64,000 bases of DNA. Source: Prochlorococcus sp. AG-347-K17 (GTDB taxonomy: Bacteria > Cyanobacteriota > Cyanobacteriia > PCC-6307 > Cyanobiaceae). Position 1 is the stretch's first letter. Each line of letters starts with the position of its first letter. The notes beneath the pieces are model-generated. The model saw only the letters and a list, made by a program, of their open reading frames with translations, was not told where the DNA came from and searched no databases. Position numbers and translations under genes: made by a program. The DNA lies in NCBI GenBank assembly GCA_003281385.1, contig QCCE01000001.1:124001-188000 (forward strand), in the 5' to 3' direction. Positions 1 through 64,000 of the stretch are shown here, in pieces.

Positions 1-486
1 AGGATCAATTTGTTGACTAGTGTATTTTTTACTAAGGGAACCTGTTCCTGTATCTAAAAATTCTTCAACAAAAATTTCAATTATACTTCCATGAATTCTT
101 CTGTAGACCATATTAATATGATTATTTTTAACTCTATATTTATCACCTTGATTCTTACCTGAAACACACATTTCAATCCCACTTTCAGAATTTTTTAACA
201 AATTAAAATTATTTTCTGAATGCACTAATTCAAATTCTCTCTTTACCCTATGTATACAAACTTCAAATAACTGAGAGGCAATACTTTTAACAACTTTCTC
301 ATCTTCAATTTTTTGAATATTTGGTTTAAAGTCTTTACCTAATACGAATTCACCTTCTTGAATATTATTATTAGTCAAAAAAATACATTTACCTTGGTAA
401 CCAAAAAAATCATTCTTCCAAGTGTATCGATTTTCATAAGCCTTTCTGAAAATCTCCTTACAATTAATTTCTTTTAGATTATCCAT
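1..486 (-). CDS. DUF3386-like conserved cyanobacterial protein (3' end truncated by window edge)
   Basis: Manual reverse translation from ATG at 486: MDNLKEINCKEIFRKAYENRYTWKNDFFGYQGKCIF..., open to position 1. Confidence 0.6.
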   Translation of the reverse strand, partial: MDNLKEINCKEIFRKAYENRYTWKNDFFGYQGKCIFLTNNNIQEGEFVLGKDFKPNIQKIEDEKVVKSIASQLFEVCIHRVKREFELVHSENNFNLLKNSESGIEMCVSGKNQGDKYRVKNNHINMVYRRIHGSIIEIFVEEFLDTGTGSLSKKYTSQQIDP

Positions 487-517
487 AAATTTTTTTAATT
501 AATGAAATAATTCTACA

Positions 518-551
518 AAAAAAAACCTCCCTGCTAGAGGAGAGGTTTTTT
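518..551. terminator. Intrinsic terminator, likely bidirectional, between pcb and the DUF3386-like gene
   Basis: AAAAAACCTCCCT-GCTAG-AGGAGAGGTTTTTT stem-loop (one bulge) with A/T tracts on both sides. Confidence 0.8.
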
Positions 552-562
552 ATCAGATTAAA

Positions 563-1621
563 CTAGTTTTGAGTAATTTTTGTATTTTCAATATTGTCAA
601 AAGCTTGACCGATTTTCTTAAAGTCAAATCCCATTGCTCTTAGTGCGTGCCAAAGATGACCTTGTAAGAAAAAGAAACCCAAATAAAAATGAGTATTAGC
701 AAGCCAAGCTCTTGAGCTATATGCTCCTGAACCTAAATCTACCGTATCAGTAAAATATGGGGCGAATTCAAATTGAAGCTTTAAGGGTTCTCCATATAGA
801 TCAACTGGATATATGGTTGTATTTGAAGCACACCAAAAAGCAGCAACAAAAGCCATATAAGAAACACCAACAACTGAGTATGACAAAATTGCTTCAGCGC
901 CAAGTAATCCTTTGCCTTTAAATTCTGTATATTCTCCAAATTGTTTAGTACAAATATGGAAAACTCCTCCAATTATTTCAAGGAAAGCTAGGAAAGCATG
1001 TCCTCCCATAACATCTTCCAGACTATCTATTTTTAAAAAATCAAATTGATGATTCCAGATAGCAGCAATATCCAAATTGTAAATAACTTGTCTTGTAGAT
1101 CCTATTGCAGGGTCGTAAATTCCATGAATGCGAGCCCATTCAACGAACATAATTGCTCCAAGTCCAAGAAAGATTAGATGATGACCAAGAATAAAAGTTA
1201 ATTTATCTGGGTCATCCCATTCGAAATCAAATTTTTGTGGCTTACTATTTTCTGGGTAGTCTCCAAGATCACCTGCAAATTTGTTGGAATGTAATAATCC
1301 CCCAGCACCCAATACTGCTGAGAAAATTAGATGTAATGTGCAAATTACAACAATTCCATATGGTTCTGTAATAACACCATTTTCAATGCCACCAATTCCA
1401 ATACCCGCAAGGTGAGGTAAAACAATTGCTTTCTGTGCACCCATTGGAATACTGGCGTCGTAACGAGCTAATTCAAATAATCCAAAAGCTCCTGCCCAGA
1501 ACATCATTAGGCCTGCATGGGCAGCATGAGCAGCTATGAATTTACCTGAACGGCCAACAACACCAGAATTCCCTGCATACCAGTCATAGGTAACATCAGA
1601 TTTTCCGTAAGTTTGTAACAC
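563..1621 (-). CDS. pcb: Divinyl chlorophyll a/b binding light-harvesting protein (Pcb/IsiA family)
   Basis: MLQTYGKSDVTYDWYAGNSGVVGRSGKFIAAHAAHAGLMMFWAGAFGLFELARYD...; Pcb/CP43-like sequence. Confidence 0.95.
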   Translation of the reverse strand: MLQTYGKSDVTYDWYAGNSGVVGRSGKFIAAHAAHAGLMMFWAGAFGLFELARYDASIPMGAQKAIVLPHLAGIGIGGIENGVITEPYGIVVICTLHLIFSAVLGAGGLLHSNKFAGDLGDYPENSKPQKFDFEWDDPDKLTFILGHHLIFLGLGAIMFVEWARIHGIYDPAIGSTRQVIYNLDIAAIWNHQFDFLKIDSLEDVMGGHAFLAFLEIIGGVFHICTKQFGEYTEFKGKGLLGAEAILSYSVVGVSYMAFVAAFWCASNTTIYPVDLYGEPLKLQFEFAPYFTDTVDLGSGAYSSRAWLANTHFYLGFFFLQGHLWHALRAMGFDFKKIGQAFDNIENTKITQN

Positions 1622-1764
1622 TTGATTTAAGTAAACAGCAAATTGAGCTTATTGCTTATCAGTATTGTTTTTACATGTTCTTTACAGATTTAATTACTTA
1701 TGTAAAAAAAACATATGGTGAAAGAACAAATGTTACAAATTTGGAAAGAAATATCTGAAAAAGC

Positions 1765-2289
1765 TTACGCCAATGAAGGGATTTCACCCTTTAGCTGAGA
1801 AGCCCATGTTTCAAGACGCGAATCAGTCAAATCAGATTCGCTATCCTCATCAAGAGGTAATCCACAAAAGCTTTCTCCAATCACACTTTTAGACTCATCA
1901 AATGTATAAGAAGATTTATCTACGTAACCTACCATTTCGGCGCCTGCTTTTGTGAAATAGCTATGAAGTTCTTCCATTGCGTCGCAATAGTTTTCTGTGT
2001 ATGTAGAAGAATCTCCTAAACCAAAAATTGCGACCTTTTTACCTGATAAACTTAGTTCACCAATATCCTCTAAGATTGAATCCCAAGCAGTTCCCGACCT
2101 TTCTTCATCGGCACCAGTATTCCAAGTAGGTATCCCGCAGATAATTCCATCAAGGCCCTCAAATTCTGAAAGATCATCCACATCAGATACATCTTTAGGT
2201 GCTTCTGCTGATGAGATAAAGTTGTGAAGACGATCAGCTACGTCCTCAGTTTTTCCAGTTGTAGTTGCGTAATAAATTCCTACAGTCAT
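1765..2289 (-). CDS. isiB: Flavodoxin
   Basis: MTVGIYYATTTGKTEDVADRL, GIPTWNTGADEERSGTAWD, FGLGDSSTYTENYCDAM: long-chain flavodoxin motifs. Confidence 0.95.
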   Translation of the reverse strand: MTVGIYYATTTGKTEDVADRLHNFISSAEAPKDVSDVDDLSEFEGLDGIICGIPTWNTGADEERSGTAWDSILEDIGELSLSGKKVAIFGLGDSSTYTENYCDAMEELHSYFTKAGAEMVGYVDKSSYTFDESKSVIGESFCGLPLDEDSESDLTDSRLETWASQLKGEIPSLA

Positions 2290-2429
2290 AACTTCAAAAT
2301 GTTTACACTAAAATAATAAAATCTAAAAACGTTAAATAAATTTCTTTAAAAACTTTTTCAAGTAAAATTTTATACCAATCAAGGTAAGAAAAATTTTTTG
2401 AGAATAATTTATAAAACATTTAAATCATC

Positions 2430-3164
2430 GTGACTGACAAATTTCAAAATAATATTAAAAATTTGGTTGAAGAATTTAACTTAAATGGACAGAAAAAATT
2501 CAAATTAATTGTTTTATTAGGTTTATTGGGAGATTTTGATAGCTTTGAATATGCAATTAATCTAAAAAGCTTTATAGATCATAATCGAGATAAAAATTTA
2601 GATATTTTTGCAATTGCTATTGGGAACCAAATTGGAAAAGAAAAATTCTGTAACTTTACAGGTTTTCGTAAAGAAAATTTAATAGTTGTTTCCAATAACC
2701 AAATCCATAATAATCTTAAAGTTTCAAGAGGATTAGATATAGGTTTAGGGGGTTGGATCAATATGCTTTTAATGTTGTCTGGAATAAATTCTTTTAAAAC
2801 AATCAAAGAAGTTATCAGAGGTTATATTGGAGATCGCAAAGCGAAGCAAATCTATTCGGAATTTGACAAAATTGAAGTTTTAAAATTTCTAAAATTTTCA
2901 GGTAATTCATTTAGACAGGTTTTCGGGGAGGGTTATTTGAGACCATTTGAATTGGCAACATTTAGATTGAATAATATGAATGAAATAATTCAAAATTGGA
3001 GTGATTATATTCTTAATGAAAAATACCTTCCTCAAAGAGGGGCTTCTTTTCTGTTGAATGATAAAAATCAAATTATTTATAAATTTTTTTCAAATGATGT
3101 TCTTGGATATTCATCAAACATGAGAGATCCCTTAGGATTTTTGAATGATCTAATCAAAGAATAG
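2430..3164 (+). CDS. AhpC/TSA (peroxiredoxin-like) family protein
   Basis: 244 aa ORF, GTG start; thioredoxin-fold-like N-terminus, resembles cyanobacterial AhpC/TSA antioxidant-like proteins. Confidence 0.55.
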   Translation: MTDKFQNNIKNLVEEFNLNGQKKFKLIVLLGLLGDFDSFEYAINLKSFIDHNRDKNLDIFAIAIGNQIGKEKFCNFTGFRKENLIVVSNNQIHNNLKVSRGLDIGLGGWINMLLMLSGINSFKTIKEVIRGYIGDRKAKQIYSEFDKIEVLKFLKFSGNSFRQVFGEGYLRPFELATFRLNNMNEIIQNWSDYILNEKYLPQRGASFLLNDKNQIIYKFFSNDVLGYSSNMRDPLGFLNDLIKE

Positions 3165-3179
3165 TTTTAAAAATATTTT

Positions 3180-3443
3180 ATGAATGTAGATATATTTGGA
3201 TATTTTGCAGCAATTTTAACAACAGCAGCATTTCTTCCTCAATTGATAAAAACTTTAAAAACCAAAAAGGCCGATGATGTTTCTTTGACAACATTAATAA
3301 TGTTTATTATTGGTGTTTTGTCTTGGATTATTTACGGTTATAAAATTTCTTCTGCGCCAATATTGATAGCAAATTTAATTACACTTATCTTAAACTTAAT
3401 GATATTAATCTCTAAAGTATATTTTTCAAGAAAACTAAATTGA
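3180..3443 (+). CDS. SemiSWEET / PQ-loop transporter
   Basis: GYFAAILTTAAFLPQLIKTLKTKKADDVSL...; 87 aa three-TM PQ-loop protein. Confidence 0.8.
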   Translation: MNVDIFGYFAAILTTAAFLPQLIKTLKTKKADDVSLTTLIMFIIGVLSWIIYGYKISSAPILIANLITLILNLMILISKVYFSRKLN

Positions 3444-3511
3444 GTAAATTTTTTTAAAAGTAATAAACTTTAGATTTATTACTTAAATCTTGATTAAAAT
3501 AGAACAAAAGT

Positions 3512-3745
3512 ATGTTGATCTTGAAAACTTCAAAATGCTGGGTTTGGTTTAAAGGAAGTCTAAACAATAATGGATATTGGAAAGAAGGTTTTACATGTAC
3601 CTTTGATGAGAATCCTGGAGTTTTAATAGAAAGTCCTGCTTACGTAACTTGTCGGGTTCCTTCCTGGAGAATCTTGACTAAAGAACCAGAAAATTTATGT
3701 AAATCTCCTCTGATTCCTGATAAAGCAATCTGGAAAATAATTTAA
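3512..3745 (+). CDS. Hypothetical protein (77 aa)
   Basis: Complete ORF between flanking genes; no recognised domain. Confidence 0.5.
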   Translation: MLILKTSKCWVWFKGSLNNNGYWKEGFTCTFDENPGVLIESPAYVTCRVPSWRILTKEPENLCKSPLIPDKAIWKII

Positions 3746-3950
3746 ATTCTCAATGAATAATAAAAAACTTTTTGACTGGACTACGGCGAGTTAATATTGC
3801 TTTTATAAATATTTAATTAATACCATCTACTCACTTTTCATAAATATTATCCCTTTTTTAATATTTGGTTTTCTTCTTGGGAAAAAGAATCCAAAGATTT
3901 CAAAATATATTGCAAGACCTCTAATAAGATTTGGCATTCCATTAAGTGTA

Positions 3951-4736
3951 ATGGGTCTCTTATTAAAGGAAGGTATAGATATAAACCTAATTAAAAGCGC
4001 ATTTTTAGCATTCTCCATAATTGGATTTTTAATAACTTTAATAAATATAATCCCAGTATTTAAAAAGAGGCTTCCTAATTACACATTGCAGCTGGCAGGC
4101 CTAATAGGTAATACATCATTTCTTGGAATACCAATTGCGATAGCTCTTCTACCTTCAACAACTATAAACTTTACTATTGGATTTGATTTAGGAACAACAC
4201 TTTTCGCTTGGATATTTGGACCTTTTTTTCTTCAAGAAAAATCCAAATATAAGAATATCCCAAACATCAAAGGATTATTAAATGCATTGATAAATAGTCC
4301 TGCATCAAGAGGGATTATTGGTGTCCTTCTCGCCTATCTTTTCCAAGTAGATGAAATTTTAGGCAATTACCTTTGGATTCCTGCAAGATTAGTTATTGCA
4401 TTGGCAATAATTATTGTAGGCACAAGACTTGGAATAATCACCAATCAAAATGAGAAGTTTTTGGATCTAAATGAAGAAATTAAACTTTCGATTTTATTGA
4501 AGTTAGTTATTCTTCCCTTTATTATTTTTTTAGCAAGCAAATTCTTAAATTTTAACTTCTATCAATCATCTGCAGTAATTCTTCAAGCAGGAACCCCAAC
4601 GGCAATATCCACAATATTAATGGCAGAGGCCTATGGTGTAAAACAAAAAATAGCTTCAAAAATTCTTTTTACTACAACTTTAATTTCAATAATTACAATT
4701 CCTTTTTTAAAAGTGTTTATGAATTTATTTCTTTAA
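3951..4736 (+). CDS. AEC (auxin efflux carrier) family permease; open frame and plausible N-terminal TM continue upstream to about 3795
   Basis: LAGLIGNTSFLGIPIAIALLP, QAGTPTAISTILMAEAYG motifs; same frame open 3795-3950. Confidence 0.75.
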   Translation: MGLLLKEGIDINLIKSAFLAFSIIGFLITLINIIPVFKKRLPNYTLQLAGLIGNTSFLGIPIAIALLPSTTINFTIGFDLGTTLFAWIFGPFFLQEKSKYKNIPNIKGLLNALINSPASRGIIGVLLAYLFQVDEILGNYLWIPARLVIALAIIIVGTRLGIITNQNEKFLDLNEEIKLSILLKLVILPFIIFLASKFLNFNFYQSSAVILQAGTPTAISTILMAEAYGVKQKIASKILFTTTLISIITIPFLKVFMNLFL

Positions 4737-4826
4737 ACTTGGATGAAGGTCTTGAATATGAGCATGATTAATGAAAATTGTAAAGATTATATCCTGATAA
4801 CTAAATAATGTCTTAAGATTTAAGTT

Positions 4827-5078
4827 ATGAAGTCAGCAAATCCTGAAAATGAATATATCCCTCTAGATCTTAGGATTTCTGTGAGGAGGGATACTTTAAG
4901 GCTTATCTCAGAGATGGCTCAAGATATGGGAATAAGCATTAATGAAGTTTTTAGTTTTTTAGCTGAAGATTCTGTAATCGATCTCGAATTAATGGAAGAT
5001 TTGAATAAAATTGATATCCCAAGCAAGTGCAGCATTGATGATCTAAAGAATGCTCTTCTTAAAAAAAGACTTTGTTAA
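4827..5078 (+). CDS. Conserved hypothetical, ribbon-helix-helix/CopG-like
   Basis: IPLDLRISVRRDTLRLISEMAQDMGISINEVFSFLAED resembles an RHH fold. Confidence 0.5.
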   Translation: MKSANPENEYIPLDLRISVRRDTLRLISEMAQDMGISINEVFSFLAEDSVIDLELMEDLNKIDIPSKCSIDDLKNALLKKRLC

Positions 5079-6880
5079 AATTTTTCAACTTTTCTATTTT
5101 TCCAATCAGATTTATAACCACTTTTCAACAAAAATTTCGAATACTTATTTAAATCACTTTTTTGAATCCGCCATAAATTATAAATCCCAAATTTGCCCAA
5201 TTTTTGATGATTAATATTTGACCATTGCTGTAGGCGTGAAGAGTATTCATCGATCACAACCAAAAGAGATTTGTATTCATAATCGGGTTGATCCTCATAA
5301 TTTTCTCTCCTATCAGTAATTAACCTTTCTGACAAGTTAATTAATCCCTCTTCAGTGCTTGGTTCATAAAAAACTATTTGTCTTGAATAATAATGTAATG
5401 AAGGTTTTCTTATCCCGATCATTGCTAAAGTTTCCCTCCCCTCTCTTATATCTAAAATTAATTTTGAGATATTCCTTAAAGGTAATTGCCTTGAAGTATC
5501 TGCTAATTTTCTAATTGGCGACATCAAAAAAGATTGTCCAAATAAAAGTAAAATTTGAAGATAAAGAAGGATATTTTTAGATTTTAAAGAAAATAAAATT
5601 ATTGCAAGAAATGTAAATGAAGAGAAAAACAATTTAGCTTTGAAAATAATCCCCGAGCTTAAAAGTTCAGATGCAAGATTAGGCATTTCGGGATCATTAA
5701 TTGAAATCAACCAAATATTTGAGAAAAAGAATGCTATTGAGATGCCAAACAAAATTAAAATGTTAAAAATCCAGAAATATAAATAACTTTTGTTGTGATT
5801 TTTTAAGCTTATAAAGCTATTACTTATTAATAATGCAGCTGCTGGAATAGCTGGCAACCAATAGCTAGGAAGTTTCGTCGCAGAAATACTGAAGAAGATT
5901 AAAACTGAGGTTAACCAGCATAGAGAAAATGTGTAAAGAGTTTCATTGACCTTGCAACTTTCTTTCGGACTTTGTAAGAAATCTTTGAGAGTTGTAAATA
6001 TACCGTGAAACAAAAAGGGGGTGAATGGTAATGAAGCCAATATCATTATGTATAGAAAAAACCAAAATGGTTCTGCATGATTATTTACAACTGATGTATA
6101 TCTTTGAAAATTATGATATCCAAAAAAGTTGTCCCAAAAAGGCTTTCCTTCTTTTATTAGTTCTAAGACATACCATGGGAGGCATATTAAGCTTGTGATT
6201 AAAAAACCTTTCTTAGGGTTTATCTTACAGAACAACCTTTCCCTATCATTCTGACTTAATAAAAAAGATGTAAGAGTCAACGTTGCCAAAAGAAACGCAA
6301 CAGGTCCTTTAGTCAAAATTGCTAACCCCAAAAATATCCATGCCGAGATACATTGATCATTCTTATCACTCGCCATTCTTCTCCAAAACAAAAGCAAGCT
6401 TATTCCCAGAGTTCCGGTTAAAAGAGCATCACTAACTGCAGTTCTACTCCAGATGATTATTAATGGCGAAAGAGCAAAGCCTAATGATGCGACTATTGGT
6501 GTGAGGAATTGCCTATCGCCCTTTTGTGGCCAACAAAACATCGTATCTCCAATCATCAACATTAAAAATAATGATGCCAAAGCTGAAGGAAGTCTCGCTG
6601 AGAGTGTCCCGAAACTATCCCAAATCTCGTTTTTCGGTAATGAGTAAAAAAAACCCATTAGCCAATAAATTAATGGAGGCTTATCAAACCGGAAAATTCC
6701 ATTAACTTTTGGAGTTAACCAGTCACCAGATTCACTCATCGCCCTTGCCGCAGTAGCAAATAAAGGGGGAGTTTCATCAACCAGTCCTGTTGTACCTAAA
6801 CCTAAAATAAATATGATGATCCCAGAAATTAAAACTATTGTTGAATTAAAAAGCCTTTTTTTTGAGTTCAGAAGAATCAT
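5075..6880 (-). CDS. GT39-like (ArnT/dolichyl-P-mannose type) membrane glycosyltransferase
   Basis: 601 aa; LVDETPPLFATAARAMSESGDWLTPKVNGIFRFDKPPLIYWLMG motif plus many TMs. Confidence 0.85.
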   Translation of the reverse strand: MILLNSKKRLFNSTIVLISGIIIFILGLGTTGLVDETPPLFATAARAMSESGDWLTPKVNGIFRFDKPPLIYWLMGFFYSLPKNEIWDSFGTLSARLPSALASLFLMLMIGDTMFCWPQKGDRQFLTPIVASLGFALSPLIIIWSRTAVSDALLTGTLGISLLLFWRRMASDKNDQCISAWIFLGLAILTKGPVAFLLATLTLTSFLLSQNDRERLFCKINPKKGFLITSLICLPWYVLELIKEGKPFWDNFFGYHNFQRYTSVVNNHAEPFWFFLYIMILASLPFTPFLFHGIFTTLKDFLQSPKESCKVNETLYTFSLCWLTSVLIFFSISATKLPSYWLPAIPAAALLISNSFISLKNHNKSYLYFWIFNILILFGISIAFFFSNIWLISINDPEMPNLASELLSSGIIFKAKLFFSSFTFLAIILFSLKSKNILLYLQILLLFGQSFLMSPIRKLADTSRQLPLRNISKLILDIREGRETLAMIGIRKPSLHYYSRQIVFYEPSTEEGLINLSERLITDRRENYEDQPDYEYKSLLVVIDEYSSRLQQWSNINHQKLGKFGIYNLWRIQKSDLNKYSKFLLKSGYKSDWKNRKVEKF

Positions 6881-6893
6881 TTAATATATAAAT

Positions 6894-7970
6894 TTATTTA
6901 TATTCGATAATTACCTTATTAAGCCAGTTCACAACCTTGTTAGCAAATATATCTGCGGAGGCATTTTTTTCTACCCATTCTCTACAATTTTTGCGATTAA
7001 TTTTTTGAATAATATTTGCGTAGTAAAGCAGAGTTTCTTTATCATCTGGCTTAGAAAGATAGCCTGTGTGTCCATGCTGAATAATTTCACTAGGCCCTCC
7101 CCTTTTGTAAGCTACAACAGGCACACCACAGGCTAAAGCTTCAACAATAACGTTCCCATATGCCTCATTCCATTTCGGGGTATTGAGCAACCCTCTGCAT
7201 TTACCAAGTTCTTCTTGTAATTTATCAGTTGGTAAAAACCCCTTCCAATCTATAGCTCCTTTGGGGAATGATTTTTCTATCTTTGACGCATACGTCTCAT
7301 CTTCTATAAAACCCCAAACTTTTAATTTTTCGCCAAGTTTATTTGCCACATAAACTGCATCCTCCAAACCTTTCTCAGGAGCCACTCTTCCAACCCATGC
7401 CAAGGGTCCCTGCACTGAATCTTGAAAAATATAATTATCTAAATTAAACCCATTCCCAATAATTGTTGGTTCTTTTATGAATGGATAATCCTTAGCTTGC
7501 ATTTGTGAATGAAATGCAAAATTTTTTGGATATTTAGCATATACCTTGGAGATTAAATTTCTAATTACTAAACTTTCAGAACCCATACTAATAATGTGTG
7601 CAATGGGTATATCTAAATTTATAGTCATCCAAATTGGCAACCAATCATAGGACATGTTTAACAATACATCTGCATGTTTTGCAATATCTAAGCCCTTTTC
7701 AAGCATTCCTGCCAAAAGAGAATTGTCTGGGATACTGACAGGAGAATAGTAATTTTGATGCTGCCAACTAATTTGATCTTCACCTTCTACATAATGTAAT
7801 TTTGCTTTTACATTAATTTCATGTAACTTAGATTTTTTTGGAGCCACAACATCTACAGAATGTCCTAATGAAATCAAACCTGAAACTAAAGAATTCAAAG
7901 TTAATTCAACTCCACCACCTTTGCCGCTCCCCAAGAATCCTATTGGAGTACTGATCAAAACTATTCGCAT
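6894..7970 (-). CDS. GT4/GT1-type glycosyltransferase
   Basis: GGGVELTLNSLVSGLISLGHSV...; C-terminal EALACGVPVVAYKRGGPSEII. Confidence 0.88.
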   Translation of the reverse strand: MRIVLISTPIGFLGSGKGGGVELTLNSLVSGLISLGHSVDVVAPKKSKLHEINVKAKLHYVEGEDQISWQHQNYYSPVSIPDNSLLAGMLEKGLDIAKHADVLLNMSYDWLPIWMTINLDIPIAHIISMGSESLVIRNLISKVYAKYPKNFAFHSQMQAKDYPFIKEPTIIGNGFNLDNYIFQDSVQGPLAWVGRVAPEKGLEDAVYVANKLGEKLKVWGFIEDETYASKIEKSFPKGAIDWKGFLPTDKLQEELGKCRGLLNTPKWNEAYGNVIVEALACGVPVVAYKRGGPSEIIQHGHTGYLSKPDDKETLLYYANIIQKINRKNCREWVEKNASADIFANKVVNWLNKVIIEYK

Positions 7971-7998
7971 TATTAGACTTTTTACAAAAAGATACTAA

Positions 7999-8940
7999 TT
8001 AAATAGTAGTATCAGAAAATTTATTTTCCCATAAACTCTTTCTCTGGCTTACAAAAAATACCGAGATAAGAACAAACACCACTCCTATCCACTGAACAAC
8101 TGTGAGCCGTTCATCTAACCAAACACCTCCACTTAAAAGAGCAAATACAGGAGTTAAAAATGCAAGAGTACTAAAACCAGTTATTTCTTTATTATTGGCA
8201 AAGTAGAAAAACAATCCATACGCAATGGCTCCTCCAAAAATACTTGCAAATGACATAAGTCCCCAATCAAATAGTGACCAATCTGGGATTATTTTGAAAC
8301 TTGATTGTAAGCAGTGCTTAATAATTAAGGGGAAACTCCCTAAAACCATGTGCCAACCTGTAACTGCAATTGGATCACTTTTAGTACAAGTAAATCTTAT
8401 TAAAATCGTTCCCAATGCCATAGCTAGAGAAGCTGCAAGCATCCAAAGTTCTCCAAAGTTAAAAGCGACATCATTAATAGAATTATCAGACATCAAAAAC
8501 CAATTTCCTAAAAATTCTTGTGGAACTCCTAAAAATATTATTCCTCCCAATCCAAAAAGAAGTCCTAACCATCCAATTGGATTAATTAAATTTCCAAAAA
8601 TTGCTCTTGCTAAAATAGCTACCAAAAGTGGTTGAGAATCAATTAAAACAGAACCTAACCCTGCTCCAGTTTTTTCAATACCATAAGTTAAAAATAGTTG
8701 AAAGAAAGTGGCATCGACAATAGTAAATACTAAAAACCACTTCAAATCGCACTTATAAATTTTTAAATCTCTTTTAAACAAATATGTTGTTATTAGAACA
8801 AGAATACCAGCAGGAAGTAATCTTAAAGAAGCCACAAACTCCGGCCCAGCACTAGATACTAAGGGAGTCATAGCCGCCATTGAAGTACCCCAAAGTGCAA
8901 AAGGGAGTATCATTAAAAACCAATTTAGGATTGAATTCAT
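7999..8940 (-). CDS. EamA/DMT superfamily transporter
   Basis: Two EamA-like repeats: LPFALWGTSMAAMTPLV, FLTPVFALLSGGVWLDERLTVVQWIGVVFVLISV. Confidence 0.88.
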   Translation of the reverse strand: MNSILNWFLMILPFALWGTSMAAMTPLVSSAGPEFVASLRLLPAGILVLITTYLFKRDLKIYKCDLKWFLVFTIVDATFFQLFLTYGIEKTGAGLGSVLIDSQPLLVAILARAIFGNLINPIGWLGLLFGLGGIIFLGVPQEFLGNWFLMSDNSINDVAFNFGELWMLAASLAMALGTILIRFTCTKSDPIAVTGWHMVLGSFPLIIKHCLQSSFKIIPDWSLFDWGLMSFASIFGGAIAYGLFFYFANNKEITGFSTLAFLTPVFALLSGGVWLDERLTVVQWIGVVFVLISVFFVSQRKSLWENKFSDTTI

Positions 8941-8992
8941 TAGGTCTGCTGATAATCTTTTTAAAGTAGTTTTATGAATTTACCTTAAAAGA

Positions 8993-9802
8993 ATGATTTG
9001 GCCTTTTAGACGAAAATCAAAAAAAAGAATGGCTCGTATAGTAATTGATGAGCCAATTACAAGTTCAACAAGAGTTTCTGTCCTTAAAGCTCTTAAACAA
9101 ATTGAGGATAGAGAATTTCCTGCTTTAATCGTGAGAATTGATTCGCCAGGCGGTACTGTTGGAGATAGCCAAGAAATATATTCTGCTATTAAAAGAGTAA
9201 AAGAAAAAGGATGTAAAGTCATCGCTAGCTTTGGGAACATCTCAGCATCTGGAGGTGTTTATATTGGTGTTGCATCTGACAAAATAGTTGCTAATCCAGG
9301 AACAATTACGGGATCTATTGGTGTGATTATAAGAGGAAATAATTTATCAGAATTATTAGATAAAATTGGCATTAAATTCGAAACTGTTAAAAGCGGTTTA
9401 TTTAAGGATATACTTTCTCCTGATAAGCCTTTAAGTGAGGAAGGAAGGAAATTGCTTCAAGGCCTTATTGATGAAAGCTACAACCAATTTACTGAAGCTG
9501 TTGCTGAAGGAAGAAATTTACCTGTTGAAGAAGTTAGGAAATTTGCTGATGGAAGGATTTTCACTGGTACTCAAGCTAAAGAATTAGGACTAGTTGATGA
9601 GGTTGGAGATGAATTTGTTGCTAGGGAACTAGCTGCAGAAATGGTTAATATTGATCCCAAAATGCAGCCCTTAACTTTTGGTAAGAAAAAGAAGAAAATA
9701 CTTGGTCTAATCCCTGGAAGTAGAATGATTGAAAAAATTATCAATAACATCTTTTTTGAGTTTGACTCATCAAATAAAGTACTTTGGTTATATAAGCCTT
9801 AA
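8993..9802 (+). CDS. sppA: Signal peptide peptidase SppA
   Basis: ALIVRIDSPGGTVGDSQEIY, SASGGVYIGVASDKIVANPGTITGSIGVI. Confidence 0.93.
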   Translation: MIWPFRRKSKKRMARIVIDEPITSSTRVSVLKALKQIEDREFPALIVRIDSPGGTVGDSQEIYSAIKRVKEKGCKVIASFGNISASGGVYIGVASDKIVANPGTITGSIGVIIRGNNLSELLDKIGIKFETVKSGLFKDILSPDKPLSEEGRKLLQGLIDESYNQFTEAVAEGRNLPVEEVRKFADGRIFTGTQAKELGLVDEVGDEFVARELAAEMVNIDPKMQPLTFGKKKKKILGLIPGSRMIEKIINNIFFEFDSSNKVLWLYKP

Positions 9803-9808
9803 ATCTAA

Positions 9809-10192
9809 ATGTCTGAAAAAATGAAAGATGATTATAAAGTTGTATTTATTCGTGGAGCTACTACAGCATCTGGGAATTCTGTTAAGGAAATTGAAGTTGC
9901 AGTAGTGGAATTGATTAATGAAATGATTTCACGCAACAATCTTATTAAGACAAACATTTTATCCATTACATTCACCGCAACAAAAGATTTAGATGCATGT
10001 TTCCCTGCTTCTGTGGCAAGAAAATTTAATGGACTTGATTCAGTAGCATTTATAGACTGCCAACAAATGTACGTATCCAGTGATATTGATTTTTGTATAA
10101 GAATTATGGCTCAAGTTTTATTGCCACCCAATTACCCAGTAAAGCATCCCTATTTAAGAGGCGCTGCAATATTAAGAACCGATAGATGTTAA
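9809..10192 (+). CDS. aroH: Monofunctional chorismate mutase, AroH class
   Basis: VFIRGATTASGNSVKEIEVAVVELINEMISRNNL, HPYLRGAAILRTD. Confidence 0.9.
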   Translation: MSEKMKDDYKVVFIRGATTASGNSVKEIEVAVVELINEMISRNNLIKTNILSITFTATKDLDACFPASVARKFNGLDSVAFIDCQQMYVSSDIDFCIRIMAQVLLPPNYPVKHPYLRGAAILRTDRC

Positions 10193-10262
10193 CCTTAGTA
10201 AAACTTTTTTCCGCTTAAAATTTGATTAGCACGAAATCAACCCTTAAAAATTAATTAACTCA

Positions 10263-10838
10263 ATGTTCAAAAACACAAGGAAATTTTCATTAAATTTTAA
10301 AATTTTAAGATTTTTTATTATTCCTGCAATTTTAATTTCAACTCCTTTTTTCCATAATTTTAAAGATGTTAAAGCATTGGAATTTCAATGGGATCAAGAC
10401 TCTAATTTTAGGCGATTAAAGTGGTTTCAAAAAGAAAATGAAAGGAAATTCAGAAATACAATTTATTTTTTCTTTAGACCATCTGATAGAAAGACTGACC
10501 TCTTAAAAATTAATCTAGCAATACCTAAATCCTTTAAATCCACTTTAAAAAATGAAAAAATTAGTTTTTGCAAAGTAAGAATAGGCGGTTTTGAGAATAG
10601 AACAAAATGTTTAGAGGATATTCCAGCTGATATTGAAATAAACACTAATGAATCAGGCATGCGATCACTAGATATTTACCCCTACAGCCCAATTCCCTCC
10701 AATAAAGACAGTTATGCAGTTGTCTTAAAAGTCTTTAATCCCAAAAAATCAGGTTTATATCAATTTCATTCATATGGGCAACCCAGGGGGAAATCATTTT
10801 CAAGTTATTTAGGAAGCTGGACTATAGTGATCGATTAA
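10263..10838 (+). CDS. DUF2808-like secreted protein
   Basis: 191 aa with N-terminal hydrophobic segment; YPYSPIPSNKDSYAVVLKVFNPKKSGLYQFHSYGQPRG. Confidence 0.65.
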   Translation: MFKNTRKFSLNFKILRFFIIPAILISTPFFHNFKDVKALEFQWDQDSNFRRLKWFQKENERKFRNTIYFFFRPSDRKTDLLKINLAIPKSFKSTLKNEKISFCKVRIGGFENRTKCLEDIPADIEINTNESGMRSLDIYPYSPIPSNKDSYAVVLKVFNPKKSGLYQFHSYGQPRGKSFSSYLGSWTIVID

Positions 10839-10868
10839 GTGATAAATTAAATAAGGATAATTAAACAA

Positions 10869-11006
10869 ATGACTAAAAGAACTTTTGGCGGAACTTCAAG
10901 GAAAAGAAAACGTGTATCTGGTTTTAGAGTAAGAATGCGTTCTCACACAGGTAGAAGAGTTATTAAAAGCAGAAGACAAAAAGGTAGAGAAAGAATAGCT
11001 GTATAA
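10869..11006 (+). CDS. rpmH: 50S ribosomal protein L34
   Basis: Manual translation [45 protein letters not shown], immediately upstream of rnpA; absent from supplied ORF track because short. Confidence 0.97.
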
Positions 11007-11018
11007 CTTCAAATTTAA

Positions 11019-11405
11019 ATGGCCTTACCAAAGGATATGCGTTTAAAAGGTCATAGGACTTTTAATTATATTCATAAAAATTCCACAACATATCACGGAA
11101 AATTAATGACATTTAAAGTTGCAAGATCAAATCCAGAAATTCTCTTAACCCATAAACAGAAACATATCTCAAACAAATTTAAGATCGCAATTGCTATTAG
11201 TAAAAAGGTTTCAAAAAAAGCTGTAGAGAGAAATAAATTAAGAAGAATCCTGCAAGAGTGGTTATTAACAAACATTAAAAAAATTGATAACCACAAACCA
11301 TATTGGTTACTTGTTAACCTTAAGTTTGGGGATTTCTGCAATGATAAAAGTAGACTTTTGGAGGAATTTCAAAACTTAATGTTCAAATCTCATCTAATCA
11401 AATGA
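11019..11405 (+). CDS. rnpA: Ribonuclease P protein component
   Basis: MALPKDMRLKGHRTFNYIHKN...AIAISKKVSKKAVERNKLRRILQEW; rpmH-rnpA synteny. Confidence 0.95.
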   Translation: MALPKDMRLKGHRTFNYIHKNSTTYHGKLMTFKVARSNPEILLTHKQKHISNKFKIAIAISKKVSKKAVERNKLRRILQEWLLTNIKKIDNHKPYWLLVNLKFGDFCNDKSRLLEEFQNLMFKSHLIK

Positions 11406-11815
11406 TTAACATGAATGAAGAAATCTTTTATGAAGGTGGGCCTGCAAAAAGTGATTTAATAATAAATTTACTTGCAGCCATAACTATTCTTGGATTACCA
11501 TTTACCTTTGCGGCAATAGTTCGAGCATTATGGTTAAGATTCAAAATCACAAACAAAAGAATCTCTATTGATGGAGGTTGGTTTGGTAAAAACAAAACAC
11601 AAATTTCATTAAGTAACATTGAAGAAATCAGATCTATTCCTAGGGGATTCGGATCATATGGCGATATGGTTCTTATTCTTAATGATGGATCAAAAGTTGA
11701 AATGAAATCATTACCTTTATTCAGAGAAAAACAAAAATTTATTGAAGAAAACATAAATAAAAGATCACAAAATCCAACTTTCAATGAGGTACAGGGGTTT
11801 GCTACTAAGTCCTAA
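11402..11815 (+). CDS. PH domain-containing membrane protein
   Basis: Two TMs then FKITNKRISIDGGWFGKNKTQISLSNIEEIRS; located between rnpA and yidC. Confidence 0.8.
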   Translation: MINMNEEIFYEGGPAKSDLIINLLAAITILGLPFTFAAIVRALWLRFKITNKRISIDGGWFGKNKTQISLSNIEEIRSIPRGFGSYGDMVLILNDGSKVEMKSLPLFREKQKFIEENINKRSQNPTFNEVQGFATKS

Positions 11816-11887
11816 CTTAATTAATTACAAAAGCCTTTTTTTCCTGTAAAATAAAATGTCTAATAAAATTTCACTCTTTTTAATATC

Positions 11888-13030
11888 GTGATAGGGTTCA
11901 TTTCTGAAAAATTACTTATCCCGATTCTTGATTTTTTCTACGGTTTAGTCCCTAGTTACGGTTTAGCTATTGTTGCTTTGACAGTGGTAATAAGAATTGC
12001 ACTTTTCCCTTTAAGCGCTGGTTCAATAAGAAGCGCTAGAAGGATGAAGATAGCTCAACCAGTAATGCAAAAAAGGCAAGCAGAAATAAAATCTAAGTTT
12101 TCAGGTGATCCAAAAAAACAACAAGAAGAACTTGGAAAACTAATGAATGAATTTGGTAGTCCTCTTGCAGGTTGCCTCCCATTGATAGTACAAATGCCTG
12201 TGCTATTTGCATTGTTTGCAACCTTAAGAGGCTCTCCATTTGCAGATGTCCCCTACAGCATAAATTTCAAAGTAGTTCCTCAAGATCAAATAGCAGCTAT
12301 TGATCCAAAACCTTACAAATCCCCAAGGCACTCAATATTCGTTACAGAAAAATCACATTTTCCTGTAATAGCAACAATCCCTAGTGGAACAAAGTTAGGA
12401 ACAGAAGAATCCGTAAAAATAAATTTACAAACAACTAACGGTAATAGCTATCCAGAAGTTTTATCTAAATACGATAATGGATCGAAATTTCTCCCTACTT
12501 GGTCCGTTTCTAAAGGATCCGAAAATCTGAAAGTTTCTCAAGACGGTACAGTAACAGCCATAAAACCGGGAGATGCAACAATAGAGGCAAAAATCCCCGG
12601 TCTAGCTGCTAAAAGTGGTTTTCTTTTTATCAAAGCTCTTGGTCAAGTTGGTTTTTATGTTGATGGTGCAATTAACTGGGATATCGCAACACTGGTTGGT
12701 GCCTTTGGATTAACCCTACTTCTTTCTCAAGTATTGTCTAGCCAAGGGATGCCATCTAATCCACAGCAATCAACAGCAAATAAAATTACACCAGTGATGA
12801 TTACTGGTATGTTTCTTTTCTTCCCTCTTCCAGCAGGTGTCTTACTATATATGGTTGTTGCCAATATATTTCAGGCATTTCAGACTTTTCTGCTCAATAA
12901 AGAAGCTCTTCCTGAGAATCTTCAGAAAATTTTAGATCAACAATTACTAGCCAAAAATGAAGTAGTAACAGCTTCTACGTCAACCATCTCAGACAAAAGA
13001 TTACCTTTTGAACCTAACAGTAAAAAATAG
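11888..13030 (+). CDS. yidC: Membrane protein insertase YidC/Oxa1
   Basis: [40 protein letters not shown]..., [23 protein letters not shown] start. Confidence 0.95.
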
Positions 13031-13045
13031 TCTGAATCTTAAATA

Positions 13046-14542
13046 ATGAATTCTTGGTGTAGAAATTTAGAATTACTCATAAAATCAAGAACCTCATTAA
13101 TTTGGATCAGGACTAAAGAAGAGGAAAGATTAGAAAAATTGGTTAATTTCTCTTGTGAAAGACTAAACATTAAAAGATTTATTTGCTGGGATTGTGTTAG
13201 CGGTATAAAAGGATTAATAAATGAAGAGGGTAAATTTTCAAATAATCCGTTAGGAGTGCTTAATTGGCTTAAAGAACAAAGTTCTGAAGTATCAACAGTT
13301 TTATTAGTTAAAGATTTTCATAAATTTTATGATGATCCATCTATCAATAGAACTATTAAAGAACTATCTTCAAAGCTTAAGGAAACTAGTCATAATTTAA
13401 TTATTAGTTCTCATTTATTTCCATCATCAGAAGAACTGGATGAATTAATAACATTTTTAAATTTACCTTTACCTGATCAAAAAGAATTGAAAAATCTAAT
13501 AAAAAAAATTGCTTCTAATACCAATTCAAATCTTGAGGAACAAGACTTAAACGAACTTTCTATGGCTTCAAGTGGACTAACTGAAATAAAATTAAAGCAA
13601 GTCACTGCAAAAGCCCTTGCTCAAAGAGGGAAAATAAGCAAAGAAGATATTAAAGATATTCTTGAAGAGAAAAAACAAGTTATTGCTAGAAGTGAAATTT
13701 TAGAATTTTTCGAAACCAAATCAAGTCAAAATGATATTGGTGGTTTAGATGTTTTAAAAGTTTGGCTTAATCAAAGATACAGGGCCTTTTCTAAAGAAGC
13801 TAGAGATTATGGATTACCTATTCCAAAAGGAGTATTGCTTGTTGGGGCGCAAGGTACAGGTAAATCGCTTACCGCAAAATCAATTTCTAAGAGTTGGTCG
13901 ATGCCTCTACTAAAGTTAGATGTTGGAAGACTATTTTCTAGCCTTGTTGGTTCAAGTGAGGCAAGAACAAGAGAAACAATATTAAGAGCTGAGGCTATGT
14001 CTCCTTGTATCCTTTGGATCGATGAAATTGATAAGGGCTTCGGTGGAGATGCGAGAAGTGATGGAGGGACAAGTCAGAGGGTTTTGGCAAGTTTGCTAAC
14101 TTGGATGTCTGAAAAAGAATCTGCGGTATTTGTAATTGCTACCGCTAATGCCATTGACAAGCTTCCTGCTGAATTATTGAGGAAAGGTAGGTTTGATGAG
14201 ATATTTTTTCTTGATTTACCAAATTCAGATGAGAGAATAAGCATTCTAGATTTGCACTTAAAGAAAAGAAGACCAAATTACAGTTTTTCTCTCTCTACTA
14301 TCATCGATAGAACAGATGGATTCTCAGGCGCAGAACTTGAACAAGCAGTAATAGAGGGGATGCACATTTCATTTTCCGAAAATAGAGAACTTATGGAGAA
14401 AGATTTAATAAAGGCAGTTTCGGAATTAGTTCCTTTATCAAGAACAGCTAAAGAGCAAATTGATTTACTAAAAAAATGGTCATCTACAGGACGTGCTCGA
14501 TCTGCATCGTCACTAAAATTTAATCTTGAAAATATTACATAA
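13046..14542 (+). CDS. AAA+ ATPase, Ycf46-like
   Basis: GVLLVGAQGTGKSLTAKSIS (Walker A), CILWIDEIDKGF (Walker B), LLRKGRFDEIFFLDLP. Confidence 0.9.
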   Translation: MNSWCRNLELLIKSRTSLIWIRTKEEERLEKLVNFSCERLNIKRFICWDCVSGIKGLINEEGKFSNNPLGVLNWLKEQSSEVSTVLLVKDFHKFYDDPSINRTIKELSSKLKETSHNLIISSHLFPSSEELDELITFLNLPLPDQKELKNLIKKIASNTNSNLEEQDLNELSMASSGLTEIKLKQVTAKALAQRGKISKEDIKDILEEKKQVIARSEILEFFETKSSQNDIGGLDVLKVWLNQRYRAFSKEARDYGLPIPKGVLLVGAQGTGKSLTAKSISKSWSMPLLKLDVGRLFSSLVGSSEARTRETILRAEAMSPCILWIDEIDKGFGGDARSDGGTSQRVLASLLTWMSEKESAVFVIATANAIDKLPAELLRKGRFDEIFFLDLPNSDERISILDLHLKKRRPNYSFSLSTIIDRTDGFSGAELEQAVIEGMHISFSENRELMEKDLIKAVSELVPLSRTAKEQIDLLKKWSSTGRARSASSLKFNLENIT

Positions 14543-14633
14543 GTTAGAAATCATTAATTTAGTTAATATTTCATCAAAAACCCCAAATAATGAATTGATA
14601 TTAACTATGTTTATTAAGGTATAAAAAAAAAGA

Positions 14634-15911
14634 GTGCTAGATCAAAAATTTATAAGAGAAAATCCAAAATCTGTTGAAGAGAATTTATCCTTGAGAGGAA
14701 AAGTCTACAATATATCTCAAATACACGAATTAACTGTCAAGAAAAAAGATATCGATGTAGAAATCTCCAGTCTTCAATCTGACAGCAAAAAGTTAAGCAA
14801 ATTAATTGGTCAAGAAATTAGAAAATCCCAAAGTGATAATTCTCTAGAACTAATTTCTTTAAAAAAGAAGGGAAACGAATACAGAATCAAAATTTCTGAA
14901 TTGGAAGAGAAACAAAGAATATTAGGGCAAGAGATAAACAATCAAATTTCAAATTTACCTAATTTCCCTAGCAAAGATGCACCTATCGGCAAAGATGAAA
15001 GTAATAATATCCAAGTGAAAACTTGGGGAGATCCTTTTATAGGTGATAATCTTAAATCTCATTGGGAAATAGGCGAAAATCTTAATTTATTCGACTCTAT
15101 AAATTCAACAAAAATATCAAAAAGTCGTTTTATTACTCTTATAGGTAATGGTGCCAGATTAGAGAGAGCATTAATAAATTTCATGCTGGATGAGCATACC
15201 AAAAATGGTTATTTAGAGTTAATGCCTCCAGCTTTAGTAAATTCTGAGAGTCTTAAGGGATCTGGACAGCTACCTAAATTTTCAAATGAAAGTTTTAAGT
15301 GTTCTAACGATGATTTATGGCTTTCTCCAACAGCTGAAGTTCCACTAACTGCTTTTCATAAAAATGAAATTATTGATTGCAATCAGTTGCCTCTTAAGTA
15401 TGTTGCATATAGTCCATGTTTTAGGAGAGAAGCTGGAAGTTATGGAAAGGATACAAAAGGTTTAATAAGACTTCATCAATTTAACAAGGTTGAACTATAT
15501 TGGTTCTGTGAACCGAGTCAATCTTTAGAAGCTCATAAAAAGATTACTTCTGATGCCGAAAGCATTTTAAAAAAGCTAAACCTTCCCTACAGACTAGTAG
15601 ATATTTGTACTGGAGACCTTGGCTTTTCTTCTAGTAGAACTTTTGATCTTGAAGTCTGGCTACCAAGTAGTAAATGTTATAGAGAAATTTCTAGTTGCAG
15701 CAATTGTTTAGACTTTCAAGCACGCAGATCATCAATAAGAACAAAAATTGATAAAAAAAATATATATTTACACACTTTAAATGGAAGTGGCCTTGCTATC
15801 GGAAGGACAATGGCTGCGATTCTTGAAAACGGTCAACAAAAAGACGGAAGCGTTAGAATTCCAGATGCTCTTATTCCATATTTTGGATCAAATTTTTTAA
15901 AAACTGCCTAA
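14634..15911 (+). CDS. serS: Seryl-tRNA synthetase
   Basis: [18 protein letters not shown]..., [46 protein letters not shown] start. Confidence 0.97.
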
Positions 15912-15920
15912 TATAAAAAA

Positions 15921-17000
15921 ATGAATGTTTTAACCTCAATTACGGTTCTGGGATTCCTCATTTTTTTTCATGAGATGGGCCATTTTCTTGCAGCAATTTT
16001 GCAAGGCATATATGTTGATGGATTTTCAATTGGTTTTGGACCCTCAATAATTCAGAAAAAATATAAAGACATAACTTATTCATTTAGAGCCTTTCCCCTA
16101 GGAGGATTTGTTTCCTTCCCTGATGAAGAATTAAATAAAATTGACCCTAAAGATCCAAACCTTTTAAAAAATAGACCAATAATTCAAAGGGTTATTGTTA
16201 TCTCTGCTGGCGTATTCGCAAACTTAATCCTTGCTTACTCAATCTTAATTATAAATGTAACTACTGTAGGTATTCCCTTTGATCCAGAACCAGGAATTTT
16301 AGTTTTGGCGACTCAACCTGAAAAAGCTGCATCTCTTGCTGGTTTAGAATCAGGTGACAAAATCTTAAAAATTGAAAATAGTACTTTAGGGGTTGGTGAT
16401 AAAGCGGTTTCCACTTTAGTAAAAAAGATTCAAAATTCATCAGATGAACCAATTTTAATAAAAATTGAAAGGAATGGGATTTTTAAAGATTTAACGTTAA
16501 TACCAAAGAATGTAGATGGCAAAGGAACCATAGGTGCTCAATTACAACCAAATATAAGAAAAGAAACTAAAAAGACAAAAAATATCTACGACCTTTTTAA
16601 ATACACTAATAATGAGTTTTCATCACTTTTGGTGAAAACAATTCAAGGTTATAAAGGTTTAATAACCAATTTCTCTTCAACAGCACAACAATTAAGCGGG
16701 CCAGTCAAAATTGTTGAAATTGGCGCTCAACTATCTCAACAAGGCGGGACTGGAATATTATTATTTGCAGCTTTAATTTCTATTAATTTAGCAGTTCTTA
16801 ATTCATTGCCTTTACCTCTACTAGATGGAGGTCAACTTGTTTTTACCTTAATTGAAGGTTTAAGAGGAAAACCTGTTCCAGTTAAAGTACAAATGGCTGT
16901 TACTCAATCAAGTTTTTTTCTTTTAGTTGGACTTAGTGTTCTTCTTATTATAAGGGATACGAGTCAACTTTTAATTGTTCAAAGATTACTAAATCAATAA
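15921..17000 (+). CDS. rseP: RIP metalloprotease RseP (site-2 protease)
   Basis: FLIFFHEMGHFLAA (HExxH), PDZ region, NSLPLPLLDGGQL. Confidence 0.93.
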   Translation: MNVLTSITVLGFLIFFHEMGHFLAAILQGIYVDGFSIGFGPSIIQKKYKDITYSFRAFPLGGFVSFPDEELNKIDPKDPNLLKNRPIIQRVIVISAGVFANLILAYSILIINVTTVGIPFDPEPGILVLATQPEKAASLAGLESGDKILKIENSTLGVGDKAVSTLVKKIQNSSDEPILIKIERNGIFKDLTLIPKNVDGKGTIGAQLQPNIRKETKKTKNIYDLFKYTNNEFSSLLVKTIQGYKGLITNFSSTAQQLSGPVKIVEIGAQLSQQGGTGILLFAALISINLAVLNSLPLPLLDGGQLVFTLIEGLRGKPVPVKVQMAVTQSSFFLLVGLSVLLIIRDTSQLLIVQRLLNQ

Positions 17001-17063
17001 CTAAATTACAAAATTTGTTGGTCAGGCTGTTAATATAATAAATAGTTTATTAAAAATTTTTCG

Positions 17064-17366
17064 ATGGCGAAAAAGTCCATGATTGCAAGAGAAGTAAAAC
17101 GTAAAAAACTTGTAAAAAAATATGCTGAAAAAAGAAAATCTCTTTTAGAAGAATTTAAAGCCGCTAAAGGTCCCATGGATAGATTAGAAATCCATAGAAA
17201 GATACAAAATCTGCCAAGAAACTCTGCACCTAATAGAGTTAGGAATAGATGCTGGGTTACTGGAAAACCAAGAGGTGTTTATAGAGATTTTGGTCTTTGC
17301 AGGAATCAGTTGAGACAAAGAGCTCATAATGGAGAACTCCCTGGAGTAGTTAAATCAAGTTGGTAA
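17064..17366 (+). CDS. rpsN: 30S ribosomal protein S14
   Basis: [17 protein letters not shown]...[41 protein letters not shown]. Confidence 0.97.
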
Positions 17367-17552
17367 TAAATTTTTTTTGTTTTAAACATTATATTTTTCT
17401 GGGAAGATGAAAATTTATTTGGATTAAGATTTTTTGAATAAAGTTCATTTGTAGAACAATTTTTAAAATTTTTACAGCTTATTTAAATAATTGACTCAAT
17501 ATGTCCCTATAAAATGTAAGAATAAATTATGTATAGATTTATAATTTAAAAA

Positions 17553-19718
17553 GTGGAAGGACAAAATAAGTCGATCACGTTTGACGGACGAGAGATACGA
17601 CTAACTACAGGACTATATGCTCCTCAAGCAAATGGATCAGTAATGATTGAATGTGGAGACACATCTTTATTAGTTACAGCGACAAAAACTGCTAAAAAGG
17701 AAGTTGCTGACTTCCTACCTCTAATATGTGATTATGAGGAAAAACTATATGCTGCGGGAAGAATTCCAGGTGGTTTCATGAGAAGAGAAGGTCGTCCTCC
17801 GGAAAGGGCCACTCTAATCTCGAGATTAATTGATAGACCAATGAGGCCTCTGTTCCCTTCATGGATGAGAGATGAAATCCAAATTGTTGCATCTTGCCTT
17901 TCTCTTGATGAAAGGGTACCTGCTGACGTATTAGCTGTTACTGGAGCATCAATAGCAACTCTTATTGGAGAAATACCTTTCTATGGCCCAATGGCTGCAG
18001 TTAGAGTCGGACTTATAGGAGATGATTTCATTTTAAATCCAAGCTATAGAGAAATAGAGAAAGGGGATCTAGATATAGTTGTAGCTGGTTCACCCGATGG
18101 TATTGTAATGATCGAGGCGGGAGCTAACCAACTATCTGAGCAAGATACAATCGAAGCAATTGATTTTGGTTATGAAGCAGTTACTGAGCTTATTAAGTCT
18201 CAAGAAGATTTACTAAAAGAATTAGGAATAAAGCAGATTAAGCCATCGAATCCTGAAGAGGATGCAACATTACCAACCTACTTAGAAAAGAATTGTACAA
18301 AATCAATAGAGCTGGTTTTGAAAAAATTTGATCAGTCAAAAGATGAAAGGGATCTTGAACTGGAAAAAATAAAGCTTGATGCTCAAGAAAAAATCGAATC
18401 TTTAAAAGATGACAATCAAGTGAAAGTCCTAACCTCGGAAAACGAAAAATTAATTCATTCAGACTTTAAAAAACTTACTAAGAAATTAATGAGGTCGCAA
18501 ATCATTAATGATGGGAAAAGGGTAGATGGGAGAGAGCTTGATGAGGTTAGAAAAATTACTGCATCAGCTGGAATTCTTCCTAAGAGAGTTCATGGATCTG
18601 CATTATTCCAAAGGGGATTAACTCAAGTTCTATCCACGACTACTCTCGGTACTCCGAGTGATGCCCAAGAAATGGATGATTTAAATCCAAGTACAGAGAA
18701 AACATATCTGCATCACTATAATTTTCCACCATATTCAGTTGGCGAAACAAGACCAATGAGGACACCGGGAAGAAGAGAAATTGGTCATGGAGCATTAGCA
18801 GAAAGAGCCATAATTCCTGTACTACCTGGGAAGGAGACGTTCCCTTATGTACTTAGAGTGGTAAGTGAAGTCTTAAGTTCTAATGGATCAACTTCAATGG
18901 GGTCTGTATGTGGAAGTACTCTTTCACTTTTAGATGCTGGTGTACCACTTAAAGCACCTGTTAGTGGGACTGCTATGGGACTTATAAAAGAAGGTAAAGA
19001 AGTAAGAATTCTTACAGATATTCAGGGTATAGAGGATTTTCTTGGAGATATGGATTTCAAGGTTGCTGGAACGGAAAAAGGTATAACAGCATTGCAAATG
19101 GATATGAAGATCTCAGGTTTGCCAGTTTCCGTGATCTCTGAAGCTATAAAAAAAGCTAGACCAGCAAGATTACACATATTAGAAAAAATGCAAGAAGCTA
19201 TTGATAAGCCTCAAGAATCTCTTTCTCCGCATGCTCCTCGACTTTTAAGCTTTAGGATAGATCCTGAACTAATAGGAACAGTTATTGGTCCAGGAGGAAG
19301 GACAATCAAGGGAATTACCGAAAGGACTAACACCAAAATTGATATTGAGGATGGCGGTATCGTAACTATCGCTTCTCATGATGGTGCAGCCGCAGAAGAA
19401 GCTCAAAAGATTATTGAAGGTCTTACTCGTAAAGTGCATGAGGGTGAGATCTTCTCAGGAGTTGTCACAAGGATAATACCTATCGGTGCCTTTGTAGAAA
19501 TACTTCCCGGCAAAGAGGGAATGGTTCATATTTCTCAATTATCAGAGGCAAGAGTTGAGAGAGTGGAGGACGTTGTAAGGCAAGGGGATGAAGTTACAGT
19601 TAGAGTTAGAGAAATTGATAGCCGAGGCAGAATCAACCTTACTTTGAGAGGTGTGGCGCAAAATGGGGGGATGTCTTATCCAGAACCAACTCCTACTCCT
19701 GTGGCTCCTTTAAATTAA
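17553..19718 (+). CDS. pnp: Polyribonucleotide nucleotidyltransferase (PNPase)
   Basis: Two RNase PH domains, KH ([11 protein letters not shown]) and S1 domains; GTG start. Confidence 0.97.
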
Positions 19719-20622
19719 GAGAATTAAGCAAAAATTCATCTTTTTCAATAATTTCCCTAATTTGATTACAAATAATTTCATGTGTTTTTTTATCACTTGA
19801 AGCAATAATTAAACCTTTTTGATCGAAGTTGGTTTGATTATAAATAAGTTCCTCATTATTTAAGTTTGTAATGGCGCCACCTGCAGCTTTTAAAATTACT
19901 TCAGGTGCAGCAAAATCCCAATCTTTAGGGCAACTTTTCATAGGTAAACTTAAACATATATAAATATCATTTTCCCCTCTAAGTATGGATGCAATTTTAC
20001 AGCCAATACTTCCCATAATTGATACTTTTTTAAAATTTATTTTCTGAATTAAATTCTTTAAAGTTTGATTTCTATGATTTTTACTTGTTGCTAAGATCAT
20101 TTCTTTTAAGATTTTATTTCTCGATATTTTCGTTTCAATTCTTGTTCCATTTCTATTCTCTCCCCATACTTTGTCGCCATAGGCAAACCATAATTCATTC
20201 CTTTCTGGGATTAAAACAATTCCTAAACAAGGTTCTTTCTTATAATTTAGAGCCAAATGCATAGCATAATTTTCTGTGCCTTGTATAAAATCCTTAGTTC
20301 CATCAAGAGGATCAAGAATCCAAACCCAGTCAGAATTGATATCAAAATTTTCTGAGGATATTTTTACATTTTCCTCGCTCAAGATTTCCCAATCAACACC
20401 AATATATTTTTTATTTAAATTTTCTATTATTTTTTCATTAACCTTTAAATCTGCTAATGTAACGGGGTCATCAATATTGTCATTCTTAAGAATATTGCTT
20501 TTATTATTCGAATCTTTTAATATTTGGGCATAATAAATTAAAATTTCAGAAGCTTCCCAACTTAAAATCCTTAAATCATCTATAAGTTTTTCAATTTCAA
20601 TTCCAGAGGGTAATTTAATCAC
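19693..20622 (-). CDS. cysQ: 3'(2'),5'-bisphosphate nucleotidase CysQ / inositol monophosphatase family
   Basis: [44 protein letters not shown]. Confidence 0.88.
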
Positions 20623-20625
20623 TAA

Positions 20626-21498
20626 ATGAATATTAATTATTTATCCTCTCATGAAAATCAAGAACCAGTAAATGGAGTTTTATATATTGTTGGAACTCCT
20701 ATTGGCAATCTGAGAGATATTTCCTTCAGAGCTTTAACCATTCTTAAAAATGTTTATTTAATAGCTTGTGAAGATACCAGACTAACTAGAAAAATAATGA
20801 GCAAATATAAATTATCTAATCATTTAATAAGCTTCAATAAAAATAATTCACTAAAAAAAATACCTAAGATAATTGAGATGCTCAAATCAGATAAGTCTGT
20901 AGCTTTAGTTAGTGATGCAGGATTACCAAGTATTTGCGATCCCGGAGAGGATCTCATTAAGGAAGCAAGATTAAATGGAATTAATATAATTTGCATCCCA
21001 GGTCCTTGTGCAGCTTTAGCTGCACTTGTTTCAAGTGGTCTTCCTTCGTCCAAATTTACATTTGAAGGTTTTCTCCCCAAAAAAAAAAGTGAAAGAAAAA
21101 AAATTCTTATAGATATCCACAATAATGAGAAGACAACAATCTTATTTGAATCGCCAAAGCGTCTCAAAAGATTATTAAATGAATTAAAAGAGTGTTTAGG
21201 TGGCGACAGAGAAATACAGGTTTCTAGAGAATTAACAAAGAAATTTGAAGAACATATTGGAAACAACATTAATGAGGTAATTGATTATTTTAGCGAGAAA
21301 GAAGTTTTAGGAGAAATTACAATTGTAATAAAAGGGATAGACAAAAAAAATTTACAAACCTCATTCAATGAGATTGAATTAAAAAAAGAACTTCATGGTT
21401 TAATTGATGCTGGTCTAAACTTATCAGAAGCATCTAAATACTTAGCCAAAAAAAATAATCTCAAAAAAAGATTAATTTATAATACTTTCATACAGTAA
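20626..21498 (+). CDS. rsmI: 16S rRNA (cytidine1402-2'-O)-methyltransferase
   Basis: GVLYIVGTPIGNLRDISFRAL, CEDTRLTRKIM, SDAGLPSICDPGEDLI. Confidence 0.96.
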   Translation: MNINYLSSHENQEPVNGVLYIVGTPIGNLRDISFRALTILKNVYLIACEDTRLTRKIMSKYKLSNHLISFNKNNSLKKIPKIIEMLKSDKSVALVSDAGLPSICDPGEDLIKEARLNGINIICIPGPCAALAALVSSGLPSSKFTFEGFLPKKKSERKKILIDIHNNEKTTILFESPKRLKRLLNELKECLGGDREIQVSRELTKKFEEHIGNNINEVIDYFSEKEVLGEITIVIKGIDKKNLQTSFNEIELKKELHGLIDAGLNLSEASKYLAKKNNLKKRLIYNTFIQ

Positions 21499-21517
21499 AT
21501 AAATTTAAATTAAAACA

Positions 21518-21736
21518 ATGACATTTCTAGTAAAAAAATTATTTTTTATATTTTTGTTTAATTGTTCTTTATTCTTGATTTTAATAGTTGGGTTACAAAA
21601 CAGTTCAAATAAAAAAGAGGTAAACCTAATTATTAACGAAACGGTTAATTTGCCAATAGGTTTTATTGTAGGGGTAACTTTTTTAAGCGGTTCTATTACA
21701 GGAAGCCTAATATCATTAAACTTTAGAGATAAATAA
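21518..21736 (+). CDS. Small two-TM membrane protein, LapA-domain-like
   Basis: 72 aa, two hydrophobic helices with VNLPIGFIVGVTFLSGSITGSL. Confidence 0.55.
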   Translation: MTFLVKKLFFIFLFNCSLFLILIVGLQNSSNKKEVNLIINETVNLPIGFIVGVTFLSGSITGSLISLNFRDK

Positions 21737-21745
21737 AATTAATTA

Positions 21746-22459
21746 CTAAAGCGCAATTAATTGATTATCAGAAACTATTCTAGTTATACCTCGAGATTGT
21801 AGTAAAGGAGCTACAATCCTAAAAACGTCTGTATTGGGGACTTTTATTACTTTTTGCTCTTTATTACAAGCTATTTTTGCTTTTTTCTTATCCAAAAATA
21901 TTTGAATAGTTTTTCTATTTAATTCATCATCTGAGAGAAAATCCCAACTCGGATAATCTTTTAAGTATTTAATTTCTAATTCAATTTTTTTATCAACAAC
22001 CATATAAACAACATCAGGGAAGTTAACTTGCGATATAGGAGTTGATGATAAATCTTTTTGTTGCATATTATCTATTTCACAATCCAAGGGAGGGATTTCA
22101 AAAAATGAGTTAGAAGTTATCTCATCATCATTTATTAAATTAGAAACAGATTTTTCTATAAAATTATCTTCTTTAAACTTAAATTCTTTATCGTTTTTAA
22201 ATATAGTATCTCCCATTTTTGAGTATTTTTCTTGATTATCCTTAAGTATCTCTTTATATTTTTTTTCTCCGAGAATTTTCTTTAAATTTCTGCTTATTGT
22301 TAAATTTGTACAGGTAAAGATATTTGATAATTCATCAACTGTTTTTCCTTGAATAAAACTTTGAGTAATTTCTTCTTTTTGTTTTTCAGTTAGTCTTTTA
22401 GCCAAAATTAAAGAGTGTTTTTTGTATTTTATTAAGAGATAGAAGATCTGGAATTTCAA
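21746..22459 (-). CDS. Conserved hypothetical with N-terminal helix-turn-helix-like segment (real start may be TTG at 22405)
   Basis: LTEKQKEEITQSFIQGKTVDELSNIFTCTNLTISRNLKKILG resembles a resolvase/sigma-type HTH. Confidence 0.6.
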   Translation of the reverse strand: MKFQIFYLLIKYKKHSLILAKRLTEKQKEEITQSFIQGKTVDELSNIFTCTNLTISRNLKKILGEKKYKEILKDNQEKYSKMGDTIFKNDKEFKFKEDNFIEKSVSNLINDDEITSNSFFEIPPLDCEIDNMQQKDLSSTPISQVNFPDVVYMVVDKKIELEIKYLKDYPSWDFLSDDELNRKTIQIFLDKKKAKIACNKEQKVIKVPNTDVFRIVAPLLQSRGITRIVSDNQLIAL

Positions 22460-22542
22460 AAAATATCATTTAAATAAAAAATAATATTTAAAAAAATAAT
22501 AGCTATTGTGAAGACTAATGATCTCACATATAATAGCAAAAT

Positions 22543-22616
<74 letters not shown>

Positions 22617-22700
22617 TAAGTTTAAAATTTACTACATTGCCAAATTCATACATATTATTTCAATAAATAGATCTTAATAGTATCTCAACATTTTAATATT

Positions 22701-24017
22701 TTGGAAACAAATCATTCAGAAAATATCCCAATCAATACTAATAAAATAGGACAATTATCCTTTAATTTAGGAGTATTTTTTCTATCCACTGCACTTCCCA
22801 TAAGTGGCATATTCTTAATAGTTTCTATTTTTATATCTTTTGTAGAGACAAAATTTCAATTACTTAATGATAAATGGAATTTAATTATTCTTTTCATAGG
22901 GGGATTATTTATATTTAATTCTTTAAGATTCAATTTCTTAGATTTCAACTCTTTACCGGAAATTGAGAGAACAGTTTCAACATTAGATTTATTTAATTGG
23001 ATTCCTCTTTTTATACTCTTTACAAGTTCCCAGTATTACCTGAGAAACGAATCGCAAAGACTAATATTTTCCAGATATCTTATATCAGGAACTATACCGG
23101 TTCTTATTAGTTGCATCCTGCAATATCGATTTAAAATATATGGACCTTTTAAGACTCTATATGGTTTGATAGTAATTTTTAATAAAGATTTAGGAGTTGA
23201 TGAAGGCGTTTCAGGTTTATTTAGTAATCCAAATTATACCGGGATGTGGTTATCAATAACATTGCCGATTTTATTGCTATTAATTATTCAGAAAAAGAGA
23301 TTAAACTTAAAAAAGATTATCTTAGTTTTAGTCCTAATTTTTCTGATATATTCAATATTTTTAACCTTATCAAGAAATGCTCTTGCTAGTTTATTAAGCA
23401 CTTTTTTAATTATATTTGGAATCAAGAAAATTTTATTATTGAGTTTTTTAATTTTTTTTATTTATCTTTCTTTTGGAATATTAGATACATTTATAAATCT
23501 ACGAGATTTGAATTTGATTGGAGAATTCCAAATCCAAAATTTAATTAATAAATTAAGTATGAATAATATTTCAAACTTCTCAGAATTTACCCGTATAAAA
23601 ATATGGCTAAATACTTTAAAGTTAATAGTCCAGAAACCAATATTTGGCTTTGGAGCATCTACATTCCCAATTGTTTTTTATAATTCAACAAATTTGAAAA
23701 TGCAACATAGTCATAATATGCCATTGCAATTAGCTTATGATTATGGATTACCAATATCCCTTTTGTTAACATCTTTTATTGCTTTTCTCTTTTTAAAAAG
23801 TTTCTATAATATTTTTCAAACTAGAAATCTAAATAATCAATTTCTATTTAATAGATGCTGGTTGGCTTCATGCGTGGTAGCTATTTTAAGTCATATATAT
23901 GACATAACTTATTATGATGGGAAAATAAGTATCCTTATTTGGATTTTCATTGCTGGTTTAAAATGCATAAACGATGAATGTAATTTTTTAAAAATTAAAT
24001 CCAATCATACAAAATAA
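22701..24017 (+). CDS. O-antigen ligase/polymerase-like (WaaL/Wzy_C) membrane protein
   Basis: About 10 TMs; ...GVSGLFSNPNYTGMWLSITLPI..., KPIFGFGASTFP...HSHNMPLQLAYDYGLP; TTG start. Confidence 0.8.
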   Translation: METNHSENIPINTNKIGQLSFNLGVFFLSTALPISGIFLIVSIFISFVETKFQLLNDKWNLIILFIGGLFIFNSLRFNFLDFNSLPEIERTVSTLDLFNWIPLFILFTSSQYYLRNESQRLIFSRYLISGTIPVLISCILQYRFKIYGPFKTLYGLIVIFNKDLGVDEGVSGLFSNPNYTGMWLSITLPILLLLIIQKKRLNLKKIILVLVLIFLIYSIFLTLSRNALASLLSTFLIIFGIKKILLLSFLIFFIYLSFGILDTFINLRDLNLIGEFQIQNLINKLSMNNISNFSEFTRIKIWLNTLKLIVQKPIFGFGASTFPIVFYNSTNLKMQHSHNMPLQLAYDYGLPISLLLTSFIAFLFLKSFYNIFQTRNLNNQFLFNRCWLASCVVAILSHIYDITYYDGKISILIWIFIAGLKCINDECNFLKIKSNHTK

Positions 24018-24118
24018 ATTTGGGGATAAATACTATTTTAATAACCAACTTTAATGTAGTAAACAGCTTTTTCTGATATTATGTTATTCGCTGCTTTTAC
24101 AACTTTTGAAATTTTTAA

Positions 24119-25519
24119 GTGATGGATATTAAAAATATTTGCTGTATTGGAGCAGGATACGTGGGGGGTCCAACAATGGCAATAATTGCCAAATATTGTC
24201 CAGATATACAAATTAATGTGGTAGATATAAACCCAGATAGAATCTCTCAATGGAATGCAAGTGAACTTAAAGATCTTCCAATTTATGAACCTGGACTAAA
24301 AGAAATAGTTGAAAAATGCAGAGGTAAAAATCTTCATTTTTCAACTGAAATGAAAAAAAATATTTCTGCAGCTGATTTAATCTTTATTTCAGTAAATACC
24401 CCAACAAAAACTAAAGGGATAGGATCTGGCCAAGCAATTGATCTCAAATATGTCGAAGCCTCTTCCAGAGAAATATCAAAATACTCAAAAGGCCATACAA
24501 TAGTAGTCGAAAAAAGTACTTTACCAGTTAAGACAGCTCAAACAATTAAAGCGATACTTGATGCAGCACAAAAAGACAAGAGTAATTTAGAGAATAAGAA
24601 GACCTTTTCTGTCCTTTCTAACCCAGAGTTTTTAGCAGAAGGGACTGCTATTAAAGATTTAGAAAATCCTGATAGAGTTTTAATAGGAGGAGATGATGAT
24701 GATGCAATAAATGACTTAGTAAATATATATTCCAAATGGATAGAAAAAGATAAAGTTTTAAGAACAGATTTATGGAGTTCAGAACTCTCTAAACTAATCT
24801 CAAATGCTTTTTTAGCGCAAAGAATAAGTTCAATAAATACCATCTCTGCTTTATGTGAGGCCACTGGAGCGAAAATAAAAGATGTTTCACTCGCTGTTGG
24901 TATGGATCGAAGAATAGGAAGATATTTTTTAAATAGTGGACCAGGATTTGGAGGAAGCTGCTTCAAAAAAGATATCTCAAACTTAGTCTATATTTCTAAT
25001 CATTATGGATTGTTTGATGTTGCTGAATATTGGCAGAAGGTTCTAGACATAAATACTTGGCAACAGAAAAGATTTGTTGAGCTTATTGTTAATAATATGT
25101 TTGGGACTATTTCTTCAAAAAAAATTGCTGTTTTGGGCTTTTCATTCAAAGCTAATACTAATGACACAAGAGAATCACCAGCAATCAATATTTGCAAAAA
25201 ACTTATAGAAGAGGGTGCTTTCCTAAAAATATACGATCCAAAAGTTAAAAAAAGCCAAATAATGAAGGATTTATCATCCATTGAGAAAGATATTGATAGC
25301 AAAAAATGGGGCTATTCTAATTCTATCTACAGTACATTTGAAAATGCTGATGCAGCATTATTCCTTACAGAATGGGGAGAGTTCGCTTCATTAAATTGGG
25401 AAAGGATTTCAAACATAATGAGACAACCCGCTTGGGTTTTTGATACGAGATCTATTGTTGATATAAATCAAGTCAGGGGGAATGGCATAAGCATTTGGCA
25501 AGTTGGTTATGGGAACTAA
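24119..25519 (+). CDS. ugd: UDP-glucose 6-dehydrogenase (ATG at 24122 is an alternative start)
   Basis: CCIGAGYVGGPTMAIIA, GPGFGGSCFKKDISNLVYI, FKANTNDTRESPAI. Confidence 0.95.
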   Translation: MMDIKNICCIGAGYVGGPTMAIIAKYCPDIQINVVDINPDRISQWNASELKDLPIYEPGLKEIVEKCRGKNLHFSTEMKKNISAADLIFISVNTPTKTKGIGSGQAIDLKYVEASSREISKYSKGHTIVVEKSTLPVKTAQTIKAILDAAQKDKSNLENKKTFSVLSNPEFLAEGTAIKDLENPDRVLIGGDDDDAINDLVNIYSKWIEKDKVLRTDLWSSELSKLISNAFLAQRISSINTISALCEATGAKIKDVSLAVGMDRRIGRYFLNSGPGFGGSCFKKDISNLVYISNHYGLFDVAEYWQKVLDINTWQQKRFVELIVNNMFGTISSKKIAVLGFSFKANTNDTRESPAINICKKLIEEGAFLKIYDPKVKKSQIMKDLSSIEKDIDSKKWGYSNSIYSTFENADAALFLTEWGEFASLNWERISNIMRQPAWVFDTRSIVDINQVRGNGISIWQVGYGN

Positions 25520-25543
25520 AAATTTATTATTATAAAAAAAATT

Positions 25544-26560
25544 ATGAAAGAGACAGTTTTTATTACAGGTGCTGCTGGATTTATTGGTTTTCATTTAATT
25601 AAGAGATTAATAAAAAATGATATAAAAATTATCGCTGTAGATAATTTAAATCCTTATTACAGCGCAAGTTTAAAACAATCTAGATTAGAAGAACTTTATA
25701 AGCTTGAAGGCAAATTTAATTTTTATAAAGGAGATATCGAAGATTATATTTTTTTAAAAAAGCTTTTTGAAAAGTATAAACCTAAAATTGTTATCAATCT
25801 CGCAGCTCAGGCCGGAGTAAGGTATTCAATGGACAATCCAACTATATTTCTCAAATCAAATATTGTTGGATTTGGTAACGTACTAGAAATTTCTAAAGAA
25901 AGCAAAGTAAATCATCTTATTTACGCAAGTAGTAGTTCAGTTTATGGGGGGAGTTATCAGCTTCCTTATTCTGAAAAAAATAAAGTAGACCATCCAGTAA
26001 GCGTATATGCGGCCAGTAAAAAATCAAATGAATTAATGGCTCATACCTACAGTCATTTATATTCACTCCCGGCTACTGGATTAAGATTTTTTACAGTTTA
26101 TGGCCCATGGGGTAGACCAGATATGTCATATTTTCTTTTCACGAAAGCTATTCTTCAGGGTAAAGCTATTGATGTTTTTAATTATGGAGATATGAAAAGA
26201 GACTTTACTTATATAGATGACATAATTGAAAGTATTGTGAGGGTGATGAAAAAAGCCCCAACAACAAATTCAGATTTTGATAGAAATAACCCTGACCCAT
26301 CTCATAGTTGGGCTCCTCACAGAATTTTCAATATAGGAAATTCAACTCCTGTTAAATTAATAGACTTTATAAAAATGATAGAAGATCTAACTGGGAAAAA
26401 GGCTTCAAAAAACTTTATGCCAATGCCAAAGGGCGATGTGCAATCAACTCTTGCCGATACGTCATTATTAGAAGAATATATAGACTTTAAACCAAAAACA
26501 TCATTAAAAGAAGGACTTAAGAAATTTTACATTTGGTATAAAAATTTTTATAAAATATAA
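25544..26560 (+). CDS. NAD-dependent epimerase, UDP-glucuronate 4-epimerase-like
   Basis: FITGAAGFIGFHLIKRL, GVRYSMDNP, YGPWGRPDMSYFLFTKAI: GAE/CapI-like motifs. Confidence 0.9.
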   Translation: MKETVFITGAAGFIGFHLIKRLIKNDIKIIAVDNLNPYYSASLKQSRLEELYKLEGKFNFYKGDIEDYIFLKKLFEKYKPKIVINLAAQAGVRYSMDNPTIFLKSNIVGFGNVLEISKESKVNHLIYASSSSVYGGSYQLPYSEKNKVDHPVSVYAASKKSNELMAHTYSHLYSLPATGLRFFTVYGPWGRPDMSYFLFTKAILQGKAIDVFNYGDMKRDFTYIDDIIESIVRVMKKAPTTNSDFDRNNPDPSHSWAPHRIFNIGNSTPVKLIDFIKMIEDLTGKKASKNFMPMPKGDVQSTLADTSLLEEYIDFKPKTSLKEGLKKFYIWYKNFYKI

Positions 26561-26586
26561 TAATTTCAAAAAGTTAAGGAAACAAA

Positions 26587-28425
26587 TCACTCCCATTCGG
26601 GTACTATTTGCTTCAAAATTGAAAGTGATTTATCAATATTATAGTTAATTAATGATTCCTCTATCTTTTCTATTAATGGTAATAATTTTTCATAATTTAT
26701 ATATTTTTCCTCAGCTTTATAAATTAGTGGGTGTGATGTAGCTTTTGAATTATTATCTATTAAAAGTTCTTCAGATAGTTTTTCGCCAGGTCTCAACCCA
26801 GTAAAAACTATTTCCATATCACCATTTAAGTTGTCTTCATTTTTAATTTTAAGACCACTTAAACGTATCATTTGCTTTGCAAGATTAAGAATTTTAATAG
26901 GTTTACCCATATCAAGTAAAAATACCTCTCCTCCTTTTGCAAGAGCCGAAGCTTGTATAACTAATTGAGAGGCTTCTTTAAGAGTCATAAAATAACGTAT
27001 AACCTCTGGATGAGTTACTGTTAGCGGAATGCGCGATTTTATTTGTTTTTTAAAAAGAGGAATTACTGAACCTGAAGAATTTAATACATTACCAAATCTG
27101 ACCATTGAAAAACATGTTTCATCAAATTTGTTGTCAAAAGCCTGAAACAAAATTTCGGATACTCTTTTAGAAGCTCCCATTATATTTTTTGGCCTGACTG
27201 CTTTATCGCTAGAAATTAATATGACTTTAGGGACCTTATAGTAGGATGCAATTTTACAAATAATAAAAGAAGATATGATGTTGTTATATAACCCTTGTAT
27301 TTGATTTTTCTCTACTATGTTTACATGCTTATATGCAGAAGTATGAAAAATCAATTCAACTTTATTTGTTTTAATTAAGTCTTTAATTAAGGCTTTATCA
27401 CAACAATTACCAAGAACAAAAGATATATTATTTTCAATTTCATATTCTTTAAAAATATTTATTATTTCATAAAGATTTTTTTCATTACTATCTAATAAGA
27501 TCAATTTCTTGGGTCCCATTTTAATAATTTGCGAGCTAATCTCACTACCTATTGAACCTCCAGCGCCTGTAATCAGAATTGTTTTATTTTTAATACCTTT
27601 TTTTAATAATTTATTAACAGGTTTGACAATATCTCTTTCAAGTAAATTTTCAATTTCAATTCGCCTAAGGTTACTTATGCTTGCTTTGCCTTTAGTAATT
27701 TCTTCGATTGAGGGGACTTCTAATATTGAAAATCCCAAATCTTGAACTTTGTAGATTATTTGTCTTCTTCTTTCGATTGAAATAGATGGGATTGCCAATA
27801 AAATGTGATCTAATTCATATTTAATCTTTCTTAAATATTCTGATGAATAAATTTTAATACCTCCAATATTCCTCCCCCACAGATTTTTATTGTCATCAAT
27901 AATAAACTTAATCTTGTAATTTCCAACAGTACTTAAAGCATTTATTAATTGAGCCCCTGCCGATCCTGCTCCATAAATAGCGACTATTTGCCCTTCTTTC
28001 TTAGAGCCTGATAAAGATCTTACATAATCTCTCAATCCAATTTTGACTAAGCTGTTTAAATTAAAAATAACAATGTAGAGAAGTGGCCAAATACTTTTTG
28101 GAGGCATTTCAAAATCAAAAAAGTAACCAACTAAAGGAGTCCCAAAAACCAAAAGAAAATTACTTATTAAAGATTTATATATAAAAAAGCTATTTGTGTA
28201 AGTTAATAAACCTCTGTAATATCCAGTAAAAATATAAATGGGAATTGCCAATGTACATATTACTGGAATTATCCATAATGAATTTTGAAAATATTGACTA
28301 AAAGGATTTGAAATTCTTAACCAGAAAGAAAACCAAACAGCAAAAACTAAAATATTTAAATCAACAATTAAAAGAATAACTTTTCTTTTCCATACTTCTA
28401 ATTTTAAGATTCGAGTATAAATCAT
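26587..28425 (-). CDS. Membrane-anchored nucleotide-sugar 4,6-dehydratase (CapD/WbpM/PglF family)
   Basis: Four N-terminal TMs, two Rossmann domains (IYGAGSAGAQL, ITGAGGSIGSEI), MGASKRVSE. Confidence 0.93.
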   Translation of the reverse strand: MIYTRILKLEVWKRKVILLIVDLNILVFAVWFSFWLRISNPFSQYFQNSLWIIPVICTLAIPIYIFTGYYRGLLTYTNSFFIYKSLISNFLLVFGTPLVGYFFDFEMPPKSIWPLLYIVIFNLNSLVKIGLRDYVRSLSGSKKEGQIVAIYGAGSAGAQLINALSTVGNYKIKFIIDDNKNLWGRNIGGIKIYSSEYLRKIKYELDHILLAIPSISIERRRQIIYKVQDLGFSILEVPSIEEITKGKASISNLRRIEIENLLERDIVKPVNKLLKKGIKNKTILITGAGGSIGSEISSQIIKMGPKKLILLDSNEKNLYEIINIFKEYEIENNISFVLGNCCDKALIKDLIKTNKVELIFHTSAYKHVNIVEKNQIQGLYNNIISSFIICKIASYYKVPKVILISSDKAVRPKNIMGASKRVSEILFQAFDNKFDETCFSMVRFGNVLNSSGSVIPLFKKQIKSRIPLTVTHPEVIRYFMTLKEASQLVIQASALAKGGEVFLLDMGKPIKILNLAKQMIRLSGLKIKNEDNLNGDMEIVFTGLRPGEKLSEELLIDNNSKATSHPLIYKAEEKYINYEKLLPLIEKIEESLINYNIDKSLSILKQIVPEWE

Positions 28426-28500
28426 TAATTATTAGAAATTTATAAACCTTTTTTTATTTTAGGTTATCCAATAAGCTTATAACTAAGATCTGAATTTAAA

Positions 28501-29103
28501 ATGAAACAACATGAGAATTTTAATACTTTGAGCATTCATCCGACGTCAATAATAGATCAAGGAGCAATAATTGGAGAAGACACAAAAATCTGGCACTGGA
28601 CACACATCTGCTCTGGTGCCGAAATTGGTAGAAACTGTTCATTAGGGCAAAATGTATTTGTTGGGAACAAAGTAAAAATTGGAAATAATACAAAAATACA
28701 AAACAATGTTTCTATTTTTGATAATGTAATTATTGAAAAAAACGTTTTTTGTGGACCAAGCATGGTTTTTACAAATGTTTATAACCCGAGATCTGAAGTA
28801 AACAGAAAAAAAGAGTACCGATTGACGATTATCAGAGAGGGAGCAACTCTAGGAGCAAATTGTACAATTATTTGTGGAGTTACTGTAGGTAAATATGCTT
28901 TTATTGGTGCAGGGACTGTTGTTAATAAAAATGTTAAAGATTTTGCTTTAATGGTAGGAGTACCTGCAAAACAAATTGGATGGATGAGCTCTTATGGAGA
29001 AAGGATTAACCTACCTTTATACGGAGAGGGGTTTTGGGAATGTCACAAAACTGGCGACCGATATCAACTCAAGGGTGATCTAATAAGTCATACTAAAGGA
29101 TAA
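28501..29103 (+). CDS. WbpD/WlbB-like LbH N-acetyltransferase
   Basis: [45 protein letters not shown]; hexapeptide repeats. Confidence 0.92.
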
Positions 29104-29115
29104 CTAATATTAATA

Positions 29116-30270
29116 ATGGAATTTATCAATCTTAATGCTCAACAACAAAAGTTAACACCAAAGGGTATAACCCTAAGAGAGGATATTGAACAAAGAATTA
29201 AATCAGTTTTAGACCATGGGAAATATATTTTAGGGCCTGAAGTTTTGCAGCTTGAGAATGCCTTAGCGGCATATACTGGGGTTAAATATTGTATTGGAGT
29301 TTCAAGTGGAACCGATGCTCTATTAGTGGCACTAATGGCAATAGGAATTAAGCCTGGTGATGAAGTAATTACAACTCCATTTTCCTTCTTCTCAACTGTC
29401 GAAACAATCTTACTTTTAGGAGCAAAACCAGTTTTTGTAGACATTGATGTAAATACTTACAACATAGATCCAGAAAAAATAGAGATTGCCATATCAAATA
29501 AAACAAAAGCTATTATTGCCGTAAGCCTTTATGGCCAGCCTGCTGATTTCAATAAAATTAATAAAATTGGGGAGGATTATAAACTTGCAATTATTGAAGA
29601 CGGAGCTCAATCTTTTGGTTCAAAACATAATCAAAGAAGAAGTAGTGGATTATCTACCATTGGTACAACAAGCTTCTTCCCGTCTAAACCTCTAGGATGT
29701 TACGGAGATGGCGGGGCCTGTTTCACTAATAATGAAGAATTAGCAATAAAAATGAGAGAGATATCAGTTCACGGACAGAACAAGAGATATTCCCATAACC
29801 AAATAGGTATAAATGGTCGATTAGATACTATACAGGCAGCAATTCTTCTTGCGAAATTAAGTATATTTGATTTCGAAGTTGAAGCAAGAATGACAATTGG
29901 CAATAAATATACGAAGAAACTTAAAAATATGGGTGTTTGCACAACACCTTTTATTTCTTCAGAAAATACCAGTGTGTATGCGCAATATACAATTCAAATT
30001 GAAAATAGAGATAAAGTTATTAAAAAAATGAAAACTAAAGGAATTCCAACTTCTATACATTATCCTTCTTTGCTATCTGATCAAGAGGCATTAAACACAA
30101 AAACAAAAAATATAATAAAAAATATTTTCACAAAAAATCTATATAAGAGTAAGGAACTAAATAATGCAAAATCAATAACAAAAAAAGTCATGAGTTTACC
30201 TATGCATCCTTATTTAAGCGATGATGATCAAGATCTTGTTGTTAATAACTTAATAGAATCGATTAATTAA
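29116..30270 (+). CDS. WbpE-like DegT/DnrJ/EryC1 aminotransferase
   Basis: YCIGVSSGTDALLVALMA, IIEDGAQSFGSKH, SFFPSKPLGCYGDGGA. Confidence 0.93.
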   Translation: MEFINLNAQQQKLTPKGITLREDIEQRIKSVLDHGKYILGPEVLQLENALAAYTGVKYCIGVSSGTDALLVALMAIGIKPGDEVITTPFSFFSTVETILLLGAKPVFVDIDVNTYNIDPEKIEIAISNKTKAIIAVSLYGQPADFNKINKIGEDYKLAIIEDGAQSFGSKHNQRRSSGLSTIGTTSFFPSKPLGCYGDGGACFTNNEELAIKMREISVHGQNKRYSHNQIGINGRLDTIQAAILLAKLSIFDFEVEARMTIGNKYTKKLKNMGVCTTPFISSENTSVYAQYTIQIENRDKVIKKMKTKGIPTSIHYPSLLSDQEALNTKTKNIIKNIFTKNLYKSKELNNAKSITKKVMSLPMHPYLSDDDQDLVVNNLIESIN

Positions 30271-30280
30271 TTCTTAAAAA

Positions 30281-31600
30281 ATGAAATCTTCTAAATCATT
30301 CACGAGTTTATTAAATTTATTCAAAAATAAAAAGGCTGAAATTGGCATTATAGGAATGGGTTATGTAGGTTTACCCTTGGCTATAGCTTATGCAGATAAA
30401 GGTTTCAAGGTTTTAGGAATAGATATAGATAATAAAAAAGTTGAAAAAATTAATAAGTCTATCAGTTATATCAATCATATTTCTTCAAAAAAATTAAAAA
30501 ATTTAGTTAACTCTAAGCATTTAAAAGCAACTTCAAATTTTAATGAAGTAAGTAATTTAGATGCAATTATTCTTTGTCTACCAACACCACTTAACAAATA
30601 CAGAGAACCTGATTTAAGTTTTATAAAAAATACTTTACATTCTATAAAACCTTTTCTCAAAAGAGGTCAGGTTTTAAGTTTAGAAAGTACTACTTATCCA
30701 GGTACTACTAAAGAGGAAATTCTCCCTTTTATAAGAAGTTGCGGATTTAATATTGGTGAAGATTTCTTCCTAATTTATTCACCAGAAAGAGAGGATCCAG
30801 GTAACAAGGATTTTCATACTTGTAATATTCCAAAAGTTTTAGGTGGGATAACATCAAACTGCAACGAAATTGGAATTTCTTTGTATAAGCCAGTAATCTC
30901 AGAGATCGTGGAAGTTAAAGATACTTCTACAGCAGAAATGACAAAATTATTGGAAAATATTCATAGAGCAGTAAATATTGGTTTAATGAACGAATTAAAA
31001 CCATTAGCAGATAAAATGGGAATAGATTTATATGAAGTTATAAGAGCTGCTTCAACTAAACCTTTTGGCTTTGTTGCATATTACCCAGGCCCTGGACTTG
31101 GAGGCCATTGTATACCAATTGATCCGTTTTACTTAACATGGAAAGCTAGGGAATATGGAATGCATACAAGATTTATAGAATTGGCTGGGGAAATAAATTC
31201 CGCAATGCCACATTATGTAGTAAGTCAAACCAGTAATGCCTTAAATAAGCGAGGGAAACCTTTAAAGGATAGTAAGATTTTAATTCTTGGTATTAGTTAC
31301 AAAAAAAATATTGATGATCTAAGAGAATCACCTTCACTAGTAATTATTGATTTATTAAATAATAAAGGAGCTAAAGTAGATTACTGCGATCCATATTTCG
31401 AAGATTTACCAAAAACAAGAAAATTCCAATTCAATTTAAAAAGAATTGATTTATCTGAAGAAAATCTAAAGCAGGCTGATGCCGTTATAGTATCTACTGA
31501 TCATGATTTGTTTGATTATGCATTGATAAAGAGATTTAGCAAACTGATAATTGATACGCGTGGAAGATTTAAACCAGAAAATAATATAATAAGAGGATAA
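30281..31600 (+). CDS. Nucleotide-sugar dehydrogenase, WbpA/UDP-GlcNAc 6-dehydrogenase type
   Basis: GIIGMGYVGLPLAIAYADKGFKVLGIDID, GPGLGGHCIPIDPFYLTWKA. Confidence 0.92.
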   Translation: MKSSKSFTSLLNLFKNKKAEIGIIGMGYVGLPLAIAYADKGFKVLGIDIDNKKVEKINKSISYINHISSKKLKNLVNSKHLKATSNFNEVSNLDAIILCLPTPLNKYREPDLSFIKNTLHSIKPFLKRGQVLSLESTTYPGTTKEEILPFIRSCGFNIGEDFFLIYSPEREDPGNKDFHTCNIPKVLGGITSNCNEIGISLYKPVISEIVEVKDTSTAEMTKLLENIHRAVNIGLMNELKPLADKMGIDLYEVIRAASTKPFGFVAYYPGPGLGGHCIPIDPFYLTWKAREYGMHTRFIELAGEINSAMPHYVVSQTSNALNKRGKPLKDSKILILGISYKKNIDDLRESPSLVIIDLLNNKGAKVDYCDPYFEDLPKTRKFQFNLKRIDLSEENLKQADAVIVSTDHDLFDYALIKRFSKLIIDTRGRFKPENNIIRG

Positions 31601-31633
31601 ATTTTAATTTTCTAAAAATATTTTTTTTATTTT

Positions 31634-33472
31634 ATGTGCGGATTAATTGGAGTTATATCTAAAGAAAAAATATCAACAAAAGATCTTTGGGAAATATCAA
31701 AAGATGCGGAAAGGAGGGGTCTTGATTCGAGTGGTATTTTATTTAATAGTGATCAAAATATTTTCCTAAAGAGATCTGATAAATCTCTTACTAAATTAAT
31801 AAGCATTTCAAATTTTAGTAAAACCCAATTTGTTATCGGACATAGCAGATTAATTACAAATAGTTTCGCTGAGAATCAGCCTGTTAAAAGAAAATTTATT
31901 TATGTTATTCACAATGGCATAATATTGAATCATAATGAAATATGGGAAAAATTAAATCTTAAACCATATCAAAAAATTGATACTGAAGCTCTAGCAGGAA
32001 TAGTAGAAAAAAACTTAATTGAAAGTAAAAAATATTCTAAAAAGATTAATTACATTGAAATTTTTGAGAAAATAAAAAAATATTCAAAAGGAACAATTGC
32101 CTGTGCAATTGTTATCCCCAAATTAGGTAAACTGCTCTTATATTCAAATAATGGAAGTTTATATATAGGTAAAAAAAATAAACAGATTATTTTCAGTTCA
32201 GAAAAATATATTCTTGAAAAGCTATCCTGTAAAAAAATTTGTCAGATTCGCGAGGAAGGTAAATTAATTGATATACCTAAAATATATAAAGAACCAATAA
32301 TAATAGAAAATAATGAAAAAAGATTAAATCTTGTGCCAAAATTAGGTAAATCTATATCACTTGAGAAATTATTACATCATGAAAAAAATAACTTGAAGAG
32401 ATGTTCAAAATGCATTTTACCAGAAACCATGCCTTATATTTCTTTTGATAAAAATAATATTTGTAATTATTGCAAGAATTATAAAATTAGAAATAACCCT
32501 AAGCCCAAAAAAGAGTTAACTAAATTACTTAAAAATTATTTAAATAAGAAGGGGGAAAACTGCATAGTTCCATTTTCCGGAGGAAGAGATAGTTGCTATG
32601 CTCTTCATATAATAATAAATGAATTAGGTCTAAAACCAATAACGTATACATACGACTGGGGAATGGTTACAGACTTGGGAAGAAGAAATATAAGTAGAAT
32701 GTCCTCAATTTTGGGGGTAGAGAATATTATTGTAGCCGCTAATATTGAAGAGAAAAGAAAAAATATAAGGATAAACCTAGAAGCCTGGTTAAAATCTCCA
32801 CATTTAGGAATGATAAGCTTACTTACCGCTGGAGATAAACATTTTTTTCAACACATAGAGTCTGTTAAAAAGCGGACAAATATCAAATTAAATCTATGGG
32901 GTATAAATCCATTAGAAGTTACACATTTTAAATCAGGCTTTTTAGGTATAAAACCAGATTTTGAAGAAAAAAGAGTTTATAGTCATGGATTATCGAAACA
33001 GATTACATATCAAAAATTAAGACTAAAAGAAATGATAAAAAATCCATCTTATTTAAATTCATCACTTATAGATACAATGTTGGGTGAATATTTTAGAAGT
33101 TTCAAGAAAAAAACTGATTATTTTCATCTATATGATTATTGGAAATGGGATGAAAATCTAATAAATAATACTTTAACTAATCAATATGGGTGGGAATTAG
33201 CCCCTGATACTACTACCACCTGGAGGATAGGAGATGGTACTGCTGCTTTTTATAATTATATATACTTTAAAGTAGCTGGTTTTACTGAACATGACACCTT
33301 TAGAAGCAATCAAATTAGAGAAGGTGATATTACAAGAACAGAGGCTTTAAACTTAATAGAAAAAGAAAATTTACCAAGATTTCCCAATATAAAATGGTAC
33401 TTAGATGCAGTTGGATTAGATTTCGAAGAAGTCATAAAAATAATAAACAATATCAAGCCAATCTTTAATTGA
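31634..33472 (+). CDS. Fusion: N-terminal class-II glutamine amidotransferase + C-terminal WbpG-like PP-loop N-acetyl sugar amidotransferase
   Basis: MCGLIGVIS (N-terminal nucleophile Cys), GHSRLIT, HNGIILNHNE; then CSKCILPETMPYISF...CNYC and PP-loop PFSGGRDSCYALH. Confidence 0.9.
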   Translation: MCGLIGVISKEKISTKDLWEISKDAERRGLDSSGILFNSDQNIFLKRSDKSLTKLISISNFSKTQFVIGHSRLITNSFAENQPVKRKFIYVIHNGIILNHNEIWEKLNLKPYQKIDTEALAGIVEKNLIESKKYSKKINYIEIFEKIKKYSKGTIACAIVIPKLGKLLLYSNNGSLYIGKKNKQIIFSSEKYILEKLSCKKICQIREEGKLIDIPKIYKEPIIIENNEKRLNLVPKLGKSISLEKLLHHEKNNLKRCSKCILPETMPYISFDKNNICNYCKNYKIRNNPKPKKELTKLLKNYLNKKGENCIVPFSGGRDSCYALHIIINELGLKPITYTYDWGMVTDLGRRNISRMSSILGVENIIVAANIEEKRKNIRINLEAWLKSPHLGMISLLTAGDKHFFQHIESVKKRTNIKLNLWGINPLEVTHFKSGFLGIKPDFEEKRVYSHGLSKQITYQKLRLKEMIKNPSYLNSSLIDTMLGEYFRSFKKKTDYFHLYDYWKWDENLINNTLTNQYGWELAPDTTTTWRIGDGTAAFYNYIYFKVAGFTEHDTFRSNQIREGDITRTEALNLIEKENLPRFPNIKWYLDAVGLDFEEVIKIINNIKPIFN

Positions 33473-34680
33473 TGAAATCAATTTGGTATATATCAAAATA
33501 TGTAAAAACATCACATATAGGTAATAGTGGTGCAAGAGGATTTTTTCTTTTGGATGAACTATCTAAAAGGGGTTATGATTGCACTATATTTTCTTCATAT
33601 CCCTTTAAATATTCAAAAAAATTTAAAAAAGTTATTGTAAATATAAAAAGAAATTTTAAATATGTTTATTTAAATTCATATAAATACAAAAATTCAAATT
33701 CAATTTCTAGAGTAATTAGTTGGTTAGATTTTGAAATTAAACTTTTATTTTTAAAAAAGAAATATTTATCTAAACCTGACGTAATTATAGTTTCAAGTTT
33801 ATCCTTACTTACAATAATAAATGGACTTTTTTTAAAAAAAAAATATTCATGTAAATTATTTTTTGAAGTAAGAGACATATGGCCTTTAACACTAGTTGAA
33901 GAAGGTGGATTTCATAATAAAAATTTTTTAATATATTTACTAAAAATAATAGAAATTGTTGGATATAAGTATTCGGATCATATTATAGGTACGATGCCAA
34001 ACTTAAAAGAACATGTTGATAATGTTCTTGGTTTCCCAAAAAAAGTTTCCTGTATACCTATTGGATTTGATATCAAAGAAACGTCTAAATCAAGTAAAAT
34101 TAATAAAAATATTAAAAATCTTATACCAAAGAATAAATTTATAATTGGATATTTTGGAGGTATAGGCATATCAAATGCACTTGATACTTTCTTCGAATCT
34201 ATAAAAAAACTGGAAAATAATGAAGAAATTCATTTTATTGTTGCTGGGGAAGGCGATTTAAGAAAAAATTATTATGAGCAAACTGAACATTTAAAAAATA
34301 TAACATTTTTACCCATGATTAAAAAAAAATTCATTTACTCCCTTATGTCTTTTTGTGATCTTTTATATTTCAGTACTAATAATTCCAAAGTATGGGACTA
34401 TGGTCAATCTTTAAATAAAGTTGTTGATTATATGCTAGCAGGTATACCAATTATTGGATCATATGATGGTTATAAGTCAATGATTAATGAATCTGGATGT
34501 GGAGAATTTATAAAGCCAAATGATATTGATCAACATTTAAAAAATTTTTTAAAATACAAAAATATGCCTATACAAGATAGAAAAAATTTAGGTAATAAAG
34601 GTAAAAAATGGATCATTCAAAATAGATCTTATAAAAAACTAAGCTATTTTTTATCAGAAATCATTTCAAAAAATACTTAA
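33472..34680 (+). CDS. GT4 family glycosyltransferase (WbuB-like)
   Basis: ATG overlaps upstream stop (TGATG); FFEVRDIWPLTLVEEG, GYFGGIGISNALDTFFES, VVDYMLAGIPIIGSYDG. Confidence 0.88.
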   Translation: MKSIWYISKYVKTSHIGNSGARGFFLLDELSKRGYDCTIFSSYPFKYSKKFKKVIVNIKRNFKYVYLNSYKYKNSNSISRVISWLDFEIKLLFLKKKYLSKPDVIIVSSLSLLTIINGLFLKKKYSCKLFFEVRDIWPLTLVEEGGFHNKNFLIYLLKIIEIVGYKYSDHIIGTMPNLKEHVDNVLGFPKKVSCIPIGFDIKETSKSSKINKNIKNLIPKNKFIIGYFGGIGISNALDTFFESIKKLENNEEIHFIVAGEGDLRKNYYEQTEHLKNITFLPMIKKKFIYSLMSFCDLLYFSTNNSKVWDYGQSLNKVVDYMLAGIPIIGSYDGYKSMINESGCGEFIKPNDIDQHLKNFLKYKNMPIQDRKNLGNKGKKWIIQNRSYKKLSYFLSEIISKNT

Positions 34681-35289
34681 ATGAATTATTTAAGAATAAA
34701 ATATTTTTTTGACAAATTTTTTGCTTTGATGGGATTAATTCTTTTATTCCCATTATTAATAGTTATTGGATTAGTAATAAAATTCAATTTAGGAAAACCT
34801 ATTTTTTTTATTCAAAAAAGACCAGGTTTAAAAGAAAAATTTTTTTATCTAATAAAGTTCAGAACTATGAATAGTAAAAAAGATAAATTTGGTAATTTAT
34901 TTAGTGATGATGAAAGACTTACATCTCTTGGCAAATGGTTAAGAAAAACATCGATTGACGAAATACCTTCTTTAATAAATATTATTAAGGGTGAAATGAG
35001 TTTTGTTGGCCCGAGACCATTACTAGCCGAATATCTAAATTTATATTCGGATTTTGAAAGGAAAAGACACTCTGTAAAACCAGGTCTGACTGGATTAGCC
35101 CAAATAAAAGGAAGGAATAATTTATCTTGGAAAAAAAAATTTGAATATGATATTTTATATGTAGATAACATTTCTTTTATTTTAGATTTAAAAATTTTTC
35201 TTTTAACTTTTTTAAAAGTATTTAAAAGAGAAGGAATATATCCAAAAGATAAAAAAATTGTCATCCCTTTCAAAGGTCATAATGAATAA
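34681..35289 (+). CDS. Undecaprenyl-phosphate sugar phosphotransferase (PglC/WbpL-like initiating transferase)
   Basis: FFIQKRPGLKEKFFYLIKFRTM, LRKTSIDEIPSLINIIKGEMSFVGPRPLL. Confidence 0.93.
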   Translation: MNYLRIKYFFDKFFALMGLILLFPLLIVIGLVIKFNLGKPIFFIQKRPGLKEKFFYLIKFRTMNSKKDKFGNLFSDDERLTSLGKWLRKTSIDEIPSLINIIKGEMSFVGPRPLLAEYLNLYSDFERKRHSVKPGLTGLAQIKGRNNLSWKKKFEYDILYVDNISFILDLKIFLLTFLKVFKREGIYPKDKKIVIPFKGHNE

Positions 35290-35295
35290 TTTATT

Positions 35296-35943
35296 TTGGA
35301 AAAAAAACTTTTAATTTTAGGATGTGGTGGCCATGGTAAGGTAGTTGCAGATATTGCAGAAAAATGTGCATATTTTAAAGACATCTCTTTCCTAGATAAA
35401 AAAAGTTTAAGCAAATATTCTAGATATACAGTTTTTGACAATAAAATTATAGGAGATATTAATGAAGAAAATATTGAGAAATTTTCCAAAGAATATACAC
35501 ATTTTTTTGTTGGGATTGGAGACAATAAAGTTCGTATTCAATGGTTAAAAATAATTAAAAGAATGAATATTAAAATAACAAAAATAATAGATCCATCCGC
35601 CGAGATTTCTAAATATTCTGAGATAGATGAAGGAACATTTATAAATAAAAATACTGTAATTCAATGTGATTCTAAAATAAAATCTGGTTCTATATTAAAT
35701 ACTTCATCTACTATTGATCACGACTGCATAATTGGAGAAGGTACGCATATTTCCCCTGGTGTGAATATAGCTGGAAATGTAAAAGTTGGGAAAAATTGTT
35801 GGATTGGTATTGGATCAAAGATAGTACAAAATATAAAAATCGGAAATAACGTTATAGTTGGAGGTGGTTCATTAGTTTTAAATAATATCCCAAATGATGT
35901 TATGGTTTTTGGGAGTCCATCGAAGATTATAAAAAATATTTGA
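35296..35943 (+). CDS. PglD/NeuD-like sugar O/N-acyltransferase
   Basis: LLILGCGGHGKVVADIAE, hexapeptide repeats, DHDCIIGEGTHISPGVNIAG; TTG start. Confidence 0.9.
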   Translation: MEKKLLILGCGGHGKVVADIAEKCAYFKDISFLDKKSLSKYSRYTVFDNKIIGDINEENIEKFSKEYTHFFVGIGDNKVRIQWLKIIKRMNIKITKIIDPSAEISKYSEIDEGTFINKNTVIQCDSKIKSGSILNTSSTIDHDCIIGEGTHISPGVNIAGNVKVGKNCWIGIGSKIVQNIKIGNNVIVGGGSLVLNNIPNDVMVFGSPSKIIKNI

Positions 35944-35948
35944 TTTAA

Positions 35949-37124
35949 ATGAAATTACCAAGCTGGCCTTACTACTCAAAAGATGAAATAAATGCAGTAG
36001 AAGAAGTCCTTAAATCAGGCGCTGTTAATTATTGGACAGGAAAGATATCTAAATCATTTGAAAATGAATTTGCTAATTTTTGCGGATGCAAATATTCTTT
36101 AGCCTTAGCAAACGGGTCTTTAGCACTATCATGTGCTTATTTAGCGATTGGTATAAAAAAGAATGATGAAGTAATTACAACACCAAGATCTTTTATTGCC
36201 ACTGCAAGTAGTGCATCATTATTGGGGGCAAAAATAGTATTTGCAGATGTGAACAGAGATTCTGGAAATATTACAGCTGAAAATATCGAACCTTTGATTA
36301 CAAAAAAAACAAAGGCAATAGTAGTCGTTCATTTAGCTGGTTGGCCAGTAGATATATTAAAAATTTCGAAACTTGCGAAAAATTATAATATTCCACTAAT
36401 AGAAGATTGCTCCCAAGCTCATGGAGCAGAAGTAACAATTAACGAAAAAAGTTATTCTATTGGTCAGTTTGGAGATATCAATACATGGAGTTTTTGCCAA
36501 GATAAGATAATTTCAACAGGAGGAGAAGGCGGTATGATTACGACTAATAATAAAAAGTATTATGAAAAAATTTGGTCCTTTAAAGATCACGGGAAATCCT
36601 TTTTAAAATTCAAAGATAACTCATCTAATCTTGAATATAGGTATATACATGATAATTTAGGCTCTAATTTTAGAATTACAGAGATGCAAAGTGCTATTGG
36701 TAGATTACAACTCAAAAAATTAAAAAATTGGCGAGAAATTAGAACTAAAAATGCTGAAATAATTATTAATCAATTAAAAAATAATAGATTAATAAGGGTC
36801 CCAAAACCTAACAATGAAGTGATCCATGGTTGGTACAAATTTAATTGTTTTTTAAATTTAGAATTATTAAAAGATGATTGGAATAGGAAAAAAATTATTG
36901 GAGAAATTAGATTAAAAGGATTTCCAGCCTTTCAAGGTTCATGTAGTGAACTTTATCTTGAAAAATGTTTTTTAAAAAAATCTATTGATCCAATTATATT
37001 ACCTATTGCAAAAGAATTAGGAAATACAAATTTAACATTCCTAATCCATCCCACTATTAATGAAAATGAAATGCTTGAATATGCTGAAAATATAAATAAT
37101 GTTTTTAAATTAGCTATGAAATAA
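35949..37124 (+). CDS. PglE-like DegT/DnrJ/EryC1 aminotransferase
   Basis: LPSWPYYSKDEINAVEEVLKSGAVNYWTG, LIEDCSQAHGAE, WSFCQDKIISTGGEGGM. Confidence 0.92.
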   Translation: MKLPSWPYYSKDEINAVEEVLKSGAVNYWTGKISKSFENEFANFCGCKYSLALANGSLALSCAYLAIGIKKNDEVITTPRSFIATASSASLLGAKIVFADVNRDSGNITAENIEPLITKKTKAIVVVHLAGWPVDILKISKLAKNYNIPLIEDCSQAHGAEVTINEKSYSIGQFGDINTWSFCQDKIISTGGEGGMITTNNKKYYEKIWSFKDHGKSFLKFKDNSSNLEYRYIHDNLGSNFRITEMQSAIGRLQLKKLKNWREIRTKNAEIIINQLKNNRLIRVPKPNNEVIHGWYKFNCFLNLELLKDDWNRKKIIGEIRLKGFPAFQGSCSELYLEKCFLKKSIDPIILPIAKELGNTNLTFLIHPTINENEMLEYAENINNVFKLAMK

Positions 37125-37127
37125 TAA

Positions 37128-38261
37128 TTAAGTTAAATCTCTTTCCAAAGGTAGTTCAACCTCTAATCCTGTTTTTGAAGAACGATAAGCCGCTATTAAT
37201 AATTCAAGACTTTTTAAACCCTCTTCACCTGAACAAATTGCTTCTGACTCACCCCTCAAATTTTTCAACATATTTTCATAATATGGAGGATGACCAAACC
37301 CATAGATATTTGATGTTTCATAACTTGCATTTCTTACCATCTCATCATCTTTATCAGAGTCTGAGAAGTGCCACTCTTCAATCTTATTAACAGCTTTTCC
37401 TCCAATCTTAACTGTACCTTTATCACCAATAATTGTAATAGAACCCTCAATATTATGAGGATAAGTAATCATGGTAACTGCCATAGTTCCTAAAACACCT
37501 TTTTCCCATTTAATTTTCAATACAGCTGTGTCCTCTACTTCAATCTTTCTTGCGACTGTTGAAGTAGAAGCGTTAATACTTTTTACGGGACCAATTAACC
37601 AATCAAGCAAATCAACATAATGGCTTGCCTGATTCATTAAAGCTCCTCCATCAAGCTCTATTGTACCTCTCCAATCATCTTGATCATAGTAGCTCTGTGG
37701 TCTTTGCCAAAAAACATTTACTACAACAAGTCCAATTTTACCAAAACGTTTTTTTAATATCTGATCTTTAACTAAGGTAATTGTTTTATTAAAACGATTT
37801 TGCTTAACAACAAAAAGTTTTACATTTTCATTTTTACAAACTTTAAGCATTTCTAAACCATCATTCCAATTCGTAGCCATTGGTTTTTCAGTACATATAT
37901 TAATTCCTAATTTTGCTGCTATGATAGTTTGCCTTGGATGCAATCCACTTGGGGTAGTGAGAATAATTAAATCAACTTCTAATTTATTATTTTTTATTTC
38001 ATTAAAAAATAAACTATCATTCTGAAATTCTTTTAAATAATCAAGAGATAATTGATATTTTCTTTTGCATTCTTCAATTAAAACTTTAGCTGATTCAATT
38101 CTTCTACTATCTTTATCGCATATAGCTACAAGCTCACACATTTGGTTATGAATAAAGATTGATCTAATATGATTATTCGAAATTCTTCCACAACCGATAA
38201 TTGCGACTTTTATTTTTTGTTTTAAAATTTTTTTTATTTCCATAAAAATTCTAAATATCAA
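37128..38261 (-). CDS. Gfo/Idh/MocA family oxidoreductase
   Basis: VAIIGCGRISNNHI, CTEKPMATNWNDGLEML, GGALMNQASHYVDLLDWLIG. Confidence 0.92.
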   Translation of the reverse strand: MIFRIFMEIKKILKQKIKVAIIGCGRISNNHIRSIFIHNQMCELVAICDKDSRRIESAKVLIEECKRKYQLSLDYLKEFQNDSLFFNEIKNNKLEVDLIILTTPSGLHPRQTIIAAKLGINICTEKPMATNWNDGLEMLKVCKNENVKLFVVKQNRFNKTITLVKDQILKKRFGKIGLVVVNVFWQRPQSYYDQDDWRGTIELDGGALMNQASHYVDLLDWLIGPVKSINASTSTVARKIEVEDTAVLKIKWEKGVLGTMAVTMITYPHNIEGSITIIGDKGTVKIGGKAVNKIEEWHFSDSDKDDEMVRNASYETSNIYGFGHPPYYENMLKNLRGESEAICSGEEGLKSLELLIAAYRSSKTGLEVELPLERDLT

Positions 38262-38337
38262 TCAATTATATTGCTTCAGAATATATAAAAGTAAAAGTAG
38301 AAATAAATATTTAAGGGTAGAAAATTAAAGCTTTTTA

Positions 38338-39495
38338 TTAAGAGTATTTATTTAATAAAATTCCAAATTTATTCGTTAAAAAATTCTGAGTTTTCTTTAA
38401 TAAATTATAATATTTTGTCCAATTTTTAAAAGAGCTATGTTCTCTATTTTTATTCCCAATATATTCTTCTAGTAATTCTACTGTAATTCCTAATTTCTTT
38501 GCAATATATAACTTATCAAAATCTATTTCATCTTTACAATAAAGATCCTCTTTCAAAATTTCAATTGCATCACTTCTTTTTAATTGTCTTGAATTTATTA
38601 AGCTTGACAGGTGAGGGAGTCTTTTATCGATACCAAATTTTTTTGGTAAATAATAATTCTGATAGAAACTTGTAAAGATTGATTCACCATGCTTTCTTTT
38701 ATAATCTTTAAAACCAACCTTTTCGGATAGTTCTCTACAAGCTTCAACTTTGTTATATCTCATATAATTAAGTGGCCTTATAGTTTTAATATTAAAAAAA
38801 ATTGGATATAAAAAATAATATTCAAAAAAGCTTGTAATTTTATAATCCTTTAATTTTTTATCACCAAATTTTTTATAAATATCTTTTATATTTATGGAGT
38901 CATTATTACTCCATAGCCAAGAATCAGGGAAAACCCCTTCAGTCGCAATATTACCCCCTGATAATAAATAATTTATGTTGTTACTTACAGCATACTTATA
39001 CAAATAGCTAATAAATATATGATCTTGTGGAATATCCTGATTTGGTACACCAGCTTTAAGATAGGCCAATTGTAAACTTTTCATTTCCTCCCAATTAACA
39101 ACATGTGTTATCAATTCATATCTACAATATTTGACTATAGATTCAATATTTGAAACTGCTAATTCCGAATTCCACCCAGCATCTATATGAATTACCAAAG
39201 GTTTAAGACCTAACTCATAGACCTTTAATGCTAAGTAAGAGCTATCAATTCCTCCACTTAATCCCAATAAACAGTCAAATTTTTTATTCTTAGAATTTTT
39301 TTTTATTTTATTAAAAATAGTATTTAATCTCCTATTTCCTTCTTCATTTGGAAACCAATTATTATTTTCATAATTTGAAAATTTAATACAATGATTACAT
39401 ACTCCTTGAGAATTGAATTGTATAAATCTATCAGATGTATCCATTACACATCTTTTGCATCTCTTATATTTTGTATGACCATATTTTTTAATCAT
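38338..39495 (-). CDS. N-acetyl sugar amidotransferase, WbpG/PseA-like (stand-alone PP-loop)
   Basis: CKRCVMDTSDRFIQFNSQGVCNHC, LLGLSGGIDSSYLALK; downstream of hisH/hisF homologues. Confidence 0.92.
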   Translation of the reverse strand: MIKKYGHTKYKRCKRCVMDTSDRFIQFNSQGVCNHCIKFSNYENNNWFPNEEGNRRLNTIFNKIKKNSKNKKFDCLLGLSGGIDSSYLALKVYELGLKPLVIHIDAGWNSELAVSNIESIVKYCRYELITHVVNWEEMKSLQLAYLKAGVPNQDIPQDHIFISYLYKYAVSNNINYLLSGGNIATEGVFPDSWLWSNNDSINIKDIYKKFGDKKLKDYKITSFFEYYFLYPIFFNIKTIRPLNYMRYNKVEACRELSEKVGFKDYKRKHGESIFTSFYQNYYLPKKFGIDKRLPHLSSLINSRQLKRSDAIEILKEDLYCKDEIDFDKLYIAKKLGITVELLEEYIGNKNREHSSFKNWTKYYNLLKKTQNFLTNKFGILLNKYS

Positions 39496-39516
39496 TTAGT
39501 ACAAGAAAGAGGTGAT

Positions 39517-40275
39517 TCAAGAAAATAGAGATTTTATTTCTTCATACGTTGGGTAAGTTAATAATACTGCTTTATGGGGACCATAGAAACAAAAAAAAGA
39601 ACCTGCTGCTACAGCACTTGCTCCAGACTTGATAAGTTTTTTCATATCATGCAAACTAGCTATTCCGCCAAGAGATACAATAGGTAAATTTATTTCCTTA
39701 GATAGCATCTCAACAAGTTCATTATCTGGACCTTTTAATAAACCATCCTTATCAACGGAATTAAGGAGAATTTCCCCTACACCAATCTCTGATAAATTCT
39801 TAATAAAATTTATCCAATCATGTTCTAATTTCTTTTTATTAAGGTAGCTATAAATTTTTGGTTTTTTAAATATATTTCTTTTAATGTCAATAGAAATAAT
39901 TATACTTTGGCTCCCAAATTGATTGACTAGTTTACTTATTAATAAGGTATCTTTAAGAGCAACATTATTTAAACAAATTTTCTCGACGCCTAATGCAAAT
40001 ATATCCTTTGCCTGCTGAAGAGTTCTAATACCCCCTCCATAAGATAAAGGCATAAGGCATTCTCCACTGATAGATTCTATAAGTTCATAATTTGGTTCTC
40101 TGTTATTCTTTGTGGCTGATATGTCTATAAGCATAATTTCATCGACCTCTTTTTCATTAAAAATCCTTACCGCATTAAGAGGATCTCCTATATATTTAGA
40201 TTTTGAAAATTGAACAGTTTTAACTAAATTATTATTTTCAATAGTCAAAACAGGAATTACTCTATTGAGAAGCAT
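39517..40275 (-). CDS. hisF: HisF-like cyclase subunit (surface-sugar paralogue)
   Basis: MLLNRVIPVLTIENNNLVKTVQFSKSKYIGDPLNAVRIFNEKEVDEI; clusters with WbpG homologue, not with his genes. Confidence 0.92.
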   Translation of the reverse strand: MLLNRVIPVLTIENNNLVKTVQFSKSKYIGDPLNAVRIFNEKEVDEIMLIDISATKNNREPNYELIESISGECLMPLSYGGGIRTLQQAKDIFALGVEKICLNNVALKDTLLISKLVNQFGSQSIIISIDIKRNIFKKPKIYSYLNKKKLEHDWINFIKNLSEIGVGEILLNSVDKDGLLKGPDNELVEMLSKEINLPIVSLGGIASLHDMKKLIKSGASAVAAGSFFCFYGPHKAVLLTYPTYEEIKSLFS

Positions 40276-40277
40276 AT

Positions 40278-40892
40278 TTATAAATTTAGAAAATTTTCAA
40301 AAAGTTCCAAACCAAATTTATGGCTTCTTTCGGGATGAAATTGAACACCGTAGATATTATTTTTTTGAAATGCGGCACAAAATAAATCCCCATAATTACA
40401 TGAAGCTATTTGGATTGTTTTATCTTTTGGCTTGACACAATAGCTATGAACAAAATAAAACCTATATTCTTTATTAAAATTCAAAATTTTATTTTCTTTC
40501 TCAATATTTATATGATTCCATCCCATATGAGGATATCTAAGTTTTTTAGCAGAAATTGTTTTCATATTTACGACATCTGCATCTATCAATTTCAGGCCTG
40601 TTAGTTTACCCTCCTCACTTTTATTACACATTAATTGCATACCTAAACATATCCCCAAAATATTCACATCGCCAGAATCTAAATATTTTTTTAAATCGTT
40701 TGAAAAAGATCCTTTATTTAAAACTTGCATTGCGGCATCAAATTTACCAACCCCAGGTAAAATTAGCTTTGAGTAATCATCTAGTTGACTAGCATTTAAA
40801 ATTCTTTCTCCCCTATATCCAAAACGAGACAGGACACTATTTATTGATCCAAAATTTGCTATTCCTGTATCAATCAAACCTACTTTCTTCAT
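40278..40892 (-). CDS. hisH: HisH-like class-I glutamine amidotransferase
   Basis: LILPGVGKFDAAM, ILGICLGMQLMCNKSEEG, GVQFHPERSHKFGLELFENF. Confidence 0.93.
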   Translation of the reverse strand: MKKVGLIDTGIANFGSINSVLSRFGYRGERILNASQLDDYSKLILPGVGKFDAAMQVLNKGSFSNDLKKYLDSGDVNILGICLGMQLMCNKSEEGKLTGLKLIDADVVNMKTISAKKLRYPHMGWNHINIEKENKILNFNKEYRFYFVHSYCVKPKDKTIQIASCNYGDLFCAAFQKNNIYGVQFHPERSHKFGLELFENFLNL

Positions 40893-40954
40893 TGTCTTAT
40901 TTTAAAGACTTAAAGCTCTTAAATAATAACTCATTAAGATAATAAATAAATTTT

Positions 40955-42250
40955 TTAAGATAATTTTTTTGAAGCTGAGTAAGCTAAATATATTGCTATT
41001 AAATACATTACAAAAGATAAGAAACTATAATTAAACAAAACATTTTTTAGAGAAATATTTAATTTAAAAAAGTAAGGTATTAAAAAACTAATAAAAGTAG
41101 TAAAAAGAAAACTAATTTGCCATAAAAAATCTAATTTTTGTTTCTTACAAATTATCAAAACATAACTTAGCGGACTTGAAACAAAATTAACACAAATCAA
41201 AAGAAACATGCTTTGAATCAAAAATCCACCATATGACCATTGTTTGCCAAAAACATAACTAAATAAGTAAGGGAAAAATATTAGAATTGGTCCTAAAATA
41301 AAAATAGAAATCCTTGTTAAAATTTTAAAAAATGAGGAAAAGCTATTTCTACAGTTTCCAAATTTTTTTATTTCATTTGTAATCTTATCCCTAAAAATAT
41401 CTCTAAAAGCAGAAATAAATATTCCTATTGGGAAGTAAATAGCTCTATATGCAAGTTCATATTGACCTAATAATTCCTCTCCATAAAAATAACCTATAAA
41501 AAAAACTGGTAAACTGGAATTCAAATTGCTTATTAAGTTACTTGGCGTTGTCCATAAAGTTAAAGATCTATTTCTAGTGAAAATCTTTAACAATCTTTTT
41601 AAACTAAAATAAGAAATTTTAAATATACTTTTTTTTAATAAAACAATAGTTAGAAGGATATTAACTATAATTAATCCAATTATGTATGAATATATTAAGC
41701 CTTTATAACCTAGTCCATTTACACCAAAAAAAAGGGATAACAATGGAATGAATGCTCCTAGGATAATTTTTGTTATTCCTAAAAATTTATAAATTGAATT
41801 TCTTATAATTAACAATCTCAATGAATTAAATGTTCCTAACAAAAATATTGATAATGGTAAATAATATATAAAAAATTTTATATCTAATTCAAATTGATCA
41901 AAAGTTTCAAATAATAAATTTTTAAAAGGTAATATTTGTACTAAAGATGTAAATAAAAATGCAATTACAATAGAAAGAAAAGTTGCATTTGTAATGTTCT
42001 TTTCATCACTTTCTATTAGTATAGAATTCTCTAATGAGAGAGTTGAAATTGTACCAAGTATAGAAGAAGTTGTAAAAAATAATGAACCATTAGCAAAGTC
42101 ACTTGGCGTATAAACTCTTGATAGAAACGGGCTACATAAAAGAAGAGAAAACTGTGCAACTAAATAAGAACCTATATATTTAGCCTGAATTCGGTCTAAA
42201 TTACTTTTGACTAAATTAAAATTTTTGTTAATTATACTTGAAATATTCAA
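40955..42250 (-). CDS. Polysaccharide flippase (Wzx-like, MATE/PST family)
   Basis: 431 aa, about 12 TMs; LCSPFLSRVYTPSDFANGSLFFTTSSILGTISTLSLENSILI. Confidence 0.88.
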   Translation of the reverse strand: MNISSIINKNFNLVKSNLDRIQAKYIGSYLVAQFSLLLCSPFLSRVYTPSDFANGSLFFTTSSILGTISTLSLENSILIESDEKNITNATFLSIVIAFLFTSLVQILPFKNLLFETFDQFELDIKFFIYYLPLSIFLLGTFNSLRLLIIRNSIYKFLGITKIILGAFIPLLSLFFGVNGLGYKGLIYSYIIGLIIVNILLTIVLLKKSIFKISYFSLKRLLKIFTRNRSLTLWTTPSNLISNLNSSLPVFFIGYFYGEELLGQYELAYRAIYFPIGIFISAFRDIFRDKITNEIKKFGNCRNSFSSFFKILTRISIFILGPILIFFPYLFSYVFGKQWSYGGFLIQSMFLLICVNFVSSPLSYVLIICKKQKLDFLWQISFLFTTFISFLIPYFFKLNISLKNVLFNYSFLSFVMYLIAIYLAYSASKKLS

Positions 42251-42358
42251 AATAAATAAAAAAATAATATTTAGTTTTTAAATATACAAATTATATAAAC
42301 TAATATCTTTCAATAGGCATCTATTATACAATAATTAATGTTCAAATCAAAAGATTGA

Positions 42359-43465
42359 ATGATGAAAAATATATATCAAATAACTATTGCACATAGTAGA
42401 TATGACAGCAGAATTTTTCATAGAATATCTAAATCCCTTGCAAAAACAAAATTAAACTTAAAACTTATAGTTTCTGATGGATTAGGTTATGAAAAAAAAG
42501 ATAACCTTATCATTAAGGATATAGGAAATTATAATAAATTATTTTTTAAAAATATATTCAAGCAAATAAAAATTTTTTTTGAATTAAAAAATAAAAATTC
42601 CATAATACATTTTCATGAACCAATACTTCTTCCACTTGCAATTTTTTTAAGGATATTCGGTAACATAGTAATTTTTGATATGCATGAAAATATTCACCTA
42701 CAGATTATGACAAAAAATTGGCCTTTACCAAATATCATAAAAAAAATTATTTCTAAATTTTATAGAAAAATTGAAAATCAATTTTTAAGAGGTTTGAATG
42801 GCATAACTGTACCTCAGCCAATAATGGTTGATATTTATAAAAAATATAATAAAAATATAATCTCTATTTCTAATTTTTATACAAATGAAAAAGATAATAA
42901 TTCAAAAAATATCTTAAAATTGAAAAGCTATAAGGATTTAATTTACTCTGGTACAGTTTCTAAGGAGAGAGGATTTTTCAACATGATAAATCTAATGGCT
43001 TCTTTACCAAAAGAATATAAATTACATATTGCAGGTAATGTAAATAATGAATTAAAGAAAAAGATACCCGATTCATTAAAAAATAATATTATTCTCTATG
43101 GATATTTAGATTTAAATGAACTTAAAAAACTATATAGAAAATGTGGAATTGGTTTAATTATGTTTAATAATATAGGCCAATACTACATGAGCTATTCATT
43201 AAAGCTTTTTGAGTATATGCATTATGGTATGTTTATAATAATGCCAAATTTTGGGGAATGGCTAATATTCAATAAAGATTATAAGGTAGGTTTAAATCTA
43301 GATCCAAAAGATTCTAGAAATTCCTCAAATACTTTAAAAAATTTAGATATAAATTCTCTAAACGTTTTCTCAGAAAGAAATTTTTCAAATGTAAGAAAAT
43401 TTTTTATATGGGAAAATGAAGTTGTTAAACTTATAGATTTCTACAAAAAACTTTCAAAATATTAA
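42359..43465 (+). CDS. GT4-like glycosyltransferase
   Basis: IVIFDMHENIHLQIM, LIYSGTVSKERGFFNMINLMASLP, KLFEYMHYGMFIIMPNFGEW. Confidence 0.82.
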   Translation: MMKNIYQITIAHSRYDSRIFHRISKSLAKTKLNLKLIVSDGLGYEKKDNLIIKDIGNYNKLFFKNIFKQIKIFFELKNKNSIIHFHEPILLPLAIFLRIFGNIVIFDMHENIHLQIMTKNWPLPNIIKKIISKFYRKIENQFLRGLNGITVPQPIMVDIYKKYNKNIISISNFYTNEKDNNSKNILKLKSYKDLIYSGTVSKERGFFNMINLMASLPKEYKLHIAGNVNNELKKKIPDSLKNNIILYGYLDLNELKKLYRKCGIGLIMFNNIGQYYMSYSLKLFEYMHYGMFIIMPNFGEWLIFNKDYKVGLNLDPKDSRNSSNTLKNLDINSLNVFSERNFSNVRKFFIWENEVVKLIDFYKKLSKY

Positions 43466-44106
43466 TGTCACTTTCTTCTTTTAAAAATGTATTTATCCTA
43501 TCCCCACATACTGATGATGGTGAGCTTGGAGCAGGGGGCACTATTGCAAAATTAAATGAATTAGGTGCTAATATTTACTACTTTGCCTTCACAACTGCAG
43601 AGAAATCAATACCTCCTGAATTCAAGAAAAATATATTAAAAACTGAAGTCATAAATGCAACTAAAGTATTAGGAATTCCAAAAGAAAATGTATGTCTTTA
43701 TAACTATGAAGTAAGAAAGTTAAATTATGTAAGACAAGAAATTTTAGAAAGTCTGATAAATCATCGAGAAAAAGTATATCCAGATCTTGTATTAATGCCA
43801 ACATTAAATGATATCCACCAAGATCATGAAACTATTTCAAAGGAGGGGCTTAGAGCCTTTAAAAATACAACTATTCTTGGTTACGAATTAATATGGAATA
43901 ATTTAAGATTTAATACTACATCTTATGTTGAATTAAGCGAATCTAATATGAAAAGAAAAATAAATGCACTTAAAGAATATAAATCACAGGCAAAGAAAAA
44001 TTATTTTAATCCAGATTTTATCAGATCCTTAGCAAAAACAAGGGGTATTCAATTTGGAACAACTTATGCAGAGTGCTTTGAGGTTATTAGATGGAGAATA
44101 AAATAA
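43465..44106 (+). CDS. PIG-L/LmbE family deacetylase
   Basis: VFILSPHTDDGELGAGGTIAKL (PHxDD-like metal motif), NDIHQDHETIS. Confidence 0.93.
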   Translation: MSLSSFKNVFILSPHTDDGELGAGGTIAKLNELGANIYYFAFTTAEKSIPPEFKKNILKTEVINATKVLGIPKENVCLYNYEVRKLNYVRQEILESLINHREKVYPDLVLMPTLNDIHQDHETISKEGLRAFKNTTILGYELIWNNLRFNTTSYVELSESNMKRKINALKEYKSQAKKNYFNPDFIRSLAKTRGIQFGTTYAECFEVIRWRIK

Positions 44107-45137
44107 ATATTCTTATTACTGGAGTTGGTTCTCCTGGGGGGCCAGGAATAATTAAAGCAATTTTAGAAGAAAAAGAAATTTTTAATATTTACCTCTGTGA
44201 TGCAGACCAAAATGCAACTGGCAAATATTTAATTGAAAAAAATTTTAGAGTAATACCTAAAGCATCAGACCCAAATTTTATAGATTTTTTATTAAAATTA
44301 TGCAAGGAATATAATATCAAATTAATAATTCCCCTAGTTACACGTGAACTATTAGAATTATCAAAGAAAAAATATTTGTTCAAGGAAAATAATATAGATA
44401 TTCTCGTTTCAGATTATGAAAGCTTAAAAATTTTAAATGATAAAGGATTACTTTATAACCACTTAAAAAATAATAAAATCAAAGTTCCAAGATTTGAATT
44501 AATTAATAAGAAAAAAGATTTTACTTATGCCCTTAAAAGATTAGGTTATCCAAAATTACCTGTGATAATGAAGCCGAGAATTTCTAATGGTAGCAGAGGT
44601 GTGAGAATTATTTCAGAAGAATTTAAAAAATTTGAATTACTTTTTTTTCAAAAACCTAATTCACTTTTTATTAAATTAGAAGAAGTTTTATCAATAATAG
44701 GTGACAGAAATTTTCCACCATTAATACTTTCTGAATTTCTTCCAGGCGAGGAGTTAACCGTAGATTGCATTCTAAATAATGGGAATATTGAAAATATTAT
44801 CATTAGAACAAGAGATCAAATGCGAGAGGGAATATCTATTAAAGGCAAATTCATTAAAAATGAAAAAATAATCCATTATATTCAACAAATATTATGCACT
44901 TTAAAGGGATTAGATGGATCAGTCGGTTTTCAGTTAAAAAAATCTACTAATGAAGAGTATCTTTTACTTGAATCCAACCCAAGACTTCAAGGTTCAAGTA
45001 CTACTGCATTAGGAATTGGAATAAATATTCCAGTAATTATAATCAAAAATAAACTAGGTATAAAAAATGAAATTAATGAAATAAAAAATAAAGTTGCTTT
45101 TTCTAGATTTTATGAAAACATTTTTTATGAATATTGA
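44091..45137 (+). CDS. ATP-grasp ligase (CarB-like)
   Basis: ILITGVGSPGGPGIIKAILEE, KLPVIMKPRISNGSRGVRII, LILSEFLPGEELTVDCIL, LLLESNPRLQGSSTTAL. Confidence 0.9.
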   Translation: MENKINILITGVGSPGGPGIIKAILEEKEIFNIYLCDADQNATGKYLIEKNFRVIPKASDPNFIDFLLKLCKEYNIKLIIPLVTRELLELSKKKYLFKENNIDILVSDYESLKILNDKGLLYNHLKNNKIKVPRFELINKKKDFTYALKRLGYPKLPVIMKPRISNGSRGVRIISEEFKKFELLFFQKPNSLFIKLEEVLSIIGDRNFPPLILSEFLPGEELTVDCILNNGNIENIIIRTRDQMREGISIKGKFIKNEKIIHYIQQILCTLKGLDGSVGFQLKKSTNEEYLLLESNPRLQGSSTTALGIGINIPVIIIKNKLGIKNEINEIKNKVAFSRFYENIFYEY

Positions 45138-45729
45138 ATATTTAAAAAAAGCTCACAACCTTGGAAGAGATTTAATTTTTGATCTTGATAATACAATTAT
45201 TAATGAAAAAGATTATCTTTTATCTGCATATTATTTAATTGCTTCAGAAATTAATCCTTCTAAACAAAATGAAGTTTATTTATATCTTAAAAATGAATTT
45301 GAATTATCTGGAAGAGAATTTTTATATCAGAAGTTAAAGAATAAATTTAATTTTAGTAATTTCAATTTAGAAGACTTTAAGCTTCTTTTGCATGAAAATA
45401 GATATTGCAAAAAAATTGAAACCTATATGTGGTTTAAAGACTTTGTCAAAAGTTTGAATACTTCTTTAGAAATATATATAATTACCAATGGAAATATAAG
45501 CCAACAAAAAAATAAAATAAGGTTAACAAAATTCCCAAGAAGGACTCTTATAAAGAAAATTATTTATGCAAATGAATATAAGCCAAAACCCCATCCAGAT
45601 TCGTATTATGCATTAAAAAAATTTTCAAATATAGTTAATCCTATCTACATTGGAGATTCTCATATTGATTTAAAATTTGCACAAAATTCTAGTATTGAAT
45701 ATTTTGATGTCTCTTTAGTAAAATACTAA
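45127..45729 (+). CDS. HAD superfamily hydrolase (ORF track starts at 45094; ATG 45127 preferred)
   Basis: LIFDLDNTIINEKDYL, YIITNGN, KPKPHPDSYYAL, YIGDSHIDLKFAQNS. Confidence 0.88.
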   Translation: MNIEYLKKAHNLGRDLIFDLDNTIINEKDYLLSAYYLIASEINPSKQNEVYLYLKNEFELSGREFLYQKLKNKFNFSNFNLEDFKLLLHENRYCKKIETYMWFKDFVKSLNTSLEIYIITNGNISQQKNKIRLTKFPRRTLIKKIIYANEYKPKPHPDSYYALKKFSNIVNPIYIGDSHIDLKFAQNSSIEYFDVSLVKY

Positions 45730-45742
45730 ATTTAATTTGAGG

Positions 45743-47014
45743 TCATTTTATAATTCCTGGTAACAAGATTCCCACTAGAAACCAAAAAGGAGGGAAATTA
45801 AAGAAATAACTGATATTAGCTATCATAAAAGCCCCAAAAAACTGTAATATCAAAATTGAATTTAAATCATTAAGATCATTTTTTAAATAAAAAATTCTTG
45901 GATAAATAATTTGCACTAGACCAAATAAAAAAAGTGATGTTCCTAATATCCCTGTATGTGTCATTAATGACAAAATCATGCTGTGCATATAATAACCTTT
46001 ACCAGGTCCTGCAATTATTTCAGGATTCCAGCCTCCAAAAAAAGGCGATAAAGTGAATTGACTGGGGAAATATCTTAAAATGCTAAATCTCGACATTAAA
46101 GGTGAGAAGTTATCAATATCTGCTTTAATAAGGGCATTTATTCTTTGTTCTGTAGATCCATATAGATAAATTACATTTGAGGTAAATATTTTTATTAAGT
46201 TCAAGTACATAAATAAAGAAAAAAATGAACCTAATAATAACTTAATTGAATTTCTAAAATAATAAATATTTATTGGTATATTTGAAAACAAAAATAAAGT
46301 TAACCAATAAATTATAGTAGCAGTAGAACGAGAAAATAAATTGACATAAGTAATTATTAAAGATATCGATAATAAAAAAAGAAGAGGTTTAAAAATATCT
46401 TTTTTATCATAAAAAACTCTTAAAATAGGGAGAACAATAAGAAAACTTATATAAAAATTTATAGACATTCTCTGATAAAGGGAATTTGAATCTTCAAAAT
46501 TTAAAATAAAAAATATTGAATAAATAAAATAAATAAGGGCGAGAAGAAACAAAAAAAACTTTACAAATTTTTTGTAATTAATATATCTTTTTTTAGTAAT
46601 TTGTTTTTTATAAATTGATAAAATATGAAATAAGCCAATACCCAAAAATAACCAATTTAAAATTCCATCCTTGTATACAAAAAATCCAATAATTGCCAAA
46701 ATATCTCCAGTAGAGAACATTAAAAGAGCAATATAAAATATAAAAAAGATTAAAGGAACATTATGAAATAGACTCTCGAAAAATTTAGGAAAATTTCTTA
46801 GTAAAAGATACAAAGTTATTATTTGGCATCCCAAATAGCCAAACAACATATATATAGGCATATTAATATTTCTACTATCATAAATAAATTGTATAAATTG
46901 CTGAGAGGTTAATAAAACAATAAAAGTATTAGCGATAAGTAAATTAAAACTTACATTATTATTTATAAAAAATATATTGCTTAAAAACCTTTCAAAATAT
47001 AATTTGTTTATCAT
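45743..47014 (-). CDS. Wzy-like polytopic membrane protein
   Basis: About 10 TMs; GGWNPEIIAGPGKGYYMHSMILSLMTHTGILG loop shared with 48345-49568. Confidence 0.65.
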   Translation of the reverse strand: MINKLYFERFLSNIFFINNNVSFNLLIANTFIVLLTSQQFIQFIYDSRNINMPIYMLFGYLGCQIITLYLLLRNFPKFFESLFHNVPLIFFIFYIALLMFSTGDILAIIGFFVYKDGILNWLFLGIGLFHILSIYKKQITKKRYINYKKFVKFFLFLLALIYFIYSIFFILNFEDSNSLYQRMSINFYISFLIVLPILRVFYDKKDIFKPLLFLLSISLIITYVNLFSRSTATIIYWLTLFLFSNIPINIYYFRNSIKLLLGSFFSLFMYLNLIKIFTSNVIYLYGSTEQRINALIKADIDNFSPLMSRFSILRYFPSQFTLSPFFGGWNPEIIAGPGKGYYMHSMILSLMTHTGILGTSLFLFGLVQIIYPRIFYLKNDLNDLNSILILQFFGAFMIANISYFFNFPPFWFLVGILLPGIIK

Positions 47015-47162
47015 AAAAATATTTTATACAAAAATTATCTCATTTATCATCTAATAAGTTAATTAATTTATTAAATTTAAAACCTTCTTTAAATTTTTTT
47101 AGCAGGCTTGAGATGTAACATTAAACAAGATCATATTATTTTTAAAACTAATTTATAGATCT

Positions 47163-48230
47163 ATGGCTAATTTCATTGTTACAGGAGGAGCTGGCTTTAT
47201 AGGAAGTCACACTTGTTTTTCTCTTTTACAAAAGGGTCATAAAGTTATTGCTATAGATTCTTTTTTCAATAGTTCCAAGAATAACTTAAGAAACATTATT
47301 TCATATTTAAAAAAATATGACAAAACAGTTGAAACAAGATTAAATATTTTCAAATGCGATATTAAAAATGAGAATAAGTTAAGAAAAACTTTCAAATCAA
47401 TAAAAAGTACTTTTTTAAATATTGATGCAGTTATTCATTTTGCAGGATTTAAAGACTCAAATGAATCAATAAATAAACCTCTTGATTATTGGGATAACAA
47501 TGTAAATGGATCAATAAAATTATTAAAAGTAATGAAAGAGTTTGGGTGTAGAACCATCGTTTTTAGTAGTAGTGCGGCAATATATGATGCATCATATTGT
47601 AATGACATAATTTCGGAAGATTCAGAAAAGAATCCCAAAACTCCCTATGGAAGAACTAAATTAGTAATTGAAGAATTATTGCAAAACACATATGAAAGTT
47701 CAGAAGAAAATTGGAGAATAGCAAATTTAAGATATTTTAATCCAATAGGGGCAAGTCCAGAAGGAATAATTGGAGAAGACATATTCCACTCAGGATCAAA
47801 TATTTTTCCAGCTATTTTAAAGGTTGCTAATGGGTATAAATCTAAACTATCTATTTATGGTACAGATTTTAATACTAAAGATGGGACAGGCATAAGAGAC
47901 TATATACATGTAAAAGATTTAGCAGATGCTCATATAGCTGCTGTTGATTATTTAAATAATTTTAAAAGAGAGTTTGTTTGTCTTAATATTGGAACAGGAA
48001 AAGGAACAAGTGTTATTGAACTTGTAAATATTTTTGAAAATGTAAATAATTGCAAAATAAAAACAAAAAATTTAGAAAAAAGAATTGGTGATTTTCCCAT
48101 AGTAGTTGCTAATAATAAAAAGGCTTTAGATTTACTTGATTGGGAGCCTAAAAGGACCATTAAAGATATGTGTTTGGACGGTCAAAAATGGATATTAATA
48201 AACTCAAAAGCTAATAAAATAAAAAAGTAA
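47163..48230 (+). CDS. galE: UDP-glucose 4-epimerase
   Basis: FIVTGGAGFIGSHTCFSLLQKGHKVIAIDSF, YGRTKLVIEE, LRYFNPIGASPEG, GTGIRDYIHVKDLADAH. Confidence 0.95.
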   Translation: MANFIVTGGAGFIGSHTCFSLLQKGHKVIAIDSFFNSSKNNLRNIISYLKKYDKTVETRLNIFKCDIKNENKLRKTFKSIKSTFLNIDAVIHFAGFKDSNESINKPLDYWDNNVNGSIKLLKVMKEFGCRTIVFSSSAAIYDASYCNDIISEDSEKNPKTPYGRTKLVIEELLQNTYESSEENWRIANLRYFNPIGASPEGIIGEDIFHSGSNIFPAILKVANGYKSKLSIYGTDFNTKDGTGIRDYIHVKDLADAHIAAVDYLNNFKREFVCLNIGTGKGTSVIELVNIFENVNNCKIKTKNLEKRIGDFPIVVANNKKALDLLDWEPKRTIKDMCLDGQKWILINSKANKIKK

Positions 48231-48344
48231 ATTACTAATGAAGATATTCGATTTATAGTTGTAATTTTATTTAAGTTATTAATAAAATGGTTTATAACTA
48301 AATTGAAATTTTTGAATTTCTTTAAAAAAGGTAAATTATCATAA

Positions 48345-49568
48345 ATGTTACTTACTAAAGTCAAAGATAAGAATTTATCAATTTTATTTATATCAGCATT
48401 TATATCAAATCTTTTTTGTATTTATTTAATAGATTTATTAAATTTAAATTTAAAATTAGCCATCATTTTTGGATCTTTTTTTACTCATTTTGTTGGGTTT
48501 ACAATTATTATAAAAAATTTCAAAAGGTTTAAAGATAACAGATTTTTCGATTTTTATTTATTGTTCTTAATTTTCTTAGTTGTATTTAGAATTAATTTTG
48601 ATTCAGGTTTTATTAATTTTTTTCGATTAGCTTTATACAAGTTTGGATTTTTAAACTTTTACTTTTACGGATTAGAAACTTTTTTAGCAATTGACATATT
48701 AAGAAATAAACTATCAAGATCTGAAATGGCCAGAAAAATAAATTTATTTTTTAAGGTATTAGTAATTTACACTTTTGCAATTATATTAATTTTTGCAAAA
48801 AATAAATTAAATTATGAAATTAATATTGGAAATTATCAATCCCTTGCTGATGTAGTTCATATTATTTCAATTTTTTATATACTTCTCAATAATCTATTTT
48901 TTAGGAAAAAGACTATTAGTTTATACTTCTCAATGATTGGACTATCCATATTAACTTTTATAATGGGTTCAAGTTCTACAATAGTATTTTTAGTTGCTAA
49001 TTTAATTTCAGATACATTAATACAGAGTTCTAAAAAGGCAATAGTAAAAATTATAGTTTTTATAACTTCTCCTATAATTCTACTTTTTATTTTTTATAGC
49101 ATATTAAAAAACAACTTTGATAAACTTTACGAATTAGGTCTTAGTCCTGGATATATGAAAGATATCTTAGACTTTTTATCTCCACTCCTATCTAGACTAG
49201 AAATACTAAAAAGTTTTTCATCTCAAATTAAGGTATCTCCAATTTTAGGAAATTGGAATTCAGAAATAATATCGGGATCAGGTTTAGGTAATTATTTACA
49301 TAGTATACCTTTATCCTTTATGACTCATACAGGTATAGTAGGTTTTAGTGTTTTCATATTACTAATTTTTTCCCTTTTCAAAAATAAAATTAAATTTATT
49401 AAAGATATTCCTACAAAAACAGGTTTGATATTATTCTTAAATGTAATAATAATAGGAAGTTTATCAAAATTTCTAACGTTTATTCCTTTTTGGTATCTAT
49501 TGGGTTTCTTGTCATTAAATTTAGAAAATAATAAATTAGAAAATATGAATAAATTTAAAAAAATTTAG
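48345..49568 (+). CDS. Wzy-like polytopic membrane protein, paralogue of 45743-47014
   Basis: About 10 TMs; GNWNSEIISGSGLGNYLHSIPLSFMTHTGIVG. Confidence 0.65.
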   Translation: MLLTKVKDKNLSILFISAFISNLFCIYLIDLLNLNLKLAIIFGSFFTHFVGFTIIIKNFKRFKDNRFFDFYLLFLIFLVVFRINFDSGFINFFRLALYKFGFLNFYFYGLETFLAIDILRNKLSRSEMARKINLFFKVLVIYTFAIILIFAKNKLNYEINIGNYQSLADVVHIISIFYILLNNLFFRKKTISLYFSMIGLSILTFIMGSSSTIVFLVANLISDTLIQSSKKAIVKIIVFITSPIILLFIFYSILKNNFDKLYELGLSPGYMKDILDFLSPLLSRLEILKSFSSQIKVSPILGNWNSEIISGSGLGNYLHSIPLSFMTHTGIVGFSVFILLIFSLFKNKIKFIKDIPTKTGLILFLNVIIIGSLSKFLTFIPFWYLLGFLSLNLENNKLENMNKFKKI

Positions 49569-49627
49569 TTTTTTTTTATAAAAATTAAGATGTTATCTTT
49601 ATCTTAAATACAAATTATGTTTAATAT

Positions 49628-50956
49628 ATGAAATATATAAAAAAAAATTATATAACTTTAATTTCTCTAGTTAAAGATTTCTTGATAATTTTTATCATAT
49701 ACAATAATAATTTTTTTAATATTTACAGTAATAGCCCAAATCAATTAATAGTATTTTGTTTAATTACTTTTTGGCTTCTAAGCAATTATGTATTCGGATA
49801 TTATAGTGATAGTAACAAAAGATTAAATATAATTTCCAAGATTTTTGGTTTACTTGTAGTTACAAGCGCTTCAAATTTGATTTATCTTTCTATAAATATA
49901 CTTACAGAGGGTTATGAAATAAACTCGAAATCTCTAATATTTTTTATTAATTCAACTTTACAAATATCTTTTTTTATTTTTATAACCGAGAGTATTAAGG
50001 GATATATCTGGGCAAAAACTAAAAATAAAAAAATATCATGGCTTGTAATGACAAATAAAACTAATTTTTTATATTTAAAAAGTTTACTAAGTAATTCCAA
50101 TGTAAATAATATTTCCTTAATTCATTTTGAAAAAAATGTAGAAGAAAGTAATTCTAATAATTTTGATGGGATAATAATCGATAATAATTTCATTAAAAAT
50201 GATGAAATATATAAAATAAATTTTAAGATTAAAAAAGAAATAAATTTCAAAACTCTTTTACATTGGTCAAATGAATATTTACAAATATGTCCTCCAGAGT
50301 TCTTAGCTGAAAATGATATTTTTTATTTTAAAAGCCTTAATTTTAGAAATTCAATGCAATTCAGACTTAAAAGGTTAGGCGATATATTTATAAGTTTTGC
50401 ACTACTTATTTTATTGAGTCCATTAATGTTATTTATTAGCATTATTATTCTTTTTATAGATGGCAATCCTATTTTTTATTCACAAACAAGAAATGGTTAC
50501 AAACAAAAACACATCAAAATATTTAAGTTTAGATCAATGATTAAAGAGGCAGAAAAAAATGGTCCGCAGTGGTCGAAAGCAAATGATCCAAGAATAACAA
50601 AATTAGGAAAAATCATTAGAAAATATAGAATAGATGAACTTCCCCAACTGATTTCTGTTATTAAAGGAGATATGAGTTTGATAGGACCAAGACCCGAAAG
50701 GCCGCAGATAGATAATAAATTAAAAGAAAATATAGTAAATTATGAACTTAGAAATTATATAAAACCTGGGATAAGTGGCTGGGCACAAGTAAACTATCAC
50801 TATGGTGCAAGCCTTATAGACTCTAAAAATAAATTAAGTTATGATCTATATTACATAAAAAACTTCTCTATATTACTTGATATTGTAATTCTTTTTAAGA
50901 CCTTAAAAATTGTTTTTAACGGTAGGGGTTACAAACCAAAAAAGTCAAAAAAATAG
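49628..50956 (+). CDS. Exopolysaccharide polyprenyl glycosylphosphotransferase (WcaJ/WbaP-like)
   Basis: N-terminal TMs; C-terminal FRSMIKEAEKNGPQWSKANDPRITKLGKIIRKYRIDELPQLISVIKGDMSLIGPRPERP. Confidence 0.94.
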   Translation: MKYIKKNYITLISLVKDFLIIFIIYNNNFFNIYSNSPNQLIVFCLITFWLLSNYVFGYYSDSNKRLNIISKIFGLLVVTSASNLIYLSINILTEGYEINSKSLIFFINSTLQISFFIFITESIKGYIWAKTKNKKISWLVMTNKTNFLYLKSLLSNSNVNNISLIHFEKNVEESNSNNFDGIIIDNNFIKNDEIYKINFKIKKEINFKTLLHWSNEYLQICPPEFLAENDIFYFKSLNFRNSMQFRLKRLGDIFISFALLILLSPLMLFISIIILFIDGNPIFYSQTRNGYKQKHIKIFKFRSMIKEAEKNGPQWSKANDPRITKLGKIIRKYRIDELPQLISVIKGDMSLIGPRPERPQIDNKLKENIVNYELRNYIKPGISGWAQVNYHYGASLIDSKNKLSYDLYYIKNFSILLDIVILFKTLKIVFNGRGYKPKKSKK

Positions 50957-50958
50957 AA

Positions 50959-52014
50959 CTATTTTACAAAAATTACAGATTCAGAATTTAATTCCTTCAA
51001 AGCATTACTTATAGTTTTCATAGAAGGTGTTTTTATTAAATCACATAAACAATAAATATTTTTTGTTAGATCTAGATTAATCATTGAAAATACTGCACTA
51101 GAGTGAAAGCAAATAACATCTGCATTTTGATATAAAATTAAAAGTTCTTGGAAAGCTAAATATCCTTTATAAATTGAAATTGATTTAGATATTTCTAATA
51201 AACCTTTGTACTTAGAAGATGTTTCTCTATAGTGGGTTTTTATAATTATTTTTTTTAATGGATTAGATTCTACATAAGATGTCAAAAATTTATACAATAT
51301 ATCAAATTCCTCATTCTGATATGTAGTATATCTTCTATCAGATAATGGTGAAGTGACAACAAATGTATACTCATCATTCTTATACTGATTTTTAAGACAA
51401 TTTAAATCTCTAATAAAACCACAAAAGATTTTATTTAGTTCTAATAAATTTAAATTATAATGGGAAATATTTTTTATTTGATTAAATTTTTCTTTATTAA
51501 ATACAAAAGATTTTATTTTTTTTGGTATTGAATAGGGAGAAGCATATTTTGAGAAAAACCTCATCAAAAAATAACTTTTAGATTTTTGATTATTTTTAAG
51601 ATATCTAAGAAATGAAACATAAGACATTCCTTCATCTATATAAATAATTTCATTGTGCTTAATTCTCATTAAGCAAAATAAAATATATAAATTAGAAAAA
51701 TTTGGCACGATTACAATGTCTGATTTATAGTGCCTGAAATTTAAAAAATTTATTAAGATACCCTTTATTTTTTCTGACATGTTTGAATTTGCTGCAGGGG
51801 ATCTAAAAACAGATATGTTTAAATTAATATTTTTTCTTTTGAGTAATAAATCGTAATTACCAGATCCTAAAGCTCTATTAATATTTTCTAATACTAAATC
51901 TGAAATATGAAGATTTATAATGAGATTTTTTTGAAAATTTTTAACCCGATCATGAATTAATGCCAATGCAATAATTAAATGAATGTTTGAATATATGAAA
52001 ACGTTAATTATCAT
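50959..52014 (-). CDS. Putative glycosyltransferase, possibly polysialyltransferase/GT52-like
   Basis: VIVPNFSNLYILFCLMRIKHNEIIYIDEGMS, IIIKTHYRE, FQELLILYQNADVICFHSSAVFSMI. Confidence 0.5.
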   Translation of the reverse strand: MIINVFIYSNIHLIIALALIHDRVKNFQKNLIINLHISDLVLENINRALGSGNYDLLLKRKNINLNISVFRSPAANSNMSEKIKGILINFLNFRHYKSDIVIVPNFSNLYILFCLMRIKHNEIIYIDEGMSYVSFLRYLKNNQKSKSYFLMRFFSKYASPYSIPKKIKSFVFNKEKFNQIKNISHYNLNLLELNKIFCGFIRDLNCLKNQYKNDEYTFVVTSPLSDRRYTTYQNEEFDILYKFLTSYVESNPLKKIIIKTHYRETSSKYKGLLEISKSISIYKGYLAFQELLILYQNADVICFHSSAVFSMINLDLTKNIYCLCDLIKTPSMKTISNALKELNSESVIFVK

Positions 52015-52892
52015 TACTTAAAAATTTTTCTAAATAATTTAAAAATGTTTCTTATTAAATTTTCAATAGTAATTAAAAAAAAGCAAACTTTCTTAAATAA
52101 GAAGAATCTATTAAACCTATTCATTTTTGAAAAATAGGTAAAGAATAATGTATTTTTTCTTATACCTTTTGCTGAATATATATACGGCTCAGGATATAAT
52201 TTCCAATCAAAGAAGTTAGATTGAAAAAGTAAAACATTTGATATTTCATTAAAACCTATTTTAAAATAAGCATGAGAAATAGCCTTTTGATCTGCATACC
52301 AAATATGTAAATTATTTTGAATATCACTAATAGCAGAATTCAAAAAATCTCGACCCAAGTTATTATTTTTAATATATATAAATCCAGATTTTATTGGATA
52401 ATAATGATTCAAACTACCATTCCTGTGTTCTGGATGTTTCCTTAGAGCGATTGAATATCTTGAAAAATAATCATACATTTTTTTTAAATCTTTAAGTACG
52501 ATAGAATCAGCATCTAAATACAAGATACTTTTTGAATAAGGCATTAATATATTTATAATATGAAATCTAATATTTGCAGATATTTCATTAATATATAAAG
52601 AGCTATTATCGTCAATAATTATCTCAAAATTATAAAACTTATATTTTCTTTTTAAGAGAGAAATATTTTTTTCCTTAAAACCTTTATTTTTAATTGTAAA
52701 AATAAAAATTTTTTTATAAGATAAATTATTTTTATAATAGGAATCAAGAAAATTAGATACATATTTTAGATAATCATGAGTAGAAATCAAGACAATAAAA
52801 TCTTTTTTCTTATTTAAAAGATTCAAATTATCAATTTTCAATTTAATTAAATTGATGCTTTGATTAATGCTACTAAAATAAAAATCATTCAT
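52014..52892 (-). CDS. GT8-like glycosyltransferase
   Basis: NILMPYSKSILYLDADSIVLKDLKKMYDYF (DxD), WYADQKAISHAYFK. Confidence 0.75.
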   Translation of the reverse strand: MNDFYFSSINQSINLIKLKIDNLNLLNKKKDFIVLISTHDYLKYVSNFLDSYYKNNLSYKKIFIFTIKNKGFKEKNISLLKRKYKFYNFEIIIDDNSSLYINEISANIRFHIINILMPYSKSILYLDADSIVLKDLKKMYDYFSRYSIALRKHPEHRNGSLNHYYPIKSGFIYIKNNNLGRDFLNSAISDIQNNLHIWYADQKAISHAYFKIGFNEISNVLLFQSNFFDWKLYPEPYIYSAKGIRKNTLFFTYFSKMNRFNRFFLFKKVCFFLITIENLIRNIFKLFRKIFK

Positions 52893-54102
52893 AAATTTTT
52901 ATCTTATCTGGGAAAAATAGTTTAGGATCATATTGCATAAATGATGCCTCACTAAATTTAAGTAGACTGGGAAGATATTCATCAAAACATAACGATCTTT
53001 TATCAACCTCGGCAATAATATTATGGCTACTATTTAATGTAGAATTATTGTAGAAAAATTCAAAATTAATTTTATTTATTTCTAAAAAATAGTGAAAATT
53101 AGAATCATTCCAAAAAGATCTCCCAAAAGATATTACTGGAATTCCGCTACTAAAGGCAGTAAAACCCACAGTTGAATTAATACAAATAACAAGATCAGAT
53201 TTATCTAATATATCATCAACATTTTTTTTATAATCAATAAATATATTATGACTATTTTCTATAATTTCCTTTATTTCTTTTTTTATCTTATTCTGTTTAG
53301 GATGGGGTCTTATAAAGAAATTATGATTCTTGAGGTTTTGACTTAGAGGAAATAATATATCTTTGAGGAAATGTTCACAATCAATAAATTGTGATCCACA
53401 TAATATATTTGTATCTATATCAAATTGTAAGGGGCATAAAATATTTTTACTTTTAGGATTAACAAATTCATTAATAAAAGTTTTTAATTTTTTAATTTTA
53501 TCAGGTTTAATTTTTAACAAAGAATTACTCTTCCGACCATACGCATTCACACCAAATGGATGAATAAAAAGTGTTTTACTTTTTAAACCATTTTCCCAAA
53601 ACATAAAGGGTAAATTATATTTATGACAAATTTTCGTCAATAAATAACCAAAAGTATTAAGACCATTCAAAATTAAAATATTTTTTAAATAACCTTTTTT
53701 AATTAAAAAAATAATTGAAACTTGAAATATATTTTTAAGAAATAAATCAATAAAATAATTATAAAAATGTTTAAATGAATAATTTCTTCTTTTTTTCAAA
53801 AGATTTGCATGAATATCATCCCAAGACTTCTGATTTTCTAAAATAGAATTACTGCCATTTTTCAAATAAATAATGTCTTTTAATCTTGTTGATTTTAATA
53901 AAAATATAGCAGTTTGAATAATAGACATTGATATTATTCCTCTTTTTTTTAATAACCTTGATATTTTTTCATTCCTCGAAATAAATAATGGCTTTAATTT
54001 ATTTTTATGTAAATAGCGATTTAAATAATTTAATTTATCTAATATAGATAGAGATGAATCTATCCATATAATCGTATCAAAATCAATATCATTAATTTCC
54101 AT
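52885..54102 (-). CDS. Capsule polysaccharide biosynthesis protein, KpsS/KpsC-like (putative Kdo transferase)
   Basis: NILCPLQFDIDTNILCGSQF, FFIRPHPKQNK, DLVICINSTVGFTAFSSGIPVISFGRSFWND. Confidence 0.75.
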   Translation of the reverse strand: MEINDIDFDTIIWIDSSLSILDKLNYLNRYLHKNKLKPLFISRNEKISRLLKKRGIISMSIIQTAIFLLKSTRLKDIIYLKNGSNSILENQKSWDDIHANLLKKRRNYSFKHFYNYFIDLFLKNIFQVSIIFLIKKGYLKNILILNGLNTFGYLLTKICHKYNLPFMFWENGLKSKTLFIHPFGVNAYGRKSNSLLKIKPDKIKKLKTFINEFVNPKSKNILCPLQFDIDTNILCGSQFIDCEHFLKDILFPLSQNLKNHNFFIRPHPKQNKIKKEIKEIIENSHNIFIDYKKNVDDILDKSDLVICINSTVGFTAFSSGIPVISFGRSFWNDSNFHYFLEINKINFEFFYNNSTLNSSHNIIAEVDKRSLCFDEYLPSLLKFSEASFMQYDPKLFFPDKIKIYE

Positions 54103-54104
54103 TA

Positions 54105-54914
54105 TTATCCCTCAATTGTTTTCGCTAAATTTATTGCATACTTTAATTGTTCTTTAGTATCAACTGACAAGGCAAAAGTTTTTACCTCATAAGTTCCAAC
54201 TTTTAATCCAGAATCGATTAGCCTTAGTTGCTCTAATTTTTCTACTTTTTCAAGATTTGAGGAAGGCAAATCACTCCATTTATTAAGTACATCTGCCTTG
54301 AAACCATATATTCCAACGTGTCCCCAATATGTATGATGTTCATGCCAATCAGATTTATCTATATCTCTAACAAAAGGTATAGCGCTCCTAGAAAAATATA
54401 TAGCCTCATTATTTTTTGAGATAAGTGTCTTTACAACAGAAGGATTATGTATATCATCTTTATTTAATTTATAAATTGGAGTAATAACAGAAAAATTATT
54501 ATTTTTTTTTAATTCTACATACATCCTTTTTAGAACGTTTGGGTCTAAAAAAGGCTGATCTCCTTGAACATTTATTATGGATGTATTAGCAAGAAAGTAT
54601 GATTTTTTTTCCTTTATTTGTTTTTCATCAATATCCCACGCATACATCAGCAACTTATCTAAAACACTTGAAATACGATCTGTCCCAGTAGTACATTTTT
54701 TTGATGTCATAACAATAATTGATCCCCATTTTTTTGCTTTATTTGCAATCTCATTACTATCAGTGCATATAATAATTTTGGAATTTAAAGAGGCATTTTT
54801 ACAACTTTCATAAGCCCTTTGAAGTAATGATTTTTTATTAATATTTGCAAGTAATTTTCCAGGTAATCTTTTTGATTCTAGTCTTGCAGGAATAACAATT
54901 AAAATTTTTTTCAT
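54105..54914 (-). CDS. kdsB: 3-deoxy-manno-octulosonate cytidylyltransferase (CMP-Kdo synthetase)
   Basis: ILIVIPARLESKRLPGKLLANINKKSLLQRAYE, INVQGDQPFLDP, YWGHVGIYGFK. Confidence 0.95.
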   Translation of the reverse strand: MKKILIVIPARLESKRLPGKLLANINKKSLLQRAYESCKNASLNSKIIICTDSNEIANKAKKWGSIIVMTSKKCTTGTDRISSVLDKLLMYAWDIDEKQIKEKKSYFLANTSIINVQGDQPFLDPNVLKRMYVELKKNNNFSVITPIYKLNKDDIHNPSVVKTLISKNNEAIYFSRSAIPFVRDIDKSDWHEHHTYWGHVGIYGFKADVLNKWSDLPSSNLEKVEKLEQLRLIDSGLKVGTYEVKTFALSVDTKEQLKYAINLAKTIEG

Positions 54915-54924
54915 AAATTAAAAA

Positions 54925-55638
54925 TTAGTCCCAAAGCTTAATAGATTCCTCTCTTTTTCTAAACCAATCTTTTGAAAAAGGACATCCATCATTTCTGAGA
55001 TCTTTAAACCATGGTCCTCCAAGTGTCCAATGAACTAAATTAGGCTTATTTAAGTAGATTAATTTATCCTTATTTTTATCAACCCCGATTAAATAGTTCC
55101 ACTTTTCATTGTTAATTTCGCCAATTTCAGAATCACTATTAAGCCAATGAAAACGATGCAATTCCAATCCAGGCGTTTCATTTACATATTTCACTGATAG
55201 TTTTTTACATTTTTTACAGTTAAATAAAATCATTGAACTCCAGTTTTTTCTAGGGTATTTACTTTGTATTTCACCAAGGAATTTCGTATCTTCTTTTGGT
55301 ATATGCGAATGTTTTGCACACAAAACTGAATAATCATCATTTTTTTGTTCCCATAATTCACCTATATCTCCATATGCCAACATGTCGCAGTCTATGAAGA
55401 TAGCCCAACCCTCATAATCCATTAAGTAAGGGACTAGAAATCTAGTAAATGAAAAATCAGTAGATTGTTTTGGATCTCTATCCCTATAGTAGATTCCTTG
55501 ATTTTGTAATTGGCTAGTTATCAATGGTGTTATGGAAATAGGAATTGAACTTTTGTTATAAAGGGAATCAATAAGAACATTTGCGGCAGCTCTCTCTCTA
55601 TGATCGAATCCAATAAAAATATTAGCTGTTTTTTGCAT
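54925..55638 (-). CDS. GT8-like/DUF glycosyltransferase (ATG at 55638 preferred over 55677)
   Basis: IFIGFDHRERAAANVLIDSL, FLVPYLMDYEGWAIFIDCDMLAYGDIGELW; between kdsA and kdsB. Confidence 0.75.
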   Translation of the reverse strand: MQKTANIFIGFDHRERAAANVLIDSLYNKSSIPISITPLITSQLQNQGIYYRDRDPKQSTDFSFTRFLVPYLMDYEGWAIFIDCDMLAYGDIGELWEQKNDDYSVLCAKHSHIPKEDTKFLGEIQSKYPRKNWSSMILFNCKKCKKLSVKYVNETPGLELHRFHWLNSDSEIGEINNEKWNYLIGVDKNKDKLIYLNKPNLVHWTLGGPWFKDLRNDGCPFSKDWFRKREESIKLWD

Positions 55639-55645
55639 TAATAAT

Positions 55646-56470
55646 CTAAGTACTTTTAGATGGTTTTTCAGGCACAACCATTCTAATTTGTATTAATTCC
55701 TCTAATAAATTTTCTAAACTAGACAGAGGGATCATGTTTGGTCCATCGCTTAATGCATTATTAGGATCTGGATGAGTTTCAATAAAAAGACCATTTATAC
55801 CTACTGCGATTGCAGCTCTTGCTAAAGGAGCTACAAATTCTCTTTGTCCTCCGCTTGAAGTACCTCTCCCTCCTGGATGTTGAACTGAATGTGTGGCATC
55901 AAAAATTACAGGGCATCCAAAGCTTTTTAATTGCTCTAAACCCCGGAAATCAACAACCAAATTATTGTATCCAAAAGATGTTCCTCTTTCTGTAATCCAC
56001 AAACGTTTTGATTCCCTATTTATTCCTGCTTGTTCAGCCTTTTTAACTACTTGTTCCATATCCCATGGTGCTAAAAACTGCCCCTTTTTGATATTTAAAC
56101 ATTTTCCAGTTTTACTTATACTTCTTGCAGCAGATACGATAAGGTCGGTTTGTCTGCATAGAAACGCTGGGATCTGAATTACATCAACCACTTCAGCCAC
56201 TTGATCTACTTGGCTTAAGTCATGAATATCAGTTAGTATTTCTAAACCATATTTTATTTTTACTTCTTCCAAAATTTGGAGACCTTTTTTTAATCCAAAA
56301 CCTCTAAAAGATGTGTAAGAACTTCTATTTGCCTTATCAAAACTTGCTTTAAATATATATTTTATATTAAGACTTTTAGATATCTTCTTAACTTCTTCTG
56401 CAACTTCGAATAATAATTCTTTGCTTTCTATAACGCAAGGACCAGCTATCAAGGTCAGTTGATCATTCAT
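55646..56470 (-). CDS. kdsA: 3-deoxy-8-phosphooctulonate synthase
   Basis: LTLIAGPCVIESKELLFEVAEEV, FKASFDKANRSS, VIFDATHSVQHPGG. Confidence 0.97.
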   Translation of the reverse strand: MNDQLTLIAGPCVIESKELLFEVAEEVKKISKSLNIKYIFKASFDKANRSSYTSFRGFGLKKGLQILEEVKIKYGLEILTDIHDLSQVDQVAEVVDVIQIPAFLCRQTDLIVSAARSISKTGKCLNIKKGQFLAPWDMEQVVKKAEQAGINRESKRLWITERGTSFGYNNLVVDFRGLEQLKSFGCPVIFDATHSVQHPGGRGTSSGGQREFVAPLARAAIAVGINGLFIETHPDPNNALSDGPNMIPLSSLENLLEELIQIRMVVPEKPSKST

Positions 56471-56505
56471 ATCTTACATAACCACTAATAGATATTCTAT
56501 AAAAG

Positions 56506-57099
56506 CTATACATCATTTTTATCTACCCATCCAAAAGATTTATAAAAATCAATAAGTTTATTTACCTTCAATAAAATTTCTGCAACTTCTCGCGCTGCGC
56601 CAAAACCACCTTTTGTTTGCAGTACAATATCAGAATTATTTCTTATTTCTGTAATAGCATCGAGGGGAGAAATAAAGACTGAAACATATTTTTTAACTTT
56701 TAAATCATTTAAGTCGTCCCCAACAAATGCTGTATCAAAATTCCTAAATCCAAGTTCATTTTGCAAAGCTTTTATTTCCTTGACTTTATCTTTAGCGTTT
56801 ATTACACATTTTGTTATCCCCAATTGTTCTGCTCTAATCTTTATCGAATTAGAATTACTACCACTTAAAAAAATAATCTTTAAGCCTTCTTTTAATAGAA
56901 TTTTCAAACCCAAACCATCTTTTACATTAAATTTTTTAGTTACCGTTCCATCATTTGCTATAAAAATACTTCCATCAGTAAGTACTCCATCTACATCAAA
57001 TACTAGTAATTTTATTGCAGTTAATCTCTTAAGAAGATTTTTAAAAAAAAATTTTCTTAATAATTCATTATTGAATGCGAATCTATAAATTCTATTCAT
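56506..57099 (-). CDS. kdsC: 3-deoxy-manno-octulosonate-8-phosphatase
   Basis: KLLVFDVDGVLTDGSIFIANDGTVTKKFNVKDGLGLKIL; FVGDDLNDL. Confidence 0.94.
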   Translation of the reverse strand: MNRIYRFAFNNELLRKFFFKNLLKRLTAIKLLVFDVDGVLTDGSIFIANDGTVTKKFNVKDGLGLKILLKEGLKIIFLSGSNSNSIKIRAEQLGITKCVINAKDKVKEIKALQNELGFRNFDTAFVGDDLNDLKVKKYVSVFISPLDAITEIRNNSDIVLQTKGGFGAAREVAEILLKVNKLIDFYKSFGWVDKNDV

Positions 57100-58085
57100 T
57101 TCCCTAATCCTGCCTTTACCAGGTCATGTAATCTTAATAATCCAATTGTTTTGCCACTTTCACCTATTACTGGCAAAATTGAAACAGGCTTTTTATCATT
57201 ATTTTCCATAAGATTCAATGCATCTATTGCTAATTTATTAGAATTTATCGTGATAGGATTACTGGTCATAAGATCTTTTGCAGACAATTTATCCCAATCT
57301 TTAAACAATCTGCCCTGCAAAGCTCTTCTCAAATCACCATCTGTAATTAAGCCCAAAAAATCATTATTTTTTTTAGGATTTTTAACCAAACAACAACCTA
57401 TTGAATCTTTTGTAATTGCCGAAATTATATCTGGCAATAAAGAATCTATTAATATTGGTTTTAAATCTCTTAAAGGCACCATTAGATCTGACACAGTTAA
57501 GAGTAAGGATTTACCAAGACTACCCCCTGGATGATTGAAAGCAAAATCATTTTGAGAGATACCTTTTCTATACATCCAAACAGCAGCGAGTGAATCTCCT
57601 ATAGCCATTGCGACTGCCGTACTAGCTGTAGGAGCTAAATTCAAGGGACAAACTTCTCTATCAATAGAGGCCTCTAAAACCAGATCACTCTCTTTGGCTA
57701 AACTTGAAAATTTATTTCCCACCAAGGAGATAGTTTTGGTACCTCTTATTTTTAAATGTGGAATAATTTCTAAAATTTCCTTAGTTTCGCCACTATAAGA
57801 AAGTAATAAACAGATATCGTTTTTATCTATTATTCCCAAATCCCCGTGCAGTGCATCTAAAGGACTTAGGTAGAGAGACATGATTCCGATTGAGGAGAAA
57901 GTTGCAGCAATTTTCCTGGCTACAATACCACTTTTACCAACCCCTGATACAACTAACTTCGATTTATTCTCAAAACAAACATTCAGTAGATCTAGAACTC
58001 CCTCTATTTCTTCTTTATTTAATTTATCTGCAGCTGCTCTTATTGCACCTGCCTCTTGAATAAGACAGTCAGAAACATTCATCAT
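57096..58085 (-). CDS. kdsD: Arabinose-5-phosphate isomerase (SIS + CBS)
   Basis: KLVVSGVGKSGIVARKIAATFSSIG, ALHGDLGIIDKNDICLLLSYSGET, C-terminal CBS pair. Confidence 0.95.
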   Translation of the reverse strand: MMNVSDCLIQEAGAIRAAADKLNKEEIEGVLDLLNVCFENKSKLVVSGVGKSGIVARKIAATFSSIGIMSLYLSPLDALHGDLGIIDKNDICLLLSYSGETKEILEIIPHLKIRGTKTISLVGNKFSSLAKESDLVLEASIDREVCPLNLAPTASTAVAMAIGDSLAAVWMYRKGISQNDFAFNHPGGSLGKSLLLTVSDLMVPLRDLKPILIDSLLPDIISAITKDSIGCCLVKNPKKNNDFLGLITDGDLRRALQGRLFKDWDKLSAKDLMTSNPITINSNKLAIDALNLMENNDKKPVSILPVIGESGKTIGLLRLHDLVKAGLGK

Positions 58086-58316
58086 AATCGAATTAAATTA
58101 AACAAATTAAAAATTTAATTAACCCTCTATAAAATAATATTAACATCTACCAAAACTTATCTTTTCTAAATCATAAATATTACTTAGAAATTCAAAAGGA
58201 TCATTTTATTTTGATCTAAAGCACAATTATTACCTTTTAAACGTTTAGATATATATCAACATTTACGTTACAAATAAGAGAATAGATGATAATAAGCAAA
58301 AGATATTGTCATATAG

Positions 58317-59282
58317 ATGTCAAAAATTATTGCTGGTGGTGGTGGATTTATTGGTTTAAATTTTATTAAACAAATTTTAAAAACTGAAAAAGATATTGTT
58401 ATCTTAGATAATTTTTCAAATAGCAAATTAAGTACAATAGAATCTTTCCTAAATGATGATAATGTTAAAGTTATAGAATGTGATTTATCAAATAATCTCG
58501 AAACTAAACTATCAATTAAGAAAGCAATAAATTTAACTTTTTCACCTCCTGAATTATGGCATTTTGCAGCGAATTCAGATATACCATCGGGGGTTAATGA
58601 TAGTTCAATAGATCTTAAAGATACTTTTTTAACTACTTTTAATCTTATTGAAATTTGCAAAATCGAAAATATTAAATCTTTTTATTTTGCATCTAGTTCG
58701 GCTGTTTATGGAGATCATGGTTTGAAGCCTTTAAATGAGGAGACTGGCCCAATGATGCCAATTTCTAATTATGGAGCAATGAAATTAGCCTCTGAAGCAA
58801 TATGTTTCGCGGCAAAAGAAAGTCATTTTGATGATCTGAGAATATTCCGATTTCCTAATGTTGTTGGAGCGCCTGCTACACATGGGGTGGTTCTTGATTT
58901 TATAAGGAAATTAAAAAATAATCCGAAGAAACTAAAAGTTCTTGGGAATGGCTTACAAGAAAAGTCTTATCTCCATGTAAATGACTTAGTGAGGGGAATG
59001 ATACATTTATCACATAAAGATTTTAAAAAAGTTAAAAACCCAATATTTAATTTAGGACCTTCTGATTCAGTTTCAGTAAAATGGATTGCAGAGGAAACTA
59101 TAAAAATATTTTCTCCGGATTCAGAAATCTGCTATGAATTAAAAGATAGAGGCTGGGTTGGAGATATCCCTAAATTTATTTACAATACTGAAAAGGTGCT
59201 TAAAACAGGTTGGGAACCTTTATTAAATTCAAAAGAGGCTATAAAATTAGCAATAAAAGAAATTATTTCACAAGAGACCTAA
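58317..59282 (+). CDS. NAD-dependent epimerase/dehydratase
   Basis: KIIAGGGGFIGLNFIKQIL, YFASSSAVYGDHGLKPLNEE, NYGAMKLASEA. Confidence 0.9.
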   Translation: MSKIIAGGGGFIGLNFIKQILKTEKDIVILDNFSNSKLSTIESFLNDDNVKVIECDLSNNLETKLSIKKAINLTFSPPELWHFAANSDIPSGVNDSSIDLKDTFLTTFNLIEICKIENIKSFYFASSSAVYGDHGLKPLNEETGPMMPISNYGAMKLASEAICFAAKESHFDDLRIFRFPNVVGAPATHGVVLDFIRKLKNNPKKLKVLGNGLQEKSYLHVNDLVRGMIHLSHKDFKKVKNPIFNLGPSDSVSVKWIAEETIKIFSPDSEICYELKDRGWVGDIPKFIYNTEKVLKTGWEPLLNSKEAIKLAIKEIISQET

Positions 59283-59290
59283 ATATTTAA

Positions 59291-60106
59291 ATGGTTAAAT
59301 ACAAAAAAAGATATGACGCCATTATTCTATCTTCGACTTTTGATGAAGGAATTGAAACTTTAGTTAAATTTATAAAAAATAATTGCCTATGCTCCGAAAA
59401 AGTTTCTGAGAGTTATTTTGTAAAGCCTGTAATTGTTTTTGAGAATAGTGAATCGCTCAAAGCAAGAAAGATTCAATTATTAATTGAAGAATTAGAATTA
59501 AATATCCAACCATTAGTTCTTATAAATTCAGAAGGAAAAGGGTTTTCGTCCTGCCTTAATTTTGGGATTTCAAACACTAATTCAAAATTTATAATGAGAA
59601 TTGATACTGATGATGAATTAAATGAACAAAGATTAAAAGAACAACTTGATGAAATGATTTCTAATAATTTAGATTTATGTTCGGGTTATATGATTGATAA
59701 AAATGATAATTTATTAAAATATCCAAGTAAAAAATATGAAATTGCTCTTTATTGTTCATTAGGGACAAATCCTATAGCTCATCCCACGACTTGCATAAGA
59801 AGAGGCATATTAAATATAAAATATAATGAGGAATTAGAAAGATGCGAAGATTTCGAACTTTGGTTAAATTTATTCTTAACAAGGGATATGAAATTTAAAT
59901 GTTTGAAATATCCACTAACAAGATACTCTTTAAATAATTCTTTTAAAAAGGATATTGAAAATGCAAAAATGCAAATTAGACTAAGATTAAAATATAGCTT
60001 AAAGTTAATAATTGCTTTTGTAGTTTTATTTTTAGGAATAATTCCAAACCTTCTAAGATTAATAATTAAAAAAAATTTGCTTCTAAGGTTTAGGAGGAAA
60101 ATCTAA
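59291..60106 (+). CDS. GT2 family glycosyltransferase
   Basis: LNFGISNTNSKFIMRIDTDDELNEQRLKEQLDEM, HPTTCIRR. Confidence 0.88.
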   Translation: MVKYKKRYDAIILSSTFDEGIETLVKFIKNNCLCSEKVSESYFVKPVIVFENSESLKARKIQLLIEELELNIQPLVLINSEGKGFSSCLNFGISNTNSKFIMRIDTDDELNEQRLKEQLDEMISNNLDLCSGYMIDKNDNLLKYPSKKYEIALYCSLGTNPIAHPTTCIRRGILNIKYNEELERCEDFELWLNLFLTRDMKFKCLKYPLTRYSLNNSFKKDIENAKMQIRLRLKYSLKLIIAFVVLFLGIIPNLLRLIIKKNLLLRFRRKI

Positions 60107-61354
60107 ATTCTTAGCCCATTGAAATTTCATATTAGAGTTCATAGATACTTCTTGATCTCTCCATGAATCTCCAATCATAAGAGAATCAGATAAAGATATA
60201 TTTCTCTCAAAACTAGCTTGCAAAAATAAACCTGGCAAAGGTTTTCTACAAAAACATTTTGTTTTTAAAAAACTTATCTCATTTTTAAAACCTGAATGTG
60301 GATGATGCGGACAAATATAAAATGATGAGATATTTAAACCTAATTTTTGACATTTTAAAATAATTTCTGCATTAATATTTATCACTTCTTGATAACCAAT
60401 AAGTCCCATAGATATTTGAGGCTGGTTAGAGACCATAATAACCGAGTTAAAATTTTTAGATAAATAAGCAATTTTAATTATCCTGTCTTCAAAAAATTTT
60501 ACATCTTGGAAATCCAAGATATATTGTCCTTCTTCACACTTTATTATTGTATTATCTCTGTCAATGAAAAGGACTTTCTGCTTATTTCTGTATGAATTCT
60601 TCTTATCAAGCATATTCTTTAAATCACTTTCTACCTCCTTTAATCTTGAAGGCGTGCCCATATCTTTTAAATACTCTGAGGTATTATAACTTCGAACCCT
60701 CAGGCCTTCTTTATAAGATGAAACGATAATATCTTTAAAAAAAGACAACTCCAAATTAAAATTATATTTTTGCATAAGTAGTTTTATTATTTTTTTCGCA
60801 ACTATAGAAACACCCGCATTACCTAAATAGAAAATAGTGTTACTCACTTTTTCTTTTTTTAATTTATATTTGTAAATGCTGGAAGTTTGAGTTTCAGCGA
60901 TACAATCAGAGTCTTCTGGGTGAGAAGTTAGATGAGTTATAAAAGAAATATCGCATTTATTATATATATGAAAATTGAAGAATCTTTTTAAATCAATATC
61001 AAAAACTATATCACCATTTATAAATAAGAAATTTTCTTCCAAATATTTATAAACTCTCAATAAACCTCCTGCCTCCCCTAATGGCGATTCCTCTAAATTT
61101 ATAATAATCTCAATAGCAAATTTTTTCTTTAATTCATTTGCAGCGTTAAAGAAAAATTCTGGTTTATAACCAACAAGCCAAATAAACTTATTAATACCTT
61201 GTTGATTTAATAAATGCGTAATTCTCTCAATAGTACTTACTCCATTAATTTCCCATAGAGGTTTAGGAATATCTCTTGTTATATTTGAAATTCTTTTACC
61301 TTGCCCTCCTAAAGTAATTACTGCTGAAGATAATGAATCTTTTATATACTCCAA
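60083..61354 (-). CDS. Bifunctional fusion: HddC-like heptose-1-P nucleotidyltransferase + GmhB-like HAD phosphatase
   Basis: N-term AVITLGGQGKRISNITRDIPKPLWEINGV; C-term VLFIDRDNTIIKCEEGQYI and CPHHPHSG...KCFCRKPLPGLF zinc-loop motif. Confidence 0.9.
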   Translation of the reverse strand: MEYIKDSLSSAVITLGGQGKRISNITRDIPKPLWEINGVSTIERITHLLNQQGINKFIWLVGYKPEFFFNAANELKKKFAIEIIINLEESPLGEAGGLLRVYKYLEENFLFINGDIVFDIDLKRFFNFHIYNKCDISFITHLTSHPEDSDCIAETQTSSIYKYKLKKEKVSNTIFYLGNAGVSIVAKKIIKLLMQKYNFNLELSFFKDIIVSSYKEGLRVRSYNTSEYLKDMGTPSRLKEVESDLKNMLDKKNSYRNKQKVLFIDRDNTIIKCEEGQYILDFQDVKFFEDRIIKIAYLSKNFNSVIMVSNQPQISMGLIGYQEVININAEIILKCQKLGLNISSFYICPHHPHSGFKNEISFLKTKCFCRKPLPGLFLQASFERNISLSDSLMIGDSWRDQEVSMNSNMKFQWAKNLDFPPKP

Positions 61355-62328
61355 GAGACTGCTCCTACATGATCAATTTCAACCTTTTTTATTTGAAAAC
61401 ATATTTTTTCAAAATCCATTTTTCTCTGTAATTGATTTTGAGAATTATAGCTAACTAAAAAATAACCTCCTGCACCTGCACCAAGCAATTTTATGATATT
61501 AAAATTTCTTTTTATTAATTGTTCTTCTATTTCAAATAATTCTTCATTCATAACTCCTACCATTTTTCTTTTTATACTCCAAGCTTTAGATATAGACTCT
61601 TTTAGTAAAATATTTATCTCAAATAAACTTTTCTCTTTTGATCTAGAAAGAAAATCTTCTGTAATTTTTAAAATTTCAAGAATATGATTATATGATTTTT
61701 CTTCATCCTTGATTTTACGAAGACTTTTGAAAGAAGATCTTCTAATGCCAGTATTAACTAGATATAAATCTTTCGAATATTTTTCTATACATTCAATTAT
61801 ATTTTTTTCTTTTAAGACTTGAACATTACCGTTTTTTCGGAAATTTAAAATATTTATACCTCCTAATGAACATAAAAATTGATCTTGTCTTCCTATTGGA
61901 TTTTTAAGATTTTCTATTTCAATTTCTGAAGCAGCTTTTGCTAATTCATAGTTAGATTTTTGAACTTTCGATAATGAGTTAATAGCATTTATTAATGCTA
62001 CTGTAAAAGAAGATGAGCTTCCTAAACCTGCTCCTGAAATATCATCTCCAAAAGAAGCCAATTCAATAGGATTACTTAATTTATATTTGGAAAAACATGC
62101 TCTAATAATCGGATGAGAAATAGTTTCTATATCAGAATATTCTTCTCTAGAACTATAATTAAGTATTCCCCTATTTCCTGAATTTCTATATTTCAAAAAT
62201 AATGTGCTGTAAGCATTAATCGAAAACCCTATAGATATACCCTTGCCATGTTCGTTCACAAACCAATCAAGATCAGAACTGCCGCCTAATAAAGAAATTC
62301 TATAAGGACATTTTGAAGCAATAATCAT
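61342..62328 (-). CDS. GHMP kinase, HddA-like (D-glycero-alpha-D-manno-heptose 7-phosphate kinase)
   Basis: CPYRISLLGGSSDLDWFVNEHGKG, GAGLGSSSSFTVALINAI, LLGAGAGGYFLV. Confidence 0.92.
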   Translation of the reverse strand: MIIASKCPYRISLLGGSSDLDWFVNEHGKGISIGFSINAYSTLFLKYRNSGNRGILNYSSREEYSDIETISHPIIRACFSKYKLSNPIELASFGDDISGAGLGSSSSFTVALINAINSLSKVQKSNYELAKAASEIEIENLKNPIGRQDQFLCSLGGINILNFRKNGNVQVLKEKNIIECIEKYSKDLYLVNTGIRRSSFKSLRKIKDEEKSYNHILEILKITEDFLSRSKEKSLFEINILLKESISKAWSIKRKMVGVMNEELFEIEEQLIKRNFNIIKLLGAGAGGYFLVSYNSQNQLQRKMDFEKICFQIKKVEIDHVGAVSWSI

Positions 62329-62945
62329 GCTATTAAATCTTCTTGAGTTCTTTTATTGTATTTTGTGCTTTCGCTTTCATAATTTGGTGATATTGTTTTT
62401 ACAAGTTTTTGCTTTATAAAATGAAAAATAGACATTTGACAATCTTCAGCTATCTCCATATCGTTTATTTTGGCATGTATAGGTATGTCAACAATATCTT
62501 TCAAGGCTCCCCCGTTATAGCCTATTACTGCTGATGATTTAATATTAAAAATTTTTGCTTTTCTGGCCGCTTTTATTAAATTAATCGAATTACCACTTCC
62601 TGATAAAAAAATTAAAAGATCATTTTTGATTACTCTTGTATTTATAAGAATTTCATAAATTTCCTCATAGCCTATATCATTAGCAGCAGCTGTTACGTAA
62701 CACTCATTGTCAGACAAGGAATTTATTCTAATTCTTTTACCCATCATTGAAAAAGTTTTGGAATAATCTCCGGCTATATGATGCCCATTAGCAGCACTTC
62801 CTCCGTTACCAATTAAAAAAATCTCTCCGTTTCCATTGATTCTTTTCAAAATTTCTCTTGTAAGAATATCTATAAAGGTTTGATCAATACTGCACAATGC
62901 AGTTTGAAGTCTTGAGCTATAATCTTCTAAACTTTTATATTCCAA
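62325..62945 (-). CDS. gmhA: Sedoheptulose-7-phosphate isomerase (GmhA, SIS family)
   Basis: IFLIGNGGSAANGHHIAGDYSK, FLSGSGNSINLIKAARKA, AEDCQMSIFHFIKQKL. Confidence 0.93.
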   Translation of the reverse strand: MEYKSLEDYSSRLQTALCSIDQTFIDILTREILKRINGNGEIFLIGNGGSAANGHHIAGDYSKTFSMMGKRIRINSLSDNECYVTAAANDIGYEEIYEILINTRVIKNDLLIFLSGSGNSINLIKAARKAKIFNIKSSAVIGYNGGALKDIVDIPIHAKINDMEIAEDCQMSIFHFIKQKLVKTISPNYESESTKYNKRTQEDLIA

Positions 62946-63038
62946 AACATAGAAATTAATAATAATAATATACCGTAAAAAGATGACAAGCCAAAATAAT
63001 AGAACATATTATGATTTGACTTCAGTTAGTTTTTTTAA

Positions 63039-64000
63039 TTAAAAAACATTTAAATGTCTACTGTTGCCATGCATAGCAATGCGTAAACTTAAATTAAAGT
63101 TTTTTGAACCAAGACCTCTAGAATGCATTCCAGAGACATCTGCAATTATTAAACTATTAGCAGGAACAGTAATAGGTTTCAATTCTAGACCCATTTCCTC
63201 CATTTCCTGAAGTGAATATCTAAATGAACCCTGAAGAGAACTTTCATAAGATGTGGAACTCTTGAGATCTAGATTATATCTAGATTCAAGCACTTCATTA
63301 GGAACTAAATCCATCATTTTTTTCAATTTCAATGAATCAATTTGCATCCTTTTAAAAGTAAGCCTATTTGAGTATTTTGCGTACATAAAGGATTTCTTTG
63401 ATGAAACCCTTAATGGGAAATACCAGAATTTAAGAGAAGGGAAAAAGGTATCCATATGACAATCCTTTTGAATATCATGATCCACATAAAGGATATTTAA
63501 TATTTGCCAAAATGTACTTTTTCTAATAATTCTTTTAGTTTGAGAAAAATCATCATTAAAACCTAAACTAAAAACTTTCCTGATAATTTCATCAAGTAAT
63601 ATTCCACTATACTTTTCCCTATATATTGAAAGATTGATTCTTTTAAAGCTTATTAAATTCCTTGCAACTGTTTTTGTACTATTTTTATTCAATGCAACTG
63701 GCTTATTTATATATTCATTTTTCAAAAAACTATATAAATCAGAATTACAAAAATCTTTAATTATTAAAATTCCATTTTTATTTATTTGGTTGACATGAGA
63801 TTTATTATTTGACATAAATTCTTGCCTTTTAAATACCTTTAATCTTGAGATTACAGATCTTATTAGCCAAGGATGTTTATCAATTAAGAAAGGGTTCACG
63901 GAAATACTATTAGCAGCATATTTATTTTCTAATGTAAATAATTCCCCTTGATTTTTATAATCTTCCAAAACTATATATTCTATTAAAGAAAGAATTTTTT
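63039..64000 (-). CDS. Phytanoyl-CoA dioxygenase/2OG-Fe(II) oxygenase-like protein; probably continues beyond window end
   Basis: HMDTFFPSLKFWYFPL (HxD) ... NSLIIADVSGMHSRGLG...LSLRIAMHG (distal H and R); frame stays open from 63968 to 64000. Confidence 0.65.
   Translation of the reverse strand, partial: KILSLIEYIVLEDYKNQGELFTLENKYAANSISVNPFLIDKHPWLIRSVISRLKVFKRQEFMSNNKSHVNQINKNGILIIKDFCNSDLYSFLKNEYINKPVALNKNSTKTVARNLISFKRINLSIYREKYSGILLDEIIRKVFSLGFNDDFSQTKRIIRKSTFWQILNILYVDHDIQKDCHMDTFFPSLKFWYFPLRVSSKKSFMYAKYSNRLTFKRMQIDSLKLKKMMDLVPNEVLESRYNLDLKSSTSYESSLQGSFRYSLQEMEEMGLELKPITVPANSLIIADVSGMHSRGLGSKNFNLSLRIAMHGNSRHLNVF

Follow-up and report, generated by a model that had tools for sequence, protein, structure and literature searches.

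Gene content of the locus

The window, by which we mean the whole stretch of 64,000 nucleotides of Prochlorococcus sp. AG-347-K17 analysed here, contains a surface polysaccharide island, in which an open reading frame on the plus strand (31634-33472, ATG start, without internal stop) encodes a fusion enzyme of 612 amino acids. Profile matches, residue alignment and an AlphaFold model identify it as a class-II glutaminase (GATase-II) joined to an N-acetyl sugar amidotransferase (NASAT). Upstream lie genes for a WbpM/PglF-like 4,6-dehydratase (26587-28425, minus strand), named by sequence resemblance and syntenic at 80% in a second Prochlorococcus genome (G024), for a WbpD/WlbB-like 3-N-acetyltransferase (28501-29103, plus; 1.1e-89 to 3mqg, which we take to be WlbB), for a WbpE-like aminotransferase (29116-30270, plus; 7e-115 to the WbpE structures 3nyu/3nu7) and for a WbpA-like nucleotide-sugar dehydrogenase (30281-31600, plus), the latter recognised by TIGR03026 and by structures of the ManNAc-DH type. 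On the other side, a GT4 glycosyltransferase frame (33469-34680, plus) overlaps the stop of the fusion by 4 bases, and in 51 of 91 loci the gene immediately 3' of the fusion is a GT4. It is followed by a PglC-like initiating sugar transferase (34681-35289, plus; an open reading frame in conserved gene order), a PglD/NeuD-like acetyltransferase (35296-35943, plus; TIGR03570 above cut-off) and a PglE-like DegT aminotransferase with profile matches (35949-37124, plus), and the order fusion-GT4-PglC-PglD-PglE recurs in many loci. A WbpB/WlbA-like 3-dehydrogenase of the Gfo/Idh type (37128-38261, minus) matches 3q2i/3q2k, presumably WlbA, at about 1e-120, and 3q2i by itself at 1e-122. Further along, the minus strand carries a CMP-Kdo gene set (54105-58085: KdsB, KdsA, KdsC-like and KpsF/KdsD-like), several members of which score above curated cut-offs.

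The window also holds a conventional set, which the preliminary description of this DNA had left out (38338-40892, minus strand, starting 5 kb from the fusion). It consists of a standalone NASAT of the WbuX/WbpG type (38338-39495, minus; TIGR03573, 280 bits), an AglZ/HisF2 acetamidino modification protein (39517-40275, minus; NF038364, 334.7 bits) and a HisH class-I glutaminase, which is the second copy in the genome (40278-40892, minus; TIGR01855, 208 bits), all three above their cut-offs. Since both systems are present, the idea that the fusion has replaced HisH/HisF2 in this genome is ruled out; here it adds to the conventional system and replaces nothing.

Domain composition of the fusion protein

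The glutaminase domain, of the Ntn type, comprises residues 1 to about 215 (31634-32278, plus), with C2 as the nucleophile. Its Pfam matches (PF13537/PF13522), GATase_7 (1.7e-07) and GATase_6 (3.6e-06), exceed the gathering scores, and the GlmS N-terminal domain model covers residues 1-207 (3.8e-19). The cysteine, arginine, asparagine, glycine and aspartate expected of an Ntn glutaminase are present as C2, R72, N94, G95 and D116; they align with C1, R73, N98, G99 and D123 of GlmS, to which we ascribe active-site roles, and are invariant in 89/89 domain-bearing proteins in an alignment of 90 homologues.

Residues from about 250 to 612 (32381-33469, plus) form the NASAT domain. This family is defined by a PP-loop SGGxDS and tetracysteine motifs, and its reaction is poorly characterised (PMC10607449). 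The fusion carries the tetracysteine pattern CxxC...[GN]xCxxC (C257xxC260...C277xxC280) as well as the PP-loop (SGGRDS, 315-320), both kept in 90/90 aligned homologues. TIGR03573 (WbuX) matches residues 255-599 with an E-value of 1e-43, but its 150.1 bits stay below the curated cut-off of 203.2, as do the scores of all surveyed fusions (~118-160 bits), so that the reaction specificity may have drifted. The best PDB match of the C-terminus in phmmer is the Legionella NASAT 8WEX (1.1e-12), the sole solved NASAT structure found.

An AlphaFold model computed from an alignment with 66 homologues reached pLDDT 88.5 and pTM 0.89; in Foldseek its C half matched 8WEX and its N half the GlmS glutaminase 1xff, and also AsnB/PurF. 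Whole-chain AsnB matches have an rmsd above 20 A, hence the model lends no support to an AsnB-like domain arrangement. The best stretch of the asn_synth model covers residues 2-213 only, the C half being NASAT. The co-occurrence of Ntn glutaminase and NASAT motifs in one frame, claimed in the preliminary description, is therefore confirmed by profiles, residues (89/89 and 90/90) and folds. The two findings that it had named as fatal did not materialise: a GATase-II is found at the N-terminus, and the protein is no standard asparagine-synthetase-like enzyme, its synthetase half being a NASAT and NCBIfam 20.0 having no named family for the architecture.

Comparison with known systems

The making of acetamidino sugars is usually ascribed to three proteins, a NASAT and two relatives of histidine-synthesis enzymes that feed it. 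With WbpG/WbuX/PseA (TIGR03573; 8WEX) the fusion shares the tetracysteine zinc site, the SGGxDS PP-loop, the fold of residues 250-612 and an O-antigen context, but its score falls short of the family cut-off, it groups in a separate clade and it brings its own class-II glutaminase, whereas those enzymes depend on HisH/HisF2. Likewise, it resembles the HisH-HisF2-WbpG system of the P. aeruginosa O5 type in proposed reaction, substrate class and pathway genes (WbpA/B/D/E), yet its Ntn class-II glutaminase lies in cis, is unrelated to the class-I HisH and is accompanied by no HisF-like barrel. A class-II glutaminase and a PP-loop domain in one chain are also found in AsnB and the AsnB-like uronate amidases, which we take to be of the WbpS/WbtH type; unlike AsnB, the fusion has a NASAT synthetase half with a zinc tetracysteine, and AsnB homologues are its separate neighbours in many loci. 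With GlmS and PurF it has the glutaminase domain in common, the transferase half being unrelated.

Public annotation names the homologues glucosamine 6-phosphate synthetase, 7-cyano-7-deazaguanine synthase or hypothetical protein, and no description of the fusion was found in the open literature; two papers on E. albertii O-antigens make no mention of these genes. The domains and the reaction family are known; the widespread architecture is apparently undescribed.

Conservation and distribution

A scan of a genome collection returned 269 relatives. The best 80 of these are full length, come from many phyla and are 54-60% identical to the window protein, except for an 83% identical copy in a Prochlorococcus single-cell genome with the gene order of the window; such full-length homologues rule out a chance fusion or an assembly error. 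Agrobacterium and Solidesulfovibrio carry relatives on plasmids, with 57% and 38% identity, respectively. Median identity to the window protein is higher in the NASAT half (68%) than in the glutaminase half (42%). In a tree of the C-domain, obtained by a quick search and with long branches, all fusions form one clade separate from the standalone NASATs (SH-aLRT 100), and the intermixing of phyla suggests horizontal transfer.

Two pairs of fusion loci (L076/L077 and L045/L046) are identical or near-identical in metagenome-assembled genomes (MAGs) assigned to different phyla, which is probably binning contamination, and phylum counts based on MAGs therefore need care. A divergent branch of about 40% identity (40% in Prochlorococcus G091, 38% on the Solidesulfovibrio plasmid) has different gene surroundings. 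As far as seen, the linkage to WbpD is absent in both of these fusions; because G091 has no WbpD match, the substrate of this branch may differ.

Fusion loci apart from the conventional system

In Prochlorococcus G024 (99% complete), a syntenic block WbpM-WbpD-WbpE-WbpA-fusion-GT4-PglC-PglD-PglE-WbpB is present, and beyond WbpB, where the window has its second system, AsnB, a GT4 and a WecB-like epimerase are found. The G024 genome contains one HisH above cut-off, but neither a standalone NASAT nor a HisF2 above cut-off. In two of 5426 E. coli genomes, both from chicken isolates, the fusion lies within the galF-gnd O-antigen cluster, where it is accompanied by WbpB, WbpA, WbpD, WbpE, Wzx, Wzy, a pair of GT4 and an epimerase resembling WecB. 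Within this cluster, which alone was searched, there is no HisF2, HisH or NASAT of its own besides the fusion, and no PglC/D/E; the HisH/HisF nearby belong to the his operon. The E. coli cluster in NZ_CP148493.1 (L111:3767-18058) is a rare O-antigen cluster with broken IS elements, and it is predicted to use 2,3-diacetamido-uronic acids.

Among 50 fusion genomes, HisF2 exceeds the cut-off in 17 and is missing from 33, and a further NASAT exceeds it in 20 and is missing from 30, although some of these absences may be gaps. The fusion thus departs from the rule of a separate HisH and HisF2 as ammonia source, having its own class-II domain and occurring without HisF2 in G024 and in these 33 genomes. 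The earlier suggestion that it can work without HisH/HisF consequently finds comparative support (G024, the E. coli cluster, the genomes without HisF2 or another NASAT), but not from the window itself, in which the conventional set coexists. A fusion of another kind, a 592-aa protein of G245 (L138:9002-10780), has a NASAT above cut-off as its C half and an N half resembling the GT4 N-terminal domain; this 608-aa frame had been considered as a second glutaminase fusion and was rejected on its glycosyltransferase-like N-terminus.

Substrate class

WbpA/B/D/E stand beside the fusion in the window, in G024 and in E. coli. A homologue of WbpD, the UDP-GlcNAc3NA N-acetyltransferase, is present in 48 of the 50 fusion genomes, in 42 cases on the same contig as the fusion and no more than about 32 kb from it (counted from coordinate tables); six of the 48, all from Actinomycetota, are just 32-41% identical. 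Against a background of 14/200 in Prochlorococcus, 3/3 genomes with a close fusion are positive (hypergeometric 3e-4), and against 31/248 in a Pseudomonas family sample, 5/5 (2e-5), both values ignoring shared ancestry and horizontal transfer. This linkage suggests a 2,3-diamino-uronate as the substrate class and so supports what the preliminary description had guessed. As a WecB/WbpI 2-epimerase was not detected in the 91%-complete window genome, the gluco form is favoured, and the substrate of the window enzyme is most likely UDP-GlcNAc3NAcA, which the flanking WbpA, WbpB, WbpE and WbpD would supply.

Proposed reaction and alternatives

We consider it probable that the fusion is a one-chain, glutamine-dependent NASAT, which converts an N-acetyl group of a UDP-2,3-diacetamido-2,3-dideoxy-uronate into an acetamidino group. 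By computation there are two domains, intact active-site residues, a single clade, linkage to the pathway and occurrence without HisH/HisF2. In the most economical reading, the N-terminal glutaminase would hydrolyse glutamine at Cys2, the ammonia would pass within the chain to the NASAT half, the PP-loop would activate the N-acetyl carbonyl, and displacement by ammonia would yield the acetamidino group; the product would then serve as donor for the GT4 encoded directly downstream. Here the ammonia channelling, the AMP chemistry, the choice of the modified N-acetyl and the acceptor are what we infer, and for the NASAT family as a whole the ATP-to-AMP step is itself a proposal (PMC10607449).

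The main rival to the acetamidino reading is uronamide formation, in which the same glutaminase and adenylation would act on the 2,3-diacetamido-uronate at its C6 carboxylate (with a uronamide, as in GlcNAc3NAcylAN, as the product), while WbuX-HisF2-HisH makes the amidine. We hold this to be less likely. Uronamides and acetamidino sugars can share one repeat unit, as in V. vulnificus YJ016 (review PMC3210612), and HisF2, mostly with a standalone NASAT, accompanies the fusion in the window, where WbuX-HisF2-HisH is intact, and in the 17 genomes counted above, so that at least two different amidations are probable there. The domain content, moreover, resembles asparagine-synthetase-type enzymes, judging by the AsnB fold matches of the model. 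Against this, the synthetase half is a NASAT with the zinc tetracysteine and not an AsnB, and a candidate carboxylate amidase is already at hand in G024 and in 17 of 57 fully flanked loci, which have AsnB homologues close to the fusion. Still less probable is that the acetamidino group is placed on L-FucNAc or on QuiNAc4NAc, the product of the PglD/PglE next door. The conserved run from the fusion to PglE would fit this, as would the WecB-like and 4,6-dehydratase-like genes near a NASAT half on a phage contig, but the E. coli cluster combines the fusion with WbpA/B/D/E and lacks PglC/D/E, and WbpD accompanies 48/50 fusion genomes as against PglD in 31/57 fully flanked loci (a 10-kb count, hence not like for like).

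We give very little credence to a vestigial or regulatory glutaminase half, with the NASAT half receiving its ammonia from HisH/HisF2: these lie about 6-7 kb away in the window and a phage homologue without glutaminase exists, but the catalytic residues are unchanged in 89/89 proteins and many fusion genomes lack HisF2. The database annotation of the homologues, under which the fusion would be either QueC-like or a glucosamine-6-phosphate synthetase, is excluded on domain content for practical purposes, as the Pfam/NCBIfam profile searches gave no match to a SIS isomerase domain and the C half is a NASAT.

Returning to the one-chain acetamidino synthase, we see about even chances for the broader proposition that it is a widespread, horizontally moving alternative to HisH-HisF-WbpG, which needs no HisF-like partner and was overlooked through misannotation. 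If true, the annotation of hundreds of genes would be corrected and acetamidino (or uronamide) sugars would become predictable in surface polysaccharides across many phyla; the single-chain version would be simple to purify and assay, and would tell if the HisF partner is dispensable.

Copies on viral contigs

A single-sequence scan of viral contigs found no relatives of the fusion and an alignment-based scan three matches; a phage origin of the fusion was dropped. One contig (IMGVR_UViG_3300032032_000031, L105:10001-11827) bears a full-length fusion with a terminase large subunit gene ~5 kb upstream of it, so that this surface-sugar enzyme seems to be phage-borne. On a 119.5-kb viral contig (L106:9992-11104), a standalone NASAT half of 370 aa and 64% identity, without glutaminase, falls inside the fusion clade; its neighbours are the WecB-like and 4,6-dehydratase-like genes mentioned above, among other sugar-nucleotide and glycosyltransferase genes.
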